In this document: positions 1 to 64,000 of the stretch, one piece after another | Numbering within the stretch: the first letter of the stretch is position 1 | Layout of the letters: each line of letters starts with the position of its first letter | Virus record (IMG/VR): IMGVR_UViG_3300021365_002389 | Location: 60,741-124,740 of that record | Direction: 5' to 3' (one strand) | DNA length: 64,000 nucleotides | DNA from: a virus | Position numbers and translations under genes: made by a program | Notes under the pieces: generated by a model | Databases searched by the model: none | The model's input: the letters and a program-made list of their open reading frames with translations, nothing else | Told to the model about the DNA's origin: nothing

Positions 1-205
1 TGTCAAGGTTAAGAAAATTTCCAAATATATAGTGACAATCCTTAGTTTGGTTGAGAATATCAACGGTCAATAAATGTGAATTAATTGGAGTAACATCTAC
101 TCCCATATTACGAACCACCGAAATAAACTCATCATTGTTTAATTCGCCGCCGCCGTTGACTTGTTCAGAAAACCAATCGGCAACAAAAATGATTTTTTTA
201 ATCAT
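1..205 (-). CDS. Glycosyltransferase-like protein, N-terminal part only
   Basis: The gene starts with ATG at 205 and runs off the left edge of the window, so only about 68 residues are seen. It overlaps the end of the next glycosyltransferase by 8 bases. The N-terminus reads MIKKIIFVADWFSEQ followed by a Gly-rich GGGELN segment, which is how many GT4-type glycosyltransferases begin (first beta strand plus nucleotide-contacting glycine loop). Together with the two complete neighbours it suggests a three-gene glycosylation cassette. The family call is inference from a short fragment. Confidence 0.55.
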   Translation of the reverse strand, partial: MIKKIIFVADWFSEQVNGGGELNNDEFISVVRNMGVDVTPINSHLLTVDILNQTKDCHYIFGNFLNLD

Positions 206-1469
206 GAGTTTCTAAATTACCCTCAATTTGCGATAACCAATCAGTAACCTCAAATACCTCAGGTGGATAAACCTTGTTAATCACATCGATATATTTTTCG
301 TGTATTTTTTCTTCTGACATTTCATCATGAAGATATTCTTTCAATTCACTTGCCATAGCTCTCTTACTGGAGTAAGCATCATAAACATTTCTTAGTGCTT
401 TTTTAAATGACTTTTGATCACTGAAAGCCCATTTAGAATCTTCAACAATAACATTTTCCCAAACTGCATTTTGTTGAACTTTTTCTAATTCATATTTAAC
501 TTTAGTAAATAAAGGTTTCTTATCTGGTTTGCCGTTTTTTTTCTTAAACTTTTTATATAAAAAATCTACATGACCAGACCATGCCGGTGCCACTACAGGA
601 AGTCCACTATAAGCTGCTTCAAAAATTGGAAGACCGAAACCCTCACCATGAGTCGTAGTCACATAACATTTAATTTTGTCGTGATTGTATAGGTGATGAA
701 TCTGCTCCTCATTTAAATTTCCGTGCAAAAGATAAACTTTACACTTTTTATCCTTTAGTTTTTGAATCCAGTGTTTCATACTAGTTTGAAGATTATGTCT
801 ATCTGCAATACTATTGTTTTGCATATTTGCTTTTACAACAAGACCGACATTCTCGTCTTTGAATTCCTCCGCAAACCATCTCACAGTTGCGTCAAGGCAT
901 TTTCTTGGTCCTGATTGAGCCACAGTCAAAAAATTAAAATCAGTTTTGAGTTCTAAGCCCATATCCTCACAGTCTTTATTCTTAACAGGGTACCCAATGA
1001 CATCAATTTCTTCAGGCTCTAATTTTAGATCCATCATTTGCCCATTAGCTACTGGTACCTTGTCCTTATACACTGAGTTTAGAAAAACATTTTTAGCATG
1101 ATTAGAGACAACTATAACATGATCAATGTCTTTGCAAAATTGTACCCACGTTTCGGATGCTAAATCTGTTTCTATACCAGCAGTGACACCGATGTTTTTC
1201 TCGGCTATATTTGTCCACTCATTTGGTATCATAACCTGCAAAGATAAATTAAAAACACCTCTAAACTGCTGCCTTTTGTTAATACACGCAAATATTTCTT
1301 TATTCTCTTCAGAAACAGTATGAGACCATGGAGTTTTGCCCCAGATAGTTGGTTCAATATAAATATCATATAAGTCTGGCCTGCTTTGCAATGCCCGAAA
1401 AACACTTCTAGCGTGTTCGCCATATCCGCTTCTGCTAAGGATTGGTCCTTTTAATAATACAGTTCTCAT
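198..1469 (-). CDS. Family 4-type glycosyltransferase
   Basis: A 423-residue GT-B glycosyltransferase. The N-terminus MRTVLLKGPILSRSGYGEHA has the glycine loop. The C-terminal half carries the sugar-nucleotide site THGEGFGLPIFEAAYSGLPVV, with the E-x7-E pattern of GT4 enzymes. No signal peptide is seen, so it should act in the cytoplasm. ATG at 1469 overlaps the stop of the upstream gene (ATGA), which decides the start over an upstream in-frame ATG. The acceptor could be a phage or host surface glycan or phage DNA or protein; the sequence does not say which. Confidence 0.85.
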   Translation of the reverse strand: MRTVLLKGPILSRSGYGEHARSVFRALQSRPDLYDIYIEPTIWGKTPWSHTVSEENKEIFACINKRQQFRGVFNLSLQVMIPNEWTNIAEKNIGVTAGIETDLASETWVQFCKDIDHVIVVSNHAKNVFLNSVYKDKVPVANGQMMDLKLEPEEIDVIGYPVKNKDCEDMGLELKTDFNFLTVAQSGPRKCLDATVRWFAEEFKDENVGLVVKANMQNNSIADRHNLQTSMKHWIQKLKDKKCKVYLLHGNLNEEQIHHLYNHDKIKCYVTTTHGEGFGLPIFEAAYSGLPVVAPAWSGHVDFLYKKFKKKNGKPDKKPLFTKVKYELEKVQQNAVWENVIVEDSKWAFSDQKSFKKALRNVYDAYSSKRAMASELKEYLHDEMSEEKIHEKYIDVINKVYPPEVFEVTDWLSQIEGNLETHD

Positions 1470-2743
1470 ATTTCCAGTAGCTCCCACTTTTTATGATTTT
1501 TTCTTGTTTCCCATGAGCCGTATTTTTCGTGAATGTGATTCATGATTTCAACCCATGTCTTTTGATAGTCTTCAAAATTATAGTTTTTCAATACATGATT
1601 TCTTCCGGCTTCGCCCATCTTATCTCTCTGTTCTTTGGGCATTGTGTACATTTTATACATCGCATCAACAACGTCATCCTCGTTTAATCGATCCTCCCTG
1701 ATGAAGGGAACGGTCAAAGATCCAATTATGGCTTTTGAGGCTGGCTCAATACCTATTCCAAACCAGTTTTCGCCATCAGTCACCTGTTCTTGAAGTCCGC
1801 CAGTCATGTTAACAATTATAGGTGTCTCGCACGCTAAAGATTCCAAAGTACCTAAACCAAAACCTTCGGCATCTGCTATATTAATTGTACAGTCCACCAA
1901 ATTATACATAACTGCAAGTTGTTCTGGCGGAATTTTCTGCTTACTAAAAATAACTTGTCCGTTATTTAAACCCAGTTGTGCTGCTAAATATTCTAGAGGC
2001 TGCCCGTTTGGATCGTTAACCTCTGTATGCATCATAAGCACAGCTTTGTCGTGACCCACTTTATCTAAAAACTTCTTAAACCAAAACATTAATGTTCCGC
2101 TCTGTTTTCTTCTAGCGTTACGATTATTCCAGAAAAACTTAAACTTACCTTGTAAAGCAGGGTTATCAGAAATAGTATTTTTTAGTGCTTTTTTCCCTTC
2201 AGGGTCTTTATTTAGATTATAAAAACAATCTGTATTCACTGAATGTGGTACATATCTTTCTTCTACATCTGATGTAACTTCACGAACTACATTAGAAGTT
2301 ACTTTTGATATGGTAGCAATAAAATCATTAGAATCATACCATGGCTTATTAAAAACAGGTGCTGGATAATTGTCCCACACATGATAATAAACCATAGGAA
2401 CATTTTCTCTTATCTCATCTTCCATATTCCATAGCCACTCATAAAAGCGTGGATCAGTCATAAAATACAAAATATCAGGCTTGAATTGTTGAAGAACTGA
2501 TCTGATTTGAGAATCATTGCCATAGCCATCTACAGGCACAACAATCCAATCATCTCCCCACTCCTCTGTTTTTGTTGGTGTATAATCGGGGTGTTGTATT
2601 GCCCCACCAAGAGATATAACTTGGTATTTTCCCGTTTTGAGTAATCCCTCGATGATGTACTTCGTTTGAGTTCCTACCCCTGACGGTAACATCGGGTGAT
2701 CACTAAGTGTTAAAACTTTTATTTTTCTTTCGGACATGGCCAT
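1466..2743 (-). CDS. Family 4-type glycosyltransferase
   Basis: A 425-residue GT-B glycosyltransferase. The N-terminus KVLTLSDHPMLPSGVGTQTK has the glycine loop, and the C-terminal nucleotide-sugar motif is DAEGFGLGTLESLACETPI. It is translationally coupled to the glycosyltransferase downstream. A Shine-Dalgarno AGGAG lies 3 bases before ATG 2743 and 9 bases before ATG 2737, so the protein may begin two residues later. Different substrates are likely for the three neighbouring enzymes because their N-terminal acceptor domains differ clearly. Confidence 0.85.
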   Translation of the reverse strand: MAMSERKIKVLTLSDHPMLPSGVGTQTKYIIEGLLKTGKYQVISLGGAIQHPDYTPTKTEEWGDDWIVVPVDGYGNDSQIRSVLQQFKPDILYFMTDPRFYEWLWNMEDEIRENVPMVYYHVWDNYPAPVFNKPWYDSNDFIATISKVTSNVVREVTSDVEERYVPHSVNTDCFYNLNKDPEGKKALKNTISDNPALQGKFKFFWNNRNARRKQSGTLMFWFKKFLDKVGHDKAVLMMHTEVNDPNGQPLEYLAAQLGLNNGQVIFSKQKIPPEQLAVMYNLVDCTINIADAEGFGLGTLESLACETPIIVNMTGGLQEQVTDGENWFGIGIEPASKAIIGSLTVPFIREDRLNEDDVVDAMYKMYTMPKEQRDKMGEAGRNHVLKNYNFEDYQKTWVEIMNHIHEKYGSWETRKNHKKWELLEI

Positions 2744-2749
2744 TAACTC

Positions 2750-3589
2750 CTATGAACAATATTCCGTCTGGTAAAACTCGCAAGTGCCGAATCGGTCTTT
2801 ACAACTTGTACATGCAGTACGGTTTTTGATATAATTTTCTTTATTGATATTATGCAATGCTTTTGTTAAAGCGTTAAGGGCATCTGTTGTTCTTTTTTTA
2901 GCTGCCGTCACTCTAACAAATTCAGCCTTCTTGCCAGGCTTGGCTGTGCGCTTCAACAATACGAAGTGGCAATCCACATCTGCGGGATCCACTTCATACT
3001 TGCGAGCATAAAAATGTTTGTAAAAAACAAGCTGATATGCCATGATTTTGTCGTTCTTCTTTTCACGACGCCAACCCCATGAACAAGTTTTCCAATCAAT
3101 CAGATGGATCTTCTCATCTTTTTTGGAGTAAACCACAAGGTCAATGAATCCTTTGAACTTTTTTTCTGCTTCCGTGAATTCTGTAATGGGTACATACAAT
3201 TGTTCTTCGGCTTTAAGAACTTCCCAGTCCTCACCTAACTTACCGAACTTATCCACTAAACAGCGATAAAGGTCAGGAATGATATCCAAGCCATTTACAA
3301 GCCATTCTTTGAGCTTGAAATTGGCTTGGGCGTCTTTTTGCGCATCCTTAGGTAGAGCCTTTAGTTCTTTCAAGAACTGTTCTTTAACTAGCGTTTCAAT
3401 AGCGCCTGGCTTGCGATACTTTTCAGGAGAAGTTAAAGTATATTCACAAACTGTGTGAATAGCTTTCCCGAAGGCAGTAAAAATGTTTCCTTCAAACTGC
3501 GCAACTTTATCAATATATGTTAATTTGTGGTAATGTGGGCAAATGTGCCAGTTTCGCCACTCAGAATAAGAAATATGTTTCCCGGCCAA
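2750..3589 (-). CDS. PD-(D/E)XK nuclease, RecB/Cas4-like
   Basis: A 279-residue protein of the RecB/Cas4 nuclease superfamily. The N-terminal SYSEWRNWHICPHYHKLTYI is the usual family opening with a cysteine. GKAIHTVCEY gives the conserved His, GFIDLVVY the metal-binding Asp, and HLIDWKTC the D-x-K catalytic strand. Cysteines near the end (CTSCKDRFGTCEFY) with the N-terminal Cys could bind a 4Fe-4S cluster as in Cas4 and AddB. Such stand-alone nucleases are common in T4-like phages and probably process DNA during replication or recombination. Confidence 0.85.
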   Translation of the reverse strand: MAGKHISYSEWRNWHICPHYHKLTYIDKVAQFEGNIFTAFGKAIHTVCEYTLTSPEKYRKPGAIETLVKEQFLKELKALPKDAQKDAQANFKLKEWLVNGLDIIPDLYRCLVDKFGKLGEDWEVLKAEEQLYVPITEFTEAEKKFKGFIDLVVYSKKDEKIHLIDWKTCSWGWRREKKNDKIMAYQLVFYKHFYARKYEVDPADVDCHFVLLKRTAKPGKKAEFVRVTAAKKRTTDALNALTKALHNINKENYIKNRTACTSCKDRFGTCEFYQTEYCS

Positions 3590-3603
3590 TTTTAGACTTT
3601 CTC

Positions 3604-4272
3604 TTAATAACGGTTCTTGGTGTTTAGTTCATCAATTTTATCAAATAACATTGGGCTTATTTTTTCTAAACTATTTTGTTTACCTAAATAGTAAGCTTCA
3701 AAACCAGTTGCAAAATATTCTCTCAAAGAAACTGATCCATATGGTCTAATAAAAAGCCCAGTCGTAATCATTCGTAACATATTACGTCCTAATCTACTAT
3801 ACAAGAAGGTATCGAATTTTTCATCAAATTTAAGCTCATCAAAATCATAATCTTCAACCCAGTATCCTTCCGATTGAATTTCAAATTTCATTTCTTGCCT
3901 TTTTTTCAAAAACTCATTCTTAATTCTTTCGTCTGAATAAATATCCTCTGTAAATAATGTTTCTACATGGTGAGCAAATTCGTGAACGATATCATCAATT
4001 AAATCATTAGCATTTTTCTGCTTTGGGGAGATAATAAATTCATTGTCTCTGTATAAAGCATTGATACCCCGCTTTCTAAATTCTTCGTCATTTTCAATTC
4101 TAATCTTATTCAAATTAGTAAAAAAGTGGGATGGTATTCTTTTCTCAATAGTGCTGAGGATTTTCCTAATATCAAAACCCTCTGGCAATTCGTCATTTAC
4201 TTCAATCTCTACACCGTTTAAGTTAAGGAACTTTGGATTACTATTAACTTTCTCTAGAATATATTCTCTCAT
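3604..4272 (-). CDS. HExxH zinc metallopeptidase-like protein
   Basis: A 222-residue protein with the zinc motif HEFAHHVE near residue 113 and a downstream Glu-rich segment (REYFATGFEAYY) that may give the third ligand. It has no signal peptide and no close family that I recognise. The start is coupled to the PhoH stop by an ATGA overlap. It could be a cytoplasmic processing protease or a toxin-like peptidase; the substrate is unknown. Confidence 0.6.
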   Translation of the reverse strand: MREYILEKVNSNPKFLNLNGVEIEVNDELPEGFDIRKILSTIEKRIPSHFFTNLNKIRIENDEEFRKRGINALYRDNEFIISPKQKNANDLIDDIVHEFAHHVETLFTEDIYSDERIKNEFLKKRQEMKFEIQSEGYWVEDYDFDELKFDEKFDTFLYSRLGRNMLRMITTGLFIRPYGSVSLREYFATGFEAYYLGKQNSLEKISPMLFDKIDELNTKNRY

Positions 4273-5576
4273 AAAATTTCGGCTGCTAATGTGGCTAGCT
4301 TAGACCTTTCCCCTTTCTTTAGTGAAATGTGTCCTGCTATATTGTAGTTCTTAAATTTCTCAACAGCATGAGTTAAACCATTAGAAACAGCATCAACATA
4401 AGAGTTGTCAATTTGTTGAATGTCTCCGGTTAACACTAGTTTAGTCCCATGCCCTACTCTTGTTATTATAGTCTTTAATTCGTGTGCTGTTAAGTTCTGA
4501 GCCTCGTCTACAATCATAAAAGCATTAGATATAGAGCGTCCACGGATATATGTCATGGCCTCTATCTCTATTATACCTTGTTCCATTTGCATGTCAAGTG
4601 CTGTTTTATCCCCAAATAGATATTCTAAGTTATCCCTCAAGGGTGCAATCCATGGCATCATCTTTTCCTCTAACGTGCCCGGTAAAAAGCCGATATCTCT
4701 ACCCATGGGTTGTACAGGCCTGGTGATAATTAATTTGTCATACCCTCCGCTAGCCTTGGTGCTGTGTAAAACTTGTTCCAACCCACAAGCTGCGGCGATC
4801 AAAGTCTTTCCGGTGCCGGCTTGTCCTGTGAGTGAAACTATTTGTACATTGTTGTCAAATAATAGATCCATTGCAAACTTTTGCTCTTTATTATTAGCAG
4901 ACAACCCCCATATATCTTGATAAGAATAGACACGACGTAATGGTGAATCATTATTGACGTACCTACATAAAGCTGTTTTCTTATCACTCTTATCGGAGGT
5001 TAATATTATAAATTGATTAGGATAAAGAACCTTCTTAGTTTCTGGGACAAAAACTTCTTTGTCAGCATAAAACTCATCGATTAGTTTATCTTCTACTTCT
5101 ATAATTTCTGACCCGTCAAATAATTTATCAACTGATTTAACGGCTTGTTGGGGCTGGTAGTCGTGACATTCAATACCAAATGAATCACACTTTACTCTCA
5201 TGTTAAGATCACGAGAAATAACTGCTATGTCTCTGCCCTCTATCTTTAGCCTTACTGCAATTGCTATAATTTTATTATCTGAATCATTCGCCTCCATACC
5301 TGAGGGCATATACCTTGGATCGTATTGTGCAGCAAAAACTTGACCTTTGCCACGACCTAGTGGAACTCCCATAAATAAACTACCCTTTGACCTTAGCTTA
5401 TCTAAAATTCTATTCATAGCTCGTGCATTAAGACCGGCCGTGTCTTGTCTGTGTTTGTGCCGGTCAATTTCGTCTAGAATTACGGTTGGAATAGCAATAT
5501 CATCTTTCCCGAAACTATAAAGTGAGTTTGCCTCTGTTAAAAAGACATTGGTGTCTAAAATTAAAGTTTTTTTCAA
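4269..5576 (-). CDS. phoH: PIN-PhoH ATPase
   Basis: A 435-residue fusion of an N-terminal PIN ribonuclease domain (LILDTNVFLTE, with later conserved acidic residues) and a C-terminal PhoH P-loop ATPase (GQAGTGKT near residue 250, Walker B FMIVDEAQN, then TGDIQQID). This is the PhoH2/YlaK layout, which in characterised cases works as an RNA helicase-RNase. PhoH genes are very common in marine phages. It is the last gene before the tmRNA terminator, and its transcript is coupled to the downstream peptidase gene. Confidence 0.92.
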   Translation of the reverse strand: MKKTLILDTNVFLTEANSLYSFGKDDIAIPTVILDEIDRHKHRQDTAGLNARAMNRILDKLRSKGSLFMGVPLGRGKGQVFAAQYDPRYMPSGMEANDSDNKIIAIAVRLKIEGRDIAVISRDLNMRVKCDSFGIECHDYQPQQAVKSVDKLFDGSEIIEVEDKLIDEFYADKEVFVPETKKVLYPNQFIILTSDKSDKKTALCRYVNNDSPLRRVYSYQDIWGLSANNKEQKFAMDLLFDNNVQIVSLTGQAGTGKTLIAAACGLEQVLHSTKASGGYDKLIITRPVQPMGRDIGFLPGTLEEKMMPWIAPLRDNLEYLFGDKTALDMQMEQGIIEIEAMTYIRGRSISNAFMIVDEAQNLTAHELKTIITRVGHGTKLVLTGDIQQIDNSYVDAVSNGLTHAVEKFKNYNIAGHISLKKGERSKLATLAAEIL

Positions 5577-5631
5577 AATTTACCCTTCTGTTAGGTTCAA
5601 ATTAAGTAGTCTACAAACAAACCAAACAAAC

Positions 5632-5652
5632 AAAAAGCCGCCCGAAGGCGGC
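5632..5652 (-). terminator. Rho-independent terminator of the tmRNA
   Basis: The minus strand reads GCCGCC-TTCG-GGCGGC-TTTTTG, a 6-bp GC stem with a stable UUCG tetraloop and a T-run. It follows the encoded CCA end of the tmRNA directly. Confidence 0.92.
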
Positions 5653-5975
5653 TGGTGGAGGTAGGGAGAATCGAACTCCCGTCTTGTCTAGTTCCGTAGA
5701 GAGGTCATTCACAAGGTTAGAACTGTTTTTTTCGTCGGACAGACCACTTGACTAGATTGTTTTATTACGGACAAAACAATCAAAATCACTAAAAGGACAC
5801 AGTATGGCTTTCTGTTTCTTGGCTGCCAGCGCCTCAAGTCAAGTCAGGTTATTAAGCTGCTTGTGCTAGTTGAAAATCGTCGTTTGCGATTAAAAGATAA
5901 GCGTTTTTAGTGAGCCACGCTTCCCTCACCCTTGCACCTTTTCTACTTTCCCATCAGTCGATACCGTTTACCCCC
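5653..5975 (-). ncRNA. ssrA: tmRNA (transfer-messenger RNA)
   Basis: A 323-nt tmRNA. The 5' acceptor strand GGGGGTA pairs with TACCTCC near the 3' end (one G-U), and CCA is encoded. The T-arm GGGAG-TTCGATT-CTCCC precedes the acceptor. The resume region GCAAACGACGAT and the stops TAATAA near 5850 frame the tag reading frame, which gives ANDDFQLAQAA. The tag matches the usual AND...AA pattern, but its last three residues are QAA rather than the common LAA. It would rescue ribosomes stalled on nuclease-cut host mRNA and mark products for proteolysis. Confidence 0.95.
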
Positions 5976-5986
5976 ATAATATAATA

Positions 5987-6015
5987 GTTATACACCACAA
6001 CAAACAACTTGTCAA
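5987..6015 (-). promoter_or_regulatory. Proximal promoter of the tmRNA
   Basis: On the minus strand TTGACA (6010-6015) is separated by 17 bases from TATAAC (5987-5992), with the tmRNA 5' end 11 bases further on. The AACTTGACA context resembles the -35 box of the other strong promoters in the window. Confidence 0.75.
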
Positions 6016-6101
6016 GTTAATTATTCTTTTCTATATGCTAGCAAAGCTTAAGCTGTAATAAGTTGGAATAAAGCAGTAAAAATAAAGAAAAGCTAACAAT
6101 A

Positions 6102-6123
6102 GCTGTTTAAAGGCTGTTTAAAG
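6102..6123. repeat. Two tandem 11-bp copies (GCTGTTTAAAG)
   Basis: Two perfect tandem copies of GCTGTTTAAAG, followed at once by the palindrome AGCTTGCAAGCT. They lie in the AT-rich leader between the acidic-protein gene and the tmRNA promoter. They could be a protein-binding site; nothing else supports a function. Confidence 0.7.
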
Positions 6124-6133
6124 CTTGCAAGCT

Positions 6134-6161
6134 ATTATACCGGCTGAGAAAAAAGTGTTAA
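6134..6161 (-). promoter_or_regulatory. Distal promoter upstream of the tmRNA
   Basis: On the minus strand TTAACA (6156-6161), 16 bases, then a perfect TATAAT (6134-6139). It starts within a few bases of the end of the upstream gene and would produce a leader of about 150 nt before the tmRNA, or a separate small RNA. The repeats at 6102-6123 would lie just inside that transcript. Confidence 0.6.
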
Positions 6162-6164
6162 GCT

Positions 6165-6968
6165 TTAAGACAACAAATCATCCAAATCATCTGATGGTTG
6201 TTCTTCTGCATCATCTGAAGTTTTTGAATTATCTACTTCTTCTTCATCTTTTTCTTTTTCATATTCTGGTGTTGTTATATCTGGAAGTTCTGCCTGAAGC
6301 TCATCTTCGAACTTATCGAAATATAATAAAATGTTGGTAAGAAGATAGTCATAAAATATTTGCTGATCTTCTTCATCTGCCAACATGTCATATGCGTCAA
6401 CAATCTGTTTTTCAACTTTCGTAAAAGTTGTAGCAGCAAAGTTACGACCGGTTTCGTTTTGATCTTGTAACTCTACAAAGTCATCGGAATCTTTAGATTC
6501 TCCTGAATCGATGTCAATAAATTCTCCAGACACACTTTCATCACTGTTATCTGGATCAAGATCAATTTTAAGCTCTTCTGCTAAATTACTTGCATTAACT
6601 ACAAAGTTTTCTGGTAGGTCAGCAGCTTTTTCAGCATCTGTTGCAGCCTCAATTGGCCTTAGACTATTCTTAATGGCATGAACCATATGGTTACGAAAAG
6701 ATTCCCTCTGTTCTTCAGAGGTTGTCAACATTTTATAGTCGCCCTCAATTGTTGGGATAATTTTTTCTAACAAGTCGGCAAGAACGTTAATGCCAGTATT
6801 ACTGCTGGCTTCCTCGGTACCTGTTTCAGCTTCTATTAGTTTTCGAACAAATCCTCGAAGCTTATTTTCAAAAACCTGCTGCTCATTGAGTTTGTTTTTT
6901 ATTCTTTTGTGAATATGTTCTCTTATAAGTTGTTCTGCAATAAGCTCATTGCGATTAATAGTAGTCAT
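6165..6968 (-). CDS. Acidic phage protein with N-terminal helix tag
   Basis: A 267-residue, strongly acidic protein. Its N-terminus (MTTINRNELIAEQLIREHI) is a charged helix similar in style to the tag found on proteins at 27-31 kb and 58-61 kb. The C-terminal third is very rich in Asp, Glu and Ser. ATG 6968 is chosen because the longer frame only continues into the end of the upstream gene. The family is not recognised; a virion-internal or scaffold-associated role is inferred. Confidence 0.65.
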   Translation of the reverse strand: MTTINRNELIAEQLIREHIHKRIKNKLNEQQVFENKLRGFVRKLIEAETGTEEASSNTGINVLADLLEKIIPTIEGDYKMLTTSEEQRESFRNHMVHAIKNSLRPIEAATDAEKAADLPENFVVNASNLAEELKIDLDPDNSDESVSGEFIDIDSGESKDSDDFVELQDQNETGRNFAATTFTKVEKQIVDAYDMLADEEDQQIFYDYLLTNILLYFDKFEDELQAELPDITTPEYEKEKDEEEVDNSKTSDDAEEQPSDDLDDLLS

Positions 6969-6978
6969 AGTATTATAA

Positions 6979-9003
6979 TTATCTCCGCCTTTGACGTTTT
7001 GCTCTTTTGACTTTTGGTTTTTTGTTCTTTTTCTTAGAATACGGATTGTAAGAATTTGTCTTACCACCGGCACCAAAAGGTCCAACACCGATTTCAACAG
7101 CCCCGGCAGCCATGGTTGACATTTCATCAATTGTAGTATCAATTAAAGAATCTAATTTTTCGTTAGTATAAAACAACAGGTCGTAAACTTGATCTTTCTC
7201 AGCATCATTTAGATGTTCAGGGAGTTTGGACAACAACTTTCTTTTATCTCCCGATGCTATCATATTTCTTAAGGAAGTGCCGCCCATTCCTTCTCCTCCG
7301 TAGACTGGCATCACCATTTCCTCTACGGAGACACCAGGATTATGTCTTTCAGCCCAAGACTGAGCACGAGAATATCTCTTGTCGCCTTCATCTTTATCGC
7401 TTTTTCCTAGAACAACTGTGTCTCCGCTAGAGAATGAATTTTTATCTGCTATTAAATCATAGACATCAGCCACAGGAGTGCTTCCTTGTTGAATTCTTAC
7501 TTTAATGTTTTCATCATCTTTGGTATAAAGATCCCAGAGATTTTTAGATTGTTCTGCTGTAACTGTGATCTTTGGTTCTATCTCAGAAAAACGAGGATTT
7601 TTACCAATGATGACAAGAACTTCATCAATATCGGGAAGGGAGGATAATTCTTTGGCTAGCCTATAATGACCAGCATGGGGCGGTTTAAAGCCACCAGGCA
7701 ACAGTGCAACTTTTTTACCTTCATCTTCTGTAATAACTTCAGTGTTAAAGGATATATTTTCAGTAGTTACTTTTTTAGCACCCTTAGGGTATCTAAACAT
7801 TCCTAGAATTTGATTAAGGGGAGCAAAATTACCAGCAAATTTATAAGTGTGTCCGTCATAGTCAAAAACAACAGCTTCAACAGGTGTGGTTATTTGAGAG
7901 AAATCTTTTATTTTATTTAAGTGAAATTGCATCACCTCCATAGTAGCTGGATCCTCTGGGCCTCTTTCTGTTATTTCCTTAACAGCTTTGGCTAATTCAT
8001 TTCTTAGTCGAGTAATTTCTCTGTCTGTGTCGGCAATAAAAACACTCTTAAGTCCTTTTAGAATTTCTACTGTATAATCATGAACTGCTATCTCAATAGG
8101 CAATATAGCCTCTCGGAGAATCATGCTCTTAGATCTCACGATATTATCAATATCTTGTTGATCCTCTTTGCTAAGACCTTTCTTTAATGCACGCTTACCT
8201 ATATTATCCGGCAAGCCCATCAGGTATTTGACAAGCTCTTCTTTAAGTTTCTCATTTAGGTCAGTATCAACACCATTTTTTAACCTAGAGAAAATATAGT
8301 CTCCAACGGTATCCGAGTCGGATAGATCCTCGGCACTAAGTGCTGTATTGATCCTTGCAAATGCCTCTTGCACTGGCTTTTGATCTTCAAGTTTCTTAAG
8401 TTGGATTAAAGCTTCTCTAGCCAATGAAAAATTGTGGCCACGCAAAGATTTCTGCATTCTTTCAAGAGCATTGTCTAGTGTCTCTAGAGCACCAGATGGT
8501 ATTTTTTCTGTTTCCCCAGATTCTGGGTTATATACAAAATGTCCTACATTGTGTATTTTTAATGTTTTGTTGTCATACTTTATAACATTTACTGAACCGG
8601 GGTCATTAGGATCATCAGTTCCGGGGTCCATGATTTCTGCATTGTACCAAATATTAGCATCAGGTCCGAATATTTTCTCTTTCTCTTCATCTGATAAAGA
8701 CTCTGCCGCTCTTTCAAAAGCATCAAATCCACCAGTGAAAGCTTTTTCTAGTCCACCTCTACCAGCAAATTTTTGTGCCAATCCGCTAGCATCAAGACCA
8801 CCTGTCCTATAATGCCCTTTGTTTCTTGCGCCTTTAGCTTTACCTTCGGGAATAGAATAAGACAGGAAAAGATTTTGACCATCAACTTTTTCTTCGGTAG
8901 ATAACTCTGCATCAGCACCAGCTAACATTATCTCTTTCATTTTTTCAAAAGTTAAATTACGATTATCGTAAAGATGGTCCATATGACCTGCAACACCACC
9001 CAT
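6979..9003 (-). CDS. Ligase-like nucleotidyltransferase fused to NadM-like adenylyltransferase
   Basis: A 674-residue two-domain enzyme. The N-terminal half has ligase-type nucleotidyltransferase marks: catalytic Lys39 in EKVDG (motif I, KxDG) and a later EAVVFDYDGHTYKFA that fits motifs IV and V. The C-terminal part, from about residue 430, is an HIGH-type nucleotidyltransferase: GGFKPPHAGH, then GGTSLRNMI as the ISxxxxR-like motif, as in NMN adenylyltransferase. A tail rich in Lys and Arg ends the protein. A role in RNA or DNA end sealing coupled to NAD metabolism is plausible, but neither substrate is shown by the sequence. Confidence 0.75.
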   Translation of the reverse strand: MGGVAGHMDHLYDNRNLTFEKMKEIMLAGADAELSTEEKVDGQNLFLSYSIPEGKAKGARNKGHYRTGGLDASGLAQKFAGRGGLEKAFTGGFDAFERAAESLSDEEKEKIFGPDANIWYNAEIMDPGTDDPNDPGSVNVIKYDNKTLKIHNVGHFVYNPESGETEKIPSGALETLDNALERMQKSLRGHNFSLAREALIQLKKLEDQKPVQEAFARINTALSAEDLSDSDTVGDYIFSRLKNGVDTDLNEKLKEELVKYLMGLPDNIGKRALKKGLSKEDQQDIDNIVRSKSMILREAILPIEIAVHDYTVEILKGLKSVFIADTDREITRLRNELAKAVKEITERGPEDPATMEVMQFHLNKIKDFSQITTPVEAVVFDYDGHTYKFAGNFAPLNQILGMFRYPKGAKKVTTENISFNTEVITEDEGKKVALLPGGFKPPHAGHYRLAKELSSLPDIDEVLVIIGKNPRFSEIEPKITVTAEQSKNLWDLYTKDDENIKVRIQQGSTPVADVYDLIADKNSFSSGDTVVLGKSDKDEGDKRYSRAQSWAERHNPGVSVEEMVMPVYGGEGMGGTSLRNMIASGDKRKLLSKLPEHLNDAEKDQVYDLLFYTNEKLDSLIDTTIDEMSTMAAGAVEIGVGPFGAGGKTNSYNPYSKKKNKKPKVKRAKRQRRR

Positions 9004-9243
9004 TTATTTTTCCTCTTTGAGTAAGTTTAACTCTTCTTCTAAAGATTCAATACGTTCGTTAAGAGATCTTAACTGTCTCTTTATACCACGAAGATGCTCT
9101 TTTGCCAAGGAAATTCTGCCAGTATCTCGTTTATTTGTTACTCTGACATTGCTTATGATATCATACAGTGCCTGCACTGAAGCAGCAGGATCTATTTTTA
9201 TAGCTTCGTTCAATAGGAACTGTTTTGTTATTTTTCTTAACAT
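9004..9243 (-). CDS. Small coiled-coil protein with KITK-type N-terminus
   Basis: A 79-residue protein. It begins LRKITKQFLLNEAIKI, a variant of the recurrent KITK helix, and ends in a heptad-rich coiled coil (residues about 45-79). It directly precedes the ligase-like fusion gene. The function is unknown; it may be a virion or assembly protein. Confidence 0.65.
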   Translation of the reverse strand: MLRKITKQFLLNEAIKIDPAASVQALYDIISNVRVTNKRDTGRISLAKEHLRGIKRQLRSLNERIESLEEELNLLKEEK

Positions 9244-9259
9244 TTACTTAACCCTCACA

Positions 9260-10075
9260 TTATTCAAGATTATCATCTATTACCTTCAAGAATCCGTTTT
9301 CAACAATTATTTTCATTTTTGAAACGTTTCCATCTGCGTCGCTTCCCTGTATAAATAGGTTCGGACCAGCGGAAGGGGGGTTAGAACCTGAAATATAAAA
9401 ATCTACGCTGGAAGTTATACCTGTTGAGGAAGAGATAAATTGAGGCATACCCTCAATAACATTATTTTCACCAGTGGCCTTAAGAATATAGCCATCAACA
9501 TTATTCCTGATTGTAACTTCGCCACCGCTGCTACCACCGCCACTAGAGGGACCAAGCCTGTTCAAGGTAAAGCTGGAACCCAGGCGAGGATATACATTTT
9601 CGTCAGAGCTACGAGTAATTTGAACCCTTACATATTGATCAGCAGTCAAGGATTCAATTAAATTTATAGTAACGGGTAGTGGATCTGCTGCGGAGTTAAT
9701 TGTGACTGTTTGTGAATATACAGCACTACTGTCAACAAATACCTTGACAGTGAATGTGGAAGTTGCGCTCACCAGGAGAGAGAGCGTAACGCCTATACGA
9801 TAATCACCCGCAGTAGTCGTGGTAAAACGACCATTGGTGGGAGTAAAAGTGATATCGTCAGATTCAGAATCTGTACTAAATGTTGTACTTGTTGCGCCAG
9901 TAGCAATGGTTGTTTTGAAGAGAAAATAATTGCTGGTATCGTCTTCATCATTACCCAGATCAGTAACATTATTAGTTTGAGTTACACTAATAAAAGACGG
10001 TGCTTTTGGTGGATCTGTATCTCCACCCATTTGAGTTTTTATTTGACCAAGTGTTCTTCTAGCTATTATTGGCAT
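9260..10075 (-). CDS. Structural protein, beta-rich fibre or decoration type
   Basis: A 271-residue Ser/Thr/Gly-rich protein without signal peptide or catalytic motif. Residues about 60-170 alternate like a jelly-roll (C1q-like) domain, followed by a Gly-Ser linker (SSGGGSSGGE) and a second small beta domain. The pattern fits tail-fibre or capsid-decoration proteins. The gene lies next to another structural-looking gene in the same operon. Confidence 0.6.
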   Translation of the reverse strand: MPIIARRTLGQIKTQMGGDTDPPKAPSFISVTQTNNVTDLGNDEDDTSNYFLFKTTIATGATSTTFSTDSESDDITFTPTNGRFTTTTAGDYRIGVTLSLLVSATSTFTVKVFVDSSAVYSQTVTINSAADPLPVTINLIESLTADQYVRVQITRSSDENVYPRLGSSFTLNRLGPSSGGGSSGGEVTIRNNVDGYILKATGENNVIEGMPQFISSSTGITSSVDFYISGSNPPSAGPNLFIQGSDADGNVSKMKIIVENGFLKVIDDNLE

Positions 10076-10076
10076 T

Positions 10077-10565
10077 TTATTCTGTCACAGGACCGTAGCT
10101 ATATCCGGCTGCGCCGAGATTGTCCCTATCTCTTGGGTAATGTCGAACAACAAATCCATAAAGTATTAAGGCACTATTGGACGCAGCCTTAGCTCTTACA
10201 AAATTTTGAACTGTGGTATCTTCCTCACCTAGAGTAGAAGTATGAGGTATCCCTGGCCACACTAAAACCAAGCCTTCCCTGGGTGGTATTTTTACCTGAG
10301 GTGAAGGTCCGGCAGAAATTGAACCAGCTTGATTAAAATGAAGGCTTAGAATAACCTCACTGGCTGAGTAATTTGCACACCAAAGGTATACTTCCTCTAG
10401 AACACCTGGTGATAATTTATGAACGTTTTGATCTGAAGTTGTTAGAGCTAATCCCTTACCAGTTGGTAATTCTGATAAAGGAAATCTTGCACTGCCTTGC
10501 GATAAAGGTCCAACTGTTACAGCGTTAGAACTTCCAGGTTTAGACGGTCTATTTTTTCCAGCCAT
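10077..10565 (-). CDS. Probable small virion structural protein
   Basis: A 162-residue protein with no signal peptide. It is rich in Ser, Gly and Pro and has alternating hydrophobic beta-strand patterns, for example LYLWCANYSASEVILSLHF-like strands after residue 55. It ends one base before the next structural gene begins. A head or tail decoration role is inferred from composition and context only. Confidence 0.5.
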   Translation of the reverse strand: MAGKNRPSKPGSSNAVTVGPLSQGSARFPLSELPTGKGLALTTSDQNVHKLSPGVLEEVYLWCANYSASEVILSLHFNQAGSISAGPSPQVKIPPREGLVLVWPGIPHTSTLGEEDTTVQNFVRAKAASNSALILYGFVVRHYPRDRDNLGAAGYSYGPVTE

Positions 10566-10591
10566 TAGATAATTTCCTCACTGGTAAATAT

Positions 10592-11482
10592 CTAGTTACC
10601 AAAAACCTCATTAAGTTTTGTTTTCATTTTTTGAATCCAAAGCCTATCGATCTGTGTATTCACTTTAGGTTTGTTATCTTTTTCGAAAAGTCTCATTTCC
10701 CCTATTACGATTGATTTTTTCAGAAAAACCTTGATAGCTACGAGAGGAGCAGACAGCCCTACGTTTTCAATCATTGGGTAGCCTGCAAAAATAACGCCAA
10801 CTAATTCATTATTCTTATTAAGTACTGGCGACCCACTTGAGCCTGGCTTGGTAGGGATTGTATAGATAGAGTATCCCTTATTATGATATCCAGAAAATTG
10901 ACCCTTGAATATTAAAACTGTTCCTGGCCAAAAAAGTCCATGAGGTGCTGCCATATTAGTTACGGTTTCTCCTCTTTTTGGTTCATTTTCAGCTAGGGAT
11001 AAAACAGGTGGGTTCATTAAAACATCTGACACCTGCAATAGACATAAATCAAAACGATTATTAATATTTACAACCCTAGCATCATGTTGAAACCCGTTAA
11101 GATCTACAACCTTAAACGATGCCCCTTTATTCCGTATTTCAAAACCTCTGATGTTCTGGACTTTGGGTAGTTTATTTTCACAAGAGTGACCAGCAGTTAA
11201 AACATAAGAAATGTCTTGAGTTACTTCGCTGTGAAAAACATAAGCACCCGACGAAACATATCTCATCATTGCTTTTTGACATTTTTTCTCTTTTGTTTCT
11301 TGGTCGATTCCACAACCCTCTAACTCAACAGATTGTTGAATTTGTACAAAAGAATTTCTTGGTAAAATTTCTTTCTGACTTGCGTTTGAAATTTTTATCG
11401 TGGTGCAACCACTGACACAACTTGATAGGCAAAATAACGAAAATATAAGAAACTTAACGTAAAAAGGTGTTTTTTTAATCAT
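10592..11482 (-). CDS. Trypsin-like serine protease lipoprotein
   Basis: A 296-residue exported protease. The N-terminal hydrophobic segment ends in CLSSC and VSGC, giving possible lipobox cysteines. The trypsin-fold triad is visible as His in VLTAGHSC, Asp in NNRFDLCLLQV and Ser in KPGSSGSPVL. It resembles DegP-like or host S1 proteases without a PDZ domain. It stands divergent from three exported proteins on the plus strand, so the region looks like an envelope-directed island. Possible roles are receptor shaving or exclusion of competing phages; both are inference. Confidence 0.82.
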   Translation of the reverse strand: MIKKTPFYVKFLIFSLFCLSSCVSGCTTIKISNASQKEILPRNSFVQIQQSVELEGCGIDQETKEKKCQKAMMRYVSSGAYVFHSEVTQDISYVLTAGHSCENKLPKVQNIRGFEIRNKGASFKVVDLNGFQHDARVVNINNRFDLCLLQVSDVLMNPPVLSLAENEPKRGETVTNMAAPHGLFWPGTVLIFKGQFSGYHNKGYSIYTIPTKPGSSGSPVLNKNNELVGVIFAGYPMIENVGLSAPLVAIKVFLKKSIVIGEMRLFEKDNKPKVNTQIDRLWIQKMKTKLNEVFGN

Positions 11483-11561
11483 AATAAAGTAAGTAGATTG
11501 AAAGGGAACTAATTATCCACAGTAAATCTTTGTTATGAATTCATTAAAGGAATATTATCTT

Positions 11562-11816
11562 ATGTTAAACAGCGTTATGTTGTCAGGTATTTTACTATTT
11601 TCGGGTCAACCTATTGATTTTCCTGAAGTTTGGAAAAAAATACAGGGAAAATGGTCATATGTAGGGCAAGTTAAGGAAAAAACTCAAATTCTTGTCTGGA
11701 TAGAAAAGAAAACAAAAACTAGCAACAACCAGATACTTAATAAAGAGATAAAGAAAATGCCCTTCATTACTTTATCTCCCAACGGAGAGGTACTAGAGTT
11801 AGATCCTCTCCAATAA
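11562..11816 (+). CDS. Small exported or membrane-anchored protein
   Basis: A protein of about 84 residues whose start MLNSVMLSGILLFSG looks like a short signal peptide. An in-frame ATG at 11535 lacks a Shine-Dalgarno sequence, while AAAGGA lies about 10 bases before 11562. The remainder is basic (EKKTKTS). The family is not recognised. It is first of three tightly spaced plus-strand genes. Confidence 0.55.
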   Translation: MLNSVMLSGILLFSGQPIDFPEVWKKIQGKWSYVGQVKEKTQILVWIEKKTKTSNNQILNKEIKKMPFITLSPNGEVLELDPLQ

Positions 11817-11827
11817 GGGGTGGTTTT

Positions 11828-12298
11828 ATGTTTAGTTTTCTCACTAAAAGAGTTACACTTTTAAGTATACTAGCTTTAGTGTCTGCTATAGGGCTTCATT
11901 ATCATATAAAAGCTAACAGTCTTTACAAGACCGTATTTGCGAAACAATCTACATTCTATACACCGGGTCAACACGGTAATTGTAAATGGGTTGTCCACAT
12001 CAGTAATCGTATAACAACTGAACCCGGCGACAACGCCGCAGCCCAAATTGGCATTCCTGAAGTTATTAAAGATGGTTATATTGCTGGTATCTTACAGAAT
12101 GGACCCGGCAATTCTTTGCTGTTTGCTTTTAAGCTCCCAACACAATCCGATGAATCACCACCTATAATAATGACGGCATCTTATAGAAAAGATCAACTTC
12201 CGCTTAAACAAATTAGATTTCGTGTTTTCAATAGCACGGCTATGACAATGGTTCTTTACAATTCGTATGATGCCTGTGTCGAGGCCACAATGGAATGA
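11828..12298 (+). CDS. Exported protein with N-terminal membrane segment
   Basis: A 156-residue protein with a hydrophobic segment at residues about 8-26 (signal anchor or signal peptide) followed by a soluble beta-rich domain with two cysteines (GNCKW and DACVE). AAGGGG lies upstream of ATG 11828. It overlaps the next gene by 4 bases. The family is not recognised; export to the periplasm is inferred. Confidence 0.65.
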   Translation: MFSFLTKRVTLLSILALVSAIGLHYHIKANSLYKTVFAKQSTFYTPGQHGNCKWVVHISNRITTEPGDNAAAQIGIPEVIKDGYIAGILQNGPGNSLLFAFKLPTQSDESPPIIMTASYRKDQLPLKQIRFRVFNSTAMTMVLYNSYDACVEATME

Positions 12299-13551
12299 AA
12301 CGGCTAGTCTTATTATTGCCACTGATACTTACTTCTTGTTCGGCATGTATAGACGACGAAAAACTCATAAGACTTGAGTGTGTACCAGGCGAGAAACTTG
12401 TTTGTGATGAGTTGGGTCAAGATTTTCCGGCTGCTGATCCAATTGATGTTGCAAAAAGGGCAGGTCAATGTTCTTACGGCTTAAGAACTTGTACGACAAG
12501 CGGCTGGTCAGAATGTGTAGGAGCACGAGGACCAGCAGAAGAAATTTGTGATGGTATAGATAATGATTGCGATGTGGCTATAGATGAGACATATCCAGAA
12601 GAACATCAACTATGTGGATTTATTGAGGGCGCTGATTATGGCGTTGGCATATGCACTCCAGGTGTGATGAAATGCGACAATGGAGGTGTCTATTGTGATG
12701 GTCATACTGGGCCCTCTGATGAGATCTGTGATGGACTCGACAATAATTGTAATGGATCAATAGATGAAGGTATAGCCAATTCTACAGCTATTGTTTGTTA
12801 TGAAGGACCAGATGGAACTATGGCTGTAGGAGAGTGTCGTGCTGGTGTTCGATACTGTACAGATGGAGGCTTTGACGGACCTTGTGATGGTCAAATATTA
12901 CCAGCCCAAGAGCGTTGTGATAATCTAGATAACGATTGTGATGGAGAAGTAGACGAAGGGTTTGATACCCGTGGTGTAGATTTAGTTTTTGTTCTTGATA
13001 TTTCTGGTTCGTTCAATGAAGAGATAGAATCAATGATACAAGGTATTGCTCCGCTTTTAGACGACCCGATAACGAGCACATTTCGCTTTGGACTGGTTGT
13101 TGTAGGTACGGCAGGCAATGGAGAAAGAAGACCTCCATATCAGTACGCAAGAATGGTCTCTGACTTTGTTCCGGCTGATGAGTTTTTGGACATCCTAGAA
13201 GCCGGTAGAATGATACAAAGTTCTGGAGTGGAACCAACCATCGATACAATGTTTTGGTCGATGACCCTTTATCCTTTTTCTTGGAGATCCGGGGCACAAA
13301 AGGTAATTATAACGATGACGGATGAAGTAGCCCAAACCGTTTTGGGGAAGAACTGCGCAGAAATTTCTTCAATCGCTCAAGACGAACTTTTTGAACTTTT
13401 TGTTTTTGCTTTACAACCGCATCATAACACATTTCTAGCGTGTGTTCATGGAGAACAAAGAAGGCTATTCACTCCCGCCGTAAACTCTGAAACGGTTTTT
13501 ATCCAAATTAGACAAATTTTTGAGGACCTATGTATCGGTGATGACAGGTAA
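12295..13551 (+). CDS. VWA lipoprotein with MopE-type metal-binding repeats
   Basis: A 418-residue lipoprotein: signal peptide LLLPLILTSC with a lipobox Cys near residue 15. It then has three MopE-type repeats (CDGIDNDCDVAIDE, CDGLDNNCNGSIDE, CDNLDNDCDGEVDE) and a von Willebrand A domain whose MIDAS is DLVFVLDISGSFNE. The repeats bind calcium or other metals in known relatives and are typical of Myxococcota and other delta-type bacteria. Phage carriage is unusual and suggests capture from the host. The position is on the plus strand, against the genome trend. Confidence 0.85.
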   Translation: MKRLVLLLPLILTSCSACIDDEKLIRLECVPGEKLVCDELGQDFPAADPIDVAKRAGQCSYGLRTCTTSGWSECVGARGPAEEICDGIDNDCDVAIDETYPEEHQLCGFIEGADYGVGICTPGVMKCDNGGVYCDGHTGPSDEICDGLDNNCNGSIDEGIANSTAIVCYEGPDGTMAVGECRAGVRYCTDGGFDGPCDGQILPAQERCDNLDNDCDGEVDEGFDTRGVDLVFVLDISGSFNEEIESMIQGIAPLLDDPITSTFRFGLVVVGTAGNGERRPPYQYARMVSDFVPADEFLDILEAGRMIQSSGVEPTIDTMFWSMTLYPFSWRSGAQKVIITMTDEVAQTVLGKNCAEISSIAQDELFELFVFALQPHHNTFLACVHGEQRRLFTPAVNSETVFIQIRQIFEDLCIGDDR

Positions 13552-13800
13552 GTCCTCTATCTCATTAACATAAGCAGCAATAGCAGCAATTTCAGGAATT
13601 GTTCCTTCTAATACGGATATCAATTCTGCCATATCATTTAAAATTTTTTCTTTTGATTCTGTATGCATGTTATTGCCTAGGTCTGACACCTTATTTGAAT
13701 ATTTAGACATAAACCTGTTTAGAACATGGCCTAGGTTAGAGTCAGCAACTCTTCTGATATCATCCGTATGGATTGTTACATTTATATTTTTGTTTGTCAT
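13528..13800 (-). CDS. Hypothetical small helical protein
   Basis: A 90-residue acidic helical protein without recognised domain. Its end overlaps the end of the convergent VWA lipoprotein gene by 24 bases. Its ATG overlaps the stop of the J-domain gene, so the two are co-translated. Confidence 0.6.
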   Translation of the reverse strand: MTNKNINVTIHTDDIRRVADSNLGHVLNRFMSKYSNKVSDLGNNMHTESKEKILNDMAELISVLEGTIPEIAAIAAYVNEIEDLPVITDT

Positions 13801-14348
13801 AGAGATATTCCTTTTGATCCTAATATTTGGTTAATGATGTTAAGTTTTTCTTCCTCTGTATTGGAATGGTGCCAAAACCATGCAGAACTTTTCTTTCTTG
13901 TCTCTATTTCTTTATATACCTCATTTATATTGTTTTGTAAAAGAGAAATAGTATCATCAGATAATTCTGGTATCTCTATATTAATCAAGCCTGCTATTTC
14001 TAATATTTTTCCAACATTATTTTCTGAGTATGCTTTAGCCGCTTGAGCAAACAGGTCTGATTCCTTTTTATTGTTTGTTTTATCTGGGTGGATTTTTGAA
14101 GCTATTTTTCGATACAATTTTTTAAGATCTTTATTTTTTATTTTACTCTCAATTGTTTCGTCACTTGTTTGTTCTTTATTTGAAACTTTAGAATCATCTG
14201 CAAAAAAGTCTTTATAATGTTGAGGGTAATTTTTCTTCATATAAGAGCGTATATCTTTTTCAACTGAGGCACAAACATCTTTTATGTCTTCTACTTCCAT
14301 CTTGAGGTAAGAATATTGCAGAGTAAGTTTTTTGAATTGTCGAGACAT
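13797..14348 (-). CDS. J-domain (DnaJ-like) protein
   Basis: A 183-residue protein with a J-domain core: KKLYRKIASKIHPDKTN, including the HPD motif that stimulates Hsp70 ATPase, near residue 105. There is no G/F region or zinc domain, so it is a type III co-chaperone. ATG 14348 follows the terminator of the fibre-like gene, and the longer frame would run through that hairpin. It likely redirects host DnaK to a phage task. Confidence 0.8.
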   Translation of the reverse strand: MSRQFKKLTLQYSYLKMEVEDIKDVCASVEKDIRSYMKKNYPQHYKDFFADDSKVSNKEQTSDETIESKIKNKDLKKLYRKIASKIHPDKTNNKKESDLFAQAAKAYSENNVGKILEIAGLINIEIPELSDDTISLLQNNINEVYKEIETRKKSSAWFWHHSNTEEEKLNIINQILGSKGISL

Positions 14349-14361
14349 GTCATATATAGAC

Positions 14362-14385
14362 AAAAAAAAGGGGGCAAGCGCCCCC
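14362..14385 (-). terminator. Terminator after the fibre-like gene
   Basis: The stem GGGGGC-GCTT-GCCCCC is followed on the minus strand by eight T residues, and the other flank is also A/T-rich, so it may work in both directions. It separates the structural gene at 14416-15792 from the J-domain gene. Confidence 0.9.
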
Positions 14386-14415
14386 TTTTTAATAAAACAA
14401 TTTGTCAGTGCTATG

Positions 14416-15792
14416 TTATGCTTCGCTAACTTGGAACATACCACCAGAAATCTGTAACTTAAACAACTTTAATTTACCCGCTTCATCAACACCCATTGTT
14501 TGAATATATGGAATCATATCCAAACTACAACTTGCAGCGGAAGTACCAAGTTGTAGTTTGATTGGGTTAGCTGATGCTGCACCCGAAACGAAAATAGTAC
14601 CACTAACGTTCAGAACTGGCTCTTTAATATTATTGTGGATTCTGATCAAACTTTCACCACCAAGGTTCAAGCCCACAACACCAGTCATAGAGGTTGAAGC
14701 TAGAATTGTTTGGTTTGAAATCATTGAAGTGGCCATAACAAATCCACTAGCGCCAGTAACAACAACTGATGCTCCACAAAAAATACTACTGGATGCTTCA
14801 AGTGTTGATGCTATAACACCTTCTACAAATGTTGCGCCCAAGCCACCCGATATGGCTCCGTGGAATACACTACTACCAGTGATGGTTGAACCAGCTTGGA
14901 TTTTTAATTCCTGTCCGGCAATATCAGCAGCACCAGAAATGTCACTGCCAGCGTGAACAGTACCAGTCACCCCTGCGTTGCCAGCTACCAAGAGGCTACT
15001 GGATGCTTCAAATGTGTTGGTAATAACTGTACCAAGGAAGACTGCTCCACCCGAAGAACTAAGTTCTCCTTGAAGTGTAGTTCCACCGTGTTGAACTAAA
15101 GCACCTGTCAGAGTTGCACCAGCTTGTATCTTTAATGCCTGACCAGCAACATCAGCAGTACCAGAAATATTACCAGTTACATTCAATCTACCTCTTAATG
15201 CAGTGGTACCAACAATCGTTGCTGCACCAGAAACGTCAAGCGTGTTGGTTAGTGTAGTAGCACCACCAATCATTAATGCGGCTGAAGAACTAATGTTTCC
15301 AGCAGCCGTAATTACACCAGAAACGTCAAGCAGACCGGTTAGTGTAGTACCACCACCAATGATCAACGATCCGGCAGATGAAGATATCGAACCAGTTGTT
15401 ATTAAAGAACCTAGGAACCCTGCACCAACTATATTGATTGGACCCGAACCACTTATTGTATCAGTTCGACTTGGGTCACCTAAAAGTATAGAACCAGTAG
15501 ACTCTTGAAGTGCATTGTTAACATTTACAAAAGTAACATCCCCGGAAAGTCCGGCTCGTGCCTCTAGATAATTGAGGGCCTGAATAATAGAACCTGAGGC
15601 ATCATTGTCGGCGAATGATCTACTGAGGGCATATTTGGCGTGTGCCGCAATCGGGATCCCGTCGGTTGAGCCAGTAAAAACAGGCAAACCACCAAACAAA
15701 GTACCGCTAACAACGACACCACCAAGGATTTCACCATTTAATTGAAACGCTCGGTTACCTGAATTAGAACCAGAGAACGTACTAAAAGCCAT
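14416..15792 (-). CDS. Repetitive beta-helix fibre-like structural protein
   Basis: A 458-residue Gly/Ala/Thr/Ser-rich protein built from degenerate repeats of about 20 residues (VSGAATI.., LKIQAGATLTGAL, LKIQAGSTITGSS). This is typical of trimeric beta-helical tail fibres or tailspikes. It has a strong Shine-Dalgarno AGGAGG and its own terminator, consistent with high late expression. A short non-repeated C-terminus (about 60 residues) may be the receptor or trimerisation tip. Confidence 0.75.
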   Translation of the reverse strand: MAFSTFSGSNSGNRAFQLNGEILGGVVVSGTLFGGLPVFTGSTDGIPIAAHAKYALSRSFADNDASGSIIQALNYLEARAGLSGDVTFVNVNNALQESTGSILLGDPSRTDTISGSGPINIVGAGFLGSLITTGSISSSAGSLIIGGGTTLTGLLDVSGVITAAGNISSSAALMIGGATTLTNTLDVSGAATIVGTTALRGRLNVTGNISGTADVAGQALKIQAGATLTGALVQHGGTTLQGELSSSGGAVFLGTVITNTFEASSSLLVAGNAGVTGTVHAGSDISGAADIAGQELKIQAGSTITGSSVFHGAISGGLGATFVEGVIASTLEASSSIFCGASVVVTGASGFVMATSMISNQTILASTSMTGVVGLNLGGESLIRIHNNIKEPVLNVSGTIFVSGAASANPIKLQLGTSAASCSLDMIPYIQTMGVDEAGKLKLFKLQISGGMFQVSEA

Positions 15793-15923
15793 ATTTTTTT
15801 CCTCCTAAATATGGGTATTTACACCATCAGGATTGGGGTCACCAATCTGAACTTAGTATAACCATTTAGTAAAGGAACTGGTCAGCTATCTGACTCTTAT
15901 AGTAATTAGTTTGTAAACTTAAA

Positions 15924-16130
15924 CTATTCGTTTATTTCATAAAACTTTTTAAGAGTTTCAATATTTTCTTCTGCATCGGTAAGTTTTTCTGTCCACTCTG
16001 TAATTTCTTTTAATAAATTTGAGTGTTCTCCGATACCTACAGAACTTTCGAAATAAATCTCAAGCACGGCAATAGCCTCATCTTTTTGTGCCTGGTAATG
16101 ACTTAACGCTGCTCTGAGTAAATTATTCAT
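15924..16130 (-). CDS. Hypothetical small acidic helical protein
   Basis: A 68-residue helical, coiled-coil-like protein (MNNLLRAALSHYQAQKDEAI). Its start overlaps the end of the nucleosidase gene by 8 bases, suggesting co-translation. No domain is recognised. Confidence 0.6.
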   Translation of the reverse strand: MNNLLRAALSHYQAQKDEAIAVLEIYFESSVGIGEHSNLLKEITEWTEKLTDAEENIETLKKFYEINE

Positions 16131-16698
16131 CTTTATTCTCCAAATACTTTTGCAAAACCTCAATAAAGGCATTCGCACCGTTTTTACAGTTTTCATTCCA
16201 ATCACTTGGTGCATCATCATTAGCACCATCAGTAATATATTTGAAAGACACAAAATCAATATCGCACTCGTAGCAGCATTTGGCGATAGCATATGATTCC
16301 ATATCAACAACATCATAAGGAGTGTTTTTCATATCGCTAACGAACGTATCGCCAGTACCACAAGTAAGTCTTTTATTGATTGGGTTTTCTGAAGGGAAAG
16401 ATAATAAAGATGTGTCTTTATCTTCGAATGGTGTAACCCCTAGATCAAATCCTAATTCTTTTATGTGCATATCTCTTTGGATAAAATTAGTGCAATCAAC
16501 TAACGTACCTTGGTCAACCTTGTTACTGCCAGCAGTGCCAAAGTTTATAATCAAATCTGGGTTGTAATCTATAATACACCTCATAGCTGTCATAGTTGCA
16601 TTAACTTTTCCAACGCCTGTATAAAACGTAGGGACATACTCCTCAACTAAACCTTGTGTCTCTTCTGGCAAAGCACACAATACAACTATTCTATTCAT
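16123..16698 (-). CDS. MTA/SAH nucleosidase-like (nucleoside phosphorylase superfamily)
   Basis: A 191-residue protein with N-terminal IVVLCALPEE, FGTAGS and the diagnostic VDMESYAIAK (Met-Glu ribose-binding pair) of 5'-methylthioadenosine/S-adenosylhomocysteine nucleosidases. A final SDWNENC segment gives the catalytic Asp region. It is shorter than the usual 230 residues. It would release adenine from MTA or SAH; the adjoining APRT gene, with which it overlaps by 8 bases, would convert that adenine to AMP. Confidence 0.8.
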   Translation of the reverse strand: MNRIVVLCALPEETQGLVEEYVPTFYTGVGKVNATMTAMRCIIDYNPDLIINFGTAGSNKVDQGTLVDCTNFIQRDMHIKELGFDLGVTPFEDKDTSLLSFPSENPINKRLTCGTGDTFVSDMKNTPYDVVDMESYAIAKCCYECDIDFVSFKYITDGANDDAPSDWNENCKNGANAFIEVLQKYLENKDE

Positions 16699-17179
16699 AT
16701 TCTATAACACTTTTTGCTTTTATATCATCATCATGTAAAAATTTTAAATCTATCAGAACACCACAGTCTATTACGTTGTAGCCCGCCGTCCTACATAATT
16801 CCTGGGTTGCTTTGAGGGTTCCGCCAGTAGCCAAAACATCATCAACTATGATAACGTTTCCGCTGCCGTTGCCCATCTGCAAATAGTCCTTACCATATTC
16901 CAGTTCGTAATGTACACTGACAAATGGTGGTGGTAGTTTACCTTTTTTTCTTGCTAGCACCACACCCTTACCAAACATGGTTGCTAAGGCAGAGGCAAAT
17001 ATAAAACCTCTTGAGTCAATGCCAACAAAAAAATCAACCTCATCGAGGTTGTTAAACTTTTCTCCCAAGTCTCGTATCGCTTGGTGAAACCTATCTGATT
17101 TTAGTAACGGACTTATATCCTTGAATGTTACACCTTCTTTTGGCCAGTTTGGAATTTCTGTTATCAAATCTTTATACAT
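16691..17179 (-). CDS. apt: Adenine phosphoribosyltransferase
   Basis: A 162-residue APRT. It has the N-terminal PNWPKEGVTFKDISPLL hallmark, FVGIDSRGFIF, and the PRPP loop VIIVDDVLATGGT. It makes AMP from adenine and PRPP. ATG 17179 is preceded by AAAGGA; the longer frame would read back into tRNA-Gly. The pairing with a nucleosidase makes a short adenine-salvage pathway. Confidence 0.93.
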   Translation of the reverse strand: MYKDLITEIPNWPKEGVTFKDISPLLKSDRFHQAIRDLGEKFNNLDEVDFFVGIDSRGFIFASALATMFGKGVVLARKKGKLPPPFVSVHYELEYGKDYLQMGNGSGNVIIVDDVLATGGTLKATQELCRTAGYNVIDCGVLIDLKFLHDDDIKAKSVIEYE

Positions 17180-17190
17180 TTTTTTCCTTT

Positions 17191-17265
17191 TGGAGCGGCT
17201 ACTCGGGATCGAACCGAGATCATCAGGTTGGAAACCTGAGGTAATGGCCATTATACGATAGCCGC
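17191..17265 (-). tRNA. tRNA-Gly (anticodon TCC)
   Basis: A 7-bp acceptor GCGGCTA/TAGCCGC, anticodon stem TCAGG/CCTGA with loop TTTCCAA, T-loop GGTTCGATCCC. CCA is encoded. It lies just upstream of the APRT gene. Confidence 0.95.
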
Positions 17266-17268
17266 TTA

Positions 17269-17344
17269 TGGTGCCCAAAGCAGGAATTGAACCTGCAACC
17301 TTTGGTTTACAAAACCACTGCTCTGCCAATTGAGCTATTCGGGC
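17269..17344 (-). tRNA. tRNA-Thr (anticodon TGT)
   Basis: The acceptor GCCCGAA pairs with TTTGGGC. The anticodon loop TTTGTAA gives TGT. The T-loop is GGTTCAATTCC, and the CCA end is encoded. One anticodon-stem base pair looks mismatched (G27-A43). Confidence 0.93.
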
Positions 17345-17345
17345 A

Positions 17346-17422
17346 TGGTAGGGGGTCTAGGACTTGAACCTAGAACCTACTGATTATGAGTCAGTTGCTC
17401 TAACCAATTGAGCTAACCCCCC
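17346..17422 (-). tRNA. tRNA with CAT anticodon, probably tRNA-Ile2
   Basis: The acceptor is GGGGGGT/ACCCCCT with encoded CCA. The anticodon loop CTCATAA is on a clean ACTGA/TCAGT stem. The D-arm is TAGCTCAATTGGTTAGAGC and the T-loop TTCAAGTCC, as in Escherichia coli tRNA-Ile2. It ends one base from the TilS stop codon. Proximity to TilS favours a lysidine-modified isoleucine tRNA for AUA over elongator methionine, but this is inference. Confidence 0.85.
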
Positions 17423-18028
17423 TTAGTATAATAGATTATACTCCCTTTCTACTATTTTTTTAAATGTTTTTTCGATCCCTGGATTTACCATTTCGGCATG
17501 GGGCACAATATCGTGTCGAATAATGCTTCGCATGAAGTCTCGGTTCTCGTTTGCCGGATCAACCAGATAAGGAACTTCCTTGCGCTCACACCAGTCAAGC
17601 AGTTTGCTTTTAGGAGTAGAGATAAACGGTCTAAAAACGTTTTTGTTCTTGTAGGGAATAACTTTTCCCTGTCCGTGCATAGAAGAAAATAAAAACCACT
17701 CAATCACATCGTTTAAGTGATGACCCGTGATAACCGGAAAATCAAAAGCGTGAAAGCATTTGTACCGTTCATCACGCCAGTGCTCTTCCATGGATTTGCC
17801 CTTTGGTCGGGAAGAAGAAATATAATCTACAATTAAGGGAATATTTTTCTTTCCACAATAGTCCTTAAGGAAACGATAACCCTCAACTCCAAACTCTGTT
17901 CCATGATCAAAATAATAGGCAGTCACTTTATGACTGTTATTAAGAAAGTCCAAGATAGCCATAGAGTCTGGACCGCCGCTGACAGCGACGACCAGTTCTC
18001 TTGGTAATTTTCCTAAAACTCTCAACAT
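17423..18028 (-). CDS. tilS: tRNA(Ile)-lysidine synthetase TilS, short form
   Basis: A 201-residue PP-loop ATPase: VAVSGGPDSMA at the N-terminus, GHHLNDVIEWFLF, and the family signature LVDPANENRDFMRSIIRHDIVP near the end. It lacks the C-terminal tRNA-binding domains of full bacterial TilS (over 300 residues). The start is ATG 18028, with AAGGAG five bases before it; this Shine-Dalgarno overlaps the CCA tail of tRNA-Arg. It lies between tRNA-Arg and the CAT-anticodon tRNA, its likely substrate. Confidence 0.88.
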   Translation of the reverse strand: MLRVLGKLPRELVVAVSGGPDSMAILDFLNNSHKVTAYYFDHGTEFGVEGYRFLKDYCGKKNIPLIVDYISSSRPKGKSMEEHWRDERYKCFHAFDFPVITGHHLNDVIEWFLFSSMHGQGKVIPYKNKNVFRPFISTPKSKLLDWCERKEVPYLVDPANENRDFMRSIIRHDIVPHAEMVNPGIEKTFKKIVEREYNLLY

Positions 18029-18038
18029 CATAACTCCT

Positions 18039-18115
<77 letters not shown>

Positions 18116-18319
18116 AAATGTGAAGAGTTTTTGCCCAAGTACATCTGGACTCCTGTTACATTTGTATCTGACCCTACAAGCCGTCTTCCACACGCAACTC
18201 TTCAAAGGTATGTGGGTACTGAAGGTAGGGACGCTGGCTCTTTATGCTTCCTGCCAGATCGGTTCGGGTTTAACCCTGACACTTATCGTCGTTTATTCAT
18301 TTATTTGTTTCCCTAAATT
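18116..18319 (-). other. Structured non-coding stretch before tRNA-Arg
   Basis: About 200 bases with no gene seen in either strand. Short hairpins occur (GGGTTAAACCC and CTGGC-GCCAG around 18225-18270). It would be transcribed with the tRNA block and may hold a small RNA or processing signals. No RNA family is recognised. Confidence 0.3.
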
Positions 18320-18526
18320 CTACTCTTCGTCTGGTGGGAAGTGTAATCCGCCGTGCCAGAAGTCAATAGCACTTTCCGGTGCTGCTGTTCCTGTGTCGGG
18401 GATAACATCAATCCAATCACTAACAAATTTATCAAGGGAAGCATTAAAATCATCTAGTGATGCTCCCTCTTTGCTGATAATCTCAAGCTTGAAATTGCAT
18501 TTCCACTGTTTCTTGTTCTCTGACAT
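18320..18526 (-). CDS. Hypothetical small acidic protein
   Basis: A 68-residue protein with a mixed alpha/beta pattern (WKCNFKLEIISKEGASLDDF). It starts 12 bases after the stop of the small membrane protein and ends in an acidic tail. The family is not recognised. Confidence 0.6.
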   Translation of the reverse strand: MSENKKQWKCNFKLEIISKEGASLDDFNASLDKFVSDWIDVIPDTGTAAPESAIDFWHGGLHFPPDEE

Positions 18527-18535
18527 TATATCCCT

Positions 18536-18664
18536 CTAAAAGGTTAGCCAATAAATAGGGTACTCTAAACTCAAAAGTGCTCCGCCAACCATTCCTGTGG
18601 CAATACCGGAGAGAAACATCAAAGCAGGCATCCACACATCTTTTCTTAATCTAAGGATAAACAT
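18536..18664 (-). CDS. 42-residue membrane micro-protein
   Basis: ATG 18664 preceded by AGGAAAAAA. The protein has basic N-terminal residues (MFILRLRKDV) and a single membrane segment at residues about 12-32 (PALMFLSGIATGMVGGALL). It is tightly spaced between its neighbours, which supports it being real. The function is unknown. Confidence 0.6.
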   Translation of the reverse strand: MFILRLRKDVWMPALMFLSGIATGMVGGALLSLEYPIYWLTF

Positions 18665-18671
18665 TTTTTTC

Positions 18672-18956
18672 CTATTTCTTTTTCTTAATCCATTTGACAG
18701 TTCTCATTTTACAACGCTTTTCGTTATGACCTTCCATAATACAGATCTGCTGAAGAGGCATCACAACGTGTGTAAAGCACATGTGTTTTTGTAGAACTTT
18801 ATTAAGTCCCCGAGGTTTTACATCTGGTCCGCCGAAGATGGCCTCGCCTTTAGTCATAAAGACTGGACAATAAATGCCTGTTGAAGGGTTGCCTTGATTT
18901 ACGACATTAGTCTCTAAACCTGGGGCAGCAAGTAAAACAAGGGCAGCTAAAATCAT
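18672..18956 (-). CDS. Small secreted protein
   Basis: A 94-residue protein with a signal peptide (MILAALVLLAAPGLET), an internal domain with four cysteines and a very basic tail ending in KKKK. ATG overlaps the stop of the upstream gene (ATGA). It is probably periplasmic. No family is recognised. Confidence 0.6.
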   Translation of the reverse strand: MILAALVLLAAPGLETNVVNQGNPSTGIYCPVFMTKGEAIFGGPDVKPRGLNKVLQKHMCFTHVVMPLQQICIMEGHNEKRCKMRTVKWIKKKK

Positions 18957-19267
18957 AATCCATAAACTCCGATGACGTCTTTTGCTTTGTCTTCAAGAAT
19001 ATTTCCACGAGCGAAGTTGCGAGCAGGAGACTTCCAAGAAGCAGCCTTCCAAATCAAGCCGTCCTCTTTACCGACGAAGAACCAAACGCTCTTGTGGTAT
19101 TCGCCGGCATCCTGATAAACTTTGTAGTATTTACCACCCGCTTTGACTTTGACCTCTGGGCGAGGCAAGTTCGGGAACTTAGAATCATAATGATTGTTCA
19201 ACATCTCCACACACTCGTTAAGAAAACCGTTCATGTGAAATTCGACTTCGGGATTCGCAGCAGCCAT
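18953..19267 (-). CDS. Hypothetical basic protein of the strong-promoter class
   Basis: A 104-residue protein without recognised domain. It has a beta-rich middle (VKVKAGGKYYKVYQDAG) and is fairly rich in Lys, Trp and Tyr. It is expressed from a strong promoter at 19287-19314 with a GGAGAGAG leader, and its DNA looks more GC-rich and codon-optimised than its neighbours. An abundant early protein is inferred. Confidence 0.65.
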   Translation of the reverse strand: MAAANPEVEFHMNGFLNECVEMLNNHYDSKFPNLPRPEVKVKAGGKYYKVYQDAGEYHKSVWFFVGKEDGLIWKAASWKSPARNFARGNILEDKAKDVIGVYGL

Positions 19268-19286
19268 TTCTCTCTCCTTATATCTT

Positions 19287-19314
19287 ATATTATCACGGAT
19301 TGACTAGGAGTCAA
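19287..19314 (-). promoter_or_regulatory. Strong sigma70-type promoter, shared module
   Basis: AACTTGACT, 16 bases, then TAATAT preceded by TGA (extended -10). It is followed by the leader ATAAGGAGAGAG before the ATG of the gene ending at 18953. One of eight such modules in the window. Confidence 0.88.
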
Positions 19315-19319
19315 GTTTT

Positions 19320-19793
19320 TTATGACACCCGCTCAATATCACGCTGGGCGTAGAAGGGGTTGTAGCGATCTTCACTACCTTCGTACTGAACCTTGTAGTT
19401 GCCACCAGCTTCGGCTTGGATTACCAAGGCAACCTTGCCAGCCAACTTCCAACGGTTGTTACGCTTATTGTCTTTGAAGCGGACTAACGAGCCGACCGGG
19501 TATTTGGGAGGCAGCGGAGCAATCGAGTTGAGTGCTTGCGTAATGTTGTCATAAAAGCAACCGGGGAAGTAGTCCGTGTGAGGGTCAGACTCATCACCTT
19601 GACGCTTGACATGAGGAGCACTAATGCTGCCGTCGCTGTTTGTCCAGAATGAAATAAGCTGGTTGGAACCTTCAAAGTAAACATAGACCTTGGGGTGGTT
19701 ATTATTGTGATAATCATTCTGTTCAATCATAACCTCACGATTGACAGCTTTGGCACGATTGCGAATCTTTTTAAGAGCAGACTCTAACTTCAT
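19320..19793 (-). CDS. Protein with C-terminal GDLV-type barrel
   Basis: A 157-residue protein. The N-terminal half is basic and possibly nucleic-acid binding. The C-terminal 60 residues (YPVGSLVRFKD, then AGKVALVIQAEAGGNYKVQY) match the small SH3/KOW-like pattern seen alone in many genes of this window. It has its own strong promoter at 19815-19842 and the leader GTAAGGGAGAGAG. The function is unknown. Confidence 0.65.
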   Translation of the reverse strand: MKLESALKKIRNRAKAVNREVMIEQNDYHNNNHPKVYVYFEGSNQLISFWTNSDGSISAPHVKRQGDESDPHTDYFPGCFYDNITQALNSIAPLPPKYPVGSLVRFKDNKRNNRWKLAGKVALVIQAEAGGNYKVQYEGSEDRYNPFYAQRDIERVS

Positions 19794-19814
19794 ATCTCTC
19801 TCCCTTACAAACCT

Positions 19815-19842
19815 ATAATATCACTGTTAACGTAGAAGTCAA
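19815..19842 (-). promoter_or_regulatory. Strong sigma70-type promoter, shared module
   Basis: AACTTGACT, 16 bases, then TATTAT preceded by TGA. The leader TTTGTAAGGGAGAGAG follows directly. Confidence 0.88.
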
Positions 19843-19856
19843 GTTTTATTTATCTT

Positions 19857-20156
19857 TTATTTAAAAGGATTACCCATATAGAAAGGATTTTCTCCGGCAC
19901 TGTGATCAGTGGCATCTAAAACTTCATTTATCTCTGTAAACTCGTCCATTAAGGCCATCTTAATTCCGTGTTGCATGGTTGCTGCGCTAGCCCCACAACC
20001 CTGACACCCTCCACCCATTTTTAGTTTAACAACTCCAGTATCTTCATCGGCTGAAACGATTTCTATCCAGCCACCGTGGGCAGCGAGATTCGGATTGATG
20101 TCATCCTTAACAAAATTTGATAATCTCTCTTGAAAACTATTATCTTTTACACTCAT
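19857..20156 (-). CDS. Nfu-type Fe-S cluster scaffold
   Basis: A 99-residue NifU C-terminal (Nfu) domain: NLAAHGGWIEIVSAD and the cluster-binding GGGCQGCGAS (CxxC) with hydrophobic surroundings. Family members assemble or carry 4Fe-4S clusters. It is translationally coupled to the small gene before it. The phage RecB/Cas4-like nuclease, which may need an Fe-S cluster, is one possible client; this is speculation. Confidence 0.9.
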   Translation of the reverse strand: MSVKDNSFQERLSNFVKDDINPNLAAHGGWIEIVSADEDTGVVKLKMGGGCQGCGASAATMQHGIKMALMDEFTEINEVLDATDHSAGENPFYMGNPFK

Positions 20157-20338
20157 TAAAAACCATTACATTCAGCAGGAAAAAGATCACCCCCCATATC
20201 GGAGGAACCCATAGAAGCCAATTCCTTGGGCACCTCATAAAACTCCATATCAATCATAAAAGTTTCTAAAGCATCTTGAATGGTAGGTGCCCAGATTGTA
20301 AAGGTTGTGCCACGGACTTCGATTTGAAAGCAATTCAT
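20156..20338 (-). CDS. Small hypothetical protein upstream of Nfu
   Basis: A 60-residue protein beginning MNCFQIEVRGTTFTIWAPT, with a helix (TIQDALETFMIDMEFYE) after a beta hairpin. It is expressed from a promoter of the shared module at 20357-20384, and its stop overlaps the Nfu ATG. The family is not recognised. Confidence 0.65.
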   Translation of the reverse strand: MNCFQIEVRGTTFTIWAPTIQDALETFMIDMEFYEVPKELASMGSSDMGGDLFPAECNGF

Positions 20339-20356
20339 ACTCTCTCCTTATACTCT

Positions 20357-20384
20357 AAGGTATCATCGATTTGTTACTTGTCAA
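20357..20384 (-). promoter_or_regulatory. Strong sigma70-type promoter, shared module
   Basis: AACTTGACA, 16 bases, then TACCTT preceded by TGA. The leader ATAAGGAGAGAG follows. The -10 box is the weakest of the set. Confidence 0.8.
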
Positions 20385-20404
20385 GTTTTTTATTTGTCTT
20401 TTTA

Positions 20405-20599
20405 CTACGCATATACAGAAATTGATCCTTCTGCAATTTTTGCAGAGTTGATTTTCTTTTGTCGTTTATCTTCTTTAATAATTCTCTCTGCTTCTCTGCG
20501 TGCTTTGATCTCAGCCACACGATGAGCATCAAAGTTCCACCAGGCAAAAGCAGGGCTAATAGAATACCAACCAGTAGCGTAAGTATTGGCATCGATCAT
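20405..20599 (-). CDS. Hypothetical small protein
   Basis: A 64-residue protein. ATG 20599 overlaps the stop of the phosphomannomutase gene and has CAGGAG 7 bases upstream. Its codons show the RNY bias of real genes. Aromatic N-terminus (FAWWNFD), then a highly charged helix with many Arg, Lys and Glu. The alternate overlapping frame was rejected. Confidence 0.6.
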   Translation of the reverse strand: MIDANTYATGWYSISPAFAWWNFDAHRVAEIKARREAERIIKEDKRQKKINSAKIAEGSISVYA

Positions 20600-21369
20600 A
20601 GGTACTCCTGTAGTTGAAGAATTAAATCCGCTGGTCCATCAACCATATGATATTTACCACATTTCATAGCAATGTCAAGGTCATTTCCGTCTTTGCAAAT
20701 CTTATCTCCAAAAAATACACACTGATCTGGAGTTTCTTTGATATTTTTTAAAGCATAAGTTTTATCCCAACCTTCACGAGTAATATCAATAGAGATCTGT
20801 CCTCCTAATCGAAAAGATAGCCCCCAACCTTTGAAATCCTTTCGTAGTTGGTCCACTATTTTTTGTCTTTCTCCGCTTTTATAATCCCACTTAACATAGT
20901 CCTCTCTCTGAGTGCTTGTGCAGTTTCTCCCCACTACCGAAAAGTTAATCTGACTGTCACGCCATTCAATAAACGTCCCTGTTTTAATTTTAGTGTGGGT
21001 CTCGTAAGCTGTCTTTAGAAGGATATTAACAATATGATTAATATCAGCCTCAGAATAAAAATCCATTAATGAGGTTGTGTGAATTAATTCTGGTTCAATT
21101 GGTTTTGTCTCGTCATCCATATCAAGGTTGCAATTCCAAACCCTTGTGCCATTACAAGAAAATACTCGCTCAAAAAGTTGTAATAAATTATCATTAGAAA
21201 TTTGCTCTTCAATTTTTACCATGTCAGAACCAGTAACTAAATATTTCTTGATGGAATTAGGAACAGACTTCAAGGCCTCAAGGACATCTTGTGATATTGG
21301 TTCCCTAGCATCAGTTAGGGTTCCATCCATATCAAACAGTAGAGCCGCAGGCATAATTTTGTTTTTCAT
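20596..21369 (-). CDS. Phosphomannomutase-like HAD hydrolase (eukaryotic-type)
   Basis: A 257-residue HAD-fold protein: ALLFDMDGTLTDAR (catalytic Asp pair), TGSDMVKIEEQI, TGTFIEWRDSQINFSVVGR and FRLGGQISIDITREGWDK, then FFGDKICKDGNDLDIA. These match the PMM1/PMM2 family (Pfam PF03332), which interconverts mannose-6- and mannose-1-phosphate. It is translationally coupled to the preceding gene. It could feed GDP-mannose to the glycosyltransferases at the left of the window, although the loci are far apart. Confidence 0.82.
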   Translation of the reverse strand: MKNKIMPAALLFDMDGTLTDAREPISQDVLEALKSVPNSIKKYLVTGSDMVKIEEQISNDNLLQLFERVFSCNGTRVWNCNLDMDDETKPIEPELIHTTSLMDFYSEADINHIVNILLKTAYETHTKIKTGTFIEWRDSQINFSVVGRNCTSTQREDYVKWDYKSGERQKIVDQLRKDFKGWGLSFRLGGQISIDITREGWDKTYALKNIKETPDQCVFFGDKICKDGNDLDIAMKCGKYHMVDGPADLILQLQEYL

Positions 21370-21725
21370 ATTAAAAGTCCACCTCCCAAGTTCTTTCTTA
21401 ACTCGCTTATATTAATTGGATTAATCATGAGGTAAGCTGTTACCTCATATTCGTATTCATTACTTATATAATACTGCTCTTCTCTTCTTTGGTTAAGAGG
21501 ATTTCTTTTAGGGAACAAAAGAACAGTGTATATTATTATCTTTTGATTATCTTTATCTAGTTCACCATAGAACGCATCTGTCACAACGCCCAGCGAATCT
21601 AATCTATTAGCCCGAACAATTGTCCCGACTTTTACAGCCTCTTTGGGGTATTTATCGTCCGAAGCTGAATTCACTGTCTCAAAAGCATCCGCTATTCTTT
21701 CTAATATTTCTTTAGAGTCGCTCAT
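21366..21725 (-). CDS. Protein with small beta-barrel (GDLV-like) domain
   Basis: A 119-residue protein. Residues about 30-90 (VKVGTIVRANRLDSLG, then KIIIYTVLLFPKR) fit the recurring small barrel pattern. N-terminal helix precedes it. Its stop overlaps the PMM start (ATGA). The function is unknown. Confidence 0.55.
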   Translation of the reverse strand: MSDSKEILERIADAFETVNSASDDKYPKEAVKVGTIVRANRLDSLGVVTDAFYGELDKDNQKIIIYTVLLFPKRNPLNQRREEQYYISNEYEYEVTAYLMINPINISELRKNLGGGLLI

Positions 21726-21754
21726 AGTTTAAGATACCATAAATTCAGATTATT

Positions 21755-22732
21755 TCAAGAAATTATTTCAAAATCTAATATTTCAATATCTTTAGATAGT
21801 TCTTCTTTTTGATCTTTGCATAAATCTGTTGAAAGATACTTTTTATTTCCATCGCAAAGTATAGTGGCTACATTTGATGTTTCTTTAAGTTCAGCAGCCT
21901 TCAAAATAGCTCCAAAAACGTTTGCTCCGGACGAAATACCAACAGATAAGCCTAACTTATTGATTTGTCTAGCAATATTTATCGCATCCGAGTCTTTTAC
22001 TCGTAAAACAGGGCTAAGTGCTTGTAAATCCACAATATTTGGTATAAAGCTGTCCCCAATGCCTTCAATTCGGTGTCCGCCATCTTCATTTTTACTTGGA
22101 AGGATAGGGTAAACCTTAAAGTCGTTCTTTTTTTGCGAAAAGTAGTGATAAAAGCCCATAACAGTGCCTCCGGTACCCATACCAGTAATAAAAACGTCTA
22201 AATCACCTAAATTGTTAATCTTAAGTGCATTTTCAAGCTCAGGAGCAGTAGAATTAACGTGTGCCAGGATATTCCAAGTATTATTAAACTGTTTTGGTCC
22301 AAAATAACCGTTTTTTTGACTTTTTTGCTCTGCTAACTCAATACACTTTAGAAATCCGCCGTCTTTAACACTTATTTCGTGTAATTTAGCCCCATAAAAC
22401 CTTAAAACCCTCTTTCTTTCCTCTGAGAGCCAATCTGGCATATATATTTCTACTTTATGACCTAAGAAAGCCCCCATGGCAGCGAAAGCTATTGCTGTGT
22501 TGCCACTTGAAGCCTCAACTATTGTATCATTAGCGTCTATAGTGTTAAGATCATACGCTGATTTAAGGATTTGCATGGCCATGCGGTCTTTTATGCTTCC
22601 AGTGAAGTTAAAAGTCTCATATTTTGCTAATATAGTGCGTATTTTATCTTCAAACTTACATGTGAGCTTAACAGTTGGCGTGTTTCCAACCAAAAGCTGT
22701 AGTTTTTTTAATTTTTCAATCTGTTGAGACAT
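21755..22732 (-). CDS. Cysteine synthase-like PLP enzyme
   Basis: A 325-residue fold-type II PLP enzyme: NTPTVKLT, the Schiff-base Lys in FTGSIKDRMA, SSGNTAIAFA for substrate, and GMGTGGTVMG for the PLP phosphate, as in CysK/CBS. It would make cysteine or a related beta-substituted amino acid from O-acetylserine-type substrates. It sits in the same operon as PrkA and the YeaH/SpoVR genes. Phage-borne cysteine synthases are uncommon and may supply cysteine or sulfur for Fe-S or redox work. Confidence 0.82.
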   Translation of the reverse strand: MSQQIEKLKKLQLLVGNTPTVKLTCKFEDKIRTILAKYETFNFTGSIKDRMAMQILKSAYDLNTIDANDTIVEASSGNTAIAFAAMGAFLGHKVEIYMPDWLSEERKRVLRFYGAKLHEISVKDGGFLKCIELAEQKSQKNGYFGPKQFNNTWNILAHVNSTAPELENALKINNLGDLDVFITGMGTGGTVMGFYHYFSQKKNDFKVYPILPSKNEDGGHRIEGIGDSFIPNIVDLQALSPVLRVKDSDAINIARQINKLGLSVGISSGANVFGAILKAAELKETSNVATILCDGNKKYLSTDLCKDQKEELSKDIEILDFEIIS

Positions 22733-22743
22733 TCACTAACCTA

Positions 22744-24687
22744 CTAACTATCTCTCCATAGGTTATTAGCAGCAAATTTAATAACTTCCTCGGCTGATTC
22801 CTCATTGTATCCGTATTCATCGATCAAAGTTTGCACCATCTCGTTGTACTTCCCTTGTTGCTTCTTGTCACGACTTTTAGATTTGGTGATGATCCTAGAG
22901 ATTTGCTTAACAGACGATGTTAACTTGGTCTCAATAGCCTCCTTGAGGGGCGCATAAGACTGCCAATCTACTTTCTCACCTCTCCTAAGTTTGGAGAACA
23001 TAAAAGCAGTTATATCAACTCTGAAATTTTCCTTCGAAGTTCCGGTTATACCGATCTGTTGTTCAATGGATTCCATAAAATTCTCATCTGGGGCTATTTC
23101 TTCGTTGGTAACAGAATCTTTAACGGTTGCCATGTTAACATAAGCCTCGGCATGGTCTAAGTAATTATTAAATAAAGCTTCTGCTTGTTCGTCATAAGCC
23201 GAAACAAAGGCTTTGGTAATCTCTTTCTCTAAAATATTAAGATATTCATCATGAAGCGTTTTACCTAGAAAGTCTAGATACCTGTTTCTGTCATCTTCAA
23301 CAACAATCTGATCTTTTACTTGTTTTATAAGAGCATCCCGAATTGATATTGGAGTTACCATGTTCTTTTCGCTGTCAGACAGGGCAGCGTCAACTGCCTT
23401 CATAATAAATCTGGTAGAGATGCCAGTCATACCTTCATCACGAGCTTCGTCCCTTAGATCGTTGATATCAATCTTTTTAACAGTGCCCCTTTCAATGACA
23501 TCTTGCCCATCATACAGTTTCATTTTTGTAAGGGCGTCTACTTTATTAGACGGATGCAATCGACTCAACACAGCAAACATGGACGCAACCTCTAGGGTGT
23601 GAGGAGCCACATGCCCATTAAAGTCAGACAAGCCTAAAAGCTTCTCATAGATCTTTACCTCTTGGGAAACCTCTAAAGAATAGGGGACATTGACTCGAAC
23701 AATACGGTCTAAGATGGCCTCGTTGGTGTTCTCTGATTTAAACTTGTTCCATTCTGCCTCATTACAGTGAGCTAAAATAACACCATCAAAATAAATCATC
23801 GGACCCTTACCGGGAGAGGGAACGGCTTTCTCTTGAGTAGCTGTGATCATCGTGTGTAAGAATTCTATCTCGTTCTTGAACACCTCAACAAACTCTACTA
23901 TGCCTCGATTACCAACATTAAAGGCACCATTTAACGACAACACTCTAGGGTCGTCTTCGGCGTACATATCAAGCTTTGAAATGTCTTCACTGCCTATCAG
24001 AATAGTAACATCCTGGCTGTTGGCATCCATGGGTGGTACCACTCCAACACCACGCCTACCACGAACCGAAAATGAAGACTCAGTTATTGGCATCGCAGTA
24101 TAATCATTGCCATACTCTTCTTTTAGTTTATAACGACAAACAGGACAAAGGTCTCCCTCTATTCTTATGCCATAAATTTTTTGAAATTCTTCTCTCAAAG
24201 AACGGGGTATCAAATGAAGAGGTTCCTCGTGTATTGGACAACCCTCAATATGATACATGGGTTCCGTCTCTTCTAGGGCTCCTTTGATGTGTTCCATGAG
24301 GGCCGACTTGCCAGCGCCTACAGGTCCCAAAAGCAACAAGACCTGACGGCTCTCTTCGCCCTTCAGAGATGCTGATCTTAAGAATCTCATAACCTTTGCA
24401 ATAGATCTCTCCATGCCGAAGAACTTACTTTGAAAATAATCGTAGGTTCTCAATTCTTCGCTATTAAATATCTTATTGCAACGCTCATCAGATGTTTTCA
24501 TCTTCGTAACACCATGGGCTGCCATGGCGTCATATAATCTTTTGTGAGCCAGCTTGGTTGCGTCAGAATTTTTTTCAATAATTTTTAGGTAATCGGATAG
24601 CGTACCGTGAAACTTTTCTTTTTTCTTTTGTTCTTGGTGTTTACCAACTAACTTGAGAAATTTATCAGATTTTTTACTATTAGACAT
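22744..24687 (-). CDS. prkA: PrkA-type serine protein kinase (YeaG family)
   Basis: A 647-residue protein, matching the 644 residues of Escherichia coli YeaG. An N-terminal AAA-type domain carries the P-loop GPVGAGKSAL at residues 121-130. The PrkA C-terminal kinase-like part follows from about residue 400 (DINDLRDEARDEGMTGIST). No truncation is seen. In bacteria the kinase works with YeaH and SpoVR in stress and stationary-phase signalling, and all three genes are adjacent here. It begins two bases after the SpoVR stop. Confidence 0.95.
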   Translation of the reverse strand: MSNSKKSDKFLKLVGKHQEQKKKEKFHGTLSDYLKIIEKNSDATKLAHKRLYDAMAAHGVTKMKTSDERCNKIFNSEELRTYDYFQSKFFGMERSIAKVMRFLRSASLKGEESRQVLLLLGPVGAGKSALMEHIKGALEETEPMYHIEGCPIHEEPLHLIPRSLREEFQKIYGIRIEGDLCPVCRYKLKEEYGNDYTAMPITESSFSVRGRRGVGVVPPMDANSQDVTILIGSEDISKLDMYAEDDPRVLSLNGAFNVGNRGIVEFVEVFKNEIEFLHTMITATQEKAVPSPGKGPMIYFDGVILAHCNEAEWNKFKSENTNEAILDRIVRVNVPYSLEVSQEVKIYEKLLGLSDFNGHVAPHTLEVASMFAVLSRLHPSNKVDALTKMKLYDGQDVIERGTVKKIDINDLRDEARDEGMTGISTRFIMKAVDAALSDSEKNMVTPISIRDALIKQVKDQIVVEDDRNRYLDFLGKTLHDEYLNILEKEITKAFVSAYDEQAEALFNNYLDHAEAYVNMATVKDSVTNEEIAPDENFMESIEQQIGITGTSKENFRVDITAFMFSKLRRGEKVDWQSYAPLKEAIETKLTSSVKQISRIITKSKSRDKKQQGKYNEMVQTLIDEYGYNEESAEEVIKFAANNLWRDS

Positions 24688-24688
24688 T

Positions 24689-26005
24689 TTAAAACTCCCA
24701 AGACTCTTCTTCTATAACGGTGGTAAATTTTACACCACCATTCCATAGTTCGTTAATGTATTCAAAAACTTTATTGGCTTCAGACAACTCTAAGTCCCTT
24801 CCATCATGTTCATGTTCCAGGATTAGCGTGCCGTCTTTATCAAGTTCTTTAACAACAACTACGGGAACACTGTTAAGTCCTACATTAGTAATTAGGTCAT
24901 CACGAACTGTTCGCCATGTAGCTTCTCCGGAAACTTCAGTAATTTTATTATAGCCGTCTTTCCTATTGAAAGAATAACTGAATAAATTCAACTCTTTACA
25001 AAGGTATTCATCAAGGTATGTTTTAATGAAAGTTTCGTCACTGTGAGTCTCTCTTACCCTAAGACACTCCTCAAACCCTTGATTTTCCTCAATATATTTA
25101 AACATTCTGAAACCGAGGTGATATGGGTTTATTCTTCCCATATGTGGTCTAACTACTTGATTATGCAGACGGATAAAGGAAAGAAAATATTCGTCGGGAA
25201 TACCTAGAGCATTTACGATCTTTTCGTGAATCATGCACGCCCAGCCCTCATTCATGATTTTTGTGCAAGCTTGGGGAATGAAATATAAAGACTCTTGTTC
25301 GACAATTCTTATCAGGTCTCTTTCCCAGGGTCTTAACATTGGATTTTTATCAGCTATAAATTTCAACAAATTATTGTCAGGCTCTAGCGGTATCTTGCTA
25401 AGATCAAAGTGATCCCATCGTCCGGACTTATCGTTCATAACAAGTTTCTCATAATATTTTTTAAGCTCTTTATGGTTTCTTCTTTTTACACCTGGCGTTC
25501 TGGGTACTTGGTATTTAATAGCATGACAAGCATCCAGTATCTTTTCAACATTATCTATTCCAATGTGAGGATCTTCTACATATTTTTTAACTCTTTTGCT
25601 AGCAGATTTAAACCTATCAATAGCATTGTCTGCTCTCGTTTCAGAAAACATTCTATTGTTTTTAAAGAAGTCGCTATGTCCAACACAATGAGCCATTGTA
25701 AGTATATGCGTTGGCATAGGGTTTTCTGTCATCAAATAGGATATGCTGGGGTTTGAGTTTATAATCATTTCGTATGGTAATCCAGACATACCGAGGTTAT
25801 ACTCTGTTTGGATACGGTCAAAAGATTTGCCGTAGGACCAGTGCCTATAATGAGTTGGTATACCAGTATATGCCATATGCCCCATCATCTCTTTATAGTC
25901 ACATATCTCATATTCGATCGGGTACCAATCTAGCTCTAAACCCTCGCCTAAGGTACAGATCTTTTTATCCCATTCTTGGAGTTCACTCATCGACCAATCA
26001 GCCAT
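24689..26005 (-). CDS. SpoVR family protein (YcgB-like)
   Basis: A 438-residue SpoVR-family protein: EGLELDWYPIEYEICDYKE, HWSYGKSFDRIQTEYNLGMSGLPYEMIIN and later MNEGWACMIHEKIVNAL are family signatures. E. coli YcgB is about 510 residues, so this one is shorter. ATG 26005 has GGAGGT seven bases before it and overlaps the end of the YeaH gene; the longer upstream frame is rejected. The biochemical role of SpoVR proteins is not settled. Confidence 0.92.
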   Translation of the reverse strand: MADWSMSELQEWDKKICTLGEGLELDWYPIEYEICDYKEMMGHMAYTGIPTHYRHWSYGKSFDRIQTEYNLGMSGLPYEMIINSNPSISYLMTENPMPTHILTMAHCVGHSDFFKNNRMFSETRADNAIDRFKSASKRVKKYVEDPHIGIDNVEKILDACHAIKYQVPRTPGVKRRNHKELKKYYEKLVMNDKSGRWDHFDLSKIPLEPDNNLLKFIADKNPMLRPWERDLIRIVEQESLYFIPQACTKIMNEGWACMIHEKIVNALGIPDEYFLSFIRLHNQVVRPHMGRINPYHLGFRMFKYIEENQGFEECLRVRETHSDETFIKTYLDEYLCKELNLFSYSFNRKDGYNKITEVSGEATWRTVRDDLITNVGLNSVPVVVVKELDKDGTLILEHEHDGRDLELSEANKVFEYINELWNGGVKFTTVIEEESWEF

Positions 26006-27191
26006 CTTGTCTACCTCCAAATAGCTTTTTAAAAGCCGGCCATATATCTTTGTTTTCTGATAATCTTATTCTCTTAAAATTCTTGTCCTCTATAAGCTTA
26101 GTCCAGTCCCATAGTTTCTTTTCGCCACTTGAGTTACCAAACAAAGCATACTCATATTTGCTCAATGCACCTATCTCAGTATAACACATCACTTGGTTTA
26201 TTTCTTTTAAACGCCGGAAAGCAGAAAGTGTTTCTTTATTATCGATAGCCCAGTTATCCCCATCGCCACAATAGAAAGTGTATATGTTCCAGTTGTTCGG
26301 GTGATAACGTTTATCAATAATTTCTTCAACTTTTATTAATCCCGTAGACACAAGAGTTCCACCATTAGGAACTTGAGTAAAAAACTGTTCCTCATTAACC
26401 TCATGAGCATCAGCAGTATGAGAAACAAACACCACATCAATAGACGAATATTTATGGTTTAAGAATTGGTATAAAAGAAAGAAGAAACTTCTAGCTAAAT
26501 ATTTTTTGTTAGTTGTCATTGAACCCGAAACATCCATTACAAAAAACACAACCGCAGCGGTATTTTCTTTTTTGACTGGGGCTATATGTTTGTAGCGCAA
26601 ATCACTCTCGTGGAAAGTAAATCTTTCCCCGCTTTCAGGATCATATGAACCAGCCTTTATGGCTGCTTTCTTTCTTCGAATCTTTTGTTTTATAGTTTCT
26701 TTTTTTGATAGCCGTGGTCTAATACCATAAGATCTTTTGCCTTTTCTTTTCATTTTCTCTTGAGTTGTAAACTTAAAGTTTTTCTTTTCTAATTCTGGTA
26801 ACTCAAGATCATTAAAAAGATAACCAGCCAATTCCTCTAGGGACATTTCTATTTCGTACATTTCTTCGCCAGGCTCATTCCCTGGTTTGTTTCCAGGTCC
26901 ATTTTGCTGTTGGCGTTTTCTGTGCCCAACCTGTTGTCCTTTGGATAAATCTTTGCCAGGCGCTGAGCCGACTCGTTTATTCTTTTCGTTTGTTCCAAAG
27001 ACAAAGTGATGTTCTTTGATTCCCTTGACAGGGATTCTTATTTTCTTATTACCGTTTTGGCCAATTATACTTTCTTCGGCAACGACATCTCTGACGCTTT
27101 CTTTGATGGCTTTTTCTATTTTTTGACGATGGCGGCTTCTATCACTAGCCGCTCGATCTGCTATAGTTTTATGTTCTCTAAATACACTCAT
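25998..27191 (-). CDS. YeaH/DUF444 von Willebrand A protein
   Basis: A 397-residue member of the YeaH family (DUF444). The N-terminus is highly basic (RSRHRQKIEKAIKESVRD). The VWA domain has MIDAS VFFVMDVSGSM near residue 226 and a later TLVST and GDGDNW acidic pair. E. coli YeaH is about 427 residues. As the first gene of the set, it probably bridges the kinase and SpoVR; that is known only by association in bacteria. Confidence 0.93.
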   Translation of the reverse strand: MSVFREHKTIADRAASDRSRHRQKIEKAIKESVRDVVAEESIIGQNGNKKIRIPVKGIKEHHFVFGTNEKNKRVGSAPGKDLSKGQQVGHRKRQQQNGPGNKPGNEPGEEMYEIEMSLEELAGYLFNDLELPELEKKNFKFTTQEKMKRKGKRSYGIRPRLSKKETIKQKIRRKKAAIKAGSYDPESGERFTFHESDLRYKHIAPVKKENTAAVVFFVMDVSGSMTTNKKYLARSFFFLLYQFLNHKYSSIDVVFVSHTADAHEVNEEQFFTQVPNGGTLVSTGLIKVEEIIDKRYHPNNWNIYTFYCGDGDNWAIDNKETLSAFRRLKEINQVMCYTEIGALSKYEYALFGNSSGEKKLWDWTKLIEDKNFKRIRLSENKDIWPAFKKLFGGRQDG

Positions 27192-27228
27192 ATCTTATGA
27201 CCTATAGTAAATAGGCTCGATATGCAAC

Positions 27229-27522
27229 TTAAGCGAATGTCAGTTCTGAAATTTCTACTTCGTGCGAATCGCCATCAGTGTCAAGTATTTTGGCAGACCC
27301 TGGTGTGCCCCCTCTGGGACTGCGATAAAGCTCTACAATCTCACCTGATCTAGGTACCCTATCGTAGTCAACTTTTTGTCTGCCGCTGGCAGTTGTTTTC
27401 ATTACTTTTTCTAGGGTGGACCACTTTACAACATCGCCGACGCTGAAATCGCTTTCTAGGCGAAAAGCCTCTTCAATTTCTTCTTTGATAATTGTTCTCA
27501 GTAAGGATTTTGTAATTTTCAT
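27229..27522 (-). CDS. KITK-tagged small barrel protein
   Basis: A 97-residue protein. The N-terminus MKITKSLLRTIIKEEIEEAF is the clearest copy of the recurrent N-terminal helix, and the rest (FSVGDVVKWST, GEIVELYR) is a GDLV-type small barrel. Placed last in a run of tagged genes. A virion-packaged protein delivered into the host is inferred. Confidence 0.7.
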   Translation of the reverse strand: MKITKSLLRTIIKEEIEEAFRLESDFSVGDVVKWSTLEKVMKTTASGRQKVDYDRVPRSGEIVELYRSPRGGTPGSAKILDTDGDSHEVEISELTFA

Positions 27523-27523
27523 T

Positions 27524-28675
27524 TTATTCTTTATCTCCCATTGTGGATGCGTACCATTTAATTAAGTCTTGGGGGGATCTAACTCGGCTCATCCCTCTTC
27601 CTCCCTTTCCTCCTGACACTGACAGCCGACTGGCAAGAGAGCCATCCTCTGAAAAGACTGGCATGTTGCTTCTAATCTGTTTAGCATATTTTTTAGTTGC
27701 CTCATCTTCGCCAGTTGCCATTTTATATAAGGCATCGTGAGCTTTTTGTACTTCTTCATCTGAGCTAATAGCTACTAATTTTTTTAGCCTTTCTTTTACG
27801 GGGTCATCTCCCTTAAACGCTGCGCTATGCATGGCAGCAATGTCAACACCAGTCTGCGCTAAAGGTTTCCGAAGGTCAGCACCAAGTTTAGCGCCGGCAA
27901 TAGCTAAAGAAATACGTTGGGCGACAGCCATTGGATCTAAATCCTCTACGAGGAGTTTATTTTCAATTTCCTCTTTGATAATTGTTCGCAAGTAGTCTTT
28001 TGTAATTTTCACTTGGGAGTTCTCCTGCATCCGCCTTTTTCTAAGTAGTTCTCTCATTTCCGTAACATCTTTTCTGTTTGCCGCAGTAGACTTCTTAATC
28101 TTCTTAGCAGGCTGGCTGGCAGCGAGCTTATCTAAAGCCCCTTTGATCCTATTTGATTCATTCTCTGCTTTTTCAATTTCTTTTTCTGTCACAACCTCTG
28201 CTAACTCACCCATAAGATTTTTAAGCTGTCCGCTCATCGCTTCAACAGCAGTGACAATTCTAGGACCTATGGCTGGCAGTCTTCCCATCCTATCTGCCAC
28301 ACTTTGTATTATTCTCGCAACTCCCTGAGCAACTCTAGGATTTGATGCTGCGGCTTGAAACCCTTTGCCGGCTGCGGAGACTCCAAGCGTTGCGCTGACT
28401 GTTATTATTGCCTGTATGAGTGCTTGTTGTGTATTCCCGGCCCCAAGGTTTAAACCGATTGAAGCTAGCCCAAAAGGCATACCGATAAAAGGTATGGCGG
28501 ACGCTCCTTGTAGATAATCATCAACCCCAGCGTCTTTTAAATCTTTTCTGAATTGCTCTCTTGGGTTAGGACTTTTTGCCAGGTCTACATAATACTTTCC
28601 GGCAGTTCGAAGTATCTCTATGGGATTATAATCGCCAAGGTCTTCTAGGATAATATCTTGCTTCTTTTTTTTCAT
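27524..28675 (-). CDS. Tagged membrane-active-like protein with internal KITK helix
   Basis: A 383-residue protein. It has a hydrophobic Gly/Ala-rich region at residues about 55-105 (IPFIGMPFGLASIGLNLGAG), which could insert in membranes. A copy of the tag helix (VKITKDYLRTIIKEEI) lies inside the chain near residue 223, as if two tagged modules had fused. Ends overlap the next gene by one base. The function is unknown; a virion pilot or pore-like role is speculation. Confidence 0.55.
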   Translation of the reverse strand: MKKKKQDIILEDLGDYNPIEILRTAGKYYVDLAKSPNPREQFRKDLKDAGVDDYLQGASAIPFIGMPFGLASIGLNLGAGNTQQALIQAIITVSATLGVSAAGKGFQAAASNPRVAQGVARIIQSVADRMGRLPAIGPRIVTAVEAMSGQLKNLMGELAEVVTEKEIEKAENESNRIKGALDKLAASQPAKKIKKSTAANRKDVTEMRELLRKRRMQENSQVKITKDYLRTIIKEEIENKLLVEDLDPMAVAQRISLAIAGAKLGADLRKPLAQTGVDIAAMHSAAFKGDDPVKERLKKLVAISSDEEVQKAHDALYKMATGEDEATKKYAKQIRSNMPVFSEDGSLASRLSVSGGKGGRGMSRVRSPQDLIKWYASTMGDKE

Positions 28676-29784
28676 TATGTATTTCGATAACCTGTCGGGT
28701 CGCCGTCCGGATGATTTTGTTTATAGACCTGATTTAAATAGTTTTCAAAATCTTTTAGGGTCTTTTGTTTTGTGCTCCGCATAAGTGAGGCGAGCATCTC
28801 CAAAGTCTTACGAGCTTTGGGATTAGAACTTACATTATGGAGACTGTTATCAATTTCCCTGTAAAAGCGACCATACATATTAGGGGAGCCCGTAAGATTT
28901 CGGAACATTACGGTACCTTCTCTCTTACGTTCAGCTTCGTCTCTATATCCAACTTTATCCTTCACGCTGGCTCCTTCAAATCGCTCTTTACCGGCTAGGA
29001 TATCTTGGGCAGCCTGAACATACAGAAACACTTCATCTTCGCCAAACTCTGCTCCGCTTCTACTCTTATATACCGATGCTTGGTCACGAGGCTCGTTGAC
29101 TGTGACACCAGACTTTTCTACTTCTTCCATAAACGCAGCCAAGCTAGTAAGTGCTTTCTTTTTACCAACCTCAACAAAGGGGAAAGTTTGTTTATCAATA
29201 TGAATATAATAAGGGATGTTTCTTTGTTCCGCTATGGCGACGCCATCTCTAAGTCCTTTCATTTGGTAGGCTTCTATGGCGCTGCCGGCTTTTCTTTTTG
29301 GTTCATCATCAAACATTCCCTTTTCAAACCGATACAAAGGAATAGCAAAATGGATTTCGTCTATGTACCTGTCAGCATCCTCAATGTAGGGTTCATCTAA
29401 AAGTATCCTGTCTTCTGCCTCAAACCCTTCTGTCTCGCCAGGGTCAGGGTTGGCTGCTTTCTTGGAAGAGCGTTTCTTTGTTGCCCAATAGTCTAGCGGA
29501 ACTCCTTTATATTTCTGTCCCAAAGCACGACCATCTAATTTGAAGATAACACCCTGTGGATAATTTCCCGTGTAAGCATTGGCTGGGGTTCTTGCGGTAG
29601 AAAAATAATAAAGTTTCCCTTTACCTAATTCAGACTCAACGTCTTTGGTAAATCCACCAGAAGCCATAAACCTATTCTGCTCTAGAATCTTGGCACCCCT
29701 TTCAAGTCCGTTAGTGTAGTGATAGACGACATCGCTGATGCCTTCTTTTAGGAACTTGCGCCATTGTTCCATTAGTAATTTCAT
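28675..29784 (-). CDS. ADP-ribosyltransferase-like protein with N-terminal tag
   Basis: A 369-residue protein. The first residues MKLLMEQWRKFLKEG resemble the phage internal-protein tag, and DVVYHYTNGLERGAKIL follows, an opening like the H-Y motif region of ADP-ribosyltransferase folds. YFSTARTPANAYTG and EAEDRILLDEPYI (acidic motif region) come later. By analogy with T4 Alt, an injected ADP-ribosyltransferase would modify host targets. The fold assignment is inference from motifs. Confidence 0.55.
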   Translation of the reverse strand: MKLLMEQWRKFLKEGISDVVYHYTNGLERGAKILEQNRFMASGGFTKDVESELGKGKLYYFSTARTPANAYTGNYPQGVIFKLDGRALGQKYKGVPLDYWATKKRSSKKAANPDPGETEGFEAEDRILLDEPYIEDADRYIDEIHFAIPLYRFEKGMFDDEPKRKAGSAIEAYQMKGLRDGVAIAEQRNIPYYIHIDKQTFPFVEVGKKKALTSLAAFMEEVEKSGVTVNEPRDQASVYKSRSGAEFGEDEVFLYVQAAQDILAGKERFEGASVKDKVGYRDEAERKREGTVMFRNLTGSPNMYGRFYREIDNSLHNVSSNPKARKTLEMLASLMRSTKQKTLKDFENYLNQVYKQNHPDGDPTGYRNT

Positions 29785-30602
29785 TTTTTAGACACATCCA
29801 GAATACGAATAGGAGTAACTATAAACTCGTTCCAAAGACTCGTCTTTAGTTCACCGTTACAATCATTAACTAGGTCTGTACATAAATTATCTTTGTCTCC
29901 AGGATAACCCATTCGGTGAAGATTAACACATTTCCTGCCATTACTAACTGAGTATGATTTGACATCACTTCGGAATCCTGCCCTTACATTCCCTTCGAAC
30001 TCCATTATCATATTAGACTTAGCTCGGAAGAAGTCACGCTTGGCCACAGTGTAGGCGGAAATATCAAAAGGGTCTCCGCCCTCAATAGCTCTCTTTATTC
30101 TCTCTATACCTTCTGGGTGAGTATAATGGTATAATACTTTTGGATTATTTGTTGAGCCATAGACCTGCTCAGTAAACGCATCGTCTACCAAAACGTAAGG
30201 CTCTAAATCGCCACGAGAATAAAAGTAAGCAAACTTTAAATTATCTATGTCAGTGAAGTATTGACTAAACTCATTTTCTAGTGACCAGTATCTGTGATTT
30301 ACAAAATCCTCGATGTGGTCCATAACATTCTTGGAAGTTAAAAGATCATACCTGTCCACATCAACAGTTAATTGGAAACCATAAAAATCTTTTATTAAAG
30401 ATGTTAGTTCGTCCGGACCAACCAATTCGCCGTGACCATGACTAACATAGTACCCATCTTTTTGATACTGTAGAATCTTATCTACAAATACTCTCCACTC
30501 AGATAAGGTATGGAATGATTTCTCTGGCTTAATATAGCCATGGACATAAATCTTCTTGACTTCTTCGTTTATAAAATTATACCATTGCCTAGCTTGGTGC
30601 AT
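29781..30602 (-). CDS. ADP-ribosyltransferase-like protein, second of a pair
   Basis: A 273-residue protein. N-terminal MHQARQWYNFINEEVKKIY looks like the tag helix. From residue about 175 it has VLYHYTHPEGIERIKRAIE, RAKSNMIMEFEGNVRAGFR and a terminal SLWNEFIVTP in which Glu could be catalytic. The layout is shared with the next gene, with which it overlaps by four bases. Probably a tandem virion-delivered enzyme pair; activity is not shown. Confidence 0.5.
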   Translation of the reverse strand: MHQARQWYNFINEEVKKIYVHGYIKPEKSFHTLSEWRVFVDKILQYQKDGYYVSHGHGELVGPDELTSLIKDFYGFQLTVDVDRYDLLTSKNVMDHIEDFVNHRYWSLENEFSQYFTDIDNLKFAYFYSRGDLEPYVLVDDAFTEQVYGSTNNPKVLYHYTHPEGIERIKRAIEGGDPFDISAYTVAKRDFFRAKSNMIMEFEGNVRAGFRSDVKSYSVSNGRKCVNLHRMGYPGDKDNLCTDLVNDCNGELKTSLWNEFIVTPIRILDVSKK

Positions 30603-30603
30603 T

Positions 30604-30807
30604 TTATTCTCCAGATGTTGGAGGTGCGGATTTCATGTTTTTTGACTTTGCTTTTTCATCAAACGGAGGTGTATTTTTATTCCCACCAGATCCTGCTAGC
30701 TTTATCATTTTAGAATATGATTTTCTAGCACGAGATTGAAATACGCCATCAGCAAGTGTTTCCTGGATTACGTCCCGAACTAAATTTCTAAGTTCCTCTA
30801 TTTTCAT
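30604..30807 (-). CDS. Small tag-bearing basic protein
   Basis: A 67-residue protein beginning MKIEELRNLVRDVIQETL, a form of the recurrent tag helix, followed by a basic Ser/Lys-rich tail. The start at 30807 is preferred over 30819 because it puts the tag at the N-terminus. It lies in the tagged cluster, two bases before the ADP-ribosyltransferase-like pair. Confidence 0.55.
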   Translation of the reverse strand: MKIEELRNLVRDVIQETLADGVFQSRARKSYSKMIKLAGSGGNKNTPPFDEKAKSKNMKSAPPTSGE

Positions 30808-30919
30808 TTTGCGGGACATCCTTAATAATTTTCATAATTTGTTTTGTCAACTTCTTAGATCTCTCAGCTTCTATGAGACCTTTTTTAATTGTCTTCCAAA
30901 AACCAGTTTTAGTAATCAT
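30788..30919 (-). CDS. Small basic tagged protein
   Basis: A 43-residue protein with a strong Shine-Dalgarno GGAGG seven bases before ATG 30919. The sequence MITKTGFWKTIKKGLIEAER is a helix like the recurrent tag, and the whole chain is basic. It overlaps the start of the next gene by 20 bases. It may be a DNA-binding internal peptide. Confidence 0.6.
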   Translation of the reverse strand: MITKTGFWKTIKKGLIEAERSKKLTKQIMKIIKDVPQNENRGT

Positions 30920-30958
30920 ATTGAAACCTCCGTTGTAACACTAAGTAGTTTAGTATTT

Positions 30959-31360
30959 TTATTGGCCACCCTCAAAAAGAGCTTTTATAGGATGGATGGC
31001 TAGAATCTTATCACCCTTGGTATAGTATCCAATGCTCTCGACCAAATATTGCCCCGCACTTAGAGACGGAGAAAAATGAACTTTTACCTCGTAAGACGTG
31101 AAAGTGGACAAGCGGACATCGGACAAGACCTGCAAAGTTTGCAGACCGCCAGCCCGCTCTCTAAGTGTGTTGTAATCCAAGTCAAGAGCGGTGAAATGAT
31201 TCAGCCCGCTCGTCGCCGAAATTTTTGCTTGGTTGATGCGCCGAATGTTGCCGGCGATCATAGTTTCCATATTCGTGGTAGAAAATAATAACATTGCACT
31301 CATGCCAATGAATGCACTCATCATCAAAACTAAGATAAGAGTCATACCCCTACGGTTCAA
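30959..31360 (-). CDS. PilX-like minor pilin
   Basis: A 133-residue protein with a prepilin N-terminus: TTG start at 31360, then NRRG and a hydrophobic helix MTLILVLMMSAFIG. METMIAGNIRRINQAKISATSG matches the PilX N-terminal signature (ERMAGN-R-..-A-.AE). The usual Glu5 is absent, as in PilX/GspK types. RBS AGGAT lies about 9 bases upstream. It may interfere with host type IV pili; the partner PilX in bacteria promotes pilus assembly. Confidence 0.7.
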   Translation of the reverse strand: MNRRGMTLILVLMMSAFIGMSAMLLFSTTNMETMIAGNIRRINQAKISATSGLNHFTALDLDYNTLRERAGGLQTLQVLSDVRLSTFTSYEVKVHFSPSLSAGQYLVESIGYYTKGDKILAIHPIKALFEGGQ

Positions 31361-31697
31361 TGTTGATCATCCTATCACGTTGTGGTAGAGGAGCCGGCGC
31401 TTGCGCTCGCCTAAAATTTTCTCGTAGCATCAAATTATCTTCGACCCATGCTGCTGTCCTAGCCTTGCAGATGTTCCATGGAATTCTCATGGTAGCACAT
31501 TCTTGTTCTTTTGCTTTGACAACCTCGCAATAACAGCGTACCCGGTTTTTTAATTCCAATTCCGGAGATAGGGTTACCCCTGCCGGCAAGATTTCATTAG
31601 TACCAGGCACCCATTTAGGGCAAGATATATTTTCTAGTTGGTACGCTTGATTAAACAAATTAGCAAATACAAGCAAAAACAATGACTTATAGATCAT
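31350..31697 (-). CDS. Secreted Cys-containing protein
   Basis: A 115-residue protein with a signal peptide (IYKSLFLLVFANLFNQAYQ) and five Cys residues in two clusters (ISCPKW, RCYCEVV.., ECATM, ICKA). It overlaps the pilin gene by a few bases, so the two may act together at the cell surface. The family is not recognised. Confidence 0.6.
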   Translation of the reverse strand: MIYKSLFLLVFANLFNQAYQLENISCPKWVPGTNEILPAGVTLSPELELKNRVRCYCEVVKAKEQECATMRIPWNICKARTAAWVEDNLMLRENFRRAQAPAPLPQRDRMINIEP

Positions 31698-31809
31698 GGT
31701 CGTTTTCCTCCAAATTTTTTTCTTTAATGTCAAAGAAGGCAGCCGCCACAATAAAGGCAGAAGCGACCCCGATCATAAGCCATCCTAAGATAAGAGCAGC
31801 TATAACCAT
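31687..31809 (-). CDS. 40-residue membrane micro-protein
   Basis: MVIAALILGWLMIGVASAFI gives one membrane helix, followed by a charged tail. Its last codons overlap the start of the next gene. Could be a small membrane modulator. Support is coding overlap and hydrophobic pattern only. Confidence 0.5.
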   Translation of the reverse strand: MVIAALILGWLMIGVASAFIVAAAFFDIKEKNLEENDHDL

Positions 31810-31842
31810 TATAAAACTCCGAAATTTTTTCTAGAAATTTTT

Positions 31843-32073
31843 TTACTGTCCGGCGCTTTGAACCAAATCAAATTGATCACAACTCCACAAGTGTGCTTCG
31901 CCGTCACTACCGCAGACAAGGCCATAAAAGAACCGTTTACTGCCTACAATATTATCCGTAACCAATACAAGGCTGCCAGGCGCTATCATGGCTCGGAAGG
32001 TTTGAGACCTTTGTAACCACCATGAATCGTCCTTGACCTTAACAAGGTCGCCGGCTTTAAAACCCGTTTTCAT
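31843..32073 (-). CDS. Small GDLV-type barrel protein
   Basis: A 76-residue protein: FKAGDLVKVKDDSWW, then IAPGSLVLVTDNIVG, a repeat of the same motif. This is the SH3/KOW-like small barrel pattern. It overlaps the upstream gene. The function is unknown. Confidence 0.6.
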   Translation of the reverse strand: MKTGFKAGDLVKVKDDSWWLQRSQTFRAMIAPGSLVLVTDNIVGSKRFFYGLVCGSDGEAHLWSCDQFDLVQSAGQ

Positions 32074-32257
32074 TTAACCAATCCTTATATGGCTGGCAGT
32101 GGCTGGCAAAAGTATATAATCTTTCCGTGGGGAATACTACATCAAGTACGATCATATCCTGAAAGCCTTTCTCTGCGCCCATCACTACACCAAAGTTAAT
32201 TCCGCCCGTGCGATCGACCCGCTGGTACTCAACGATGAAGTCACCCTTCTGAAACAT
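32057..32257 (-). CDS. Small barrel protein (GDF type)
   Basis: A 66-residue protein: MFQKGDFIVEYQRVDR, then INFGVVMGAEKG. Same small-barrel layout as the neighbours, with overlaps at both ends. The function is unknown. Confidence 0.6.
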   Translation of the reverse strand: MFQKGDFIVEYQRVDRTGGINFGVVMGAEKGFQDMIVLDVVFPTERLYTFASHCQPYKDWLNENGF

Positions 32258-32426
32258 TATGTAATTTATCCAACTTATTATACAACTTGTTGAGCTTTTT
32301 GTTTACCCGTGCTGAATATGCTGAATCCCCTTGCCTACCTGCATACTCCAAGTCTACAGAAAGGTGTAACACTTGTTCCCGCAATCTGTCTTCCTTAGTC
32401 TTCTTCTTAGTTGATGTTGAAATCAT
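32241..32426 (-). CDS. Small helical charged protein
   Basis: A 61-residue protein of charged helices (STKKKTKEDRLREQVLHLSVDLEYAG). Its stop and start overlap the neighbours. It may be a helical partner or inhibitor; no family is recognised. Confidence 0.5.
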   Translation of the reverse strand: MISTSTKKKTKEDRLREQVLHLSVDLEYAGRQGDSAYSARVNKKLNKLYNKLDKLHNVSEG

Positions 32427-32607
32427 TTACATCGCCCTTTCGTTTCATAGAAATTAGTTTAATGCAGTCTTCCGGTACCCAGTATATTCTGTTCTCACAA
32501 ATGACTTTATGGATGCCGTAATAACCACGCTCCGCAAAGATGCCTATACGTTCTATTTGTCCTCCTACTCTTCCGTAGGTGAACTGCACTAGATCTCCGA
32601 TTTTCAT
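32407..32607 (-). CDS. Small GDLV-type barrel protein
   Basis: A 66-residue protein: MKIGDLVQFTYGRVGGQIERIGIF. The N-terminal barrel motif is the same as in other genes of this run. The function is unknown. Confidence 0.6.
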   Translation of the reverse strand: MKIGDLVQFTYGRVGGQIERIGIFAERGYYGIHKVICENRIYWVPEDCIKLISMKRKGDVNDFNIN

Positions 32608-32608
32608 A

Positions 32609-32818
32609 TTATTTTCTTTCTGCCTTTGACAATAGTGATAATTCTTTGTTTGTTAGTATTTCCTGCCTGCCGTCTGAGAACTGTATCTTAAAGTAGTAAC
32701 CGCCGTCAAGGTCTATAGGATCCTGGCCCATATGCTTGATCACTATGGCTAGTTCACCACGATAACTGCTCAATGCGCAAATATCGTTGACTATTACTAG
32801 GTCGCCAATGCTAAGCAC
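32609..32818 (-). CDS. Small GDLV-type barrel protein, GTG start
   Basis: A 69-residue protein with GTG start overlapping the upstream stop (TAGTG). LSIGDLVIVNDICALSS and ELAIVIKHMGQ fit the barrel pattern. The function is unknown. Confidence 0.6.
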   Translation of the reverse strand: MLSIGDLVIVNDICALSSYRGELAIVIKHMGQDPIDLDGGYYFKIQFSDGRQEILTNKELSLLSKAERK

Positions 32819-33078
32819 TAGTGAGTAGTGAGGTCTCCAAACTGCTCTTCTTCCATTTCAAACCCTGACTGCATCATAGTCTCAAGGGCAACTGCTGCCG
32901 AGGTTAGTCTGCCGCACTCCTCCTTTGAAAGACTTGAATCTTCCGCTAGCAGCACTGAGTAGAAATCTGACATTGTTAGCCCTGGATCATTACCACACAT
33001 CTGTAGAAAAGCTGCTGCTTTAAACAAGATGTCGTTTTCTGCGTCGATCTCTGGTATGTTGGTTTTAAAGTTAATCAT
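32818..33078 (-). CDS. Hypothetical small protein
   Basis: An 86-residue acidic helical protein (MINFKTNIPEIDAENDILF). ATG 33078 follows GGAGCTAAAT, and the upstream gene stop overlaps by 8 bases. Not of the GDLV class; no family is recognised. Confidence 0.6.
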   Translation of the reverse strand: MINFKTNIPEIDAENDILFKAAAFLQMCGNDPGLTMSDFYSVLLAEDSSLSKEECGRLTSAAVALETMMQSGFEMEEEQFGDLTTH

Positions 33079-33298
33079 ATTTAGCTCCTTTATTTTCCCA
33101 TTTGATTTTATAAAGCTCATGTTGCCAATACCATTTTGCACTTTGTTCCTGTCCAAATCGAACTTGGTACTGATTAACTGAGATAGCTAGATCTGTTCCG
33201 TGTTCTTTAATAACTAGGCCTAGTGCTGATTCATTCGGCTGGTTATTCCTTATTCCCCCTTTATATTTCCGAAACACAATATCTCCCACTTTAATCAT
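33071..33298 (-). CDS. Small GDIV-type barrel protein
   Basis: A 75-residue protein: MIKVGDIVFRKYKGGIRN, then ALGLVIKEHGTDLA. AGGAATAATAGA stands before ATG 33298. Same small-barrel pattern as the other genes in this run. Confidence 0.6.
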   Translation of the reverse strand: MIKVGDIVFRKYKGGIRNNQPNESALGLVIKEHGTDLAISVNQYQVRFGQEQSAKWYWQHELYKIKWENKGAKYD

Positions 33299-33442
33299 TC
33301 TATTATTCCTCAAAAGTCAAAATCTGGAAAAATTATCTATCCGTTGAAAATGTGCTTAGCACAGCATATACCCCCAGTCAACCCCCTGGGACTAACATTA
33401 GGGGTAGTAGGCAGGCAGGGCTGGCACCCCACCCCACTGCTG

Positions 33443-33622
33443 TCACCCTCTAATCAAACCTGCTTCCAGAAGCTGAAAAGCTAATCTACCGTAGTGACCT
33501 TGAAGATTCCACACCATACCGCTGTCATACAGTTCTTGGAATAGCTGGATGGTCTGCTCTTGATCTAGCTCCCCGCTTTCATAAGCTACAATTCTATCTG
33601 CTATCTCTTTTAGTTCTTTCAT
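33443..33622 (-). CDS. Small conserved phage-type protein
   Basis: A 59-residue helical protein ending MVWNLQGHYGRLAFQLLEAGLI, a pattern often seen in marine phages. ATG 33622 is chosen; a TTG start 21 bases upstream is possible. No activity is known. Confidence 0.55.
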   Translation of the reverse strand: MKELKEIADRIVAYESGELDQEQTIQLFQELYDSGMVWNLQGHYGRLAFQLLEAGLIRG

Positions 33623-33649
33623 TCTTTTTATTTCTTCCCGCAAAATGCG

Positions 33650-34861
33650 TTAGTCAATTGCGATAACTTTCTCATTGGTTTTGAAGTAGGGATTGCTGGC
33701 ACCCCGCTGATCCGTCATCCACATCCGTTGAGCTTTGCAAGCCTTGGGCTTGGGAGCTTCCATGTCCGTCAGAATAATGACACCATCAAAGTCCCCACGC
33801 TTGTTAACATAGTCGGTAGGAGCATTGAAGCAGGTACCGCCGCAGGAAACACGCTCAGGGTTTTGGCTCTTGCCCTTCTTCCAAACGTAGACCTTATCCT
33901 CTGGCACCTCAGTGTCGAAGGGGATCACCGTGAACTCTGCCAGCTTGGCTAGCCCGTTGAGTTCTCCGAAGAAGGCTGACAGCATCTCATCGCAGACAGA
34001 GCCGGACTGGTCGATAGCGATGGCAATCTTTGCTTGCCTCAGTACCTTCTTGCCGGGATGAATGTAGGCATACCGCTTGTTGATCCGCTTGACACTGGAC
34101 CGGCGGCTGGCACGCTGGCTGGTTTTGATGAAGTACCTGAGTACCTTACGCCAGTCTACCTTACTCTCTAGTCTTTTTAGAATATCTTTTTTAATCTCCG
34201 CCGACATCGTGCCCCAGCCTTTGGCAGACTGGCTAGCTTCTTGGGCAGCATCTTTCATGGCTTGCTTGAGTCGCTCCTTAGCCATCTGATTAGCTGCTTG
34301 CTGCTCAGGGCTTTGGCTGGCATCATCCCAACCGGAGTGGTCATCAAAGCTGCCAGGCTCTCCGCCCTCACCTTGACCAGGCTGACCCTCGCCATCACCA
34401 CTCTCGCTGTCACCATCCTCAGAGTCCTCACCCTCTTCACGCTCTGGGAAGTTAGCCAAGTACCACTCGGCGCTCATGCCCAGCGGAAGCTCTTCGAAGT
34501 TAGGACCACCAGGCATACAGGCCATGTCCGGCAACTCGCCGACCAAGTGGCTGTTGATAGCCAGGTCAGCACAGATGTTCCAGACCTTGTGGTTAACGCC
34601 CTCAGGCTTCCGGCTGGTCACATGCTCAAAGATCAAGTGGTAGAACTCATGCTTGAGCACACCACGCACATGCTCTTCAGGCAGGCTGGCAAAGAAGTCA
34701 GGGTTGTAAATCATTTCGAACTGGGCACTCTCGGGATCTACCCGAACACCAGCAGTAGGAATATTATAATCAGCACGCTTCTCAATCTTGCGGCTTAGTG
34801 CAGCAAAGAACGGCTCATCCATGAGCAGTCTATAAGCGTGCAGTTTTAAGTCAAAGCTCAT
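33650..34861 (-). CDS. VWA-like metallopeptidase of the DUF2201 type
   Basis: A 403-residue protein. N-terminal zinc motif HEFYHLIFEH near residue 92, followed by an acidic Gly/Ser/Asp linker (about 145-205) and a C-terminal VWA domain with MIDAS IAIAIDQSGSV. This is the metallopeptidase-VWA layout that often pairs with a MoxR ATPase, encoded just upstream. Promoter 34885-34912 and a strong leader drive it. It probably remodels or matures target complexes. Confidence 0.85.
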   Translation of the reverse strand: MSFDLKLHAYRLLMDEPFFAALSRKIEKRADYNIPTAGVRVDPESAQFEMIYNPDFFASLPEEHVRGVLKHEFYHLIFEHVTSRKPEGVNHKVWNICADLAINSHLVGELPDMACMPGGPNFEELPLGMSAEWYLANFPEREEGEDSEDGDSESGDGEGQPGQGEGGEPGSFDDHSGWDDASQSPEQQAANQMAKERLKQAMKDAAQEASQSAKGWGTMSAEIKKDILKRLESKVDWRKVLRYFIKTSQRASRRSSVKRINKRYAYIHPGKKVLRQAKIAIAIDQSGSVCDEMLSAFFGELNGLAKLAEFTVIPFDTEVPEDKVYVWKKGKSQNPERVSCGGTCFNAPTDYVNKRGDFDGVIILTDMEAPKPKACKAQRMWMTDQRGASNPYFKTNEKVIAID

Positions 34862-34884
34862 TACTGTCTCTCTCCCTCATTCAT

Positions 34885-34912
34885 ATACTACCATGGATAC
34901 ACTACCTGTCAA
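34885..34912 (-). promoter_or_regulatory. Strong sigma70-type promoter, shared module
   Basis: AACTTGACA, 16 bases with TATCCATGG next to TAGTAT, and the leader GAGGGAGAGAG. It shares TATCCATGGTA with the promoter of the MoxR gene, perhaps an operator. Confidence 0.88.
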
Positions 34913-34931
34913 GTTTTTATTTGTTCCCCAA

Positions 34932-34956
34932 AAACAAAACCCAGCACTTGGCTGGG
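34932..34956 (-). terminator. Terminator after the MoxR gene
   Basis: Minus strand CCCAGC-CAAGT-GCTGGG followed by TTTTGTTTTT. It stops the MoxR transcript just before the promoter of the metallopeptidase gene. Confidence 0.88.
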
Positions 34957-34988
34957 CTTGTCACCTGAGAGCAGGGTTGAGAGAGAGA

Positions 34989-36029
34989 TTAGGCTCCCAG
35001 GATTTTGGAGAGGTGGCTACCGACAGCACCTTCGTTGGCACCGTGGAACTTGACCACGTTTTCTTGGACACCAGCTTGGCTGATTACCGACCAGAGCTTC
35101 ATGGCTGCTTCGCTGGGAAGCGTCACGAAGTAGTTGGCAAGGTTCTCGACATGCTCATCGCTGAACTCAGCTTTGCAGATCTCTTCTGCCTCGACCTTTT
35201 CGATCATAGCGCAGTGCTCGTTGAGGGAGAAGGCAGCCAGAGCTTCAACTCGGTCACCGTTGAGGAGTTGCTCAACCGTCACAACCCGCTCGTAGTTCTT
35301 GGCGTAGTCGTTGAGAGCCACAGCAGCTTCGAAGCCGACGAAGCTTTGAGCCAGGTTGAACATTACTGGACCAGCTTCAAGAGCATCTGCCTGCTTGAGA
35401 ACTTTGTCAAGCCGGTCCCAGCTACGACGGCTGGGGTAGCGTTTGTTAGGTTCGATATCCTCATTGTGTTCGAGGTGACCACGGTTCTGGTTGATGAAGT
35501 CCCAGACGAGGCCATCAACATTGTTCTTAGCCCAGGCTAACCAATCTTCAACCGTCGGTTCGATGTCCCAGACTGACCAGCGGTCAAGTTCCGCAGGATC
35601 CATCTCATTGACTTGGTAGTTCTCACCGTGCTCACCGCCGTTGACGGCAGCGAAGATGATCGTGTCAGGATGAAGGTTGTGACCGTTGAGTTTCCGACTG
35701 TCCGTCAACTCGAAGATTCCTTGTCGAACTTCAAGGGTAGCTCGGTCAACCTCATCAAGGAAAAGGCAGACAGGCTCTTCACAAGCCTGCTTGAACCAAT
35801 CAGGTGGGTTGAAGCTGGTGCGATTGCCTTCAACGCTAGGCAGCCCAACCAAGTCACCCTCGGTCATCTGGCTGGCACGACGCTCAACTACAGGCAAGCC
35901 GGCATTAGCAGCAAGCTGATAAACAACTTGGCTCTTGCCGATACCGTGGCGACCACGGAGAAGTACTGGAAGTTTGGCTGCACTCACTGAAGGTGCTAAG
36001 CTCACGAAGGTTTTGAAGTCTACGGACAT
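34989..36029 (-). CDS. MoxR-type AAA+ ATPase
   Basis: A 346-residue MoxR-family ATPase: Walker A LLRGRHGIGKSQV near residue 28, Walker B VCLFLDEVDRAT, and sensor-type AAVNGG. It ends in a C-terminal helical part. It is next to the VWA metallopeptidase, as in many bacterial MoxR-VWA operons, but each has its own promoter. The DNA is GC-richer than the flanks, fitting a highly expressed gene. A chaperone role in maturing metalloprotein or enzyme complexes is likely. Confidence 0.9.
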   Translation of the reverse strand: MSVDFKTFVSLAPSVSAAKLPVLLRGRHGIGKSQVVYQLAANAGLPVVERRASQMTEGDLVGLPSVEGNRTSFNPPDWFKQACEEPVCLFLDEVDRATLEVRQGIFELTDSRKLNGHNLHPDTIIFAAVNGGEHGENYQVNEMDPAELDRWSVWDIEPTVEDWLAWAKNNVDGLVWDFINQNRGHLEHNEDIEPNKRYPSRRSWDRLDKVLKQADALEAGPVMFNLAQSFVGFEAAVALNDYAKNYERVVTVEQLLNGDRVEALAAFSLNEHCAMIEKVEAEEICKAEFSDEHVENLANYFVTLPSEAAMKLWSVISQAGVQENVVKFHGANEGAVGSHLSKILGA

Positions 36030-36053
36030 TTGGTGTCTCCCTCTCTCAACTGT

Positions 36054-36081
36054 ATATTACCATGGATAGCATATGTGTCAA
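36054..36081 (-). promoter_or_regulatory. Strong sigma70-type promoter, shared module
   Basis: AACTTGACA, 16 bases with CTATCCATGG next to TAATAT. The leader GAGAGAGGGAG comes before the MoxR ATG. Very similar to the promoter at 34885. Confidence 0.9.
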
Positions 36082-36323
36082 GTTTTTAATGTGCTTTTCC
36101 TGCATTTTCTTTTCTCTTGACGCTGACGCATTACTCATGTACTAGGCCCATTGAGACAATGGCTGTCAAATGCCGACAATCGCTGACAATATATTAAACT
36201 GTTGATAACACTGGATAACAAGCAGTCATCCGCTGTACAAAACAATAAAAACAAATACTTAACAATTGTGCAACTTTTGCAGTCAATTGTGCATAATTTG
36301 TCAACAAAGCTGTAAACGGTTGA
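36082..36323. other. AT-rich non-coding island with short repeats
   Basis: About 240 bases without a gene. It carries two copies of CAATTGTGCA, several GCTGACAA/GCTGTCAA-like words around 36120-36200, and TTATCCA and TTATCAACA on the minus strand that resemble DnaA boxes. It lies upstream of the MoxR promoter and downstream of two tiny membrane genes. It may be a replication or regulatory site; only the repeats are seen. Confidence 0.4.
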
Positions 36324-36410
36324 TTAATTCAGGTAAGCTAGACCAAAAGCAGACAGAACAAGCCCGCTGGCTACTACCAATACAACTACAAACTCTCTTA
36401 CTGAATACAT
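36324..36410 (-). CDS. 28-residue membrane peptide
   Basis: MYSVREFVVVLVVASGLVLS gives a single membrane segment. Its ATG follows the stop codon of the preceding small gene without gap. It is credible mainly because of the tight coupling. Confidence 0.4.
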   Translation of the reverse strand: MYSVREFVVVLVVASGLVLSAFGLAYLN

Positions 36411-36548
36411 CTATAAACCTTCCTCATCATCCATACGTTCAAGTGCATCTAACACCCAGTCAAAGAACTTCCATAACATTCTATGCAATACTATACCAGC
36501 AGCGAATGATACGATCATGGTTGCTACTACCTTTAGTATGTATAACAT
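36411..36548 (-). CDS. 45-residue membrane micro-protein
   Basis: MLYILKVVATMIVSFAAGIV is a membrane segment followed by an acidic helix (WVLDALERMDDEEGL). It starts two bases after the nuclease-like gene. The function is unknown. Confidence 0.5.
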   Translation of the reverse strand: MLYILKVVATMIVSFAAGIVLHRMLWKFFDWVLDALERMDDEEGL

Positions 36549-36550
36549 TT

Positions 36551-37258
36551 TTATTGTGTGCCTTTGATCTGGGCAATTCCAATTTGGGAATCAAGTGTGA
36601 TGGGTGATTGACCCTTGAACTTGAGGCGAGCTTGTGCTCGCAACAGTCCGCTTACACGTCGATCACCAGCAGCGTTCAAAGTTGATCCGCTACGGCCTGC
36701 TCTCAGTTCAATATCAATTTCTCCCTCAAGCTTTGGTATGTTTAGACCAGCAGGATTATCCTCCAAATAGAACAGCCCGGCTCCACCAATTTGAACATAG
36801 TGAATGCCCTTTTGCTTGTAATGGTTTGCGATGAATGATGTGTTCTTTCTTACCTTAGTGTTGATTGGCTTTAGTAGTCCTTTTTCTTTTGCTACCGTCC
36901 AAGTGTGCTTGTCACATGTGGTAGGAAATTTGTCGCCGCCAATGGCAGCCAAGAGTCTTTCAATTGGTCCTCGCTTGCTAGAAAGGGCAGCGATAATTAA
37001 TGCGGCAGTGCTCTTATCAACTGCTTCGCTTACGATCTCAAACTCGCCGTCACTGTACCTGACGGAAGTACCACCCATTTGTGCCTCAAGATCACTTTTC
37101 ACTTCAAGCAAATACTTCTTTCCGTCCACAATAAAGTCAGCGTCGGCAGCGGCGGCAGATGCTCCTGCTCCCTGTTGGATGTCTCCAGCTACGCCAGCCT
37201 TCTTTAACGATTCAATGACCACATTCTCGTAGTCAAAGCCTTGTTGGTTAACACTCAT
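36551..37258 (-). CDS. Probable PD-(D/E)XK nuclease-like protein
   Basis: A 235-residue protein. The segment DADFIVDGKKYLLEVKSD holds the D-x(n)-E-x-K arrangement of restriction-endonuclease folds. Start ATG 37258 fits the upstream gene end. Possibly a homing-type or DNA-maturation nuclease; the family is not named. Confidence 0.6.
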   Translation of the reverse strand: MSVNQQGFDYENVVIESLKKAGVAGDIQQGAGASAAAADADFIVDGKKYLLEVKSDLEAQMGGTSVRYSDGEFEIVSEAVDKSTAALIIAALSSKRGPIERLLAAIGGDKFPTTCDKHTWTVAKEKGLLKPINTKVRKNTSFIANHYKQKGIHYVQIGGAGLFYLEDNPAGLNIPKLEGEIDIELRAGRSGSTLNAAGDRRVSGLLRAQARLKFKGQSPITLDSQIGIAQIKGTQ

Positions 37259-37259
37259 T

Positions 37260-37697
37260 TTAAAACTCCTCGCAATGAATCTCAGCAGGATCACACTGAG
37301 GAGGATGCCACCGTCCGCTTGGATCGTCCTTTGTATAAATATAAGAACGAACCTTATAATAATCTTGTCTGTCTCCGGCAGCTAACAAATCTTCATCGCT
37401 GTCTACACCAAACACAAACTTACAAACATTAACAGCATCTCTAGCCCCCTTGCGTACTCCATTTCCAACTTCTTTTTTGTTTTCACTGTTCGCCAGAAAC
37501 AAGGCCACTTTACAATAGCGAGTAAATTGTGCCATCTGCTTTTGGTGAAGGCTTACACGTTCACAACATTTGCGAACATCCTCTGTTGATTTCTTATAGA
37601 ACTTCATAGAGCATCCAGATGCAAACATCAATATTAATAAAATAGATGCGGCGATGCCTAGCATAGTAATAATATCAATTAGATTAAACTTCTTCAT
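37260..37697 (-). CDS. Lipoprotein
   Basis: A 145-residue protein with signal sequence ending in LMFASGCS, so lipid attachment at Cys is likely. The mature part has several cysteines (RKCCERVS, CKVALF, PQCDPAEIHC). Overlaps the upstream gene by 4 bases. Function unknown; an envelope or exclusion role is possible. Confidence 0.6.
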   Translation of the reverse strand: MKKFNLIDIITMLGIAASILLILMFASGCSMKFYKKSTEDVRKCCERVSLHQKQMAQFTRYCKVALFLANSENKKEVGNGVRKGARDAVNVCKFVFGVDSDEDLLAAGDRQDYYKVRSYIYTKDDPSGRWHPPQCDPAEIHCEEF

Positions 37698-37984
37698 TTT
37701 CTTTTCCTTGGTCCTGAACTGGGGATCCCAGCAGCGTCTAATAACATATCCATCACTGGATCTGGTTGGGTTTTAATAGTATTCTTTTTACATTTTTCCC
37801 GAGTGTATTTTACCTTGGGAACCCACTCCATATAATACATGACGGAGCGTAAAACCCTTGGGTCTTGTCTCCGCAAAAGTTGTACGATTTGGTGTGCTCG
37901 TTGGCGAACCTGGGTGTTGTTCAGGTTTGCCCTTGCGCCGTAACTAGGGGCTGCTAACCATCCCGCTAAAAGTAAACTAATCAT
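37694..37984 (-). CDS. Secreted small protein
   Basis: A 96-residue protein with signal peptide MISLLLAGWLAAPSYGARA, mature part basic with one Cys. ATG 37984 is used because the longer frame runs through the upstream gene. Partner of the lipoprotein gene in an ATGA-coupled pair. Confidence 0.6.
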   Translation of the reverse strand: MISLLLAGWLAAPSYGARANLNNTQVRQRAHQIVQLLRRQDPRVLRSVMYYMEWVPKVKYTREKCKKNTIKTQPDPVMDMLLDAAGIPSSGPRKRK

Positions 37985-38165
37985 GATTTTTCCCCGTTTC
38001 TGGGTAAGGACAATGCCTACAGCCGGACTGGCAACAGTGTCCACGTTTTTTTAAATAATATTCCGTCATCACATATCTGCCAGATTCTGGATCGATATAG
38101 CCGTCTTCTTCTTCAAGACACGCCTTGAGGTGGATATCTTTTATAATCTCTAGTAGGTTATTCAC
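37977..38165 (-). CDS. Small Cys-rich protein (DUF5522-like)
   Basis: A 62-residue protein whose end GHCCQSGCRHCPYPETG resembles a small family with a CxxGCxxCP motif. A GTG start at 38165 is proposed; no strong Shine-Dalgarno is seen, and a TTG at 38186 is the alternative. Metal or redox binding by the cysteines is likely. Confidence 0.55.
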   Translation of the reverse strand: MNNLLEIIKDIHLKACLEEEDGYIDPESGRYVMTEYYLKKRGHCCQSGCRHCPYPETGKNHD

Positions 38166-38182
38166 TCTTGGACTTTGCGGCC

Positions 38183-38242
38183 GCAAGCAGGAGGATGCCT
38201 TTGCTTTGGAACCATTGTCCCAGTGGCATCCCCCTGCCTTGC
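38183..38242 (-). other. Long intergenic hairpin
   Basis: The minus strand folds as GCAAG(G)CAGGGGGATGCC against GGCATCCTCCTGCTTGC, 17 pairs with one bulge and a 25-base loop. It has no T-run, so it is not a standard terminator. It lies just before the small Cys-rich gene; a processing or stability element is inferred. Confidence 0.6.
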
Positions 38243-38269
38243 AAAATTCTAGCGAAGAAAAATAATAAT

Positions 38270-38728
38270 CTAGCTAGCTGTAGTCTCATCATCGTTGTCC
38301 ACTGTGATAACATCTACATCAAAGGTAAGGTTCTTGCCTGCCATCGGGTGGTTCAGATCAACCGTGACTGTGCTATCATCATACCCAATCACTCTAGACA
38401 GAAGCGTTTGATCGTTTGGTCCCTGCAAAGGAATTGTCTGACCCTCTGACAAATCAAAACCATCAGGAAAAATATCCCGTGACAGTTCTGTCTTTGCATC
38501 AGGATCGACATCTCCGTAAGCCTCACCAGGTTCTAAGGTAAAGGTCTTGCTTTCGCCCTCCGTCATGCCAACAAGAGCGTCATTAAAGCCCTTGATCAAG
38601 TTTCCGGTTCCAACCTCTACCGACATTGGCTCCCCTCTGTCGTGAGAGCTATCAAACTGGGTTCCATCTTCAAAGGTCCCCTTATAGTGAAGGGTAACTT
38701 TACTCCCTCGTTCTACTGTGTTAGTCAT
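38270..38728 (-). CDS. SlyD-like FKBP peptidyl-prolyl isomerase
   Basis: A 152-residue FKBP: VTLHYKGTFEDGTQFDSS, GTGNLIKGFNDALVGM, then an inserted flap (residues about 70-120) and VDLNHPMAGKNLTFDV, typical of SlyD. It lacks the His-rich tail of E. coli SlyD. Start ATG 38728 overlaps the upstream stop by 8 bases. It likely assists folding of phage proteins. Confidence 0.9.
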   Translation of the reverse strand: MTNTVERGSKVTLHYKGTFEDGTQFDSSHDRGEPMSVEVGTGNLIKGFNDALVGMTEGESKTFTLEPGEAYGDVDPDAKTELSRDIFPDGFDLSEGQTIPLQGPNDQTLLSRVIGYDDSTVTVDLNHPMAGKNLTFDVDVITVDNDDETTAS

Positions 38729-39239
38729 TTTTTTCTTCCTTTTCAAGGTAAAATTGTTCGCAGACATTAACGAACTTTCCAATTGAGTCCCAAATTTGAT
38801 TATCTAGATGATCAAGCTCAAAGTCAGTCTCACTATCATTATAATATTTTCCGACCTCCTCCGAACTCATATCAAAAATACACTTGTTTTGGAGGGTTTC
38901 TCCGTCCATGACAGCCACACCTGTAACGCATGTTTCATCTTTCTGGATGGTCGCCATGGTGATCAGTTTATTTTGAAAATAATGCGTGCCGCTGCTAGCG
39001 CATTGTAGCCACATAGTGGGTGGTTCCCACTTTGTATCTAGAATAAGATGCATGGTCTTGTTATGATGGTTGTATTCGTATTCTTCTAGTTCCATCCAAC
39101 CTAGCCCTCCCCAGTTGTCTAAGTCTGGGACAAGTTCGGTCAACAAGTCCGACGTGTTCGTGTCATAATCAAACTCAAAATCCTCAGCGGTTTCGGGTGA
39201 GACGTTGAATACTTTTACAAAGCTTTTTGTGCTATCCAT
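38721..39239 (-). CDS. Api92/DUF1281-like hypothetical protein
   Basis: A 172-residue acidic protein. The segment LILDTKWEPPTMWLQCAS resembles the F.T.W.PP motif of Api92-like phage proteins. Possibly a ferredoxin-like fold. The assignment is a weak match. Confidence 0.45.
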   Translation of the reverse strand: MDSTKSFVKVFNVSPETAEDFEFDYDTNTSDLLTELVPDLDNWGGLGWMELEEYEYNHHNKTMHLILDTKWEPPTMWLQCASSGTHYFQNKLITMATIQKDETCVTGVAVMDGETLQNKCIFDMSSEEVGKYYNDSETDFELDHLDNQIWDSIGKFVNVCEQFYLEKEEKND

Positions 39240-39243
39240 TTTA

Positions 39244-39552
39244 CTATACCTCGTCTAGACGAAAGCACCCATTGCTTTCATCATCTAAAGTGTGGACCAC
39301 AGACTGATCATATTTATCTTTCTCATAAGGCCCGACCATTTGAAAAATAGTTTCTCCACGCTCACCAGTTTCTGTGTGGTGCATTTTATATTCTAATTGA
39401 TCTAAAGCACTATCACGCTCATCTAAACTGCCGGCGTTATAAACCTGAAGCATTTCCAGTTCAAGTTCTGGGAACTTCTTCGAGTCTAGCACGAACGAAG
39501 GAAACTCACGCACAACTTCATACTTTTCAGCCCAGTGAAGCTTTAATTTCAT
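39244..39552 (-). CDS. Hypothetical acidic protein
   Basis: A 102-residue protein, beta-alpha mix, ends in an acidic part (DDESNGCFRLDEV). It shares one base with the ParB gene stop. Not recognised. Confidence 0.55.
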   Translation of the reverse strand: MKLKLHWAEKYEVVREFPSFVLDSKKFPELELEMLQVYNAGSLDERDSALDQLEYKMHHTETGERGETIFQMVGPYEKDKYDQSVVHTLDDESNGCFRLDEV

Positions 39553-40835
39553 TACTTGCTCCCCTTGTCCTTCGTTTCAAACGCCTTTTCGATTCCGTTT
39601 TTCTTGCTCCAAGCCAACACAGGTGTCTTCAAGTTTTCTACACCGGCTGCCTGTGGCAGAAAATAAATCTCATCAAAAGGGAAACCAGATTCATAAACCA
39701 CAAGAACTCCAGCCAAACCATTGACACGATTCTTCTTCAGCCCAGCCATGTCACCAGAGTTTGGAGACTTTACAGAAAGAAAAAGAACATTCTTTTTTCG
39801 CTTCTTGATTTTGTTTAGCACAAAATCCTTGATCGATGTACTTTGATTTTTCAAAGTCCTGACAAAACCACCCATGATCTTATCTCTCATCGGTCCATCG
39901 CTACAATCGAAAGAAAGATAATTAGCGTTTTTAATCTTGCCTGCGCAGTGCTTTTCAATAAAGGTATGGGTGTGAAACGGTGCTTTCAGATCCTGCTCGT
40001 TCTTACCACCATTCCATTCAAAAAAGTTTGGCTTGGTCGAGGTAGCTGCGTTAGCTGCTGCTGCGACAGCAGCTTGGTTGTCCTGCTTCTTAAGCAACTT
40101 TTCAATAGCGTTAACCATCTTCTCGATGCTCTCGTCAGTGGCAGTGGTCAGGTTACTTTCCTTAACCCATGTGATCGCCCTTTCTTTACTGGCATTGATC
40201 CACTTGGTGTTCCAGTTACTCAAAATAGTTTCACGAACTTTCTTGAGCTTCATTCCTTGCTGTTCAGCTACAGGATTACAGTCAACCTGAAAAACATCTT
40301 TCGTAAGCCCCTGCTTGACGAACCAATCTTTAGGGAACAGAACCGCCTTAGGTAAGATATCAATATCGAGCACCAAAAGTGCATAGAATCTATGATTGCC
40401 ATCGACGATTTGATATCGGCCGTTGCCAGTCTCCTCTAGGAACACTGGGGTTTTCTGGGCATCTTCAAATGACATGCCATTCTTAATCCGATGAGCGAGA
40501 CTGCGAGAGATTGACCTCACATTCTTATCATACTTCAGTTGATCACGAACTTGGTTGCCAGAAGCGCCACTAGGGTCGTCAATAAGATCCATTGGGATCT
40601 TGTTAATCGACATATAATGATCGATTCCATGTTGCCTGATATCCTCACAGGCGTCTGAGATGTTTGCGTTCTCATCGAAAACAAACTTTCCCTTTTCATG
40701 TTTTGGGGCTTGGCGAGTAATTACATCGCCATAGTTTTTTCTGAGGTGCTGCTTCAGGGTCATCCTGTTGTTAGCTTCCTCGTTTGTGAGCGGGATAGCT
40801 TTAAAACTATCTCGATCTACTTGATCTTTCCTCAT
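39552..40835 (-). CDS. ParB-like nuclease-domain protein
   Basis: A 427-residue protein. N-terminal half contains ITRQAPKHEK.., IRQHGIDHYMSINKIP and YQIVDGNHRFYALL, with the DG-x-HR motif of ParB/Srx-type domains, which are often CTPases or nucleases. The C-terminal half (about 230-427) is not recognised. A role in DNA binding or modification is plausible. Confidence 0.7.
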   Translation of the reverse strand: MRKDQVDRDSFKAIPLTNEEANNRMTLKQHLRKNYGDVITRQAPKHEKGKFVFDENANISDACEDIRQHGIDHYMSINKIPMDLIDDPSGASGNQVRDQLKYDKNVRSISRSLAHRIKNGMSFEDAQKTPVFLEETGNGRYQIVDGNHRFYALLVLDIDILPKAVLFPKDWFVKQGLTKDVFQVDCNPVAEQQGMKLKKVRETILSNWNTKWINASKERAITWVKESNLTTATDESIEKMVNAIEKLLKKQDNQAAVAAAANAATSTKPNFFEWNGGKNEQDLKAPFHTHTFIEKHCAGKIKNANYLSFDCSDGPMRDKIMGGFVRTLKNQSTSIKDFVLNKIKKRKKNVLFLSVKSPNSGDMAGLKKNRVNGLAGVLVVYESGFPFDEIYFLPQAAGVENLKTPVLAWSKKNGIEKAFETKDKGSK

Positions 40836-41095
40836 GAGACTTCTCCTTCTCTAATGACTAGTTCTACGTCTGTAGAATCTGTATTTGTTTCTAACCAAAC
40901 CCTCGCTCCACAACTTAATGGCTTGTGAGGGCTATAAATAACTCTAGCTAACTCTACACCTTCTTTCGTCTTCAGTATAGCCTCGTGGGCATAATTGTTT
41001 TCTTTATAAGTCTTCACCGTGAGAACTGGCTCATCTGTCCCGTTCTTCGTGTTCCGCTTAATGACATGTTGATTAACGTGGATTATCTTTTTCAC
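40832..41095 (-). CDS. Hypothetical small beta-rich protein
   Basis: An 87-residue protein with a GTG start (VKKIIHVNQHVIKRNTK). Beta-strand pattern with Thr- and Glu-rich stretches. Overlaps the ParB start by four bases. Family unknown. Confidence 0.6.
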   Translation of the reverse strand: MKKIIHVNQHVIKRNTKNGTDEPVLTVKTYKENNYAHEAILKTKEGVELARVIYSPHKPLSCGARVWLETNTDSTDVELVIREGEVS

Positions 41096-41097
41096 TT

Positions 41098-41256
41098 TTA
41101 CTTCTTTTTCGCTAGGTTCGCCGAAAACACCTCCAGGTCTCCAATTCGGCGCTGAACTTCGGTCACATTTCGATTAACGTTTGCAAGTTCAGTCCCGAGT
41201 TCTCGTACTTGTTTTGAGAGGCTTTCCACCAGTCTCATTGCATCTGACAGTTCCAT
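41098..41256 (-). CDS. Small coiled-coil protein
   Basis: A 52-residue protein, MELSDAMRLVESLSKQVREL.., one long heptad helix. It starts the transcript just downstream of a probable promoter. Tetramer or dimer formation likely; function unknown. Confidence 0.55.
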   Translation of the reverse strand: MELSDAMRLVESLSKQVRELGTELANVNRNVTEVQRRIGDLEVFSANLAKKK

Positions 41257-41323
41257 TTTTTGTTCTCCTTAGTAAATGGTAATATAACAATAGCACATTC
41301 TGATAAGTTGTTAAGGCCTTATT

Positions 41324-42226
41324 TTAGTAATCCCTCCACTGGCTGACCTGATTGACAAGCTCGTCAATCTCAGGCTGAAAGTCTTGGTCTTCAATGCGCT
41401 GACCTTTTTCAACCTGATGCCCGTAGGAGTAGACGCCGCCAGCCTCGGGACTGAGGAGCGTCACATTGTCGCCCATCCAGCCCTTGTCTTCATTGAGATT
41501 GCCACCGGCAACACCGCTGACTAGTCCCCAGCTTTGGTCCTCACCCTCGTAGTAGCCGTAGCAGGTTTGCTGCTGGATGTTTTGCGGGATACGCATCAAG
41601 CCTTCATCACCGTTAGGTTCACGCACCCGAATCATGGGACCCTTGAACCAGCGGTCAGCGTTGCGAGGCAAACCTTGGGGAGTATCGTAGCCAGGCTCCG
41701 CAACTCGGTCCCATTCAATGCCGACGACCATGCACATCACTTGAACCTGGTCGTTGGCCTTCCAACTCCACTGTTGTTTGCGCATCAAAGCGCCGGGCAC
41801 GATGCCAGCCTTCTTGAGGCAGGCAGCCACAACTCGGTGAGCCAAGCCTCGCATCGCATCACAATCTTTGCGATGTTGCTTCTTAGCTGGGCAGGTGCGA
41901 GCGTTGTGTCCACGCTCACCGCAGAAGCCACACTGGCGACCACGAGCATTCTTACGAGCCTGAGCCATCTTGCGCTCTTCAACTTCTTCCCACATCCAGC
42001 GTTCACGCCAGGAGACCTCATCCTCATCGGCGTCTTGAATCTTAGCAGCCTCGTTGATCCTGCTGATCCAAGAGGTGGAAGCATAAGCAAGCTCATCTTC
42101 CAGGCGGTAAACACCATACTTCTCAGCAAGTCTTTCAACTCTGGCGTGGGCTTCTTTGATTTGTGGGCAACCACGACGGTTGTGTCCGAATTGACCGCAG
42201 TGCTGACATTGGTTAGAACGACTCAT
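41324..42226 (-). CDS. Zinc-knuckle (CCHC) protein
   Basis: A 300-residue protein with two retroviral-type CCHC knuckles, CQHCGQFGHNRRGC near the N-terminus and CGFCGERGHNARTC near residue 100. Such knuckles bind single-stranded RNA or DNA and are very rare in bacteria. The remainder has a beta-rich C-terminal domain that is not recognised. A strong promoter (42248-42275) and the GGGAGAGAG leader drive it. ATG 42226 is decided by this leader. Confidence 0.85.
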   Translation of the reverse strand: MSRSNQCQHCGQFGHNRRGCPQIKEAHARVERLAEKYGVYRLEDELAYASTSWISRINEAAKIQDADEDEVSWRERWMWEEVEERKMAQARKNARGRQCGFCGERGHNARTCPAKKQHRKDCDAMRGLAHRVVAACLKKAGIVPGALMRKQQWSWKANDQVQVMCMVVGIEWDRVAEPGYDTPQGLPRNADRWFKGPMIRVREPNGDEGLMRIPQNIQQQTCYGYYEGEDQSWGLVSGVAGGNLNEDKGWMGDNVTLLSPEAGGVYSYGHQVEKGQRIEDQDFQPEIDELVNQVSQWRDY

Positions 42227-42247
42227 ATCTCTCTCCCTTACAAACAC

Positions 42248-42275
42248 ATAATATCATGGATATGGGATCGGTCAA
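42248..42275 (-). promoter_or_regulatory. Strong sigma70-type promoter, shared module
   Basis: AACTTGACC, 16 bases with TATCCATGA next to TATTAT. The leader GTAAGGGAGAGAGATATG leads into the zinc-knuckle gene. Confidence 0.9.
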
Positions 42276-42280
42276 GTTTT

Positions 42281-42727
42281 TTATTCACGTTCAGGGAATA
42301 ATTGTGCAAATTCTTTATTAAATTTTTCTATGTCCCAAGTGTTGTCTCCGAGCTTTCTTACATCCGCAACCCAGAGATATGTATCTGGCATACCAAGAGC
42401 CCAGTCGTTCGGAGACAAAAGGGAAAGCTGATAGGATTGTTTATTAACATTTTGATAAAGATAATATACTTGGCCAGCGATAGGTTTGAATCTGTAGCGG
42501 GAGTTCTCTATCATCTCTGTGATCTTAACACGGCGCTGCAACTCTTTGAACTGTCTGTTGATGACCTCTGCCTGGGCAAAGAGGCGATCGTACTCTTGTT
42601 TAACGTAATGACTGACAGCATTAGCCTGCTGTGCCCGATAAAGTGTCATGTTGTCAGGCTTTATAACGGGTGATAAAGTCTGTAGTGGATATGTTGTGCT
42701 CCGCAGAGCCTTGGTGTCATCACTCAT
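42281..42727 (-). CDS. Hypothetical protein
   Basis: A 148-residue protein with a helical N-terminal half and a beta-rich middle (GQVYYLYQNVNKQSYQLSLL). Overlaps the start of the preceding HTH gene by 8 bases. No domain is recognised. Confidence 0.6.
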   Translation of the reverse strand: MSDDTKALRSTTYPLQTLSPVIKPDNMTLYRAQQANAVSHYVKQEYDRLFAQAEVINRQFKELQRRVKITEMIENSRYRFKPIAGQVYYLYQNVNKQSYQLSLLSPNDWALGMPDTYLWVADVRKLGDNTWDIEKFNKEFAQLFPERE

Positions 42728-43034
42728 AATTAACTTTTTTTGGATCTATTTTAGCCAACTCTTCCTCTGAAACTTCTTCCTCAATCAAATCATAGATTGA
42801 CTTCTGGTCTTCTTTCTTGCTGTGTCGCTTACCGGATAAGATGTGGTGAACCATCGACGGAGAAACCTTATAAATATAGTGGGTCTCTCTCGCAAACCAC
42901 TTTGCTATCTCTCGGACTGACTGTTTTCCTTTTTGAGACCTTATCATCTTAACATGGCGCTCAGTAAGTTTATATGTTTTCTTTTTAGCCCGGCGGCGAT
43001 CCTTGCGAACTGGTGGCTTTTTTTCGTCGCTCAT
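42720..43034 (-). CDS. Small HTH-like DNA-binding protein
   Basis: A 104-residue basic protein. LTERHVKMIRSQKGKQSVREI, then VSPSMVHHILSGKRHSKK, fits a homeodomain-like or resolvase-type helix-turn-helix. An acidic tail follows. It may be a regulator; targets are unknown. Confidence 0.6.
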   Translation of the reverse strand: MSDEKKPPVRKDRRRAKKKTYKLTERHVKMIRSQKGKQSVREIAKWFARETHYIYKVSPSMVHHILSGKRHSKKEDQKSIYDLIEEEVSEEELAKIDPKKVNYE

Positions 43035-43041
43035 GCTTGTG

Positions 43042-43704
43042 TTACCTCAAGTTAACTTTTCCGTTTGTATACTTAAGTAATTCTATTTTTCGTATTCCGA
43101 AAGAAAATCTATGACCACTAGTGTGTATACAATGCCACAAGGGGCTGTGATAATTACCTGCGACAAAATGATTTAAACACCATCCTGCTGGCTCCCGTAC
43201 TGTTTCCATCTGCTCAGTGTTTGGATCTATGTATCGAAAAAATGACTTATCTGCCTCAGTATTATATACAAAATACCACCGGTCTCCTGGGAAATCGTGA
43301 TTGGTGTGCCAGCCCATGTAGCCGTCATACCCTTCATGACTTCTGTAGCAGGTTGGGTGATTAGATAAGCCAAGATAATCACAGTCAACTTCTTTACCCA
43401 ATATATTAATTGCTTCATCGAGTGAATCAGAAACACAGTCATGATTAGGATAGGAGTATGTGATTGAGTCGTTACGGTGGGTGGTTCTTTTGCCGGCGGC
43501 CTTTAATGACTCGTAAGTATCATAGTCACACCTAGCGAGTGCGTTACTTTCCTGGCACATTGTTTGTTCCCATTTGAAATTCGGAACACCCTGGACCTCT
43601 TCATTCATTACTGGAGCAATGAGTTTTTCATAAATGTTGATCAGCGGCTTATCATATTTTTCCAAATCATTTATTTGGTTAAATATATTTTCTTCTTTGT
43701 TCAA
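43042..43704 (-). CDS. Probable 2OG-Fe(II) oxygenase-like protein
   Basis: A 220-residue protein. MGWHTNHDFPGDRWYFVYN, later KSFFRYIDP and LWHCIHTSGHRFSFGIR, follows the H..D/N..H..R layout of 2-oxoglutarate-dependent oxygenases seen in cyanophages. The first metal-binding residue is not fully clear. Hydroxylation of a protein or nucleic acid is the likely role. Confidence 0.6.
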   Translation of the reverse strand: MNKEENIFNQINDLEKYDKPLINIYEKLIAPVMNEEVQGVPNFKWEQTMCQESNALARCDYDTYESLKAAGKRTTHRNDSITYSYPNHDCVSDSLDEAINILGKEVDCDYLGLSNHPTCYRSHEGYDGYMGWHTNHDFPGDRWYFVYNTEADKSFFRYIDPNTEQMETVREPAGWCLNHFVAGNYHSPLWHCIHTSGHRFSFGIRKIELLKYTNGKVNLR

Positions 43705-43710
43705 AATTGC

Positions 43711-43744
43711 TCCTTAAAATACAAAAGGCACCCTTGCGGGTGCC
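43711..43744 (-). terminator. Terminator after structural gene
   Basis: GGCACCC-GCAA-GGGTGCC (7 bp) followed by TTTTGTATTTT on the minus strand. It ends the gene at 43785. Confidence 0.9.
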
Positions 43745-43784
43745 CAGTGTATCATACAACATAGTTGCCTGTTAAGCTCAGCTA

Positions 43785-44438
43785 TTAAGCTGTGCTTCCA
43801 GCAAATGTGGCATTCATCGCTCCGTTGCCCAAGCACACGCCCTGGAAAAGAACTCTCCAGAATCCAGCATCTTCGCAGAAGAATGACAACTCCGAACCGA
43901 CATTGGTTTGGTTGTTGGTGGCAGTCGTTGACATTGTAATTCTGTTATGTGCTGCTGTCAGCGTGCTGATTTTACCCACGCTTTGAGTCGTGGTGAAATC
44001 AGTTCCGATGATACGGGGACCGACAGCGCCAGCGTCTGAATTAAGAGTTAGGAAGTTCAGCGTTTGTGCTGCGAAGAAGTCGCCAGACGTAGTGGTAAAG
44101 GTAGCATTATTGCCGCCGTCATACTGAGCCGTAAACTTAAAGACAACAACGGTGCCGACGGTTGCTTCTGGCAAAACGTAAGCGTTGGTTGCATCACCGA
44201 GCGCAGCGCACTCGTGAAGTGTGTTGGCTGCTGCTGTGAATCCCGAATCGCAGTTAGCATCTGTCTTGGTGAGCAAAGACAGACCAGAATGATCTCCCAT
44301 GCACCAACGCAGATAGCCACTGGCTACTTTTTGGTTAAGATTAACGGTACCGTTGTGATTAACGGTGCCGTCAAGGTCAAGACCGGAACCTGCAACTTGA
44401 AACAAACCTCTTGATTGGCTATACTTTACTTTTGGCAT
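43785..44438 (-). CDS. Virion structural protein, beta-rich
   Basis: A 217-residue Gly/Thr/Asn-rich protein beginning MPKVKYSQSRGLFQVAG. It has repeated beta-strand patterns and no signal peptide. A strong Shine-Dalgarno (AAGGAGG) selects ATG 44438; the gene has its own terminator. A capsid-decoration or fibre protein is likely. Confidence 0.65.
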   Translation of the reverse strand: MPKVKYSQSRGLFQVAGSGLDLDGTVNHNGTVNLNQKVASGYLRWCMGDHSGLSLLTKTDANCDSGFTAAANTLHECAALGDATNAYVLPEATVGTVVVFKFTAQYDGGNNATFTTTSGDFFAAQTLNFLTLNSDAGAVGPRIIGTDFTTTQSVGKISTLTAAHNRITMSTTATNNQTNVGSELSFFCEDAGFWRVLFQGVCLGNGAMNATFAGSTA

Positions 44439-44540
44439 AATTAAATCCTCCTTTGTCCACATGCCACCGGCTCACTGGTGGGGTCAGTTTATGCTAACGA
44501 GCCGGGCCTACTATACATAGGCGAGAGGATTGTGAAAACA

Positions 44541-44744
44541 TTAACTTTTATTCTGTTTTCTCTCTTGCTCAAAACCTTCTTTAAGAATTTGTGCAACAGA
44601 CTTGCCAGTTGGCATACGAACAAGTGCAGATCCGCAGAGTGGACAGTTGTGGCTGCCCTCCTCAAATCGGAACCGGAACCCACACTCTCTTAACAAGCCA
44701 TTGTTAACAGCACCCACTGAGCAACAATGATAATTAGCTTTCAT
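44541..44744 (-). CDS. Small zinc-ribbon-like protein
   Basis: A 67-residue protein with cysteines in HCCSVG, RECGFRF, HNCPLCGSALV, giving a probable zinc ribbon. Basic helix at the end. Overlaps the next gene at 44734. Nucleic-acid binding likely. Confidence 0.6.
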   Translation of the reverse strand: MKANYHCCSVGAVNNGLLRECGFRFRFEEGSHNCPLCGSALVRMPTGKSVAQILKEGFEQERKQNKS

Positions 44745-45099
44745 TACTTAACTCCTCTTGTATAGTATCAAGGTAATCTTGTCCATTCTTTACAACATGA
44801 AAATACTTCTCACCAACTATGCCTTTCACCCTCATAACTCTTCCGTCAATCATGACCTCGTAGGCAGTTGTTTGATCAATTTTATTTTGGATTACTTTTG
44901 TAATTAGCCCAAAGTCACCGTCCAAGTCCCGATACTTTTTATTATCGGCACTGTATTTGGTGTTGCCGACCTGGACCATCATGCGCTCCTTGAGGTACTC
45001 ATCGATTAAACTTTTGTGCTGTGGTTGTGGCACCTTGGGTAGGCAGATAGTCCAACCATTGTGATTGGAGATCTTAACAAGATCACCGACTTTAATCAT
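44734..45099 (-). CDS. GDLV-type barrel protein
   Basis: A 121-residue protein: MIKVGDLVKISNHNGWTI, GLITKVIQNKIDQTTAYEVM. ATG 45099 has GAGGA five bases before it; longer start at 45114 is less likely. Belongs to the recurring small barrel class. Confidence 0.65.
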   Translation of the reverse strand: MIKVGDLVKISNHNGWTICLPKVPQPQHKSLIDEYLKERMMVQVGNTKYSADNKKYRDLDGDFGLITKVIQNKIDQTTAYEVMIDGRVMRVKGIVGEKYFHVVKNGQDYLDTIQEELSNES

Positions 45100-45388
45100 C
45101 GTCGTCCTCATCAAGGTTGGTCAAGTATTCTCCAATGACATTTGCAAAATTATAAAGCTGCGTGCCCATCTCGGCTGCAAGTGCGGCAGTATCATTCAAC
45201 ACATCTGGATCCAGAGCGTCCTTCACAGCACGATCATACCCTGCGTCAATCATTTGCTCCACCATCTGCCGCTTCTGTTGTTCCAACTCATAGAAACCTC
45301 TTGGCAACTCCAGGGCATCCTTAACGGTATCGGACAGGTCGTCCTCATAAATTTGTTGGTAATTAATAAGTTCTTTTGTTTTTGTCAT
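45092..45388 (-). CDS. Hypothetical acidic helical protein
   Basis: A 98-residue helical protein with an Asp-rich tail (EDDDD). Overlaps the barrel gene by 8 bases. Family not recognised. Confidence 0.6.
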   Translation of the reverse strand: MTKTKELINYQQIYEDDLSDTVKDALELPRGFYELEQQKRQMVEQMIDAGYDRAVKDALDPDVLNDTAALAAEMGTQLYNFANVIGEYLTNLDEDDDD

Positions 45389-45437
45389 AGCTAGTGACTC
45401 CTTTCATAGATAAGTATAATTCAAATTATTTTTTTGT

Positions 45438-45662
45438 TTATAGGTGCGGCTCAATTTCTGCATAATTAACCCACCAAGCATTACTGATGCCAGTAAACTG
45501 AACCTGGCAATGATGATTATAGTTTTCTCTCGGGCCCGATAACACGATCCCAACCGTGCCGGCTTGTAACCGCATATGTGGATCCATCGAATATATTTCT
45601 TTTCTGGTTTTTACTAAACTTCCCGGAGCGTAAAGAAACGTTTCTGTGGTTTTAGTCGGCAT
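45438..45662 (-). CDS. Small barrel protein (GSLV type)
   Basis: A 74-residue protein: LYAPGSLVKTRKEIYS, GTVGIVLSGPRENY and CQVQFTGIS fit the small barrel pattern. It overlaps the end of the papain-like gene by 11 bases. Confidence 0.6.
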   Translation of the reverse strand: MPTKTTETFLYAPGSLVKTRKEIYSMDPHMRLQAGTVGIVLSGPRENYNHHCQVQFTGISNAWWVNYAEIEPHL

Positions 45663-46127
45663 AATTTTTTAACACTTCATAAAGCCTCTGCGGTGTTAAG
45701 TCATTATAGTGGTAAAGGTTGTCCACCGCACCAGCCAATCGCAACGCATATGCAATCCATTCAGAACAATACCAACGCCCTGTCCGCTTGATAAAGAATG
45801 GTGTGAACTTGGACAGTATCATACCGGGCCAGTCATAGCCATCTCCCTTAGTGTCTTCATAAAACCTTTGAATGGTTTCCAGTTGTTCGTCAGATACCGG
45901 CACACAGATCATGTCATAATCCTGCTCAGGTTCGTCGAACTTTTTTCTGCGGATACCATTTGTTCCGAAGGGTGTTATGCTTATGCAAGTATTGTCTGGC
46001 ATGATCAGTTCTGCGTGCGAATATTTACTTTGAGTTGTCCATCTAACTATGCGGTTGTGCCACTCACCCTCTCCCTTGTAGAAGGCTACACAAAGTTGGT
46101 GTGGTTTGGCTGCTTCAGTTACCCCAT
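45652..46127 (-). pseudogene. Papain-like (YiiX/NlpC-type) hydrolase, start region disrupted
   Basis: The frame codes QLCVAFYKGEGEWHNRIVRW, then KYSHAELIMPD and WYCSEWIAYAL, with His and Cys placed as in permuted papain-like amidases. The codons upstream of Met (at 46002) are clearly coding, but no start codon is in frame before the TAG of the upstream gene. An ATG at 46127 would be in frame if GGGG became GGGGG. Either a one-base deletion or sequencing error, a programmed frameshift, or read-through would restore it. Confidence 0.55.
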
Positions 46128-46137
46128 AGTATAATAA

Positions 46138-46377
46138 CTATTCAGCAGTATCTAAAACTTCCAGAATTCTGTTTAAAGAAGTTTGATCCGGTGTGGACTT
46201 TTGCAAGTTATGGATCTTCACGGCTGCTCGAAATGAACGAGGGTCCAACTTACTCTTCATCTCTGTAAAGAGTTCCGAACGATCTTGTCGAAGGATTGTC
46301 ATCTCGTTCTCGATGGTCGTGAGCTTACTCACAAATTCCTTGACGGTGGTTTTAAATTCATTGTTGATTGTGGTCAT
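46138..46377 (-). CDS. GapR/DUF2312-like small protein
   Basis: A 79-residue protein with a coiled-coil (FVSKLTTIENEMTILRQDRSEL) and a DPRSFRAAVKIHNLQKS end, resembling GapR-type DNA-binding proteins. The match is by pattern. It ends at a TAG in frame with the papain-like frame. Confidence 0.5.
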   Translation of the reverse strand: MTTINNEFKTTVKEFVSKLTTIENEMTILRQDRSELFTEMKSKLDPRSFRAAVKIHNLQKSTPDQTSLNRILEVLDTAE

Positions 46378-46480
46378 TTTTGATTGCCTTTCTTTGTTTT
46401 TCTGCGCTTAGTTGTAAAAAAATTTGGCGAAGGCTGCGCCTACCTTTGCCTGCTGAAATATATCTATGACGTGCCCTCAT
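46358..46480 (-). CDS. Small basic protein
   Basis: A 40-residue basic protein (MRARHRYISAGKGRRSLRQI), overlapping both neighbours. ATGA coupling to the preceding gene supports it. May bind nucleic acid. Confidence 0.5.
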   Translation of the reverse strand: MRARHRYISAGKGRRSLRQIFLQLSAEKQRKAIKNDHNQQ

Positions 46481-46713
46481 TTTCCGAAGACCTCAATGGC
46501 TAGATCCTCGGACGCTTGGTCCAACTCGGTGCGAGCCTTTTCTAATACTTTGCCCAACAAGTGGAGTGTGACCTCTGCCTTGCATCCGGGTTGGACCTCG
46601 TGCGCCAACTCCTCCGCTGCCGTGATCCACCCCATCGTATCTTCGAGGCGGCCGCTCGCTTCCGTGAACGAGGTGAATGTTTTGTCCAATAGTCTTCCGG
46701 GTCGTGTAGCCAT
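46477..46713 (-). CDS. Hypothetical small helical protein
   Basis: A 78-residue helical protein (MATRPGRLLDKTFTSFTEASG), mostly amphipathic helices. Its GC-rich codons differ from those of its neighbours. It is coupled directly to the genes on both sides. Family unknown. Confidence 0.6.
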   Translation of the reverse strand: MATRPGRLLDKTFTSFTEASGRLEDTMGWITAAEELAHEVQPGCKAEVTLHLLGKVLEKARTELDQASEDLAIEVFGK

Positions 46714-46884
46714 TTAAGCCTCCATTTTTCTTAATGAATTATAATGCACAAGTTCTTCTTTGTCAAATAAAACTTTAAAGAATCCACTCTTGCCTATCTC
46801 AACAATTAACCCCAGCCTCTCAGGAGCATCACCAGCCATGAGCGGGAGAGCTTCCTGCACGAGATCTCCAACTTTCCACTTCAT
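46714..46884 (-). CDS. Small GDLV-type barrel protein
   Basis: A 56-residue protein MKWKVGDLVQEALPLMAGDA, then RLGLIVEIGKSGFFKVLF, one of the shortest of the barrel class. ATG 46884 overlaps the upstream stop; the stop is followed directly by the next ATG. Confidence 0.6.
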   Translation of the reverse strand: MKWKVGDLVQEALPLMAGDAPERLGLIVEIGKSGFFKVLFDKEELVHYNSLRKMEA

Positions 46885-47093
46885 CACATTTCTCCGAACG
46901 CAAAAAATGCGATCATGAAACCAGCTAGAAAGAAGAGAGGGTGTAACATGATATGCAGTTTCATTCGCTCATGATAGTAAGACATTGCAAACATAAATTT
47001 AGCGGCAAGTTCAGCAGCAGATTCGCTAATCTCACCTTCGGAAAATTTAGTTTTCCACTCATCAATATTATATTCTTTATCTTCTTCTTTCAT
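46884..47093 (-). CDS. Small tail-anchored membrane protein
   Basis: A 69-residue protein with an acidic N-terminus and a C-terminal membrane helix (LHIMLHPLFFLAGFMIAFFAFG). ATG 47093 overlaps the previous stop. Tail-anchored topology is likely; function unknown. Confidence 0.6.
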   Translation of the reverse strand: MKEEDKEYNIDEWKTKFSEGEISESAAELAAKFMFAMSYYHERMKLHIMLHPLFFLAGFMIAFFAFGEM

Positions 47094-47461
47094 AGTTCCC
47101 TCAACCACTTTGGATCTTTTACCTTGGCTGCACCTTTTTTGATCTTGAGAAGCTTGGCGACAGGAGGAATATTCATCCACTCTAAATCGTAAGATGCTTC
47201 AAAATCTCCGAGTTGTGTTGGGATGCAACCCATTTTAATCAGTTTTTTATTCAAATATGTAAATTGACGTTGAGTTTCCCTGGTGACATACACGCCAATA
47301 GTTCCGTTTCTAAAGTTGCAAAAGAATTGATCTTCCTTAAACTTTCCAATGGCTCTGGCAACCGGAAGTCCATCGCCGGCTTCTCGGAGGCGCAAGCGAT
47401 TATTCTTACAGAATGTCTTAAACGTTTCTATTTGTTTTTCAAAAAGTTGCTCTTCACTCAT
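47090..47461 (-). CDS. Hypothetical protein
   Basis: A 123-residue protein, alpha/beta mix. Start ATG 47461 is 19 bases after the RNase-H-like gene; the longer frame is a shadow of that gene. The family is not recognised. Confidence 0.6.
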   Translation of the reverse strand: MSEEQLFEKQIETFKTFCKNNRLRLREAGDGLPVARAIGKFKEDQFFCNFRNGTIGVYVTRETQRQFTYLNKKLIKMGCIPTQLGDFEASYDLEWMNIPPVAKLLKIKKGAAKVKDPKWLREL

Positions 47462-47480
47462 CTTTTTTCCTTTCGATGAT

Positions 47481-47945
47481 TTATCTGGTGTACATATCTG
47501 CAATATCAGCAGCCCAAGCATCAGGCTTTACTTTTATAGGGAATCCCATACCTTGAACCAGTCCTATTATAACATTAAGCATCCTATAACTTAAGGCTGT
47601 TTCTTTTGTATTAACATCTGCATGAATCGTAGGCGGGTCGCCGGTAATGTCCTGTACCATTTTCGCAGCCTCTAGCGATACTATTGTTTCGTGCAGTAAT
47701 CGCTCAGTTATATTATTAAAGTTGTCTATTTTGTTTCGCTGATATGCCACCAAGGCACCATGACCATTCTCTCGAAAACATATTGTTGTGCTAATGATGG
47801 TGTGGTCCGCATACGATTTACTATCGGTGCCTACATGAAACGTGAAACGGTCTGCTTCAAATCGTTTTTGAATACGTTGTCTGATATCAGCGATGGGCTT
47901 ACCGCCCAATGATACCCAATTGTCAGTCGTTAGATGGTCCAGCAT
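47481..47945 (-). CDS. RNase-H-like DUF458/YkuK protein
   Basis: A 154-residue protein: RFTFHVGTDSKSYADHT, then IHADVNTKETALSYRMLN and VKPDAWAADIAD, matching the YkuK family, which has an RNase-H-like fold. It may act as a nuclease or on RNA. ATG 47945 is preferred over the TTG one codon upstream. Confidence 0.75.
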   Translation of the reverse strand: MLDHLTTDNWVSLGGKPIADIRQRIQKRFEADRFTFHVGTDSKSYADHTIISTTICFRENGHGALVAYQRNKIDNFNNITERLLHETIVSLEAAKMVQDITGDPPTIHADVNTKETALSYRMLNVIIGLVQGMGFPIKVKPDAWAADIADMYTR

Positions 47946-48048
47946 CAATGTCCTTAATTGTGTCTCGTGCCATGATTGCGGCTAGTAGACCCAAGCAGGC
48001 CAAACTAATTGCACTAGCTATCACATATGTCGTAAAATCTTTTAGCAT
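47920..48048 (-). CDS. 42-residue membrane micro-protein
   Basis: MLKDFTTYVIASAISLACLGLLAAIMARDT has one membrane helix. It is expressed from the shared-type promoter at 48058-48085, and overlaps the RNase-H-like gene by 26 bases. Confidence 0.5.
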
Positions 48049-48057
48049 ATATCAACT

Positions 48058-48085
48058 AATATATCCTATTTTTAGTCTAAGTCAA
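48058..48085 (-). promoter_or_regulatory. Sigma70-type promoter, shared module
   Basis: GACTTGACT, 16 bases, then TATATT. It lies partly inside the end of the small gene at 48072-48200, and has no GGGAGAGAG leader, the least typical of the set. Confidence 0.75.
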
Positions 48086-48200
48086 GTCTTTGTTTAATTT
48101 TATCCATACCGAGGATGGAAAGGTAGACTGGGTAATAGGCAACTGTAACCGCCAGCGTATAAATCCTATATACCATCTCATCAATTTGCCTACGGTTCAT
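48072..48200 (-). CDS. 42-residue membrane-associated micro-protein
   Basis: MNRRQIDEMVYRIYTLAVTVAYYPVYLSIL: amphipathic helix and hydrophobic segment. ATG 48200 overlaps the stop of the previous gene. Its end overlaps the promoter of the next gene. Confidence 0.5.
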   Translation of the reverse strand: MNRRQIDEMVYRIYTLAVTVAYYPVYLSILGMDKIKQRLDLD

Positions 48201-48393
48201 CATCCATATCCTCCAACAGCCTCAGTACCGTTCGGGTGCGGGCAATCATATAAAACAGTGCGAAAAAGTATCCAAACGTAAACCCTGTTATGGTGTCTGC
48301 AAACAAATCATACAGGATACAAGCTATTAAGAATATAATTGAAAAATAATAAAAACTCATGTACATCAATTGTTTTGAAGGTAGATACCACAT
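48190..48393 (-). CDS. Membrane protein, two helices
   Basis: A 67-residue protein with two membrane segments (residues about 12-30 and 34-52), ends in an acidic tail. Overlaps the preceding gene by 28 bases. Possibly holin-like or anti-holin-like given the nearby lytic transglycosylase, but not proved. Confidence 0.5.
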   Translation of the reverse strand: MWYLPSKQLMYMSFYYFSIIFLIACILYDLFADTITGFTFGYFFALFYMIARTRTVLRLLEDMDDEP

Positions 48394-48701
48394 GTTTTCT
48401 CCAATATTTTGATGGCCTCTTCTGAACTCTCAGTTAGGCTGCTCATTAAAACTAAATCATCCTCACTTAGTTTAACATACTCTTCGTCTTCGCTTAAGTC
48501 ATTTTCAGTCAAATCTTCAATGACAAAATCTAAATGGTTAGCTACCGCAGAGACAGCCCTAGCGTAAGCCAAAGCATCCATGATAGGAAACTCAGGGTCT
48601 GGACTTTCTGCTATAGAGCAAAGATACTCAAGATCGGCAGTCAGTTTTTCCGCTGCATTTAAAATGGTGCTAATCTTTATTCCGTACTTTTGCTTAGTCA
48701 C
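48366..48701 (-). CDS. Hypothetical acidic helical protein
   Basis: A 111-residue helical protein, GTG start at 48701 overlapping the transglycosylase stop (GTGA). The longer TTG-started frame overlaps 106 bases of the previous gene and is rejected. The C-terminal part is acidic (LSEDDLVLMSSLTESSEEA). Confidence 0.6.
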   Translation of the reverse strand: MTKQKYGIKISTILNAAEKLTADLEYLCSIAESPDPEFPIMDALAYARAVSAVANHLDFVIEDLTENDLSEDEEYVKLSEDDLVLMSSLTESSEEAIKILEKTCGIYLQNN

Positions 48702-49183
48702 CTTTTTGCCCAGCCTATAAACTTTCTTTTGAATATGACTCGCATCTTGTGAACTTTTGTAGCGTACTCTAAAATCTTTTCTTTGTTCTTGGAGTTTTGC
48801 CAATTCGGGCCACCATTATAGCAGGCTGGCAAATTAAGACCAGCACATGATTTATATTTCCTCATCTCTTCAAGGACCACAACTGCTGCTACCGTAGCAT
48901 GGTTAGCACTGGACATATCAACCAAGAATTTCTGGCGATTTTTATAACCCCATTTGCGTCCCCAGAAATTATAATTTATTTGGAACAAACCATAATCACC
49001 AGTATGAGATATGCGTCCGGTCTTAAGCCGGGACTCAACCCAGGCAAGAGCTACCATAAAATATGGATCCTCTTTAAGAGTGATTGATTGGTCAATGATT
49101 ACAGCAGCATTAAGTTCTTGTTCCGTATCAAAGTACGACGGAAAGTTGTACGCAAGTAAGGAAACTAAAACAAACTCTACCAT
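48698..49183 (-). CDS. Lytic transglycosylase (SLT/GEWL type)
   Basis: A 161-residue protein with N-terminal hydrophobic segment (VEFVLVSLLAYNFPSYF) as signal or anchor. Catalytic Glu in VALAWVESRLK, GDYGLFQIN, and ACYNGGPNW fit SLT transglycosylases. It cleaves peptidoglycan, as endolysin or virion-associated enzyme. It overlaps ClpP by one base. Confidence 0.85.
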   Translation of the reverse strand: MVEFVLVSLLAYNFPSYFDTEQELNAAVIIDQSITLKEDPYFMVALAWVESRLKTGRISHTGDYGLFQINYNFWGRKWGYKNRQKFLVDMSSANHATVAAVVVLEEMRKYKSCAGLNLPACYNGGPNWQNSKNKEKILEYATKVHKMRVIFKRKFIGWAKR

Positions 49184-49785
49184 CAGTCAAAACTAATGTC
49201 CACATCTACCTTAATATTGAGCTTAGGTACTCTAAGGTGATTGACAAGTCCATGTTTCTTTGCTTCTTGGGCATCCATAAACCAATCAGCATGTTTTTTA
49301 TTAAAAACCTTTTTCTTAAAGTAGTCGTCTTTTTTACCGCAGTTACGAGCCATCATGGTAAAGATCTTTTCGTCAAGTCGTTCAGCTTCTTTGACATCGG
49401 CTTTCATCTCTTCTATTTTGCCGAAGCACCCACTACTGACATCATGGATCATAATCGTAGCGTTAGGATCGGCGAATCTCATACCCTGCTCTCCAAAAGT
49501 TAAAAGCACTGCGCCGCATGACATTGCTTTGCCCTCAACAATAGTAGCAACAGGTATCTCGGCTGACTCGATGGCTGAAATCATCGACATCAATGAGTAT
49601 ACTTGTCCACCATATGAATCGATAACAATTGGAATCACAGGCTGACCACTGTTATGAGCCGCAGCCATCTCTTGGTGAAACTTTTTAGCTGAATCTTCTG
49701 TAAACTTGTTAACGTTTACGATTACCGGAGGTTTTCGTAAGTCAATCTCTTTGATCAGCGGGGAAACTTTAGAAGTCCAAATCAT
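49183..49785 (-). CDS. clpP: ClpP-like serine protease
   Basis: A 200-residue ClpP: IVIDSYGGQVYSLMSM, GKAMSCGAVLLTFG (catalytic Ser), IMIHDVSS (His) and DWFMDAQEAKKHGLVN (Asp region). Same size as usual ClpP. No Clp ATPase gene is in the window, so it may use the host ClpX or ClpA, or be a prohead-type protease in another family; the ClpP motifs are clear. Confidence 0.88.
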   Translation of the reverse strand: MIWTSKVSPLIKEIDLRKPPVIVNVNKFTEDSAKKFHQEMAAAHNSGQPVIPIVIDSYGGQVYSLMSMISAIESAEIPVATIVEGKAMSCGAVLLTFGEQGMRFADPNATIMIHDVSSGCFGKIEEMKADVKEAERLDEKIFTMMARNCGKKDDYFKKKVFNKKHADWFMDAQEAKKHGLVNHLRVPKLNIKVDVDISFD

Positions 49786-49788
49786 ATT

Positions 49789-50046
49789 CTATCCTTTTAA
49801 TAATTGTTTACCTTTATTTAAATACTCTCTGAGATCGTCATAACCACCAATAAACTTTTCTTGACCCTCTGTTATTTCAACAACAACAGGAACAGTCTCC
49901 CAGCGATATGTGCTCTTTATCTCATTAAGTAGCTTGGGTTGGTTATCAAGTGCATAGCACTCAAACTCCTTCTGTCTCTCTGCCAACAATCGGATGGCCA
50001 TTTGACAATAAGGACAATCGGTCTTTGTGTACAGTCTAAACTTCAT
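49789..50046 (-). CDS. Glutaredoxin
   Basis: An 85-residue thioredoxin-fold protein with KTDCPYCQMA (CxxC) and the TVPVV cis-Pro loop. It probably supplies electrons to ribonucleotide reductase, as in T4. The start overlaps the preceding gene by 11 bases. Confidence 0.9.
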   Translation of the reverse strand: MKFRLYTKTDCPYCQMAIRLLAERQKEFECYALDNQPKLLNEIKSTYRWETVPVVVEITEGQEKFIGGYDDLREYLNKGKQLLKG

Positions 50047-50779
50047 TTAATATCTCCATTTGCACAGGGTGAACCTTTTCATATGTAGTATTTCCAAAAC
50101 GCACACGGTAGAACTCTCTTCCTACATAATCGTTATCTACGAGAGACTTTCCGAGAATGATCCCACATGGGTGGTCTCTTCCGGACATGTTTTGTTTCGT
50201 GTCGCCGACAGAATTCCAATCAACATCTGGATGAAAATACCCAACACGAGGTGATACCAGCGTGCCCGGCTTAAAAGGACTGTCTTCGTCAATGATAGTA
50301 TCTAACTCTCCGTCTGCGCCTGACCAAGACTTACGCATCATGGTCATGGTCTGCCTGTGACTAAATACAGTAGAAAAAGCTGCAAAGGTCTTCAAGTTTG
50401 ATCTAAAATACCTGTTGTTGTGAATAAAAACTTTTGACGGAAGACATAACATGTTCTTTTCTGATACTTTAAATCTCTTCTTACCCTTGTCAATTGTAAA
50501 AGATATTTGCCTGTAACCGTTATCATCACGACCTTCATAGTGCAAATTTTTGCACCAGATAAATCGACCCTGGCGACAAAGCGTTTTGTTAGTGGGGTTG
50601 TGCAATACGTCTTTTAAGAACACCAGCCGACAACAAGAGGTGTCACTAATGGGCGATGGATTATATCTTCTTCTTGCAAACTCCTCATAAAAGAGATTTT
50701 GCTTAAGTCCCAAAGATGTTTTAATCGTTGTATGAGAACAATAATTATCAAACAAGTCACCCCAGGTTGGGAAGCTCAT
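50036..50779 (-). CDS. Hypothetical protein with C-terminal GTLV barrel
   Basis: A 247-residue protein: an N-terminal domain with several Cys, not recognised, and a C-terminal domain with FKPGTLVSPRVGYFH, CGIILGKSLVDND and FYRVRFGN, the small-barrel pattern in a larger protein. Confidence 0.55.
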   Translation of the reverse strand: MSFPTWGDLFDNYCSHTTIKTSLGLKQNLFYEEFARRRYNPSPISDTSCCRLVFLKDVLHNPTNKTLCRQGRFIWCKNLHYEGRDDNGYRQISFTIDKGKKRFKVSEKNMLCLPSKVFIHNNRYFRSNLKTFAAFSTVFSHRQTMTMMRKSWSGADGELDTIIDEDSPFKPGTLVSPRVGYFHPDVDWNSVGDTKQNMSGRDHPCGIILGKSLVDNDYVGREFYRVRFGNTTYEKVHPVQMEILNEV

Positions 50780-51087
50780 GTCTCTCTATCCTGTAACATG
50801 TCACAAAACCGCTCAAACGAACCGATTACAATCATCTCAGATTTGCGAAAAGAGTTACCATCAACAATAAATGTACTGAACTTTGTCCCATCAGGGAATG
50901 CTGCCTCCATTTTTGAGAGACCAGCCGAGGTAGTAAACTCGTGAGGGTGGACTGATACAACAAAACTCTCGTTGATAAGAGCATCCCTTGTATCAAAGAT
51001 GTTTTCAAAGCTTGCGTACTCTGAACCATCAGGCCGCTCTTTGATTACTTTTGTTTGTCTTTCATAAACTTCTGAAACCTTAAGCAC
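50776..51087 (-). CDS. Hypothetical protein
   Basis: A 103-residue mixed alpha/beta protein. Coupled to the next gene by a four-base overlap. Not recognised. Confidence 0.6.
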   Translation of the reverse strand: MLKVSEVYERQTKVIKERPDGSEYASFENIFDTRDALINESFVVSVHPHEFTTSAGLSKMEAAFPDGTKFSTFIVDGNSFRKSEMIVIGSFERFCDMLQDRET

Positions 51088-51298
51088 GGGACATTACCTC
51101 CATTGTATCTATTGTCCGAACAAGCCAGTCATTTCCTTTGACATGGACTTTGTGATATATATCTTCTTTATTTATTTGAGGCTCAACCATAACTGCGTAA
51201 GTTGGCTCCTCAAGTTTAATCCACTTCTTTACAGTATGATTATCGATCAGCATGATATCTGATGGCAGATAAACCAGATCACCCTTTCTGGGTTTCAT
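51080..51298 (-). CDS. Small GDLV-type barrel protein
   Basis: A 72-residue protein: MKPRKGDLVYLPSDIMLID, then YAVMVEPQI. Start ATG 51298 fits the GDLV class; the longer frame starts inside the upstream gene. Function unknown. Confidence 0.6.
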   Translation of the reverse strand: MKPRKGDLVYLPSDIMLIDNHTVKKWIKLEEPTYAVMVEPQINKEDIYHKVHVKGNDWLVRTIDTMEVMSRA

Positions 51299-51686
51299 GG
51301 TTAGCCTCCTGATCATCGGCTTCACTCACCGCCGCTATCTTGTCGAGGAAGGACTCTAGTCCCTGCATATTTTTCTTGACCTCGTTGAGCTTTTCCATGT
51401 TGTCAACGACTGGGATAGCTTGCTCAACTGGCTGGGGCAGCATTGTCTCAAACTTTGCCTTTTCAAAACTCAACATCATTTGCTGGTACTGCCTAAGTTG
51501 TCCGGCAGACATATCCACCAAGCGCAAAACTTCCGTAATTGCATCTAACACACTTCCATCTAAAACAGTGAAGTCAGACAAGAGGTCAGCAGCAGCACGA
51601 AGGTTGTGCTCTTCCGAACAGGCTAAAACTGCCATCGTGCCCTCCACCTCACCTACATCGGTCTCAAAACTAATTGTTGCTCGCAT
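51279..51686 (-). CDS. Hypothetical helical protein
   Basis: A 135-residue protein with long helices and an acidic end. It has a good Shine-Dalgarno AAGGAGG, which may be partly masked by a 5-bp hairpin AATCC/GGATT in its leader. Family unknown. Confidence 0.55.
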   Translation of the reverse strand: MRATISFETDVGEVEGTMAVLACSEEHNLRAAADLLSDFTVLDGSVLDAITEVLRLVDMSAGQLRQYQQMMLSFEKAKFETMLPQPVEQAIPVVDNMEKLNEVKKNMQGLESFLDKIAAVSEADDQEANHETQKG

Positions 51687-51738
51687 ACACTAAATCCTCC
51701 TTAACAGGATTATACATCATTGTCTGATGTTGTTTAAG

Positions 51739-52374
51739 TTATTTCTTTTTCTTTGCCGCAGCTTTCAAGCAGCGGTCTTCAAGCTTGACGTTCTCGCCAT
51801 TCACAAGGATGGTTGAAGAGGCGTAGAGACCCTTGGCGTGGTTAGCCACAACTAGACCCATCTGGTCGTGAAGCTTAGGATTACTGACCAAGTTGAAGTT
51901 TGCACGAACCTTGCACAAAGATCCGATAGGGAAGGCAGGCGGCTCAGTCGCAGCCTTGATGGCCTTCAGGGCATATTTGTTTTTGGCGAGAGCATTGAAC
52001 TGCTTTTCGGTGGGAACAAAGTCCTCATCCGTGGCAATCTTGAGAGACAGGTCACGGAAGTACATGGTTGTGGCGTAGTAGTTCGCACAAATAAGAGCAG
52101 TCTCACGGTGCTCCGCCTTGTAGGACTGAGCCCAGCGTTCCCGCTTGAGTTGTGACTCAGGAGAGTAGCGTTGCTCCATACGCTCAACGCACTCAATCTG
52201 TTTGTGACTCAACTTGCCGCCATCTTCAAACTGGCTCTTGAGAGACTCAGCAAACTTGCGGTCACCCTCTGACAGCTTCTTAGCCATCAAGGACTCGAAG
52301 CGAGCCTCGCCGTTCTGAACTTCAAGGCGCTCTGCTTTTTGAGGGCGGGCGTACATCTGGCTCCAGTAAGACAT
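51739..52374 (-). CDS. Basic helical protein with C-terminal small barrel
   Basis: A 211-residue protein. Residues 1-145 are charged helices (KAERLEVQNGEARFESLMAK). The C-terminal domain FPIGSLCKVRANFNL, MGLVVANHAKGLY fits the GDLV-type barrel, ending in a KKKK tail. It is co-transcribed from the strong promoter at 52524. GC-rich codons point to high expression. Confidence 0.6.
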   Translation of the reverse strand: MSYWSQMYARPQKAERLEVQNGEARFESLMAKKLSEGDRKFAESLKSQFEDGGKLSHKQIECVERMEQRYSPESQLKRERWAQSYKAEHRETALICANYYATTMYFRDLSLKIATDEDFVPTEKQFNALAKNKYALKAIKAATEPPAFPIGSLCKVRANFNLVSNPKLHDQMGLVVANHAKGLYASSTILVNGENVKLEDRCLKAAAKKKK

Positions 52375-52502
52375 TATTTGGAATCTCCAAGGTGAGATGA
52401 GCCACCCTTGCGGAGCAACGCAAGAAGGTTTTTATTGGGGATGACGTGTCCTAGTTTCTTCTGACCGTCATAGCACTCGTAGATCACTACCTTGTAAAAC
52501 AT
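52374..52502 (-). CDS. 42-residue small protein
   Basis: MFYKVVIYECYDGQKKLGHV, a beta-rich short protein with a conserved-looking C-terminus. ATG 52502 directly follows the GGGAGAGAG leader, and its stop overlaps the next ATG (TAATG), so it is the leader gene of the transcript. Confidence 0.6.
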   Translation of the reverse strand: MFYKVVIYECYDGQKKLGHVIPNKNLLALLRKGGSSHLGDSK

Positions 52503-52523
52503 ATCTCTCTCCCTTACATATGT

Positions 52524-52551
52524 ATAGTATCATACTTCTAAGGTAGGTCAA
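52524..52551 (-). promoter_or_regulatory. Strong sigma70-type promoter, shared module
   Basis: AACTTGACC, 16 bases, then TACTAT preceded by TGA. The leader GTAAGGGAGAGAGATATG leads to the gene at 52374-52502. Confidence 0.9.
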
Positions 52552-52559
52552 GTTTTATT

Positions 52560-52967
52560 TTATACTTTATACATTTTTATCCACGCATAACGGGAACGTG
52601 CCACCGGATAGTTATGAACCATTTCATTCTGATAGGCTTCTTGTTCTGCACGAATTCGATGGTAGGCCTTATGAGCAGCAGACCGGTATTCATAGCCACG
52701 GGTTGTTTTCTGCCCTTTCCAATCATTTTTATATTTCCAAAGCCCAACCAGATAATCAAGCAAATACAAAACGACAAACCCAATGACACCTGTTTCTAGC
52801 ATTTGTTGGAAGTGTATTGTCTCATGTCGTTTCGTAAACTCGTTTATCTTGCTTCGACTAAAAACTAAAAAGAATAGAGTGATAGCCCCGATATTAATGG
52901 GAGCTATGTGAGATAACCATACAGGAATCCTACTGTCCTCAAAGAAAAAAGGTTTCCAGTTCTTCAT
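52560..52967 (-). CDS. Membrane protein with HExxH motif
   Basis: A 135-residue protein with hydrophobic segments (INIGAITLFFLVF; IGFVVLYLLDYLVGLW) and RHETIHFQQ. A later Glu (EQEAY) may be the third zinc ligand. ATG 52967 fits upstream gene spacing. It may be a phage-type membrane metallopeptidase, but activity is not sure. Confidence 0.55.
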   Translation of the reverse strand: MKNWKPFFFEDSRIPVWLSHIAPINIGAITLFFLVFSRSKINEFTKRHETIHFQQMLETGVIGFVVLYLLDYLVGLWKYKNDWKGQKTTRGYEYRSAAHKAYHRIRAEQEAYQNEMVHNYPVARSRYAWIKMYKV

Positions 52968-52968
52968 T

Positions 52969-53103
52969 TTATTCTCCCCATTCTTCCCACATCCAGCGGG
53001 TTTCAATATGTTTCTGTAATCTCTTCTCGGTTTCTTTTAATTTGATGCGGTAATATATCGTAGGGACAGAAAATACAATCGCTCCTAACACGAAACCAGT
53101 CAT
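52969..53103 (-). CDS. 44-residue membrane micro-protein
   Basis: MTGFVLGAIVFSVPTIYYRI, a membrane helix followed by a basic helix (KLKETEKRLQKHIETRW). ATG overlaps the stop of the previous gene. Confidence 0.5.
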   Translation of the reverse strand: MTGFVLGAIVFSVPTIYYRIKLKETEKRLQKHIETRWMWEEWGE

Positions 53104-53558
53104 CTCATCATCAAATCCATGAAGTGCTTGACCCACATACCACCAGCGGCAGTGGCTATAAGCCAAATAACCTTTTGAGCACCCTGTTTCCAGTCCTGAA
53201 GTTTAGCAAACTCAATCTGAAGTGCTTCAAATTGTTCTAGCTCTTTGTCTGCGTGTTTTTTCCAGACAACTAACTCTTTGGCAAAGTCTAAAGCAGGTTT
53301 CGTTTCTTTCACATAGGCGTTACGAATTCTAGACTCTGACTCAAGTTCCTTAACTCGACTAAACAATCCCGAATCAGGTTCATAAAGGGTTTGCTTAACA
53401 CCCCTCACAGCATCCAGAACTTCTGATTGTGCTGCTTTGATGTGCTCAACATCCCCTGCCAACTTGTCAAAACCACCATTGAGCGACTTGGCACTAGTAA
53501 TCTTGTGCTCCATGCTCTCTACTTTTTGCAAAACAATTTTTAAAAGTTCGTCGCTCAT
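53100..53558 (-). CDS. Coiled-coil tail-anchored protein
   Basis: A 152-residue protein with a long heptad region (residues about 5-115), and a final hydrophobic helix VIWLIATAAGGMWVKHF. Similar layout to phage spanin- or holin-accessory proteins; the role is not known. Confidence 0.55.
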   Translation of the reverse strand: MSDELLKIVLQKVESMEHKITSAKSLNGGFDKLAGDVEHIKAAQSEVLDAVRGVKQTLYEPDSGLFSRVKELESESRIRNAYVKETKPALDFAKELVVWKKHADKELEQFEALQIEFAKLQDWKQGAQKVIWLIATAAGGMWVKHFMDLMMR

Positions 53559-53571
53559 AGGGAACCCTCAT

Positions 53572-53606
53572 ATAAAAAAAGACCAGCACAAAATATACTG
53601 GTCTTT
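53572..53606 (-). terminator. Terminator after groEL
   Basis: AAAGACCAG / CTGGTCTTT (9 bp) with an 11-base loop followed by a T-run on the minus strand. It ends the GroEL transcript. Confidence 0.88.
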
Positions 53607-53653
53607 ATGTATGAAACCGGCTGTCTTAATAAATAGTCGCTAGACTTGCATTT

Positions 53654-55397
<1,744 letters not shown>

Positions 55398-55401
<4 letters not shown>

Positions 55402-56390
55402 TGCCTTACCCTAAAACTCTTCAGTTGTTTAGCCCTAAAACTCTTCAGTTGTTTAGCCCAGCGTTGCTGCTGTTGCTCCTTGAATAGCTTTTTAAATTTC
55501 TTGGTGGCAGCTTTTTTCTTCTTCTCTAGCTCCTCAGCACGCATCCGCTGGACTTGCTCATTGGCAGCAGCAATGTGATCCGGGTCGATACCATTTAGAA
55601 TAAGAATTTCGCTCGACTTATTGACTAGTTCTCCCTCTTTGGCCTGACCACCATGCATCCCATAGGACCAACCAGTCTCAATGATCTCGTAACCCTGATA
55701 TAGGTCCCTAATATATTTGCTATCGTTATAAGAAATGATCCAATTATTCTTTTCTTTTATTGCCTTTGCGAAACCAACGTGGTCAAAACCTTTATGGGTT
55801 GAACCGTTGTCACCATAGAGGACTGGGTTGTCGATAGCATAAGGAGGGTCTGCGTATATGAATGTATCGTCATCATGTTTTGCTATGCTATCCTTGAAGT
55901 CTGCGTGCTTGACAGTTAGGAAGGGACATAGGAACTCTTTAAGTCGGTCAATACTACTTTGGGTGAACCGCTTGTCCGCAGCCTGTTGTGAGTAACCGCC
56001 GCTCGTAGTTGCCCCGCTAAATGATGAGCGATTCAAAGCATAGTACATACAGGCTCGGTATTGCTTGTAGTTCCGGTGAGTGCTGTCCATATGAGTCCAG
56101 CAATGCTTCTTTTGATATTCTTTAAACTTTAACTCAGTACAGGGATGGAATAGTGATTCAAGTGTTTCGGCCATATACTCTGGATCCTCCAGAGCATACT
56201 GCCAGAAGTTGACTAGTGGCTCGAAGATCTCATAGCCATGAACTCGTACACCTTGACTTGCGTAATGAATCTCAATGGAACCACCGCCAAAAAACGGACT
56301 GACCATTTCTGTCATGTCTTTTGGGAAATAAGGTGTGATCCATTTGAGTGCTCTAGTTTTACCACCTGGGTATCTTAAAAGAGATTTCAA
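55398..56390 (-). CDS. dam: D12-class DNA adenine methyltransferase
   Basis: A 330-residue N6-adenine methylase: RYPGGKTRALKW, SPFFGGGSIE (SAM-binding FxGxG region) and FIYADPPYAI (DPPY catalytic motif). Typical Dam is near 280 residues, so there is an extra basic tail with tandem repeats (see 55411). It likely protects phage DNA against restriction or marks it for packaging. Confidence 0.92.
55411..55458. repeat. Tandem 24-bp duplication in dam 3' end
   Basis: Two perfect 24-base copies, translated as a doubled AKQLKSFR segment. A recent slippage event in the basic C-terminal tail. Confidence 0.85.
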
Positions 56391-56402
56391 CTATCCTCAC
56401 TT

Positions 56403-58592
56403 TCATCTTTTTATATTTGCTGCCGGCAATTTAAACTTGTTAAACTTCTGAGCCGATGGTGGTTTTGGATTCCCATCTGCTCCCCCAATAGTATCATCAT
56501 CAACTGGACCTGTTAAGTCTAAAGGCGTTCTTGATCCGTCTTCTTTTATTTCTACTGCCCCACCAACAGCGTCAAGGGCTGCCTTGTTGCAATACCAAGA
56601 GCCGCATTGGGCTGAAGCGAGGGCACCTTCTTTGTCCCAGACAGCTTCCACCTGAAAGTTATCATTCATAACGTGAGTAATGGCTCTGTTTTCTGCTGGG
56701 AATATCCCAAACCTAACGCTTTGCATTGAATATGGGACTTTCGGACCATAAATATCCTTCGGCATAGAAATCTGGATGCCGGCTGCCGCATCAACGGCGG
56801 ATTGTGCTGCCGCCTCGGCTTCTTTTCTTTTGCTGAATTTCTTAGTACCGGACCTAGGACCAAACATTTTTCCTGAGACGCCTTCTCCTCGGCCTCCCTC
56901 TGCTCTTCTGAGTAGTAGAATAGGATGATAGCCTCTTCCCATCACGTTATCAATTTCTTCGTCTATTTCCTCATCAGACATATCAGTCATTGACGGATAG
57001 CCGCTAAATTGTGCTGGACCGAACACATGAACAAAACCATCCGGGACTAGAACACTTGGGTCCCCCTCTGTCTTCTCTTTTAAAGTTAAAGCAGCCCCTT
57101 CTGGAATCTGAAAAGTGGCATTAACATAGTCCAGTCCATGGTTGGCTTTTTTGGTTTGTGGATTGACCGTACCAAAGTCCTCTCCAAAAACTGCCTTAAG
57201 TTTTAGCATTCGATTTTTTATTGTTTTTGTGATCACCATTCCGTAAGGCACACTACCGGGATTCATTCTCTTTAGAACGTTCTCGCCCCCTTGTTTTTGC
57301 CATTCGTAATAACGCAGAGGGTCGCCATCCGTCTTTGCATCTCTCCTGTCGTATAATATAAAATTAGCCGCCGCTTTAGCAAAGTCATTAATCTCTTTCA
57401 TGGCTTCGCCTGGGATGTTAGAGAACCCGCCCCACTGGTTAAAGTTACTGGGTTTATTTCCGTCTTTGGCGGATAAGAAATATAAACTATTTCCGGATTT
57501 GTCTTGTAAAACAAAATCTGTTTTTGGGTCTCCAACTCGTCCCTTTGTTTTTCGCTTAGGTCCGCTTATGATATTTGCAACTCCGCTAACTGTCCCAAGA
57601 CCGTTAGGGAATTCAATCGTAACAGGTTGTCCATTGTTTTTTTCTATGGCTTCTTGAAGGGCTTGTTGAAATTCAGATAGTTGTCGTCCCTCGGCTGTGC
57701 CGCCGGCACCCATGCCCTCGCTCAGGTCCATTTTCCATGGGACATCAACCACTTTGCCATCAGCAGTTGGGAATTTAAACACCATGGATAGTCTGACTAA
57801 AAAACCTTTCTTGTATATGTCGCCCTCTTCGTCCTTAACTACTTGTATATCAGCACCATAAGCACCATCATCCAACGCCTCTCGAATCTTCTCTAGTGCC
57901 TCGTTTCTATTGGCACGATTACCAGCGTTGGTCAATCGCCACATCCTCCCAAGATTTCCCTCTTTTTCGAGGGTGGGGTTTTTAATTTTTTTTCCGTCTA
58001 TCTTCCATTCTTCGGCAGTATTATCAATCCAGCCCTTTCCGAAGTATTTTTCTAGTTCTTTGAGGGCTACTTTGCTGACATTATCGTAAAGCTCTTCCGG
58101 GCTCTTAGGATTACCTAGGCTATCTAGTTTGTCTAGTAATTCGTTGTATTCTTCAGAGCCAAAAAATTGGGCAGTCTCTTTATCGGGAACACCTAAAAAC
58201 TCAACGAGCGTATTGTCTATCAAGTTGTTAATATACTGAAGACCTTCCCCGATCTTTACTGTCATGTCGGGGAGCATCTCTTGTTGTTTTTCTATTTCCC
58301 TTATCAAAACTGGGGAGTGATGGTGTAGGTCTTCAATAACATCCGGACACCAACATGAATTAACCGCAGCCATAACATAGTGCTTAACGCTGTTTGCGTT
58401 GTCACCTTCTAAAAACATATCGCTGGAGAAAACGTCATGCTGCCGATCGTTCAGTGTCTCCCAGTCTTTATAATACATACCATTAGCCTGGAGCCTTCGA
58501 TCAAGCTCTTTTATTTTTCGTGAGAATTCATCATTGACAGCAGGACTGCCAACTAAAATCTCGATCTGATCGGGTCGAAGATCCTGATCCAT
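56403..58592 (-). CDS. Large hypothetical protein, possibly nuclease-like
   Basis: A 729-residue protein without recognised family. The segment DPKTDFVLQDKSGNSLYFLS (about residue 360) has the D-x-xDK spacing of PD-(D/E)XK-like folds and is followed by SAKDGNKPSNFNQWGG. An N-terminal helical region and a C-terminal Gly-rich domain complete it. It lies beside a tagged gene at 58598, so it may be a virion-delivered protein; that is inference. Confidence 0.45.
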   Translation of the reverse strand: MDQDLRPDQIEILVGSPAVNDEFSRKIKELDRRLQANGMYYKDWETLNDRQHDVFSSDMFLEGDNANSVKHYVMAAVNSCWCPDVIEDLHHHSPVLIREIEKQQEMLPDMTVKIGEGLQYINNLIDNTLVEFLGVPDKETAQFFGSEEYNELLDKLDSLGNPKSPEELYDNVSKVALKELEKYFGKGWIDNTAEEWKIDGKKIKNPTLEKEGNLGRMWRLTNAGNRANRNEALEKIREALDDGAYGADIQVVKDEEGDIYKKGFLVRLSMVFKFPTADGKVVDVPWKMDLSEGMGAGGTAEGRQLSEFQQALQEAIEKNNGQPVTIEFPNGLGTVSGVANIISGPKRKTKGRVGDPKTDFVLQDKSGNSLYFLSAKDGNKPSNFNQWGGFSNIPGEAMKEINDFAKAAANFILYDRRDAKTDGDPLRYYEWQKQGGENVLKRMNPGSVPYGMVITKTIKNRMLKLKAVFGEDFGTVNPQTKKANHGLDYVNATFQIPEGAALTLKEKTEGDPSVLVPDGFVHVFGPAQFSGYPSMTDMSDEEIDEEIDNVMGRGYHPILLLRRAEGGRGEGVSGKMFGPRSGTKKFSKRKEAEAAAQSAVDAAAGIQISMPKDIYGPKVPYSMQSVRFGIFPAENRAITHVMNDNFQVEAVWDKEGALASAQCGSWYCNKAALDAVGGAVEIKEDGSRTPLDLTGPVDDDTIGGADGNPKPPSAQKFNKFKLPAANIKR

Positions 58593-58597
58593 GGCTA

Positions 58598-59062
58598 CTA
58601 GAAATTCTTAAGTTCTTGCTGAATTAAATCTCGGATAGAATCCAGAGATTCCTTTTTCATGGCCTTGCCAATGGCTTTGCGGCGCTTCTTCAGATACTCG
58701 TCGCTGCTATCAGTGTCGCCATCGTTGTCAACGTCGGCATCTTCTTTGCCAACTGCGTCCATCTTTTCGTCTTTACGATTAAAGCCAGGGAATCTCTTTT
58801 TGCCAGATCCTCCGCCGCCGATGCCACCCATGCCAGAGCCTGCGCCGGGTCGTCGATAGCCACCGCTTCTGCGCTTTCTTTCTTCTTCGTCTTTAATGCG
58901 TTGCAATTGCCGGCGGCGCTCACGGGCGTCGTCGTCTCTCTCCCGATCAAGAGCATCCATGTAGCCCTCATCAGTTCTTTGCTCATCTTCAAGCAGAATC
59001 TTTTCGTATTCTTCTTTGATAATTTGCGATAACCTTGCTTTGGAAATTTTATATTGGGACAT
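58598..59062 (-). CDS. KISK-tagged charged protein
   Basis: A 154-residue protein beginning YKISKARLSQIIKEEYEKIL, the recurrent tag. The middle is a highly charged Arg/Glu/Asp helix, with a Gly-rich part (GAGSGMGGIGGGG) and an acidic tail. It may be cleaved and packaged in the virion. Confidence 0.65.
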   Translation of the reverse strand: MSQYKISKARLSQIIKEEYEKILLEDEQRTDEGYMDALDRERDDDARERRRQLQRIKDEEERKRRSGGYRRPGAGSGMGGIGGGGSGKKRFPGFNRKDEKMDAVGKEDADVDNDGDTDSSDEYLKKRRKAIGKAMKKESLDSIRDLIQQELKNF

Positions 59063-59104
59063 TATTATTTTTTCTCCTCAGAAAATAGAACTATCTATAA
59101 ATAG

Positions 59105-59779
59105 TCAGCTATCTAGGTGATTTCTTAAATCTTTCTCAGTAATGAGCGTGTAGGTAAATCCGTTGCCATAAATCTTTGCTGATTCTTTGCAGAGTTCCAT
59201 AAAATTATTATAATCTTCAATCTTTTTGAAGACCTGGCAGCCTGCGCTCCATTTATTAATTACATAAGACTGATCGTAGGGATTACTGCGATGGATGTTG
59301 ATACCAAAGTACCCCTCATCAACTATCGTGTTTATATTATTATAATCTATGATCTCGTCTTTGTTATTGTCTCGATAAACTTTAACAGGCTTGCGCTGAA
59401 CTAGTGCTTCATACTTGCCCTGGTGCTTTCCTAGTTGCCAAGTCCCTCGATATTGTCCGGGCACGAGCACCGCTGTTCCCTTGGGATTGATCGGTTTTTC
59501 AAGCCAGTGCTTCCCTGGGTCAGTTGTTACTTGATATCGGGTGCTAATCATTAATTCTTCTTCACGATACATTACCAGCAAGAAATCATCAAAAGTGTTT
59601 GTGCCTTGATTGTCTCGACGCACACCTATCAGATTTAGGTTTAGTAACTTGTCAGGAGTGTCAAAGAATTTATAATCTTTTGCTGCAAAATATGATTTTA
59701 TATTCTTAGGATTCAGAATCTCTATCAGAGCTTTTGGTGTCACTGGGAGTGTTTCCTTCTTCTGAGGTAGGTTCTTCAT
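59105..59779 (-). CDS. L,D-transpeptidase-like protein
   Basis: A 224-residue protein. GINIHRSNPYDQS, then NKWSAGCQVFKK give the His and catalytic Cys of YkuD-like L,D-transpeptidases (SxGC-x-V). It probably modifies or cleaves peptidoglycan. Start 59779 overlaps the upstream gene by about 75 bases, so an inner start is possible. Confidence 0.7.
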   Translation of the reverse strand: MKNLPQKKETLPVTPKALIEILNPKNIKSYFAAKDYKFFDTPDKLLNLNLIGVRRDNQGTNTFDDFLLVMYREEELMISTRYQVTTDPGKHWLEKPINPKGTAVLVPGQYRGTWQLGKHQGKYEALVQRKPVKVYRDNNKDEIIDYNNINTIVDEGYFGINIHRSNPYDQSYVINKWSAGCQVFKKIEDYNNFMELCKESAKIYGNGFTYTLITEKDLRNHLDS

Positions 59780-60083
59780 GAGATTTGCTACTAGATTTAA
59801 TAAGTGAGTTAACAAGATCCTGCACCTCTTTATCATTATTTCTCATCCGGTAAACTAGTTTACTACCATCCTCTGTAAACTTTAAGTCAGCCACGTCTGT
59901 CTTATAATACATTAACATTGTTAAATAGGCTTGAAGATTGAAATCAGGTTCTGTGTTTACTTTATTTCTTATCCACTGCATAACTCGTGCAGCGAAAAAG
60001 GCCTTCTCAGCATGAACTAAGTTGTCCTCGCCGTCTTTGATGTAGCCTTCTTGTTCTAAAAGCTTAAGGACGTCAAACGTCAC
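59706..60083 (-). CDS. Hypothetical acidic-tailed protein
   Basis: A 125-residue helical protein (MTFDVLKLLEQEGYIKDGED) with a Ser/Asp/Glu-rich tail. Coupled by ATGA with the zeta-like kinase gene. Family unknown; possibly an inhibitor or adaptor of that kinase, given the pairing. Confidence 0.55.
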   Translation of the reverse strand: MTFDVLKLLEQEGYIKDGEDNLVHAEKAFFAARVMQWIRNKVNTEPDFNLQAYLTMLMYYKTDVADLKFTEDGSKLVYRMRNNDKEVQDLVNSLIKSSSKSHEEPTSEEGNTPSDTKSSDRDSES

Positions 60084-61012
60084 TGTTCCGCCTTTCTGTC
60101 CCTCATTTGTTGGATGCGTTCGGCAGACTCTCGGTCGCCACGAAAGCCACCGGCTCCGCCAGGCTCTAATGTCTGGACACCTCGACGCTCAAGTTCTCCT
60201 TCAATCCATGACTGTCCAAACTTGTTTTCAACCGGGGCGGCTACGAAGTCGTTCATAGCCTTGACTGCTGATTCAGGAGGAGCGCCTGGCGCATCGTTCA
60301 TGACGATAGTGAAGTCGTTACCAAAAAGTTGAGCGTAGGCTTTCAGGTTGTTCTGCACCTGATTCCAAAGGTCTGTAATAGTTTTCTCTGGGAGAACTCG
60401 GTCTCTGCCGGCATTGCGCTGTTGGGCGACTTCTTCGGAAGTATTTACAAATACCATAGCAGTATCGTATCCTAACTTCTCCATCTTTTCTTTTTGTCTC
60501 GCAATTTTCTCATACTCTCGCCCAGTTCCATCAACAAGAACTCCAAGACGACCACTCTCGTAAAAGGCACGCTGGGCTGCAAGCTGTCCTTTGGCTATGT
60601 TGCGAATAGATTCTGGGTCTTCCCCCTGAATGATATCCCACAACTCGTCGCTGGGCAATGATTCTATGTCGGCTAGGTCTTTAGGATTGATGCCCATTTT
60701 CAGAAGCCCCTTTTCAAAGAGGTTATCAGAGTTGACATACTTAATGCCGGCTGGAAGGTATGAGGTGTGCTCCTCAAAATACTTCTGGTAGGGTTTTTCA
60801 AGGGAGCGAGCGCCCATCAACATATCAGCCACGAAAGATTTTCCGCTGCCTGGTCCACCAGCCGTAAAGATTGCCTTGAGGATGCCGGGATCAAAAACCC
60901 CTTCCTTTAACACTTTGGGGCTTTCCAGTAGCCACTGATGTTTTTCTGTCCAATAAACAGAAACGACCTCAGTAATTAACTTACGGAGGTCGTTTGCGTT
61001 AAGAGAGTTCAT
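60080..61012 (-). CDS. Zeta-toxin-like kinase with N-terminal tag
   Basis: A 310-residue protein. An N-terminal helix (NANDLRKLITEVVSVYW) resembles the packaging tag, then a P-loop AIFTAGGPGSGKSFVAD near residue 55 and VDGTGREYEK, VFVNTSEEVAQQRN, like zeta toxins or PNK-type kinases. Zeta toxins phosphorylate UDP-N-acetylglucosamine. The partner or antitoxin is not obvious. Confidence 0.7.
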   Translation of the reverse strand: MNSLNANDLRKLITEVVSVYWTEKHQWLLESPKVLKEGVFDPGILKAIFTAGGPGSGKSFVADMLMGARSLEKPYQKYFEEHTSYLPAGIKYVNSDNLFEKGLLKMGINPKDLADIESLPSDELWDIIQGEDPESIRNIAKGQLAAQRAFYESGRLGVLVDGTGREYEKIARQKEKMEKLGYDTAMVFVNTSEEVAQQRNAGRDRVLPEKTITDLWNQVQNNLKAYAQLFGNDFTIVMNDAPGAPPESAVKAMNDFVAAPVENKFGQSWIEGELERRGVQTLEPGGAGGFRGDRESAERIQQMRDRKAEQ

Positions 61013-61028
61013 TCTGTCTCCAGAAAGA

Positions 61029-61616
61029 TTATTTGCGGCTTAAAAGTCGTTCAACCACTCTTCGAAGAACTGCTTCGGTGAGGGCCTCGTCGTCGATTAC
61101 TTCAAGGTCAAGCTCTTCTTTCTTTACCTTTTTATCATCTTCGTCGTCATCATCACGCATGGCTTTTTCATCCTTGTCGCCACGCATAGCTGTCTTACCA
61201 CGCATTCCTTCTTCAACTTCGTCTGCTCTATTGGCAGGATCTTCGTCCCTCATCGCCATCGAGGGGTCTGCGCCACGCATAGCCACGTCATCATCGTCGG
61301 CAGCCATGTCCATTTCTTCGCCACCAGCGTCAGCACCAGCTTCGCCTTCGACTTCAATGTCAACACCAGTTTCTTGCGAGATAGCGTCTACGACAGCGTT
61401 AACAATTTTTTCCACTGCGTCTTGTTCTGCGGCAGGTGCTTCAGCAGCGTCATCCGCAGGTGCAGCGTCCATGCTCATTTCCATTTCCTCTTCACCTTCT
61501 TCTTCCTCTAGCTCTTCAGCAGTATCAAGAAAGTTTTCAGTCAAGGCAGGCATATTTGCCAGTTTGCCCCAACGACGGATAACGCTTTCGTTTACAAGGG
61601 TTTTCTTTTTAGTCAT
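61029..61616 (-). CDS. Acidic scaffold/core-like protein
   Basis: A 195-residue protein: MTKKKTLVNESVIRRWGKLA, then a very acidic middle and repeated AMR(G/D) words (AMRGAD, AMRDED, GMRGKT, AMRGDK, AMRDDD), ending LTEAVLRRVVERLLSRK. The pattern fits T4-like prohead core or internal proteins. ATG 61616 has AAGGAG. Confidence 0.6.
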   Translation of the reverse strand: MTKKKTLVNESVIRRWGKLANMPALTENFLDTAEELEEEEGEEEMEMSMDAAPADDAAEAPAAEQDAVEKIVNAVVDAISQETGVDIEVEGEAGADAGGEEMDMAADDDDVAMRGADPSMAMRDEDPANRADEVEEGMRGKTAMRGDKDEKAMRDDDDEDDKKVKKEELDLEVIDDEALTEAVLRRVVERLLSRK

Positions 61617-61686
61617 TATAATGATCTCCTTAAGGGGGTGATTGTTTACAATCATCTTTAAATAGTTTATCAATAAGTAAAAAACC

Positions 61687-62010
61687 CTATTCTTCTTGAA
61701 AAACTCCTGCTGTTTTTAGTTTCTTGAAAGCAGCGTGCTCAATTTGGCTGATTCTGGGGAAGCTCACATTCATTCTTTCTGCCACTTCTCGTAAGCTTAA
61801 GCCATTGTCGTGCTTCCTGGCGCAAACGACAGCACAGTTTAAATCACTAGAGTAATCCATCCAGTTCCTACACTTGTCTTGATCGCACTCCAGTTGCCAC
61901 TTCTCGTGGACTTCGAAACAAGTTGGGTTCTCATTGTACTGAGTCTCAAATTCAGTTGGCTCACGATCAATGTCTGCTTGCTGATCTGCTGATGATTTAC
62001 GATAAAACAT
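61687..62010 (-). CDS. Sigma-70 region 4-like DNA-binding protein
   Basis: A 107-residue protein with a C-terminal HTH (LSLREVAERMNVSFPRISQIE) typical of sigma region 4. It has a Cys-rich middle (CFEVHEKWQLECDQDKC). It could recognise -35-like DNA and direct host polymerase to late or middle genes. Confidence 0.7.
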   Translation of the reverse strand: MFYRKSSADQQADIDREPTEFETQYNENPTCFEVHEKWQLECDQDKCRNWMDYSSDLNCAVVCARKHDNGLSLREVAERMNVSFPRISQIEHAAFKKLKTAGVFQEE

Positions 62011-63050
62011 TATTTTTGTTTCCCTTCTTGAGAAAAAATATGAGTGCTACTTTCATGGGTTCCGGCAGAAGTTTGCCTCGCCCACTCCGCCTTGTGTTGT
62101 AGTTCTGATAAATTCCGAGCGCCGCTGTAAGAAAATCCAGACTTGATACCTCCGCTCAGGTCTGTCAAAATATCTAAGACGCTACCCTTGAATGGGATAT
62201 AAGACGCCACGCCTTCTGGGGTGGATGATTTGCTGCGCCAGTCCAGTTGGGCGTCTTTGGAGGCCATCCCTCTATATTCTTTTACTCGGTTATTGTCAGG
62301 CAGGTGAATTACTTTTCCTGGACTTTCGGTGGTGCCTGCTAATAAAGAGCCGCACATTACAAAATCTGCGCCGGCTGCTAAAGCTTTAACAATATCTCCC
62401 GAGGTTTTGATGCCGCCGTCTGCGATGATCGAGACTTGGCGGTCTGTTCTTGCGCAGTCGAAGATCGTTTGGAGGCCGGGTAAACCGTGGCCTGTGACAG
62501 TCCTAGTAGAACAAATGGAGCCGCCACCAATGTTACACCGTACAGCGTCAGCCCCCCAATCAGCAACATCGTTAATACCCTCCAGCGTGCAGACGTTTCC
62601 TGCGATGATGTAAATATGATTATCATATTCGTTTCGCAATTGCTCAAGAGCTTTTTTTACTAAAATATGATGACCATGAGCCACATCAATGCACAAAACA
62701 TCAACACCTGCTGCGATCAAAGCCTCGGAACGCTCGATGAAATCGCCCGTCACACCAACGGCAGCGGCCACCTGTCCCGACCAGTTTGACACTTGTGTGA
62801 CTTTTTCTGCCATGCTTACTTGTTCTTGAATAGTATTATATCTATGAAGAACAGCCATGCCTCCGGCACGATACATGGCGATTGCCATTTCATGCTCCGA
62901 CACAGTGTCCATCGGGGAAGCGATAATCGGCATCTTGAGATGCCTGTGTCCCATCCTATTGCCGATCTCAACTTCACTTCTGCTCGTAATATCACTGTAC
63001 TGAGGCACTAGTAACATATCATCGTAGGTGATAGCCTCTTTAAACTTCAT
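62010..63050 (-). CDS. IMP dehydrogenase/GMP reductase-family enzyme
   Basis: A 346-residue TIM-barrel enzyme without CBS domains: YDDMLLVPQYSDI, GADAVRCNIGGGSICSTRT (catalytic Cys loop) and YRGMASKDAQL. GMP reductase has the same length, but the C-terminus has an IMPDH-type HESSTHIF end. Which reaction it performs is not clear. Part of purine metabolism with APRT and the nucleosidase. Confidence 0.82.
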   Translation of the reverse strand: MKFKEAITYDDMLLVPQYSDITSRSEVEIGNRMGHRHLKMPIIASPMDTVSEHEMAIAMYRAGGMAVLHRYNTIQEQVSMAEKVTQVSNWSGQVAAAVGVTGDFIERSEALIAAGVDVLCIDVAHGHHILVKKALEQLRNEYDNHIYIIAGNVCTLEGINDVADWGADAVRCNIGGGSICSTRTVTGHGLPGLQTIFDCARTDRQVSIIADGGIKTSGDIVKALAAGADFVMCGSLLAGTTESPGKVIHLPDNNRVKEYRGMASKDAQLDWRSKSSTPEGVASYIPFKGSVLDILTDLSGGIKSGFSYSGARNLSELQHKAEWARQTSAGTHESSTHIFSQEGKQK

Positions 63051-63318
63051 TTTGTTCCTCCGCCAACTTATTGGCTAATTTCTGACACTCTGGGCAAAAA
63101 AGTCTCACTTGCTGTTTTTCTGTCCTCACCACGACCTTCCAGGTTGTGTGTGCCTGGCGGGTCTTAGGGAACTCTTTTTTGCAAGCCGAACAAGAATCAG
63201 GCAACCTATCAAACATGTTCATCTGTTTAGCTAGATGTCGCTGCTGCTCTTCGGAAACCTTTTTATCTTTCTTTTTCTTTTTGGCTCGCTTAAGTTTCTT
63301 TAAATGCTTCTTACTCAT
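63040..63318 (-). CDS. Zinc-ribbon protein
   Basis: A 92-residue protein: a basic Lys-rich start, then SCSACKKEF and LFCPECQK (two CxxC). Common in marine phages. ATG 63318 is decided by overlap with the small gene upstream. Possibly DNA or RNA binding. Confidence 0.7.
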   Translation of the reverse strand: MSKKHLKKLKRAKKKKKDKKVSEEQQRHLAKQMNMFDRLPDSCSACKKEFPKTRQAHTTWKVVVRTEKQQVRLFCPECQKLANKLAEEQNEV

Positions 63319-63478
63319 CACCAAGCATTTCTTTCTCACACTCGGCTGTGGTCTCGCCGCTTTCCCAATAGACAGTCCACCATCGCTCACCCTTTCTAAA
63401 AAACTGGCCTAACAAACGACCCGTCTCATTGGTCTTGGTGTTCATCACAGTGGTGCTGGGGTTCCATTCAGTTGTCAT
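63311..63478 (-). CDS. Small protein
   Basis: A 55-residue protein (MTTEWNPSTTVMNTKTNETG, then ERWWTVYWESG), ATGA overlap with the upstream gene and overlap with the zinc-ribbon gene. Family unknown; probably a Trp-rich beta protein. Confidence 0.55.
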   Translation of the reverse strand: MTTEWNPSTTVMNTKTNETGRLLGQFFRKGERWWTVYWESGETTAECEKEMLGDE

Positions 63479-64000
63479 CTTTTTTCTCCTTCAACTACTT
63501 CAAATGGTTCAGTACGATAATCATATACCCATTGTGGGATTTTGTCAACTGGGTAGCGCAAACGTGGTTTAGAAGCATAGAACCTGCGGTAAGATACTAC
63601 AGGATTGTCTGATCGAAACTCGTCAGGCATGGCCAGGCGGAGCGGGGTACACTCCATGGATGGAAACAAGCCAGGGTCAAACAACTCAATAAGAGTCTTG
63701 AGAACCGCTTGGCACTTGTGAGTCTTGTTGAAGCGATGCTCGTACTCATCAATCATAGCCTGGCAGTGCAAAGCAAGATTCATATAGTTACTTGCCGACT
63801 CAGCAGCCCATAGGCACGATGGGTGCTTGGGATTGAACGAACGGTAGGGAGCTTTGAGCCCCTGCTCGTTGATAACTGTTGACATGATCTGACAAGACTC
63901 TAGGATCATCTTGACGACCCGCAAGTTGTCTTGAGACTGTGCTGACTTCTCCCAGTCAATCTGTCCTGTCTCTTCATCGCCTTCGATAGCAAAAATATTC
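63475..64000 (-). CDS. Conserved phage hypothetical, N-terminal part missing
   Basis: The reading frame is open to the right window edge, so the true start lies outside. At least 174 residues are seen, including SFNPKHPSCLWAAESASNYM and HRFNKTHKCQAVL, a pattern known from other T4-like phages as an unnamed family. No function is assigned. Confidence 0.6.
   Translation of the reverse strand, partial: NIFAIEGDEETGQIDWEKSAQSQDNLRVVKMILESCQIMSTVINEQGLKAPYRSFNPKHPSCLWAAESASNYMNLALHCQAMIDEYEHRFNKTHKCQAVLKTLIELFDPGLFPSMECTPLRLAMPDEFRSDNPVVSYRRFYASKPRLRYPVDKIPQWVYDYRTEPFEVVEGEKR

Follow-up and report, generated by a model that had tools for sequence, protein, structure and literature searches.

The genes yeaH, spoVR, and prkA stand side by side in a T4-related virus, and the trio in its fixed order is a conserved, strongly selected trait of the large uncultured virus group to which this virus belongs. 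The reading favored here, with a probability of about 0.4, is that the three proteins constitute an AAA+/VWA machine by which an infected host short of nutrients is both throttled and protected. The window (the whole 64,000-nucleotide stretch of DNA that was analyzed) is part of a 124,740-bp virus record.

The trio locus and its viral source

The trio consists of three intact genes on the same strand, occupying positions 22744-27191 (Table 1). The first-pass annotation had described the genes as intact and adjacent with almost no spacing, and this description stands: all three proteins have Pfam matches well outside the range of chance, the yeaH stop and the spoVR start overlap by 8 bp, and a gap of 1 bp separates spoVR from prkA. 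The mechanical open reading frame for spoVR begins at TTG 26020; the start is most likely the ATG at 26005, because a Shine-Dalgarno sequence (GGAGGT) lies inside yeaH at the usual distance 5' of that codon. With this sequence and the overlap, yeaH and spoVR are translationally coupled. The T4 late promoter (TATAAATA) was sought and is absent from the coding strand.

Table 1. Features of the window, in window positions
Feature	Position	Strand	Description	Evidence
yeaH	25998-27191	-	First in trio; YeaH/YhbH-type (DUF444), VWA with complete MIDAS; 397 aa	PF04285
yeaH stop/spoVR start overlap	25998-26005	-	8 bp, ATGGCTGA	Read from sequence
spoVR	24689-26005	-	SpoVR/YcgB-type; 438 aa; ATG at 26005	PF04293 + PF24755
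prkA	22744-24687	-	PrkA/YeaG-type AAA+ with PrkA C-terminal domain; 647 aa, full length	PF08298 + PF06798
PALP/cysteine-synthase-like enzyme	21755-22732	-	11 bp downstream of prkA, same gene run	PF00291, 3.3e-55
NifU-like Fe-S protein and phosphomannomutase/HAD-like protein	19857-21369	-	Same gene run, downstream of trio	
Two adjacent proteins sharing a motif	27229-28675	-	KITK-LRTIIKEEIE, N-terminal in one, internal in the other	
tmRNA	5653-5975	-	Full-length phage tmRNA	RF00023, 84 bits
Separate VWA protein	12295-13551	+	Weak match; MopE-like metal-binding motifs	
Second AAA+ protein	34989-36029	-	Dynein-related	AAA_5
GroEL	53654-55240	-	Phage GroEL, 528 aa	
Zeta-toxin/polynucleotide-kinase-like protein	60080-61012	-	Near the IMPDH/GMP-reductase-like gene	
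IMPDH/GMP-reductase-like gene	62010-63050			

The gene run continues past prkA into a PALP-type enzyme, a NifU-like protein, and a phosphomannomutase/HAD-like protein; a PALP gene, present close to the trio at 12 of the 91 viral loci, is a neighbor outside the conserved module. The motif shared by two other adjacent proteins (Table 1) has the look of a signal for targeting or processing. Elsewhere in the window, a tmRNA (the RNA of trans-translation) that was not called by ARAGORN has a tag reading about ANDDFQLAQAA-stop, and the best matches to the GroEL in phage collections are ~45% identical.

The viral origin of the locus is secured by a separate 190,528-bp viral contig (G005), a near-identical twin that matches window positions 12747-37191 at 99.95-99.98% and encodes a T4-type Gp23 capsid gene. 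Gp23 is present in 9/9 large trio-bearing records (172-306 kb) other than the window's own record fragment, on which none is found. The two objections that the first-pass annotation had raised against itself, a bacterial chromosome and a chimaera created by an assembly join, are thus both ruled out by the viral record and by the near-identical, Gp23-encoding 190-kb contig. The closest capsids from isolated phages to the trio-bearing Gp23 share ~44-45% identity (Flavobacterium phage immuto, Microcystis phage Mel-JY01, and Rhodothermus phage RM378), and a DNA-level search of phage records gave no match. The label "marine" for this virus group is suggested by the names of metagenome-assembled genomes (MAGs) and by published ocean viromes (PMC8940887), not by sample data.

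Sequence features of the three proteins

The PrkA protein is full length, as had been proposed, with the AAA_PrkA profile (PF08298; 5e-140, residues 29-384 of 647) and the C-terminal domain profile (PF06798; 3.1e-79, residues 386-638) both covered end to end, and a solved homologue (PDB 9xip) matches at 5.8e-99. The earlier statement that the family motifs are retained is also borne out by the Walker A lysine (K127) and K430 (equivalent to E. coli YeaG K426), both kept throughout the viral clade, and by the five MIDAS residues of YeaH, though Ser takes the place of YeaG R232, on which the function of E. coli YeaG depends, in the window PrkA and in its clade. Most Bacillota have Ser here too, so R232 is a lineage-specific rather than a family-defining residue. 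The designation of PrkA as a kinase is contested, since B. anthracis PrkA has negligible kinase or protease activity (PMC13001217) while the K116A and K426A variants of E. coli YeaG fail to complement (PMC4664914), and the kinase activity of the phage PrkA is uncertain.

YeaH matches the DUF444 family (PF04285; 3.7e-104, 349.5 bits) and carries a complete MIDAS set (D220, S222, S224, T279, and D310) that is invariant across 37 sequences. Its AF2 model matches VWA/MIDAS domains, including those of Rea1 and of NorD, the VWA component of the NorQD complex, both of which are tied to AAA+ machines (PMC13036017). An AAA+ gene beside a MIDAS-type VWA partner is likewise the arrangement of the MoxR AAA+/VWA chaperones (NorQ-NorD, RavA-ViaA, and CbbQ-CbbO); the resemblance is one of architecture only, as the window PrkA fits the AAA_PrkA and PrkA C-terminal models instead and does not match the MoxR-clade models (AAA_5/AAA_3). 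To our knowledge, the MoxR systems have no counterpart of the third gene, SpoVR.

SpoVR matches PF04293 over profile positions 1-404 of 407 (1.8e-119, 399.6 bits) and PF24755 (SpoVR_C) at 3.1e-7 (30.8 bits), and its AF2 model is confident (pLDDT 87). The residues H106, H110, E253, G254, and A256, which make up an HxxxH and EGxA core, are invariant in all aligned sequences (292 rows, near-duplicates included). On the basis of motif conservation and weak hits, HxxxH together with NEG[WF]A may resemble the metal ligands of gluzincin peptidases minus the catalytic Glu. An alternative role for the trio, in which SpoVR would act on RNA and so control its translation or stability during infection, is suggested by the RNA crosslinks formed in vivo by B. 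subtilis SpoVR during sporulation (PMC12456014). This role is improbable given that no RNA-binding domain was recognized in the phage SpoVR, that a fold search against the PDB returned nothing at E <= 0.001, and that the invariant residues have the appearance of metal ligands.

The phage proteins are divergent from the bacterial versions sampled, with best identities of 59%, 47%, and 46% for PrkA, SpoVR, and YeaH, respectively. Both PrkA and YeaH score below the curated cut-offs of the corresponding NCBIfam equivalogs (399 bits versus 576 for PRK15455, PrkA family serine protein kinase; 371.4 bits, 5e-111, versus 467.95 for TIGR02877, spore_yhbH). Such a complete yet divergent trio could interfere with the host PrkA system or take its place, as a decoy or dominant variant blocking entry into dormancy or a defense of the host; a Gly where Walker B would have its glutamate and the absence of the C-terminal CxxC of Bacillota PrkA would agree with this explanation. 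It is nevertheless quite unlikely: Pseudomonadota, to which the functional E. coli YeaG belongs, also have Gly at this position, the retained Walker A lysine, K430, and MIDAS residues together with very low dN/dS make the proteins look active, and there is little reason for a decoy to comprise three genes.

Gene order and distribution

Scans of viral contigs with each protein showed that relatives nearly always adjoin the other two genes, with exceptions at contig ends. The order YeaH-SpoVR-PrkA on one strand was found in 91/91 complete viral relatives (complete trios with non-identical SpoVR, nearly all from IMG/VR and at most three from MAG-binned contigs), mostly with some tens of bp between genes. 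With a broader profile, the number of PrkA relatives recovered from IMG/VR is at least 491, some of which fall outside the viral clade of the window. In a prevalence survey based on Gp23, most relatives were short fragments; two long contigs (183 and 175 kb, with Gp23 57-58% identical) are without SpoVR, which indicates that the module is dispensable in some relatives.

The phage trio resembles the bacterial prkA-yhbH-spoVR operon in that the same three families are full length, adjacent, and on the same strand; in E. coli, by contrast, yeaG and yeaH lie together and ycgB is elsewhere in the genome. The order in the window is a circular permutation of the common PrkA-YeaH-SpoVR order, and its description as unusual in the first-pass annotation is correct with respect to 75 of the 78 bacterial loci with scorable order, which have PrkA-YeaH(-SpoVR). 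The remaining three (L480, L481, and L482), on longer stretches from a single branch of related Bacillota with PrkA ~40% identical to that of the window, have YeaH-SpoVR-PrkA, and the idea of this order as a phage hallmark was dropped on their account. The order is therefore unusual but not exclusive to phages, and it is no proof of phage-specific design.

Among other phages, four cultured Thermus phage lineages (phiYS40, phiLo, MN1, and Lalka8) have the same three families, arranged as in the window, with PrkA ~32-34% identical; in phiYS40, unlike in the window, one additional ORF separates SpoVR and PrkA. The megaphages LR745206, LR756502, LR756504, and LR756511 are also large phages with PrkA, SpoVR, and YeaH, but differ from the window in having the bacterial order where the genes are contiguous; three keep the common bacterial order, and the SpoVR of LR756502 is located elsewhere. 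Since YeaH-SpoVR-PrkA loci fall on three distinct branches of the PrkA tree, this order probably originated, or was passed on by inheritance, on more than one occasion. In Enterobacter phage LAU1, yeaG-yeaH lies at the extreme end of a 30.8-kb record beside tail genes and is probably flanking host DNA of a prophage.

Single genes of the trio were known from phages before: phiYS40 was annotated with SpoVR and a serine kinase, and the jumbo phage RsoM2USA with SpoVR (ORF28) and PrkA (ORF30) (PMC8504454). No gene of the sporulation class was more abundant than spoVR in viromes from the oxygen-minimum zone of the Eastern Tropical North Pacific (PMC8940887); those single genes were read as sporulation genes, whereas the present data comprise a full ordered module and its phylogeny. 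In the literature searched (few subscription papers, and exclusive of the phiYS40 genome paper), nothing was found that presents the three genes together as a module recurring in phages.

Phylogeny and selection

In the PrkA tree, the viral group forms a single clade with support 99, and PrkA paralogues of Bacillota with 53-59% identity to the window protein lie nearby; statements on this group are made with L353 and L356, which have the bacterial order and carried the viral-group label in this tree by mistake, set aside. The SpoVR and YeaH trees likewise contain one viral clade each (support 100 and 98, respectively), again near Bacillota paralogues, with an exact sister group that varies by gene. 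Some Bacillota genomes (L190-L197) hold two PrkA paralogues, one conventional (37-40% identical to that of the window) and one viral-like (54-58%). In each of the three trees the Thermus phages make up a clade of their own, and in the PrkA tree three megaphage proteins fall among Pseudomonadota and one with Bdellovibrionota. Approximately unbiased (AU) tests rejected both the joining of the viral clade with the Thermus phages (p = 0.0004) and the placement of all phages in one clade (p ~ 1e-63), and a single origin of phage PrkA is rejected with them. The module was therefore acquired by phages on at least four occasions. The trio that the first-pass annotation had reported on a phage is thus complete and intact as stated, but it is not peculiar to this phage, being a module of a broad virus group that has been captured several times.

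Bacterial sampling covered relatives in Bacillota, Pseudomonadota, and Bdellovibrionota and plasmid records, and because it was limited to these, the true donor may be closer than the Bacillota. Apparent bacterial relatives with 62-65% identity in public MAGs of Legionellales, Halobacteriovorax, and Methylococcaceae (L180, L181, and L182) carry the viral trio and are probably virus contigs binned with bacterial genomes in error; one of them has a length of 306 kb and carries Gp23, and the Halobacteriovorax genome has another PrkA with 34% identity.

Within the viral clade, the protein distances of the three trio members correlate with one another (r = 0.74-0.84), and the trio distances correlate with those of Gp23 (r = 0.55-0.83, nine genomes). 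dN/dS is 0.011-0.053 in close pairs for which dS could be estimated, the dS of the window itself being saturated. The trio thus evolves as a unit under strong purifying selection and follows the capsid gene, and the repeated capture of the whole set by unrelated phages argues that the three proteins work together as a functional unit. Cargo genes are common in large phages, but the idea that the trio consists of functionless passengers or an assembly artefact is scarcely credible: the artefact is already refuted by the second near-identical contig, and the passenger explanation is opposed by the invariant order of the 91 trios, the low dN/dS, and the repeated capture.

Proposed function

YeaG and YeaH of E. 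coli work jointly as a "metabolic brake" that quiesces metabolism under nitrogen starvation, and yeaG/yeaH mutants recover faster from starvation with lower survival (PMC4664914, PMC10954441). YcgB, YeaH, and YeaG co-occur across species, and loss of yeaH or of ycgB (the latter reported there as unpublished) leads to antimicrobial-peptide sensitivity (PMC2375023). By analogy with this brake (PMC10954441), the steering of host dormancy that the first-pass annotation had suggested for the phage trio is plausible.

The trio would have been acquired as one unit from a bacterial lineage near the Bacillota PrkA paralogue and would then have descended largely vertically in the large T4-related (Gp23-capsid) virus group. 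A single coupled message would yield the three proteins together; PrkA would assemble into an ATP-driven AAA+ ring, YeaH would serve as an adaptor docking on it through the VWA/MIDAS domain, and SpoVR may be a third subunit or an effector. The resulting machine would remodel or modify host targets, so that a nutrient-limited infected cell is throttled and kept viable until a large, slowly replicating phage finishes. Complex formation, the target, and the host effect of the phage trio are what we infer here.

This host-throttling machine is favored because of the intact, coupled genes, the conservation in 91/91 trios, the single viral clade in each of the three trees, the coevolution, the low dN/dS, and the repeated capture, as well as the fold match of YeaH to VWA partners of AAA+ machines (NorD and Rea1; PMC13036017), the conservation of both brake residues (YeaG K116 and K426) in the phage PrkA, and the abundance of spoVR in oxygen-minimum-zone viromes (PMC8940887). 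Counted against it are the negligible activity of B. anthracis PrkA (PMC13001217), the loss of R232, and the two relatives without SpoVR. The position of the Lalka8 trio, between the portal/minor head protein and TerL, also weighs against it, as this position fits a virion role too.

Such a role defines the main rival, in which the AAA+/VWA machine would act in the manner of a chaperone on the phage's own head, tail, or replication proteins. Besides the Lalka8 arrangement, this rival draws on the location of the phiYS40 trio near the terminase, on the GroEL encoded by the window phage, on the tracking of Gp23 distances by the trio, and on the maturation of client proteins by AAA+/VWA pairs such as NorQD (PMC13036017). 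It is unlikely, however, in that the trio lies far from gp23 (~77 kb in G005 and ~110 kb in a second contig, G009), its neighbors vary among viruses, and relatives with similar Gp23 are without the trio. The host-throttling reading can be extended, tentatively and with some doubt, to a self-contained three-protein machine that phages have repeatedly domesticated and that serves a widespread group of T4-related viruses as a dedicated system for keeping infected hosts in controlled quiescence.

Implications

PrkA-YeaH-SpoVR is a widespread bacterial stress module whose biochemistry is without consensus, and the cultured Thermus phages that carry the trio make the function of the module (PrkA as a kinase, an ATPase remodeller, or both) testable. 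If the trio controls host quiescence, it would help to account for the success of large phages on hosts that grow slowly or starve. Viral spoVR would then no longer be read as a "sporulation" gene.
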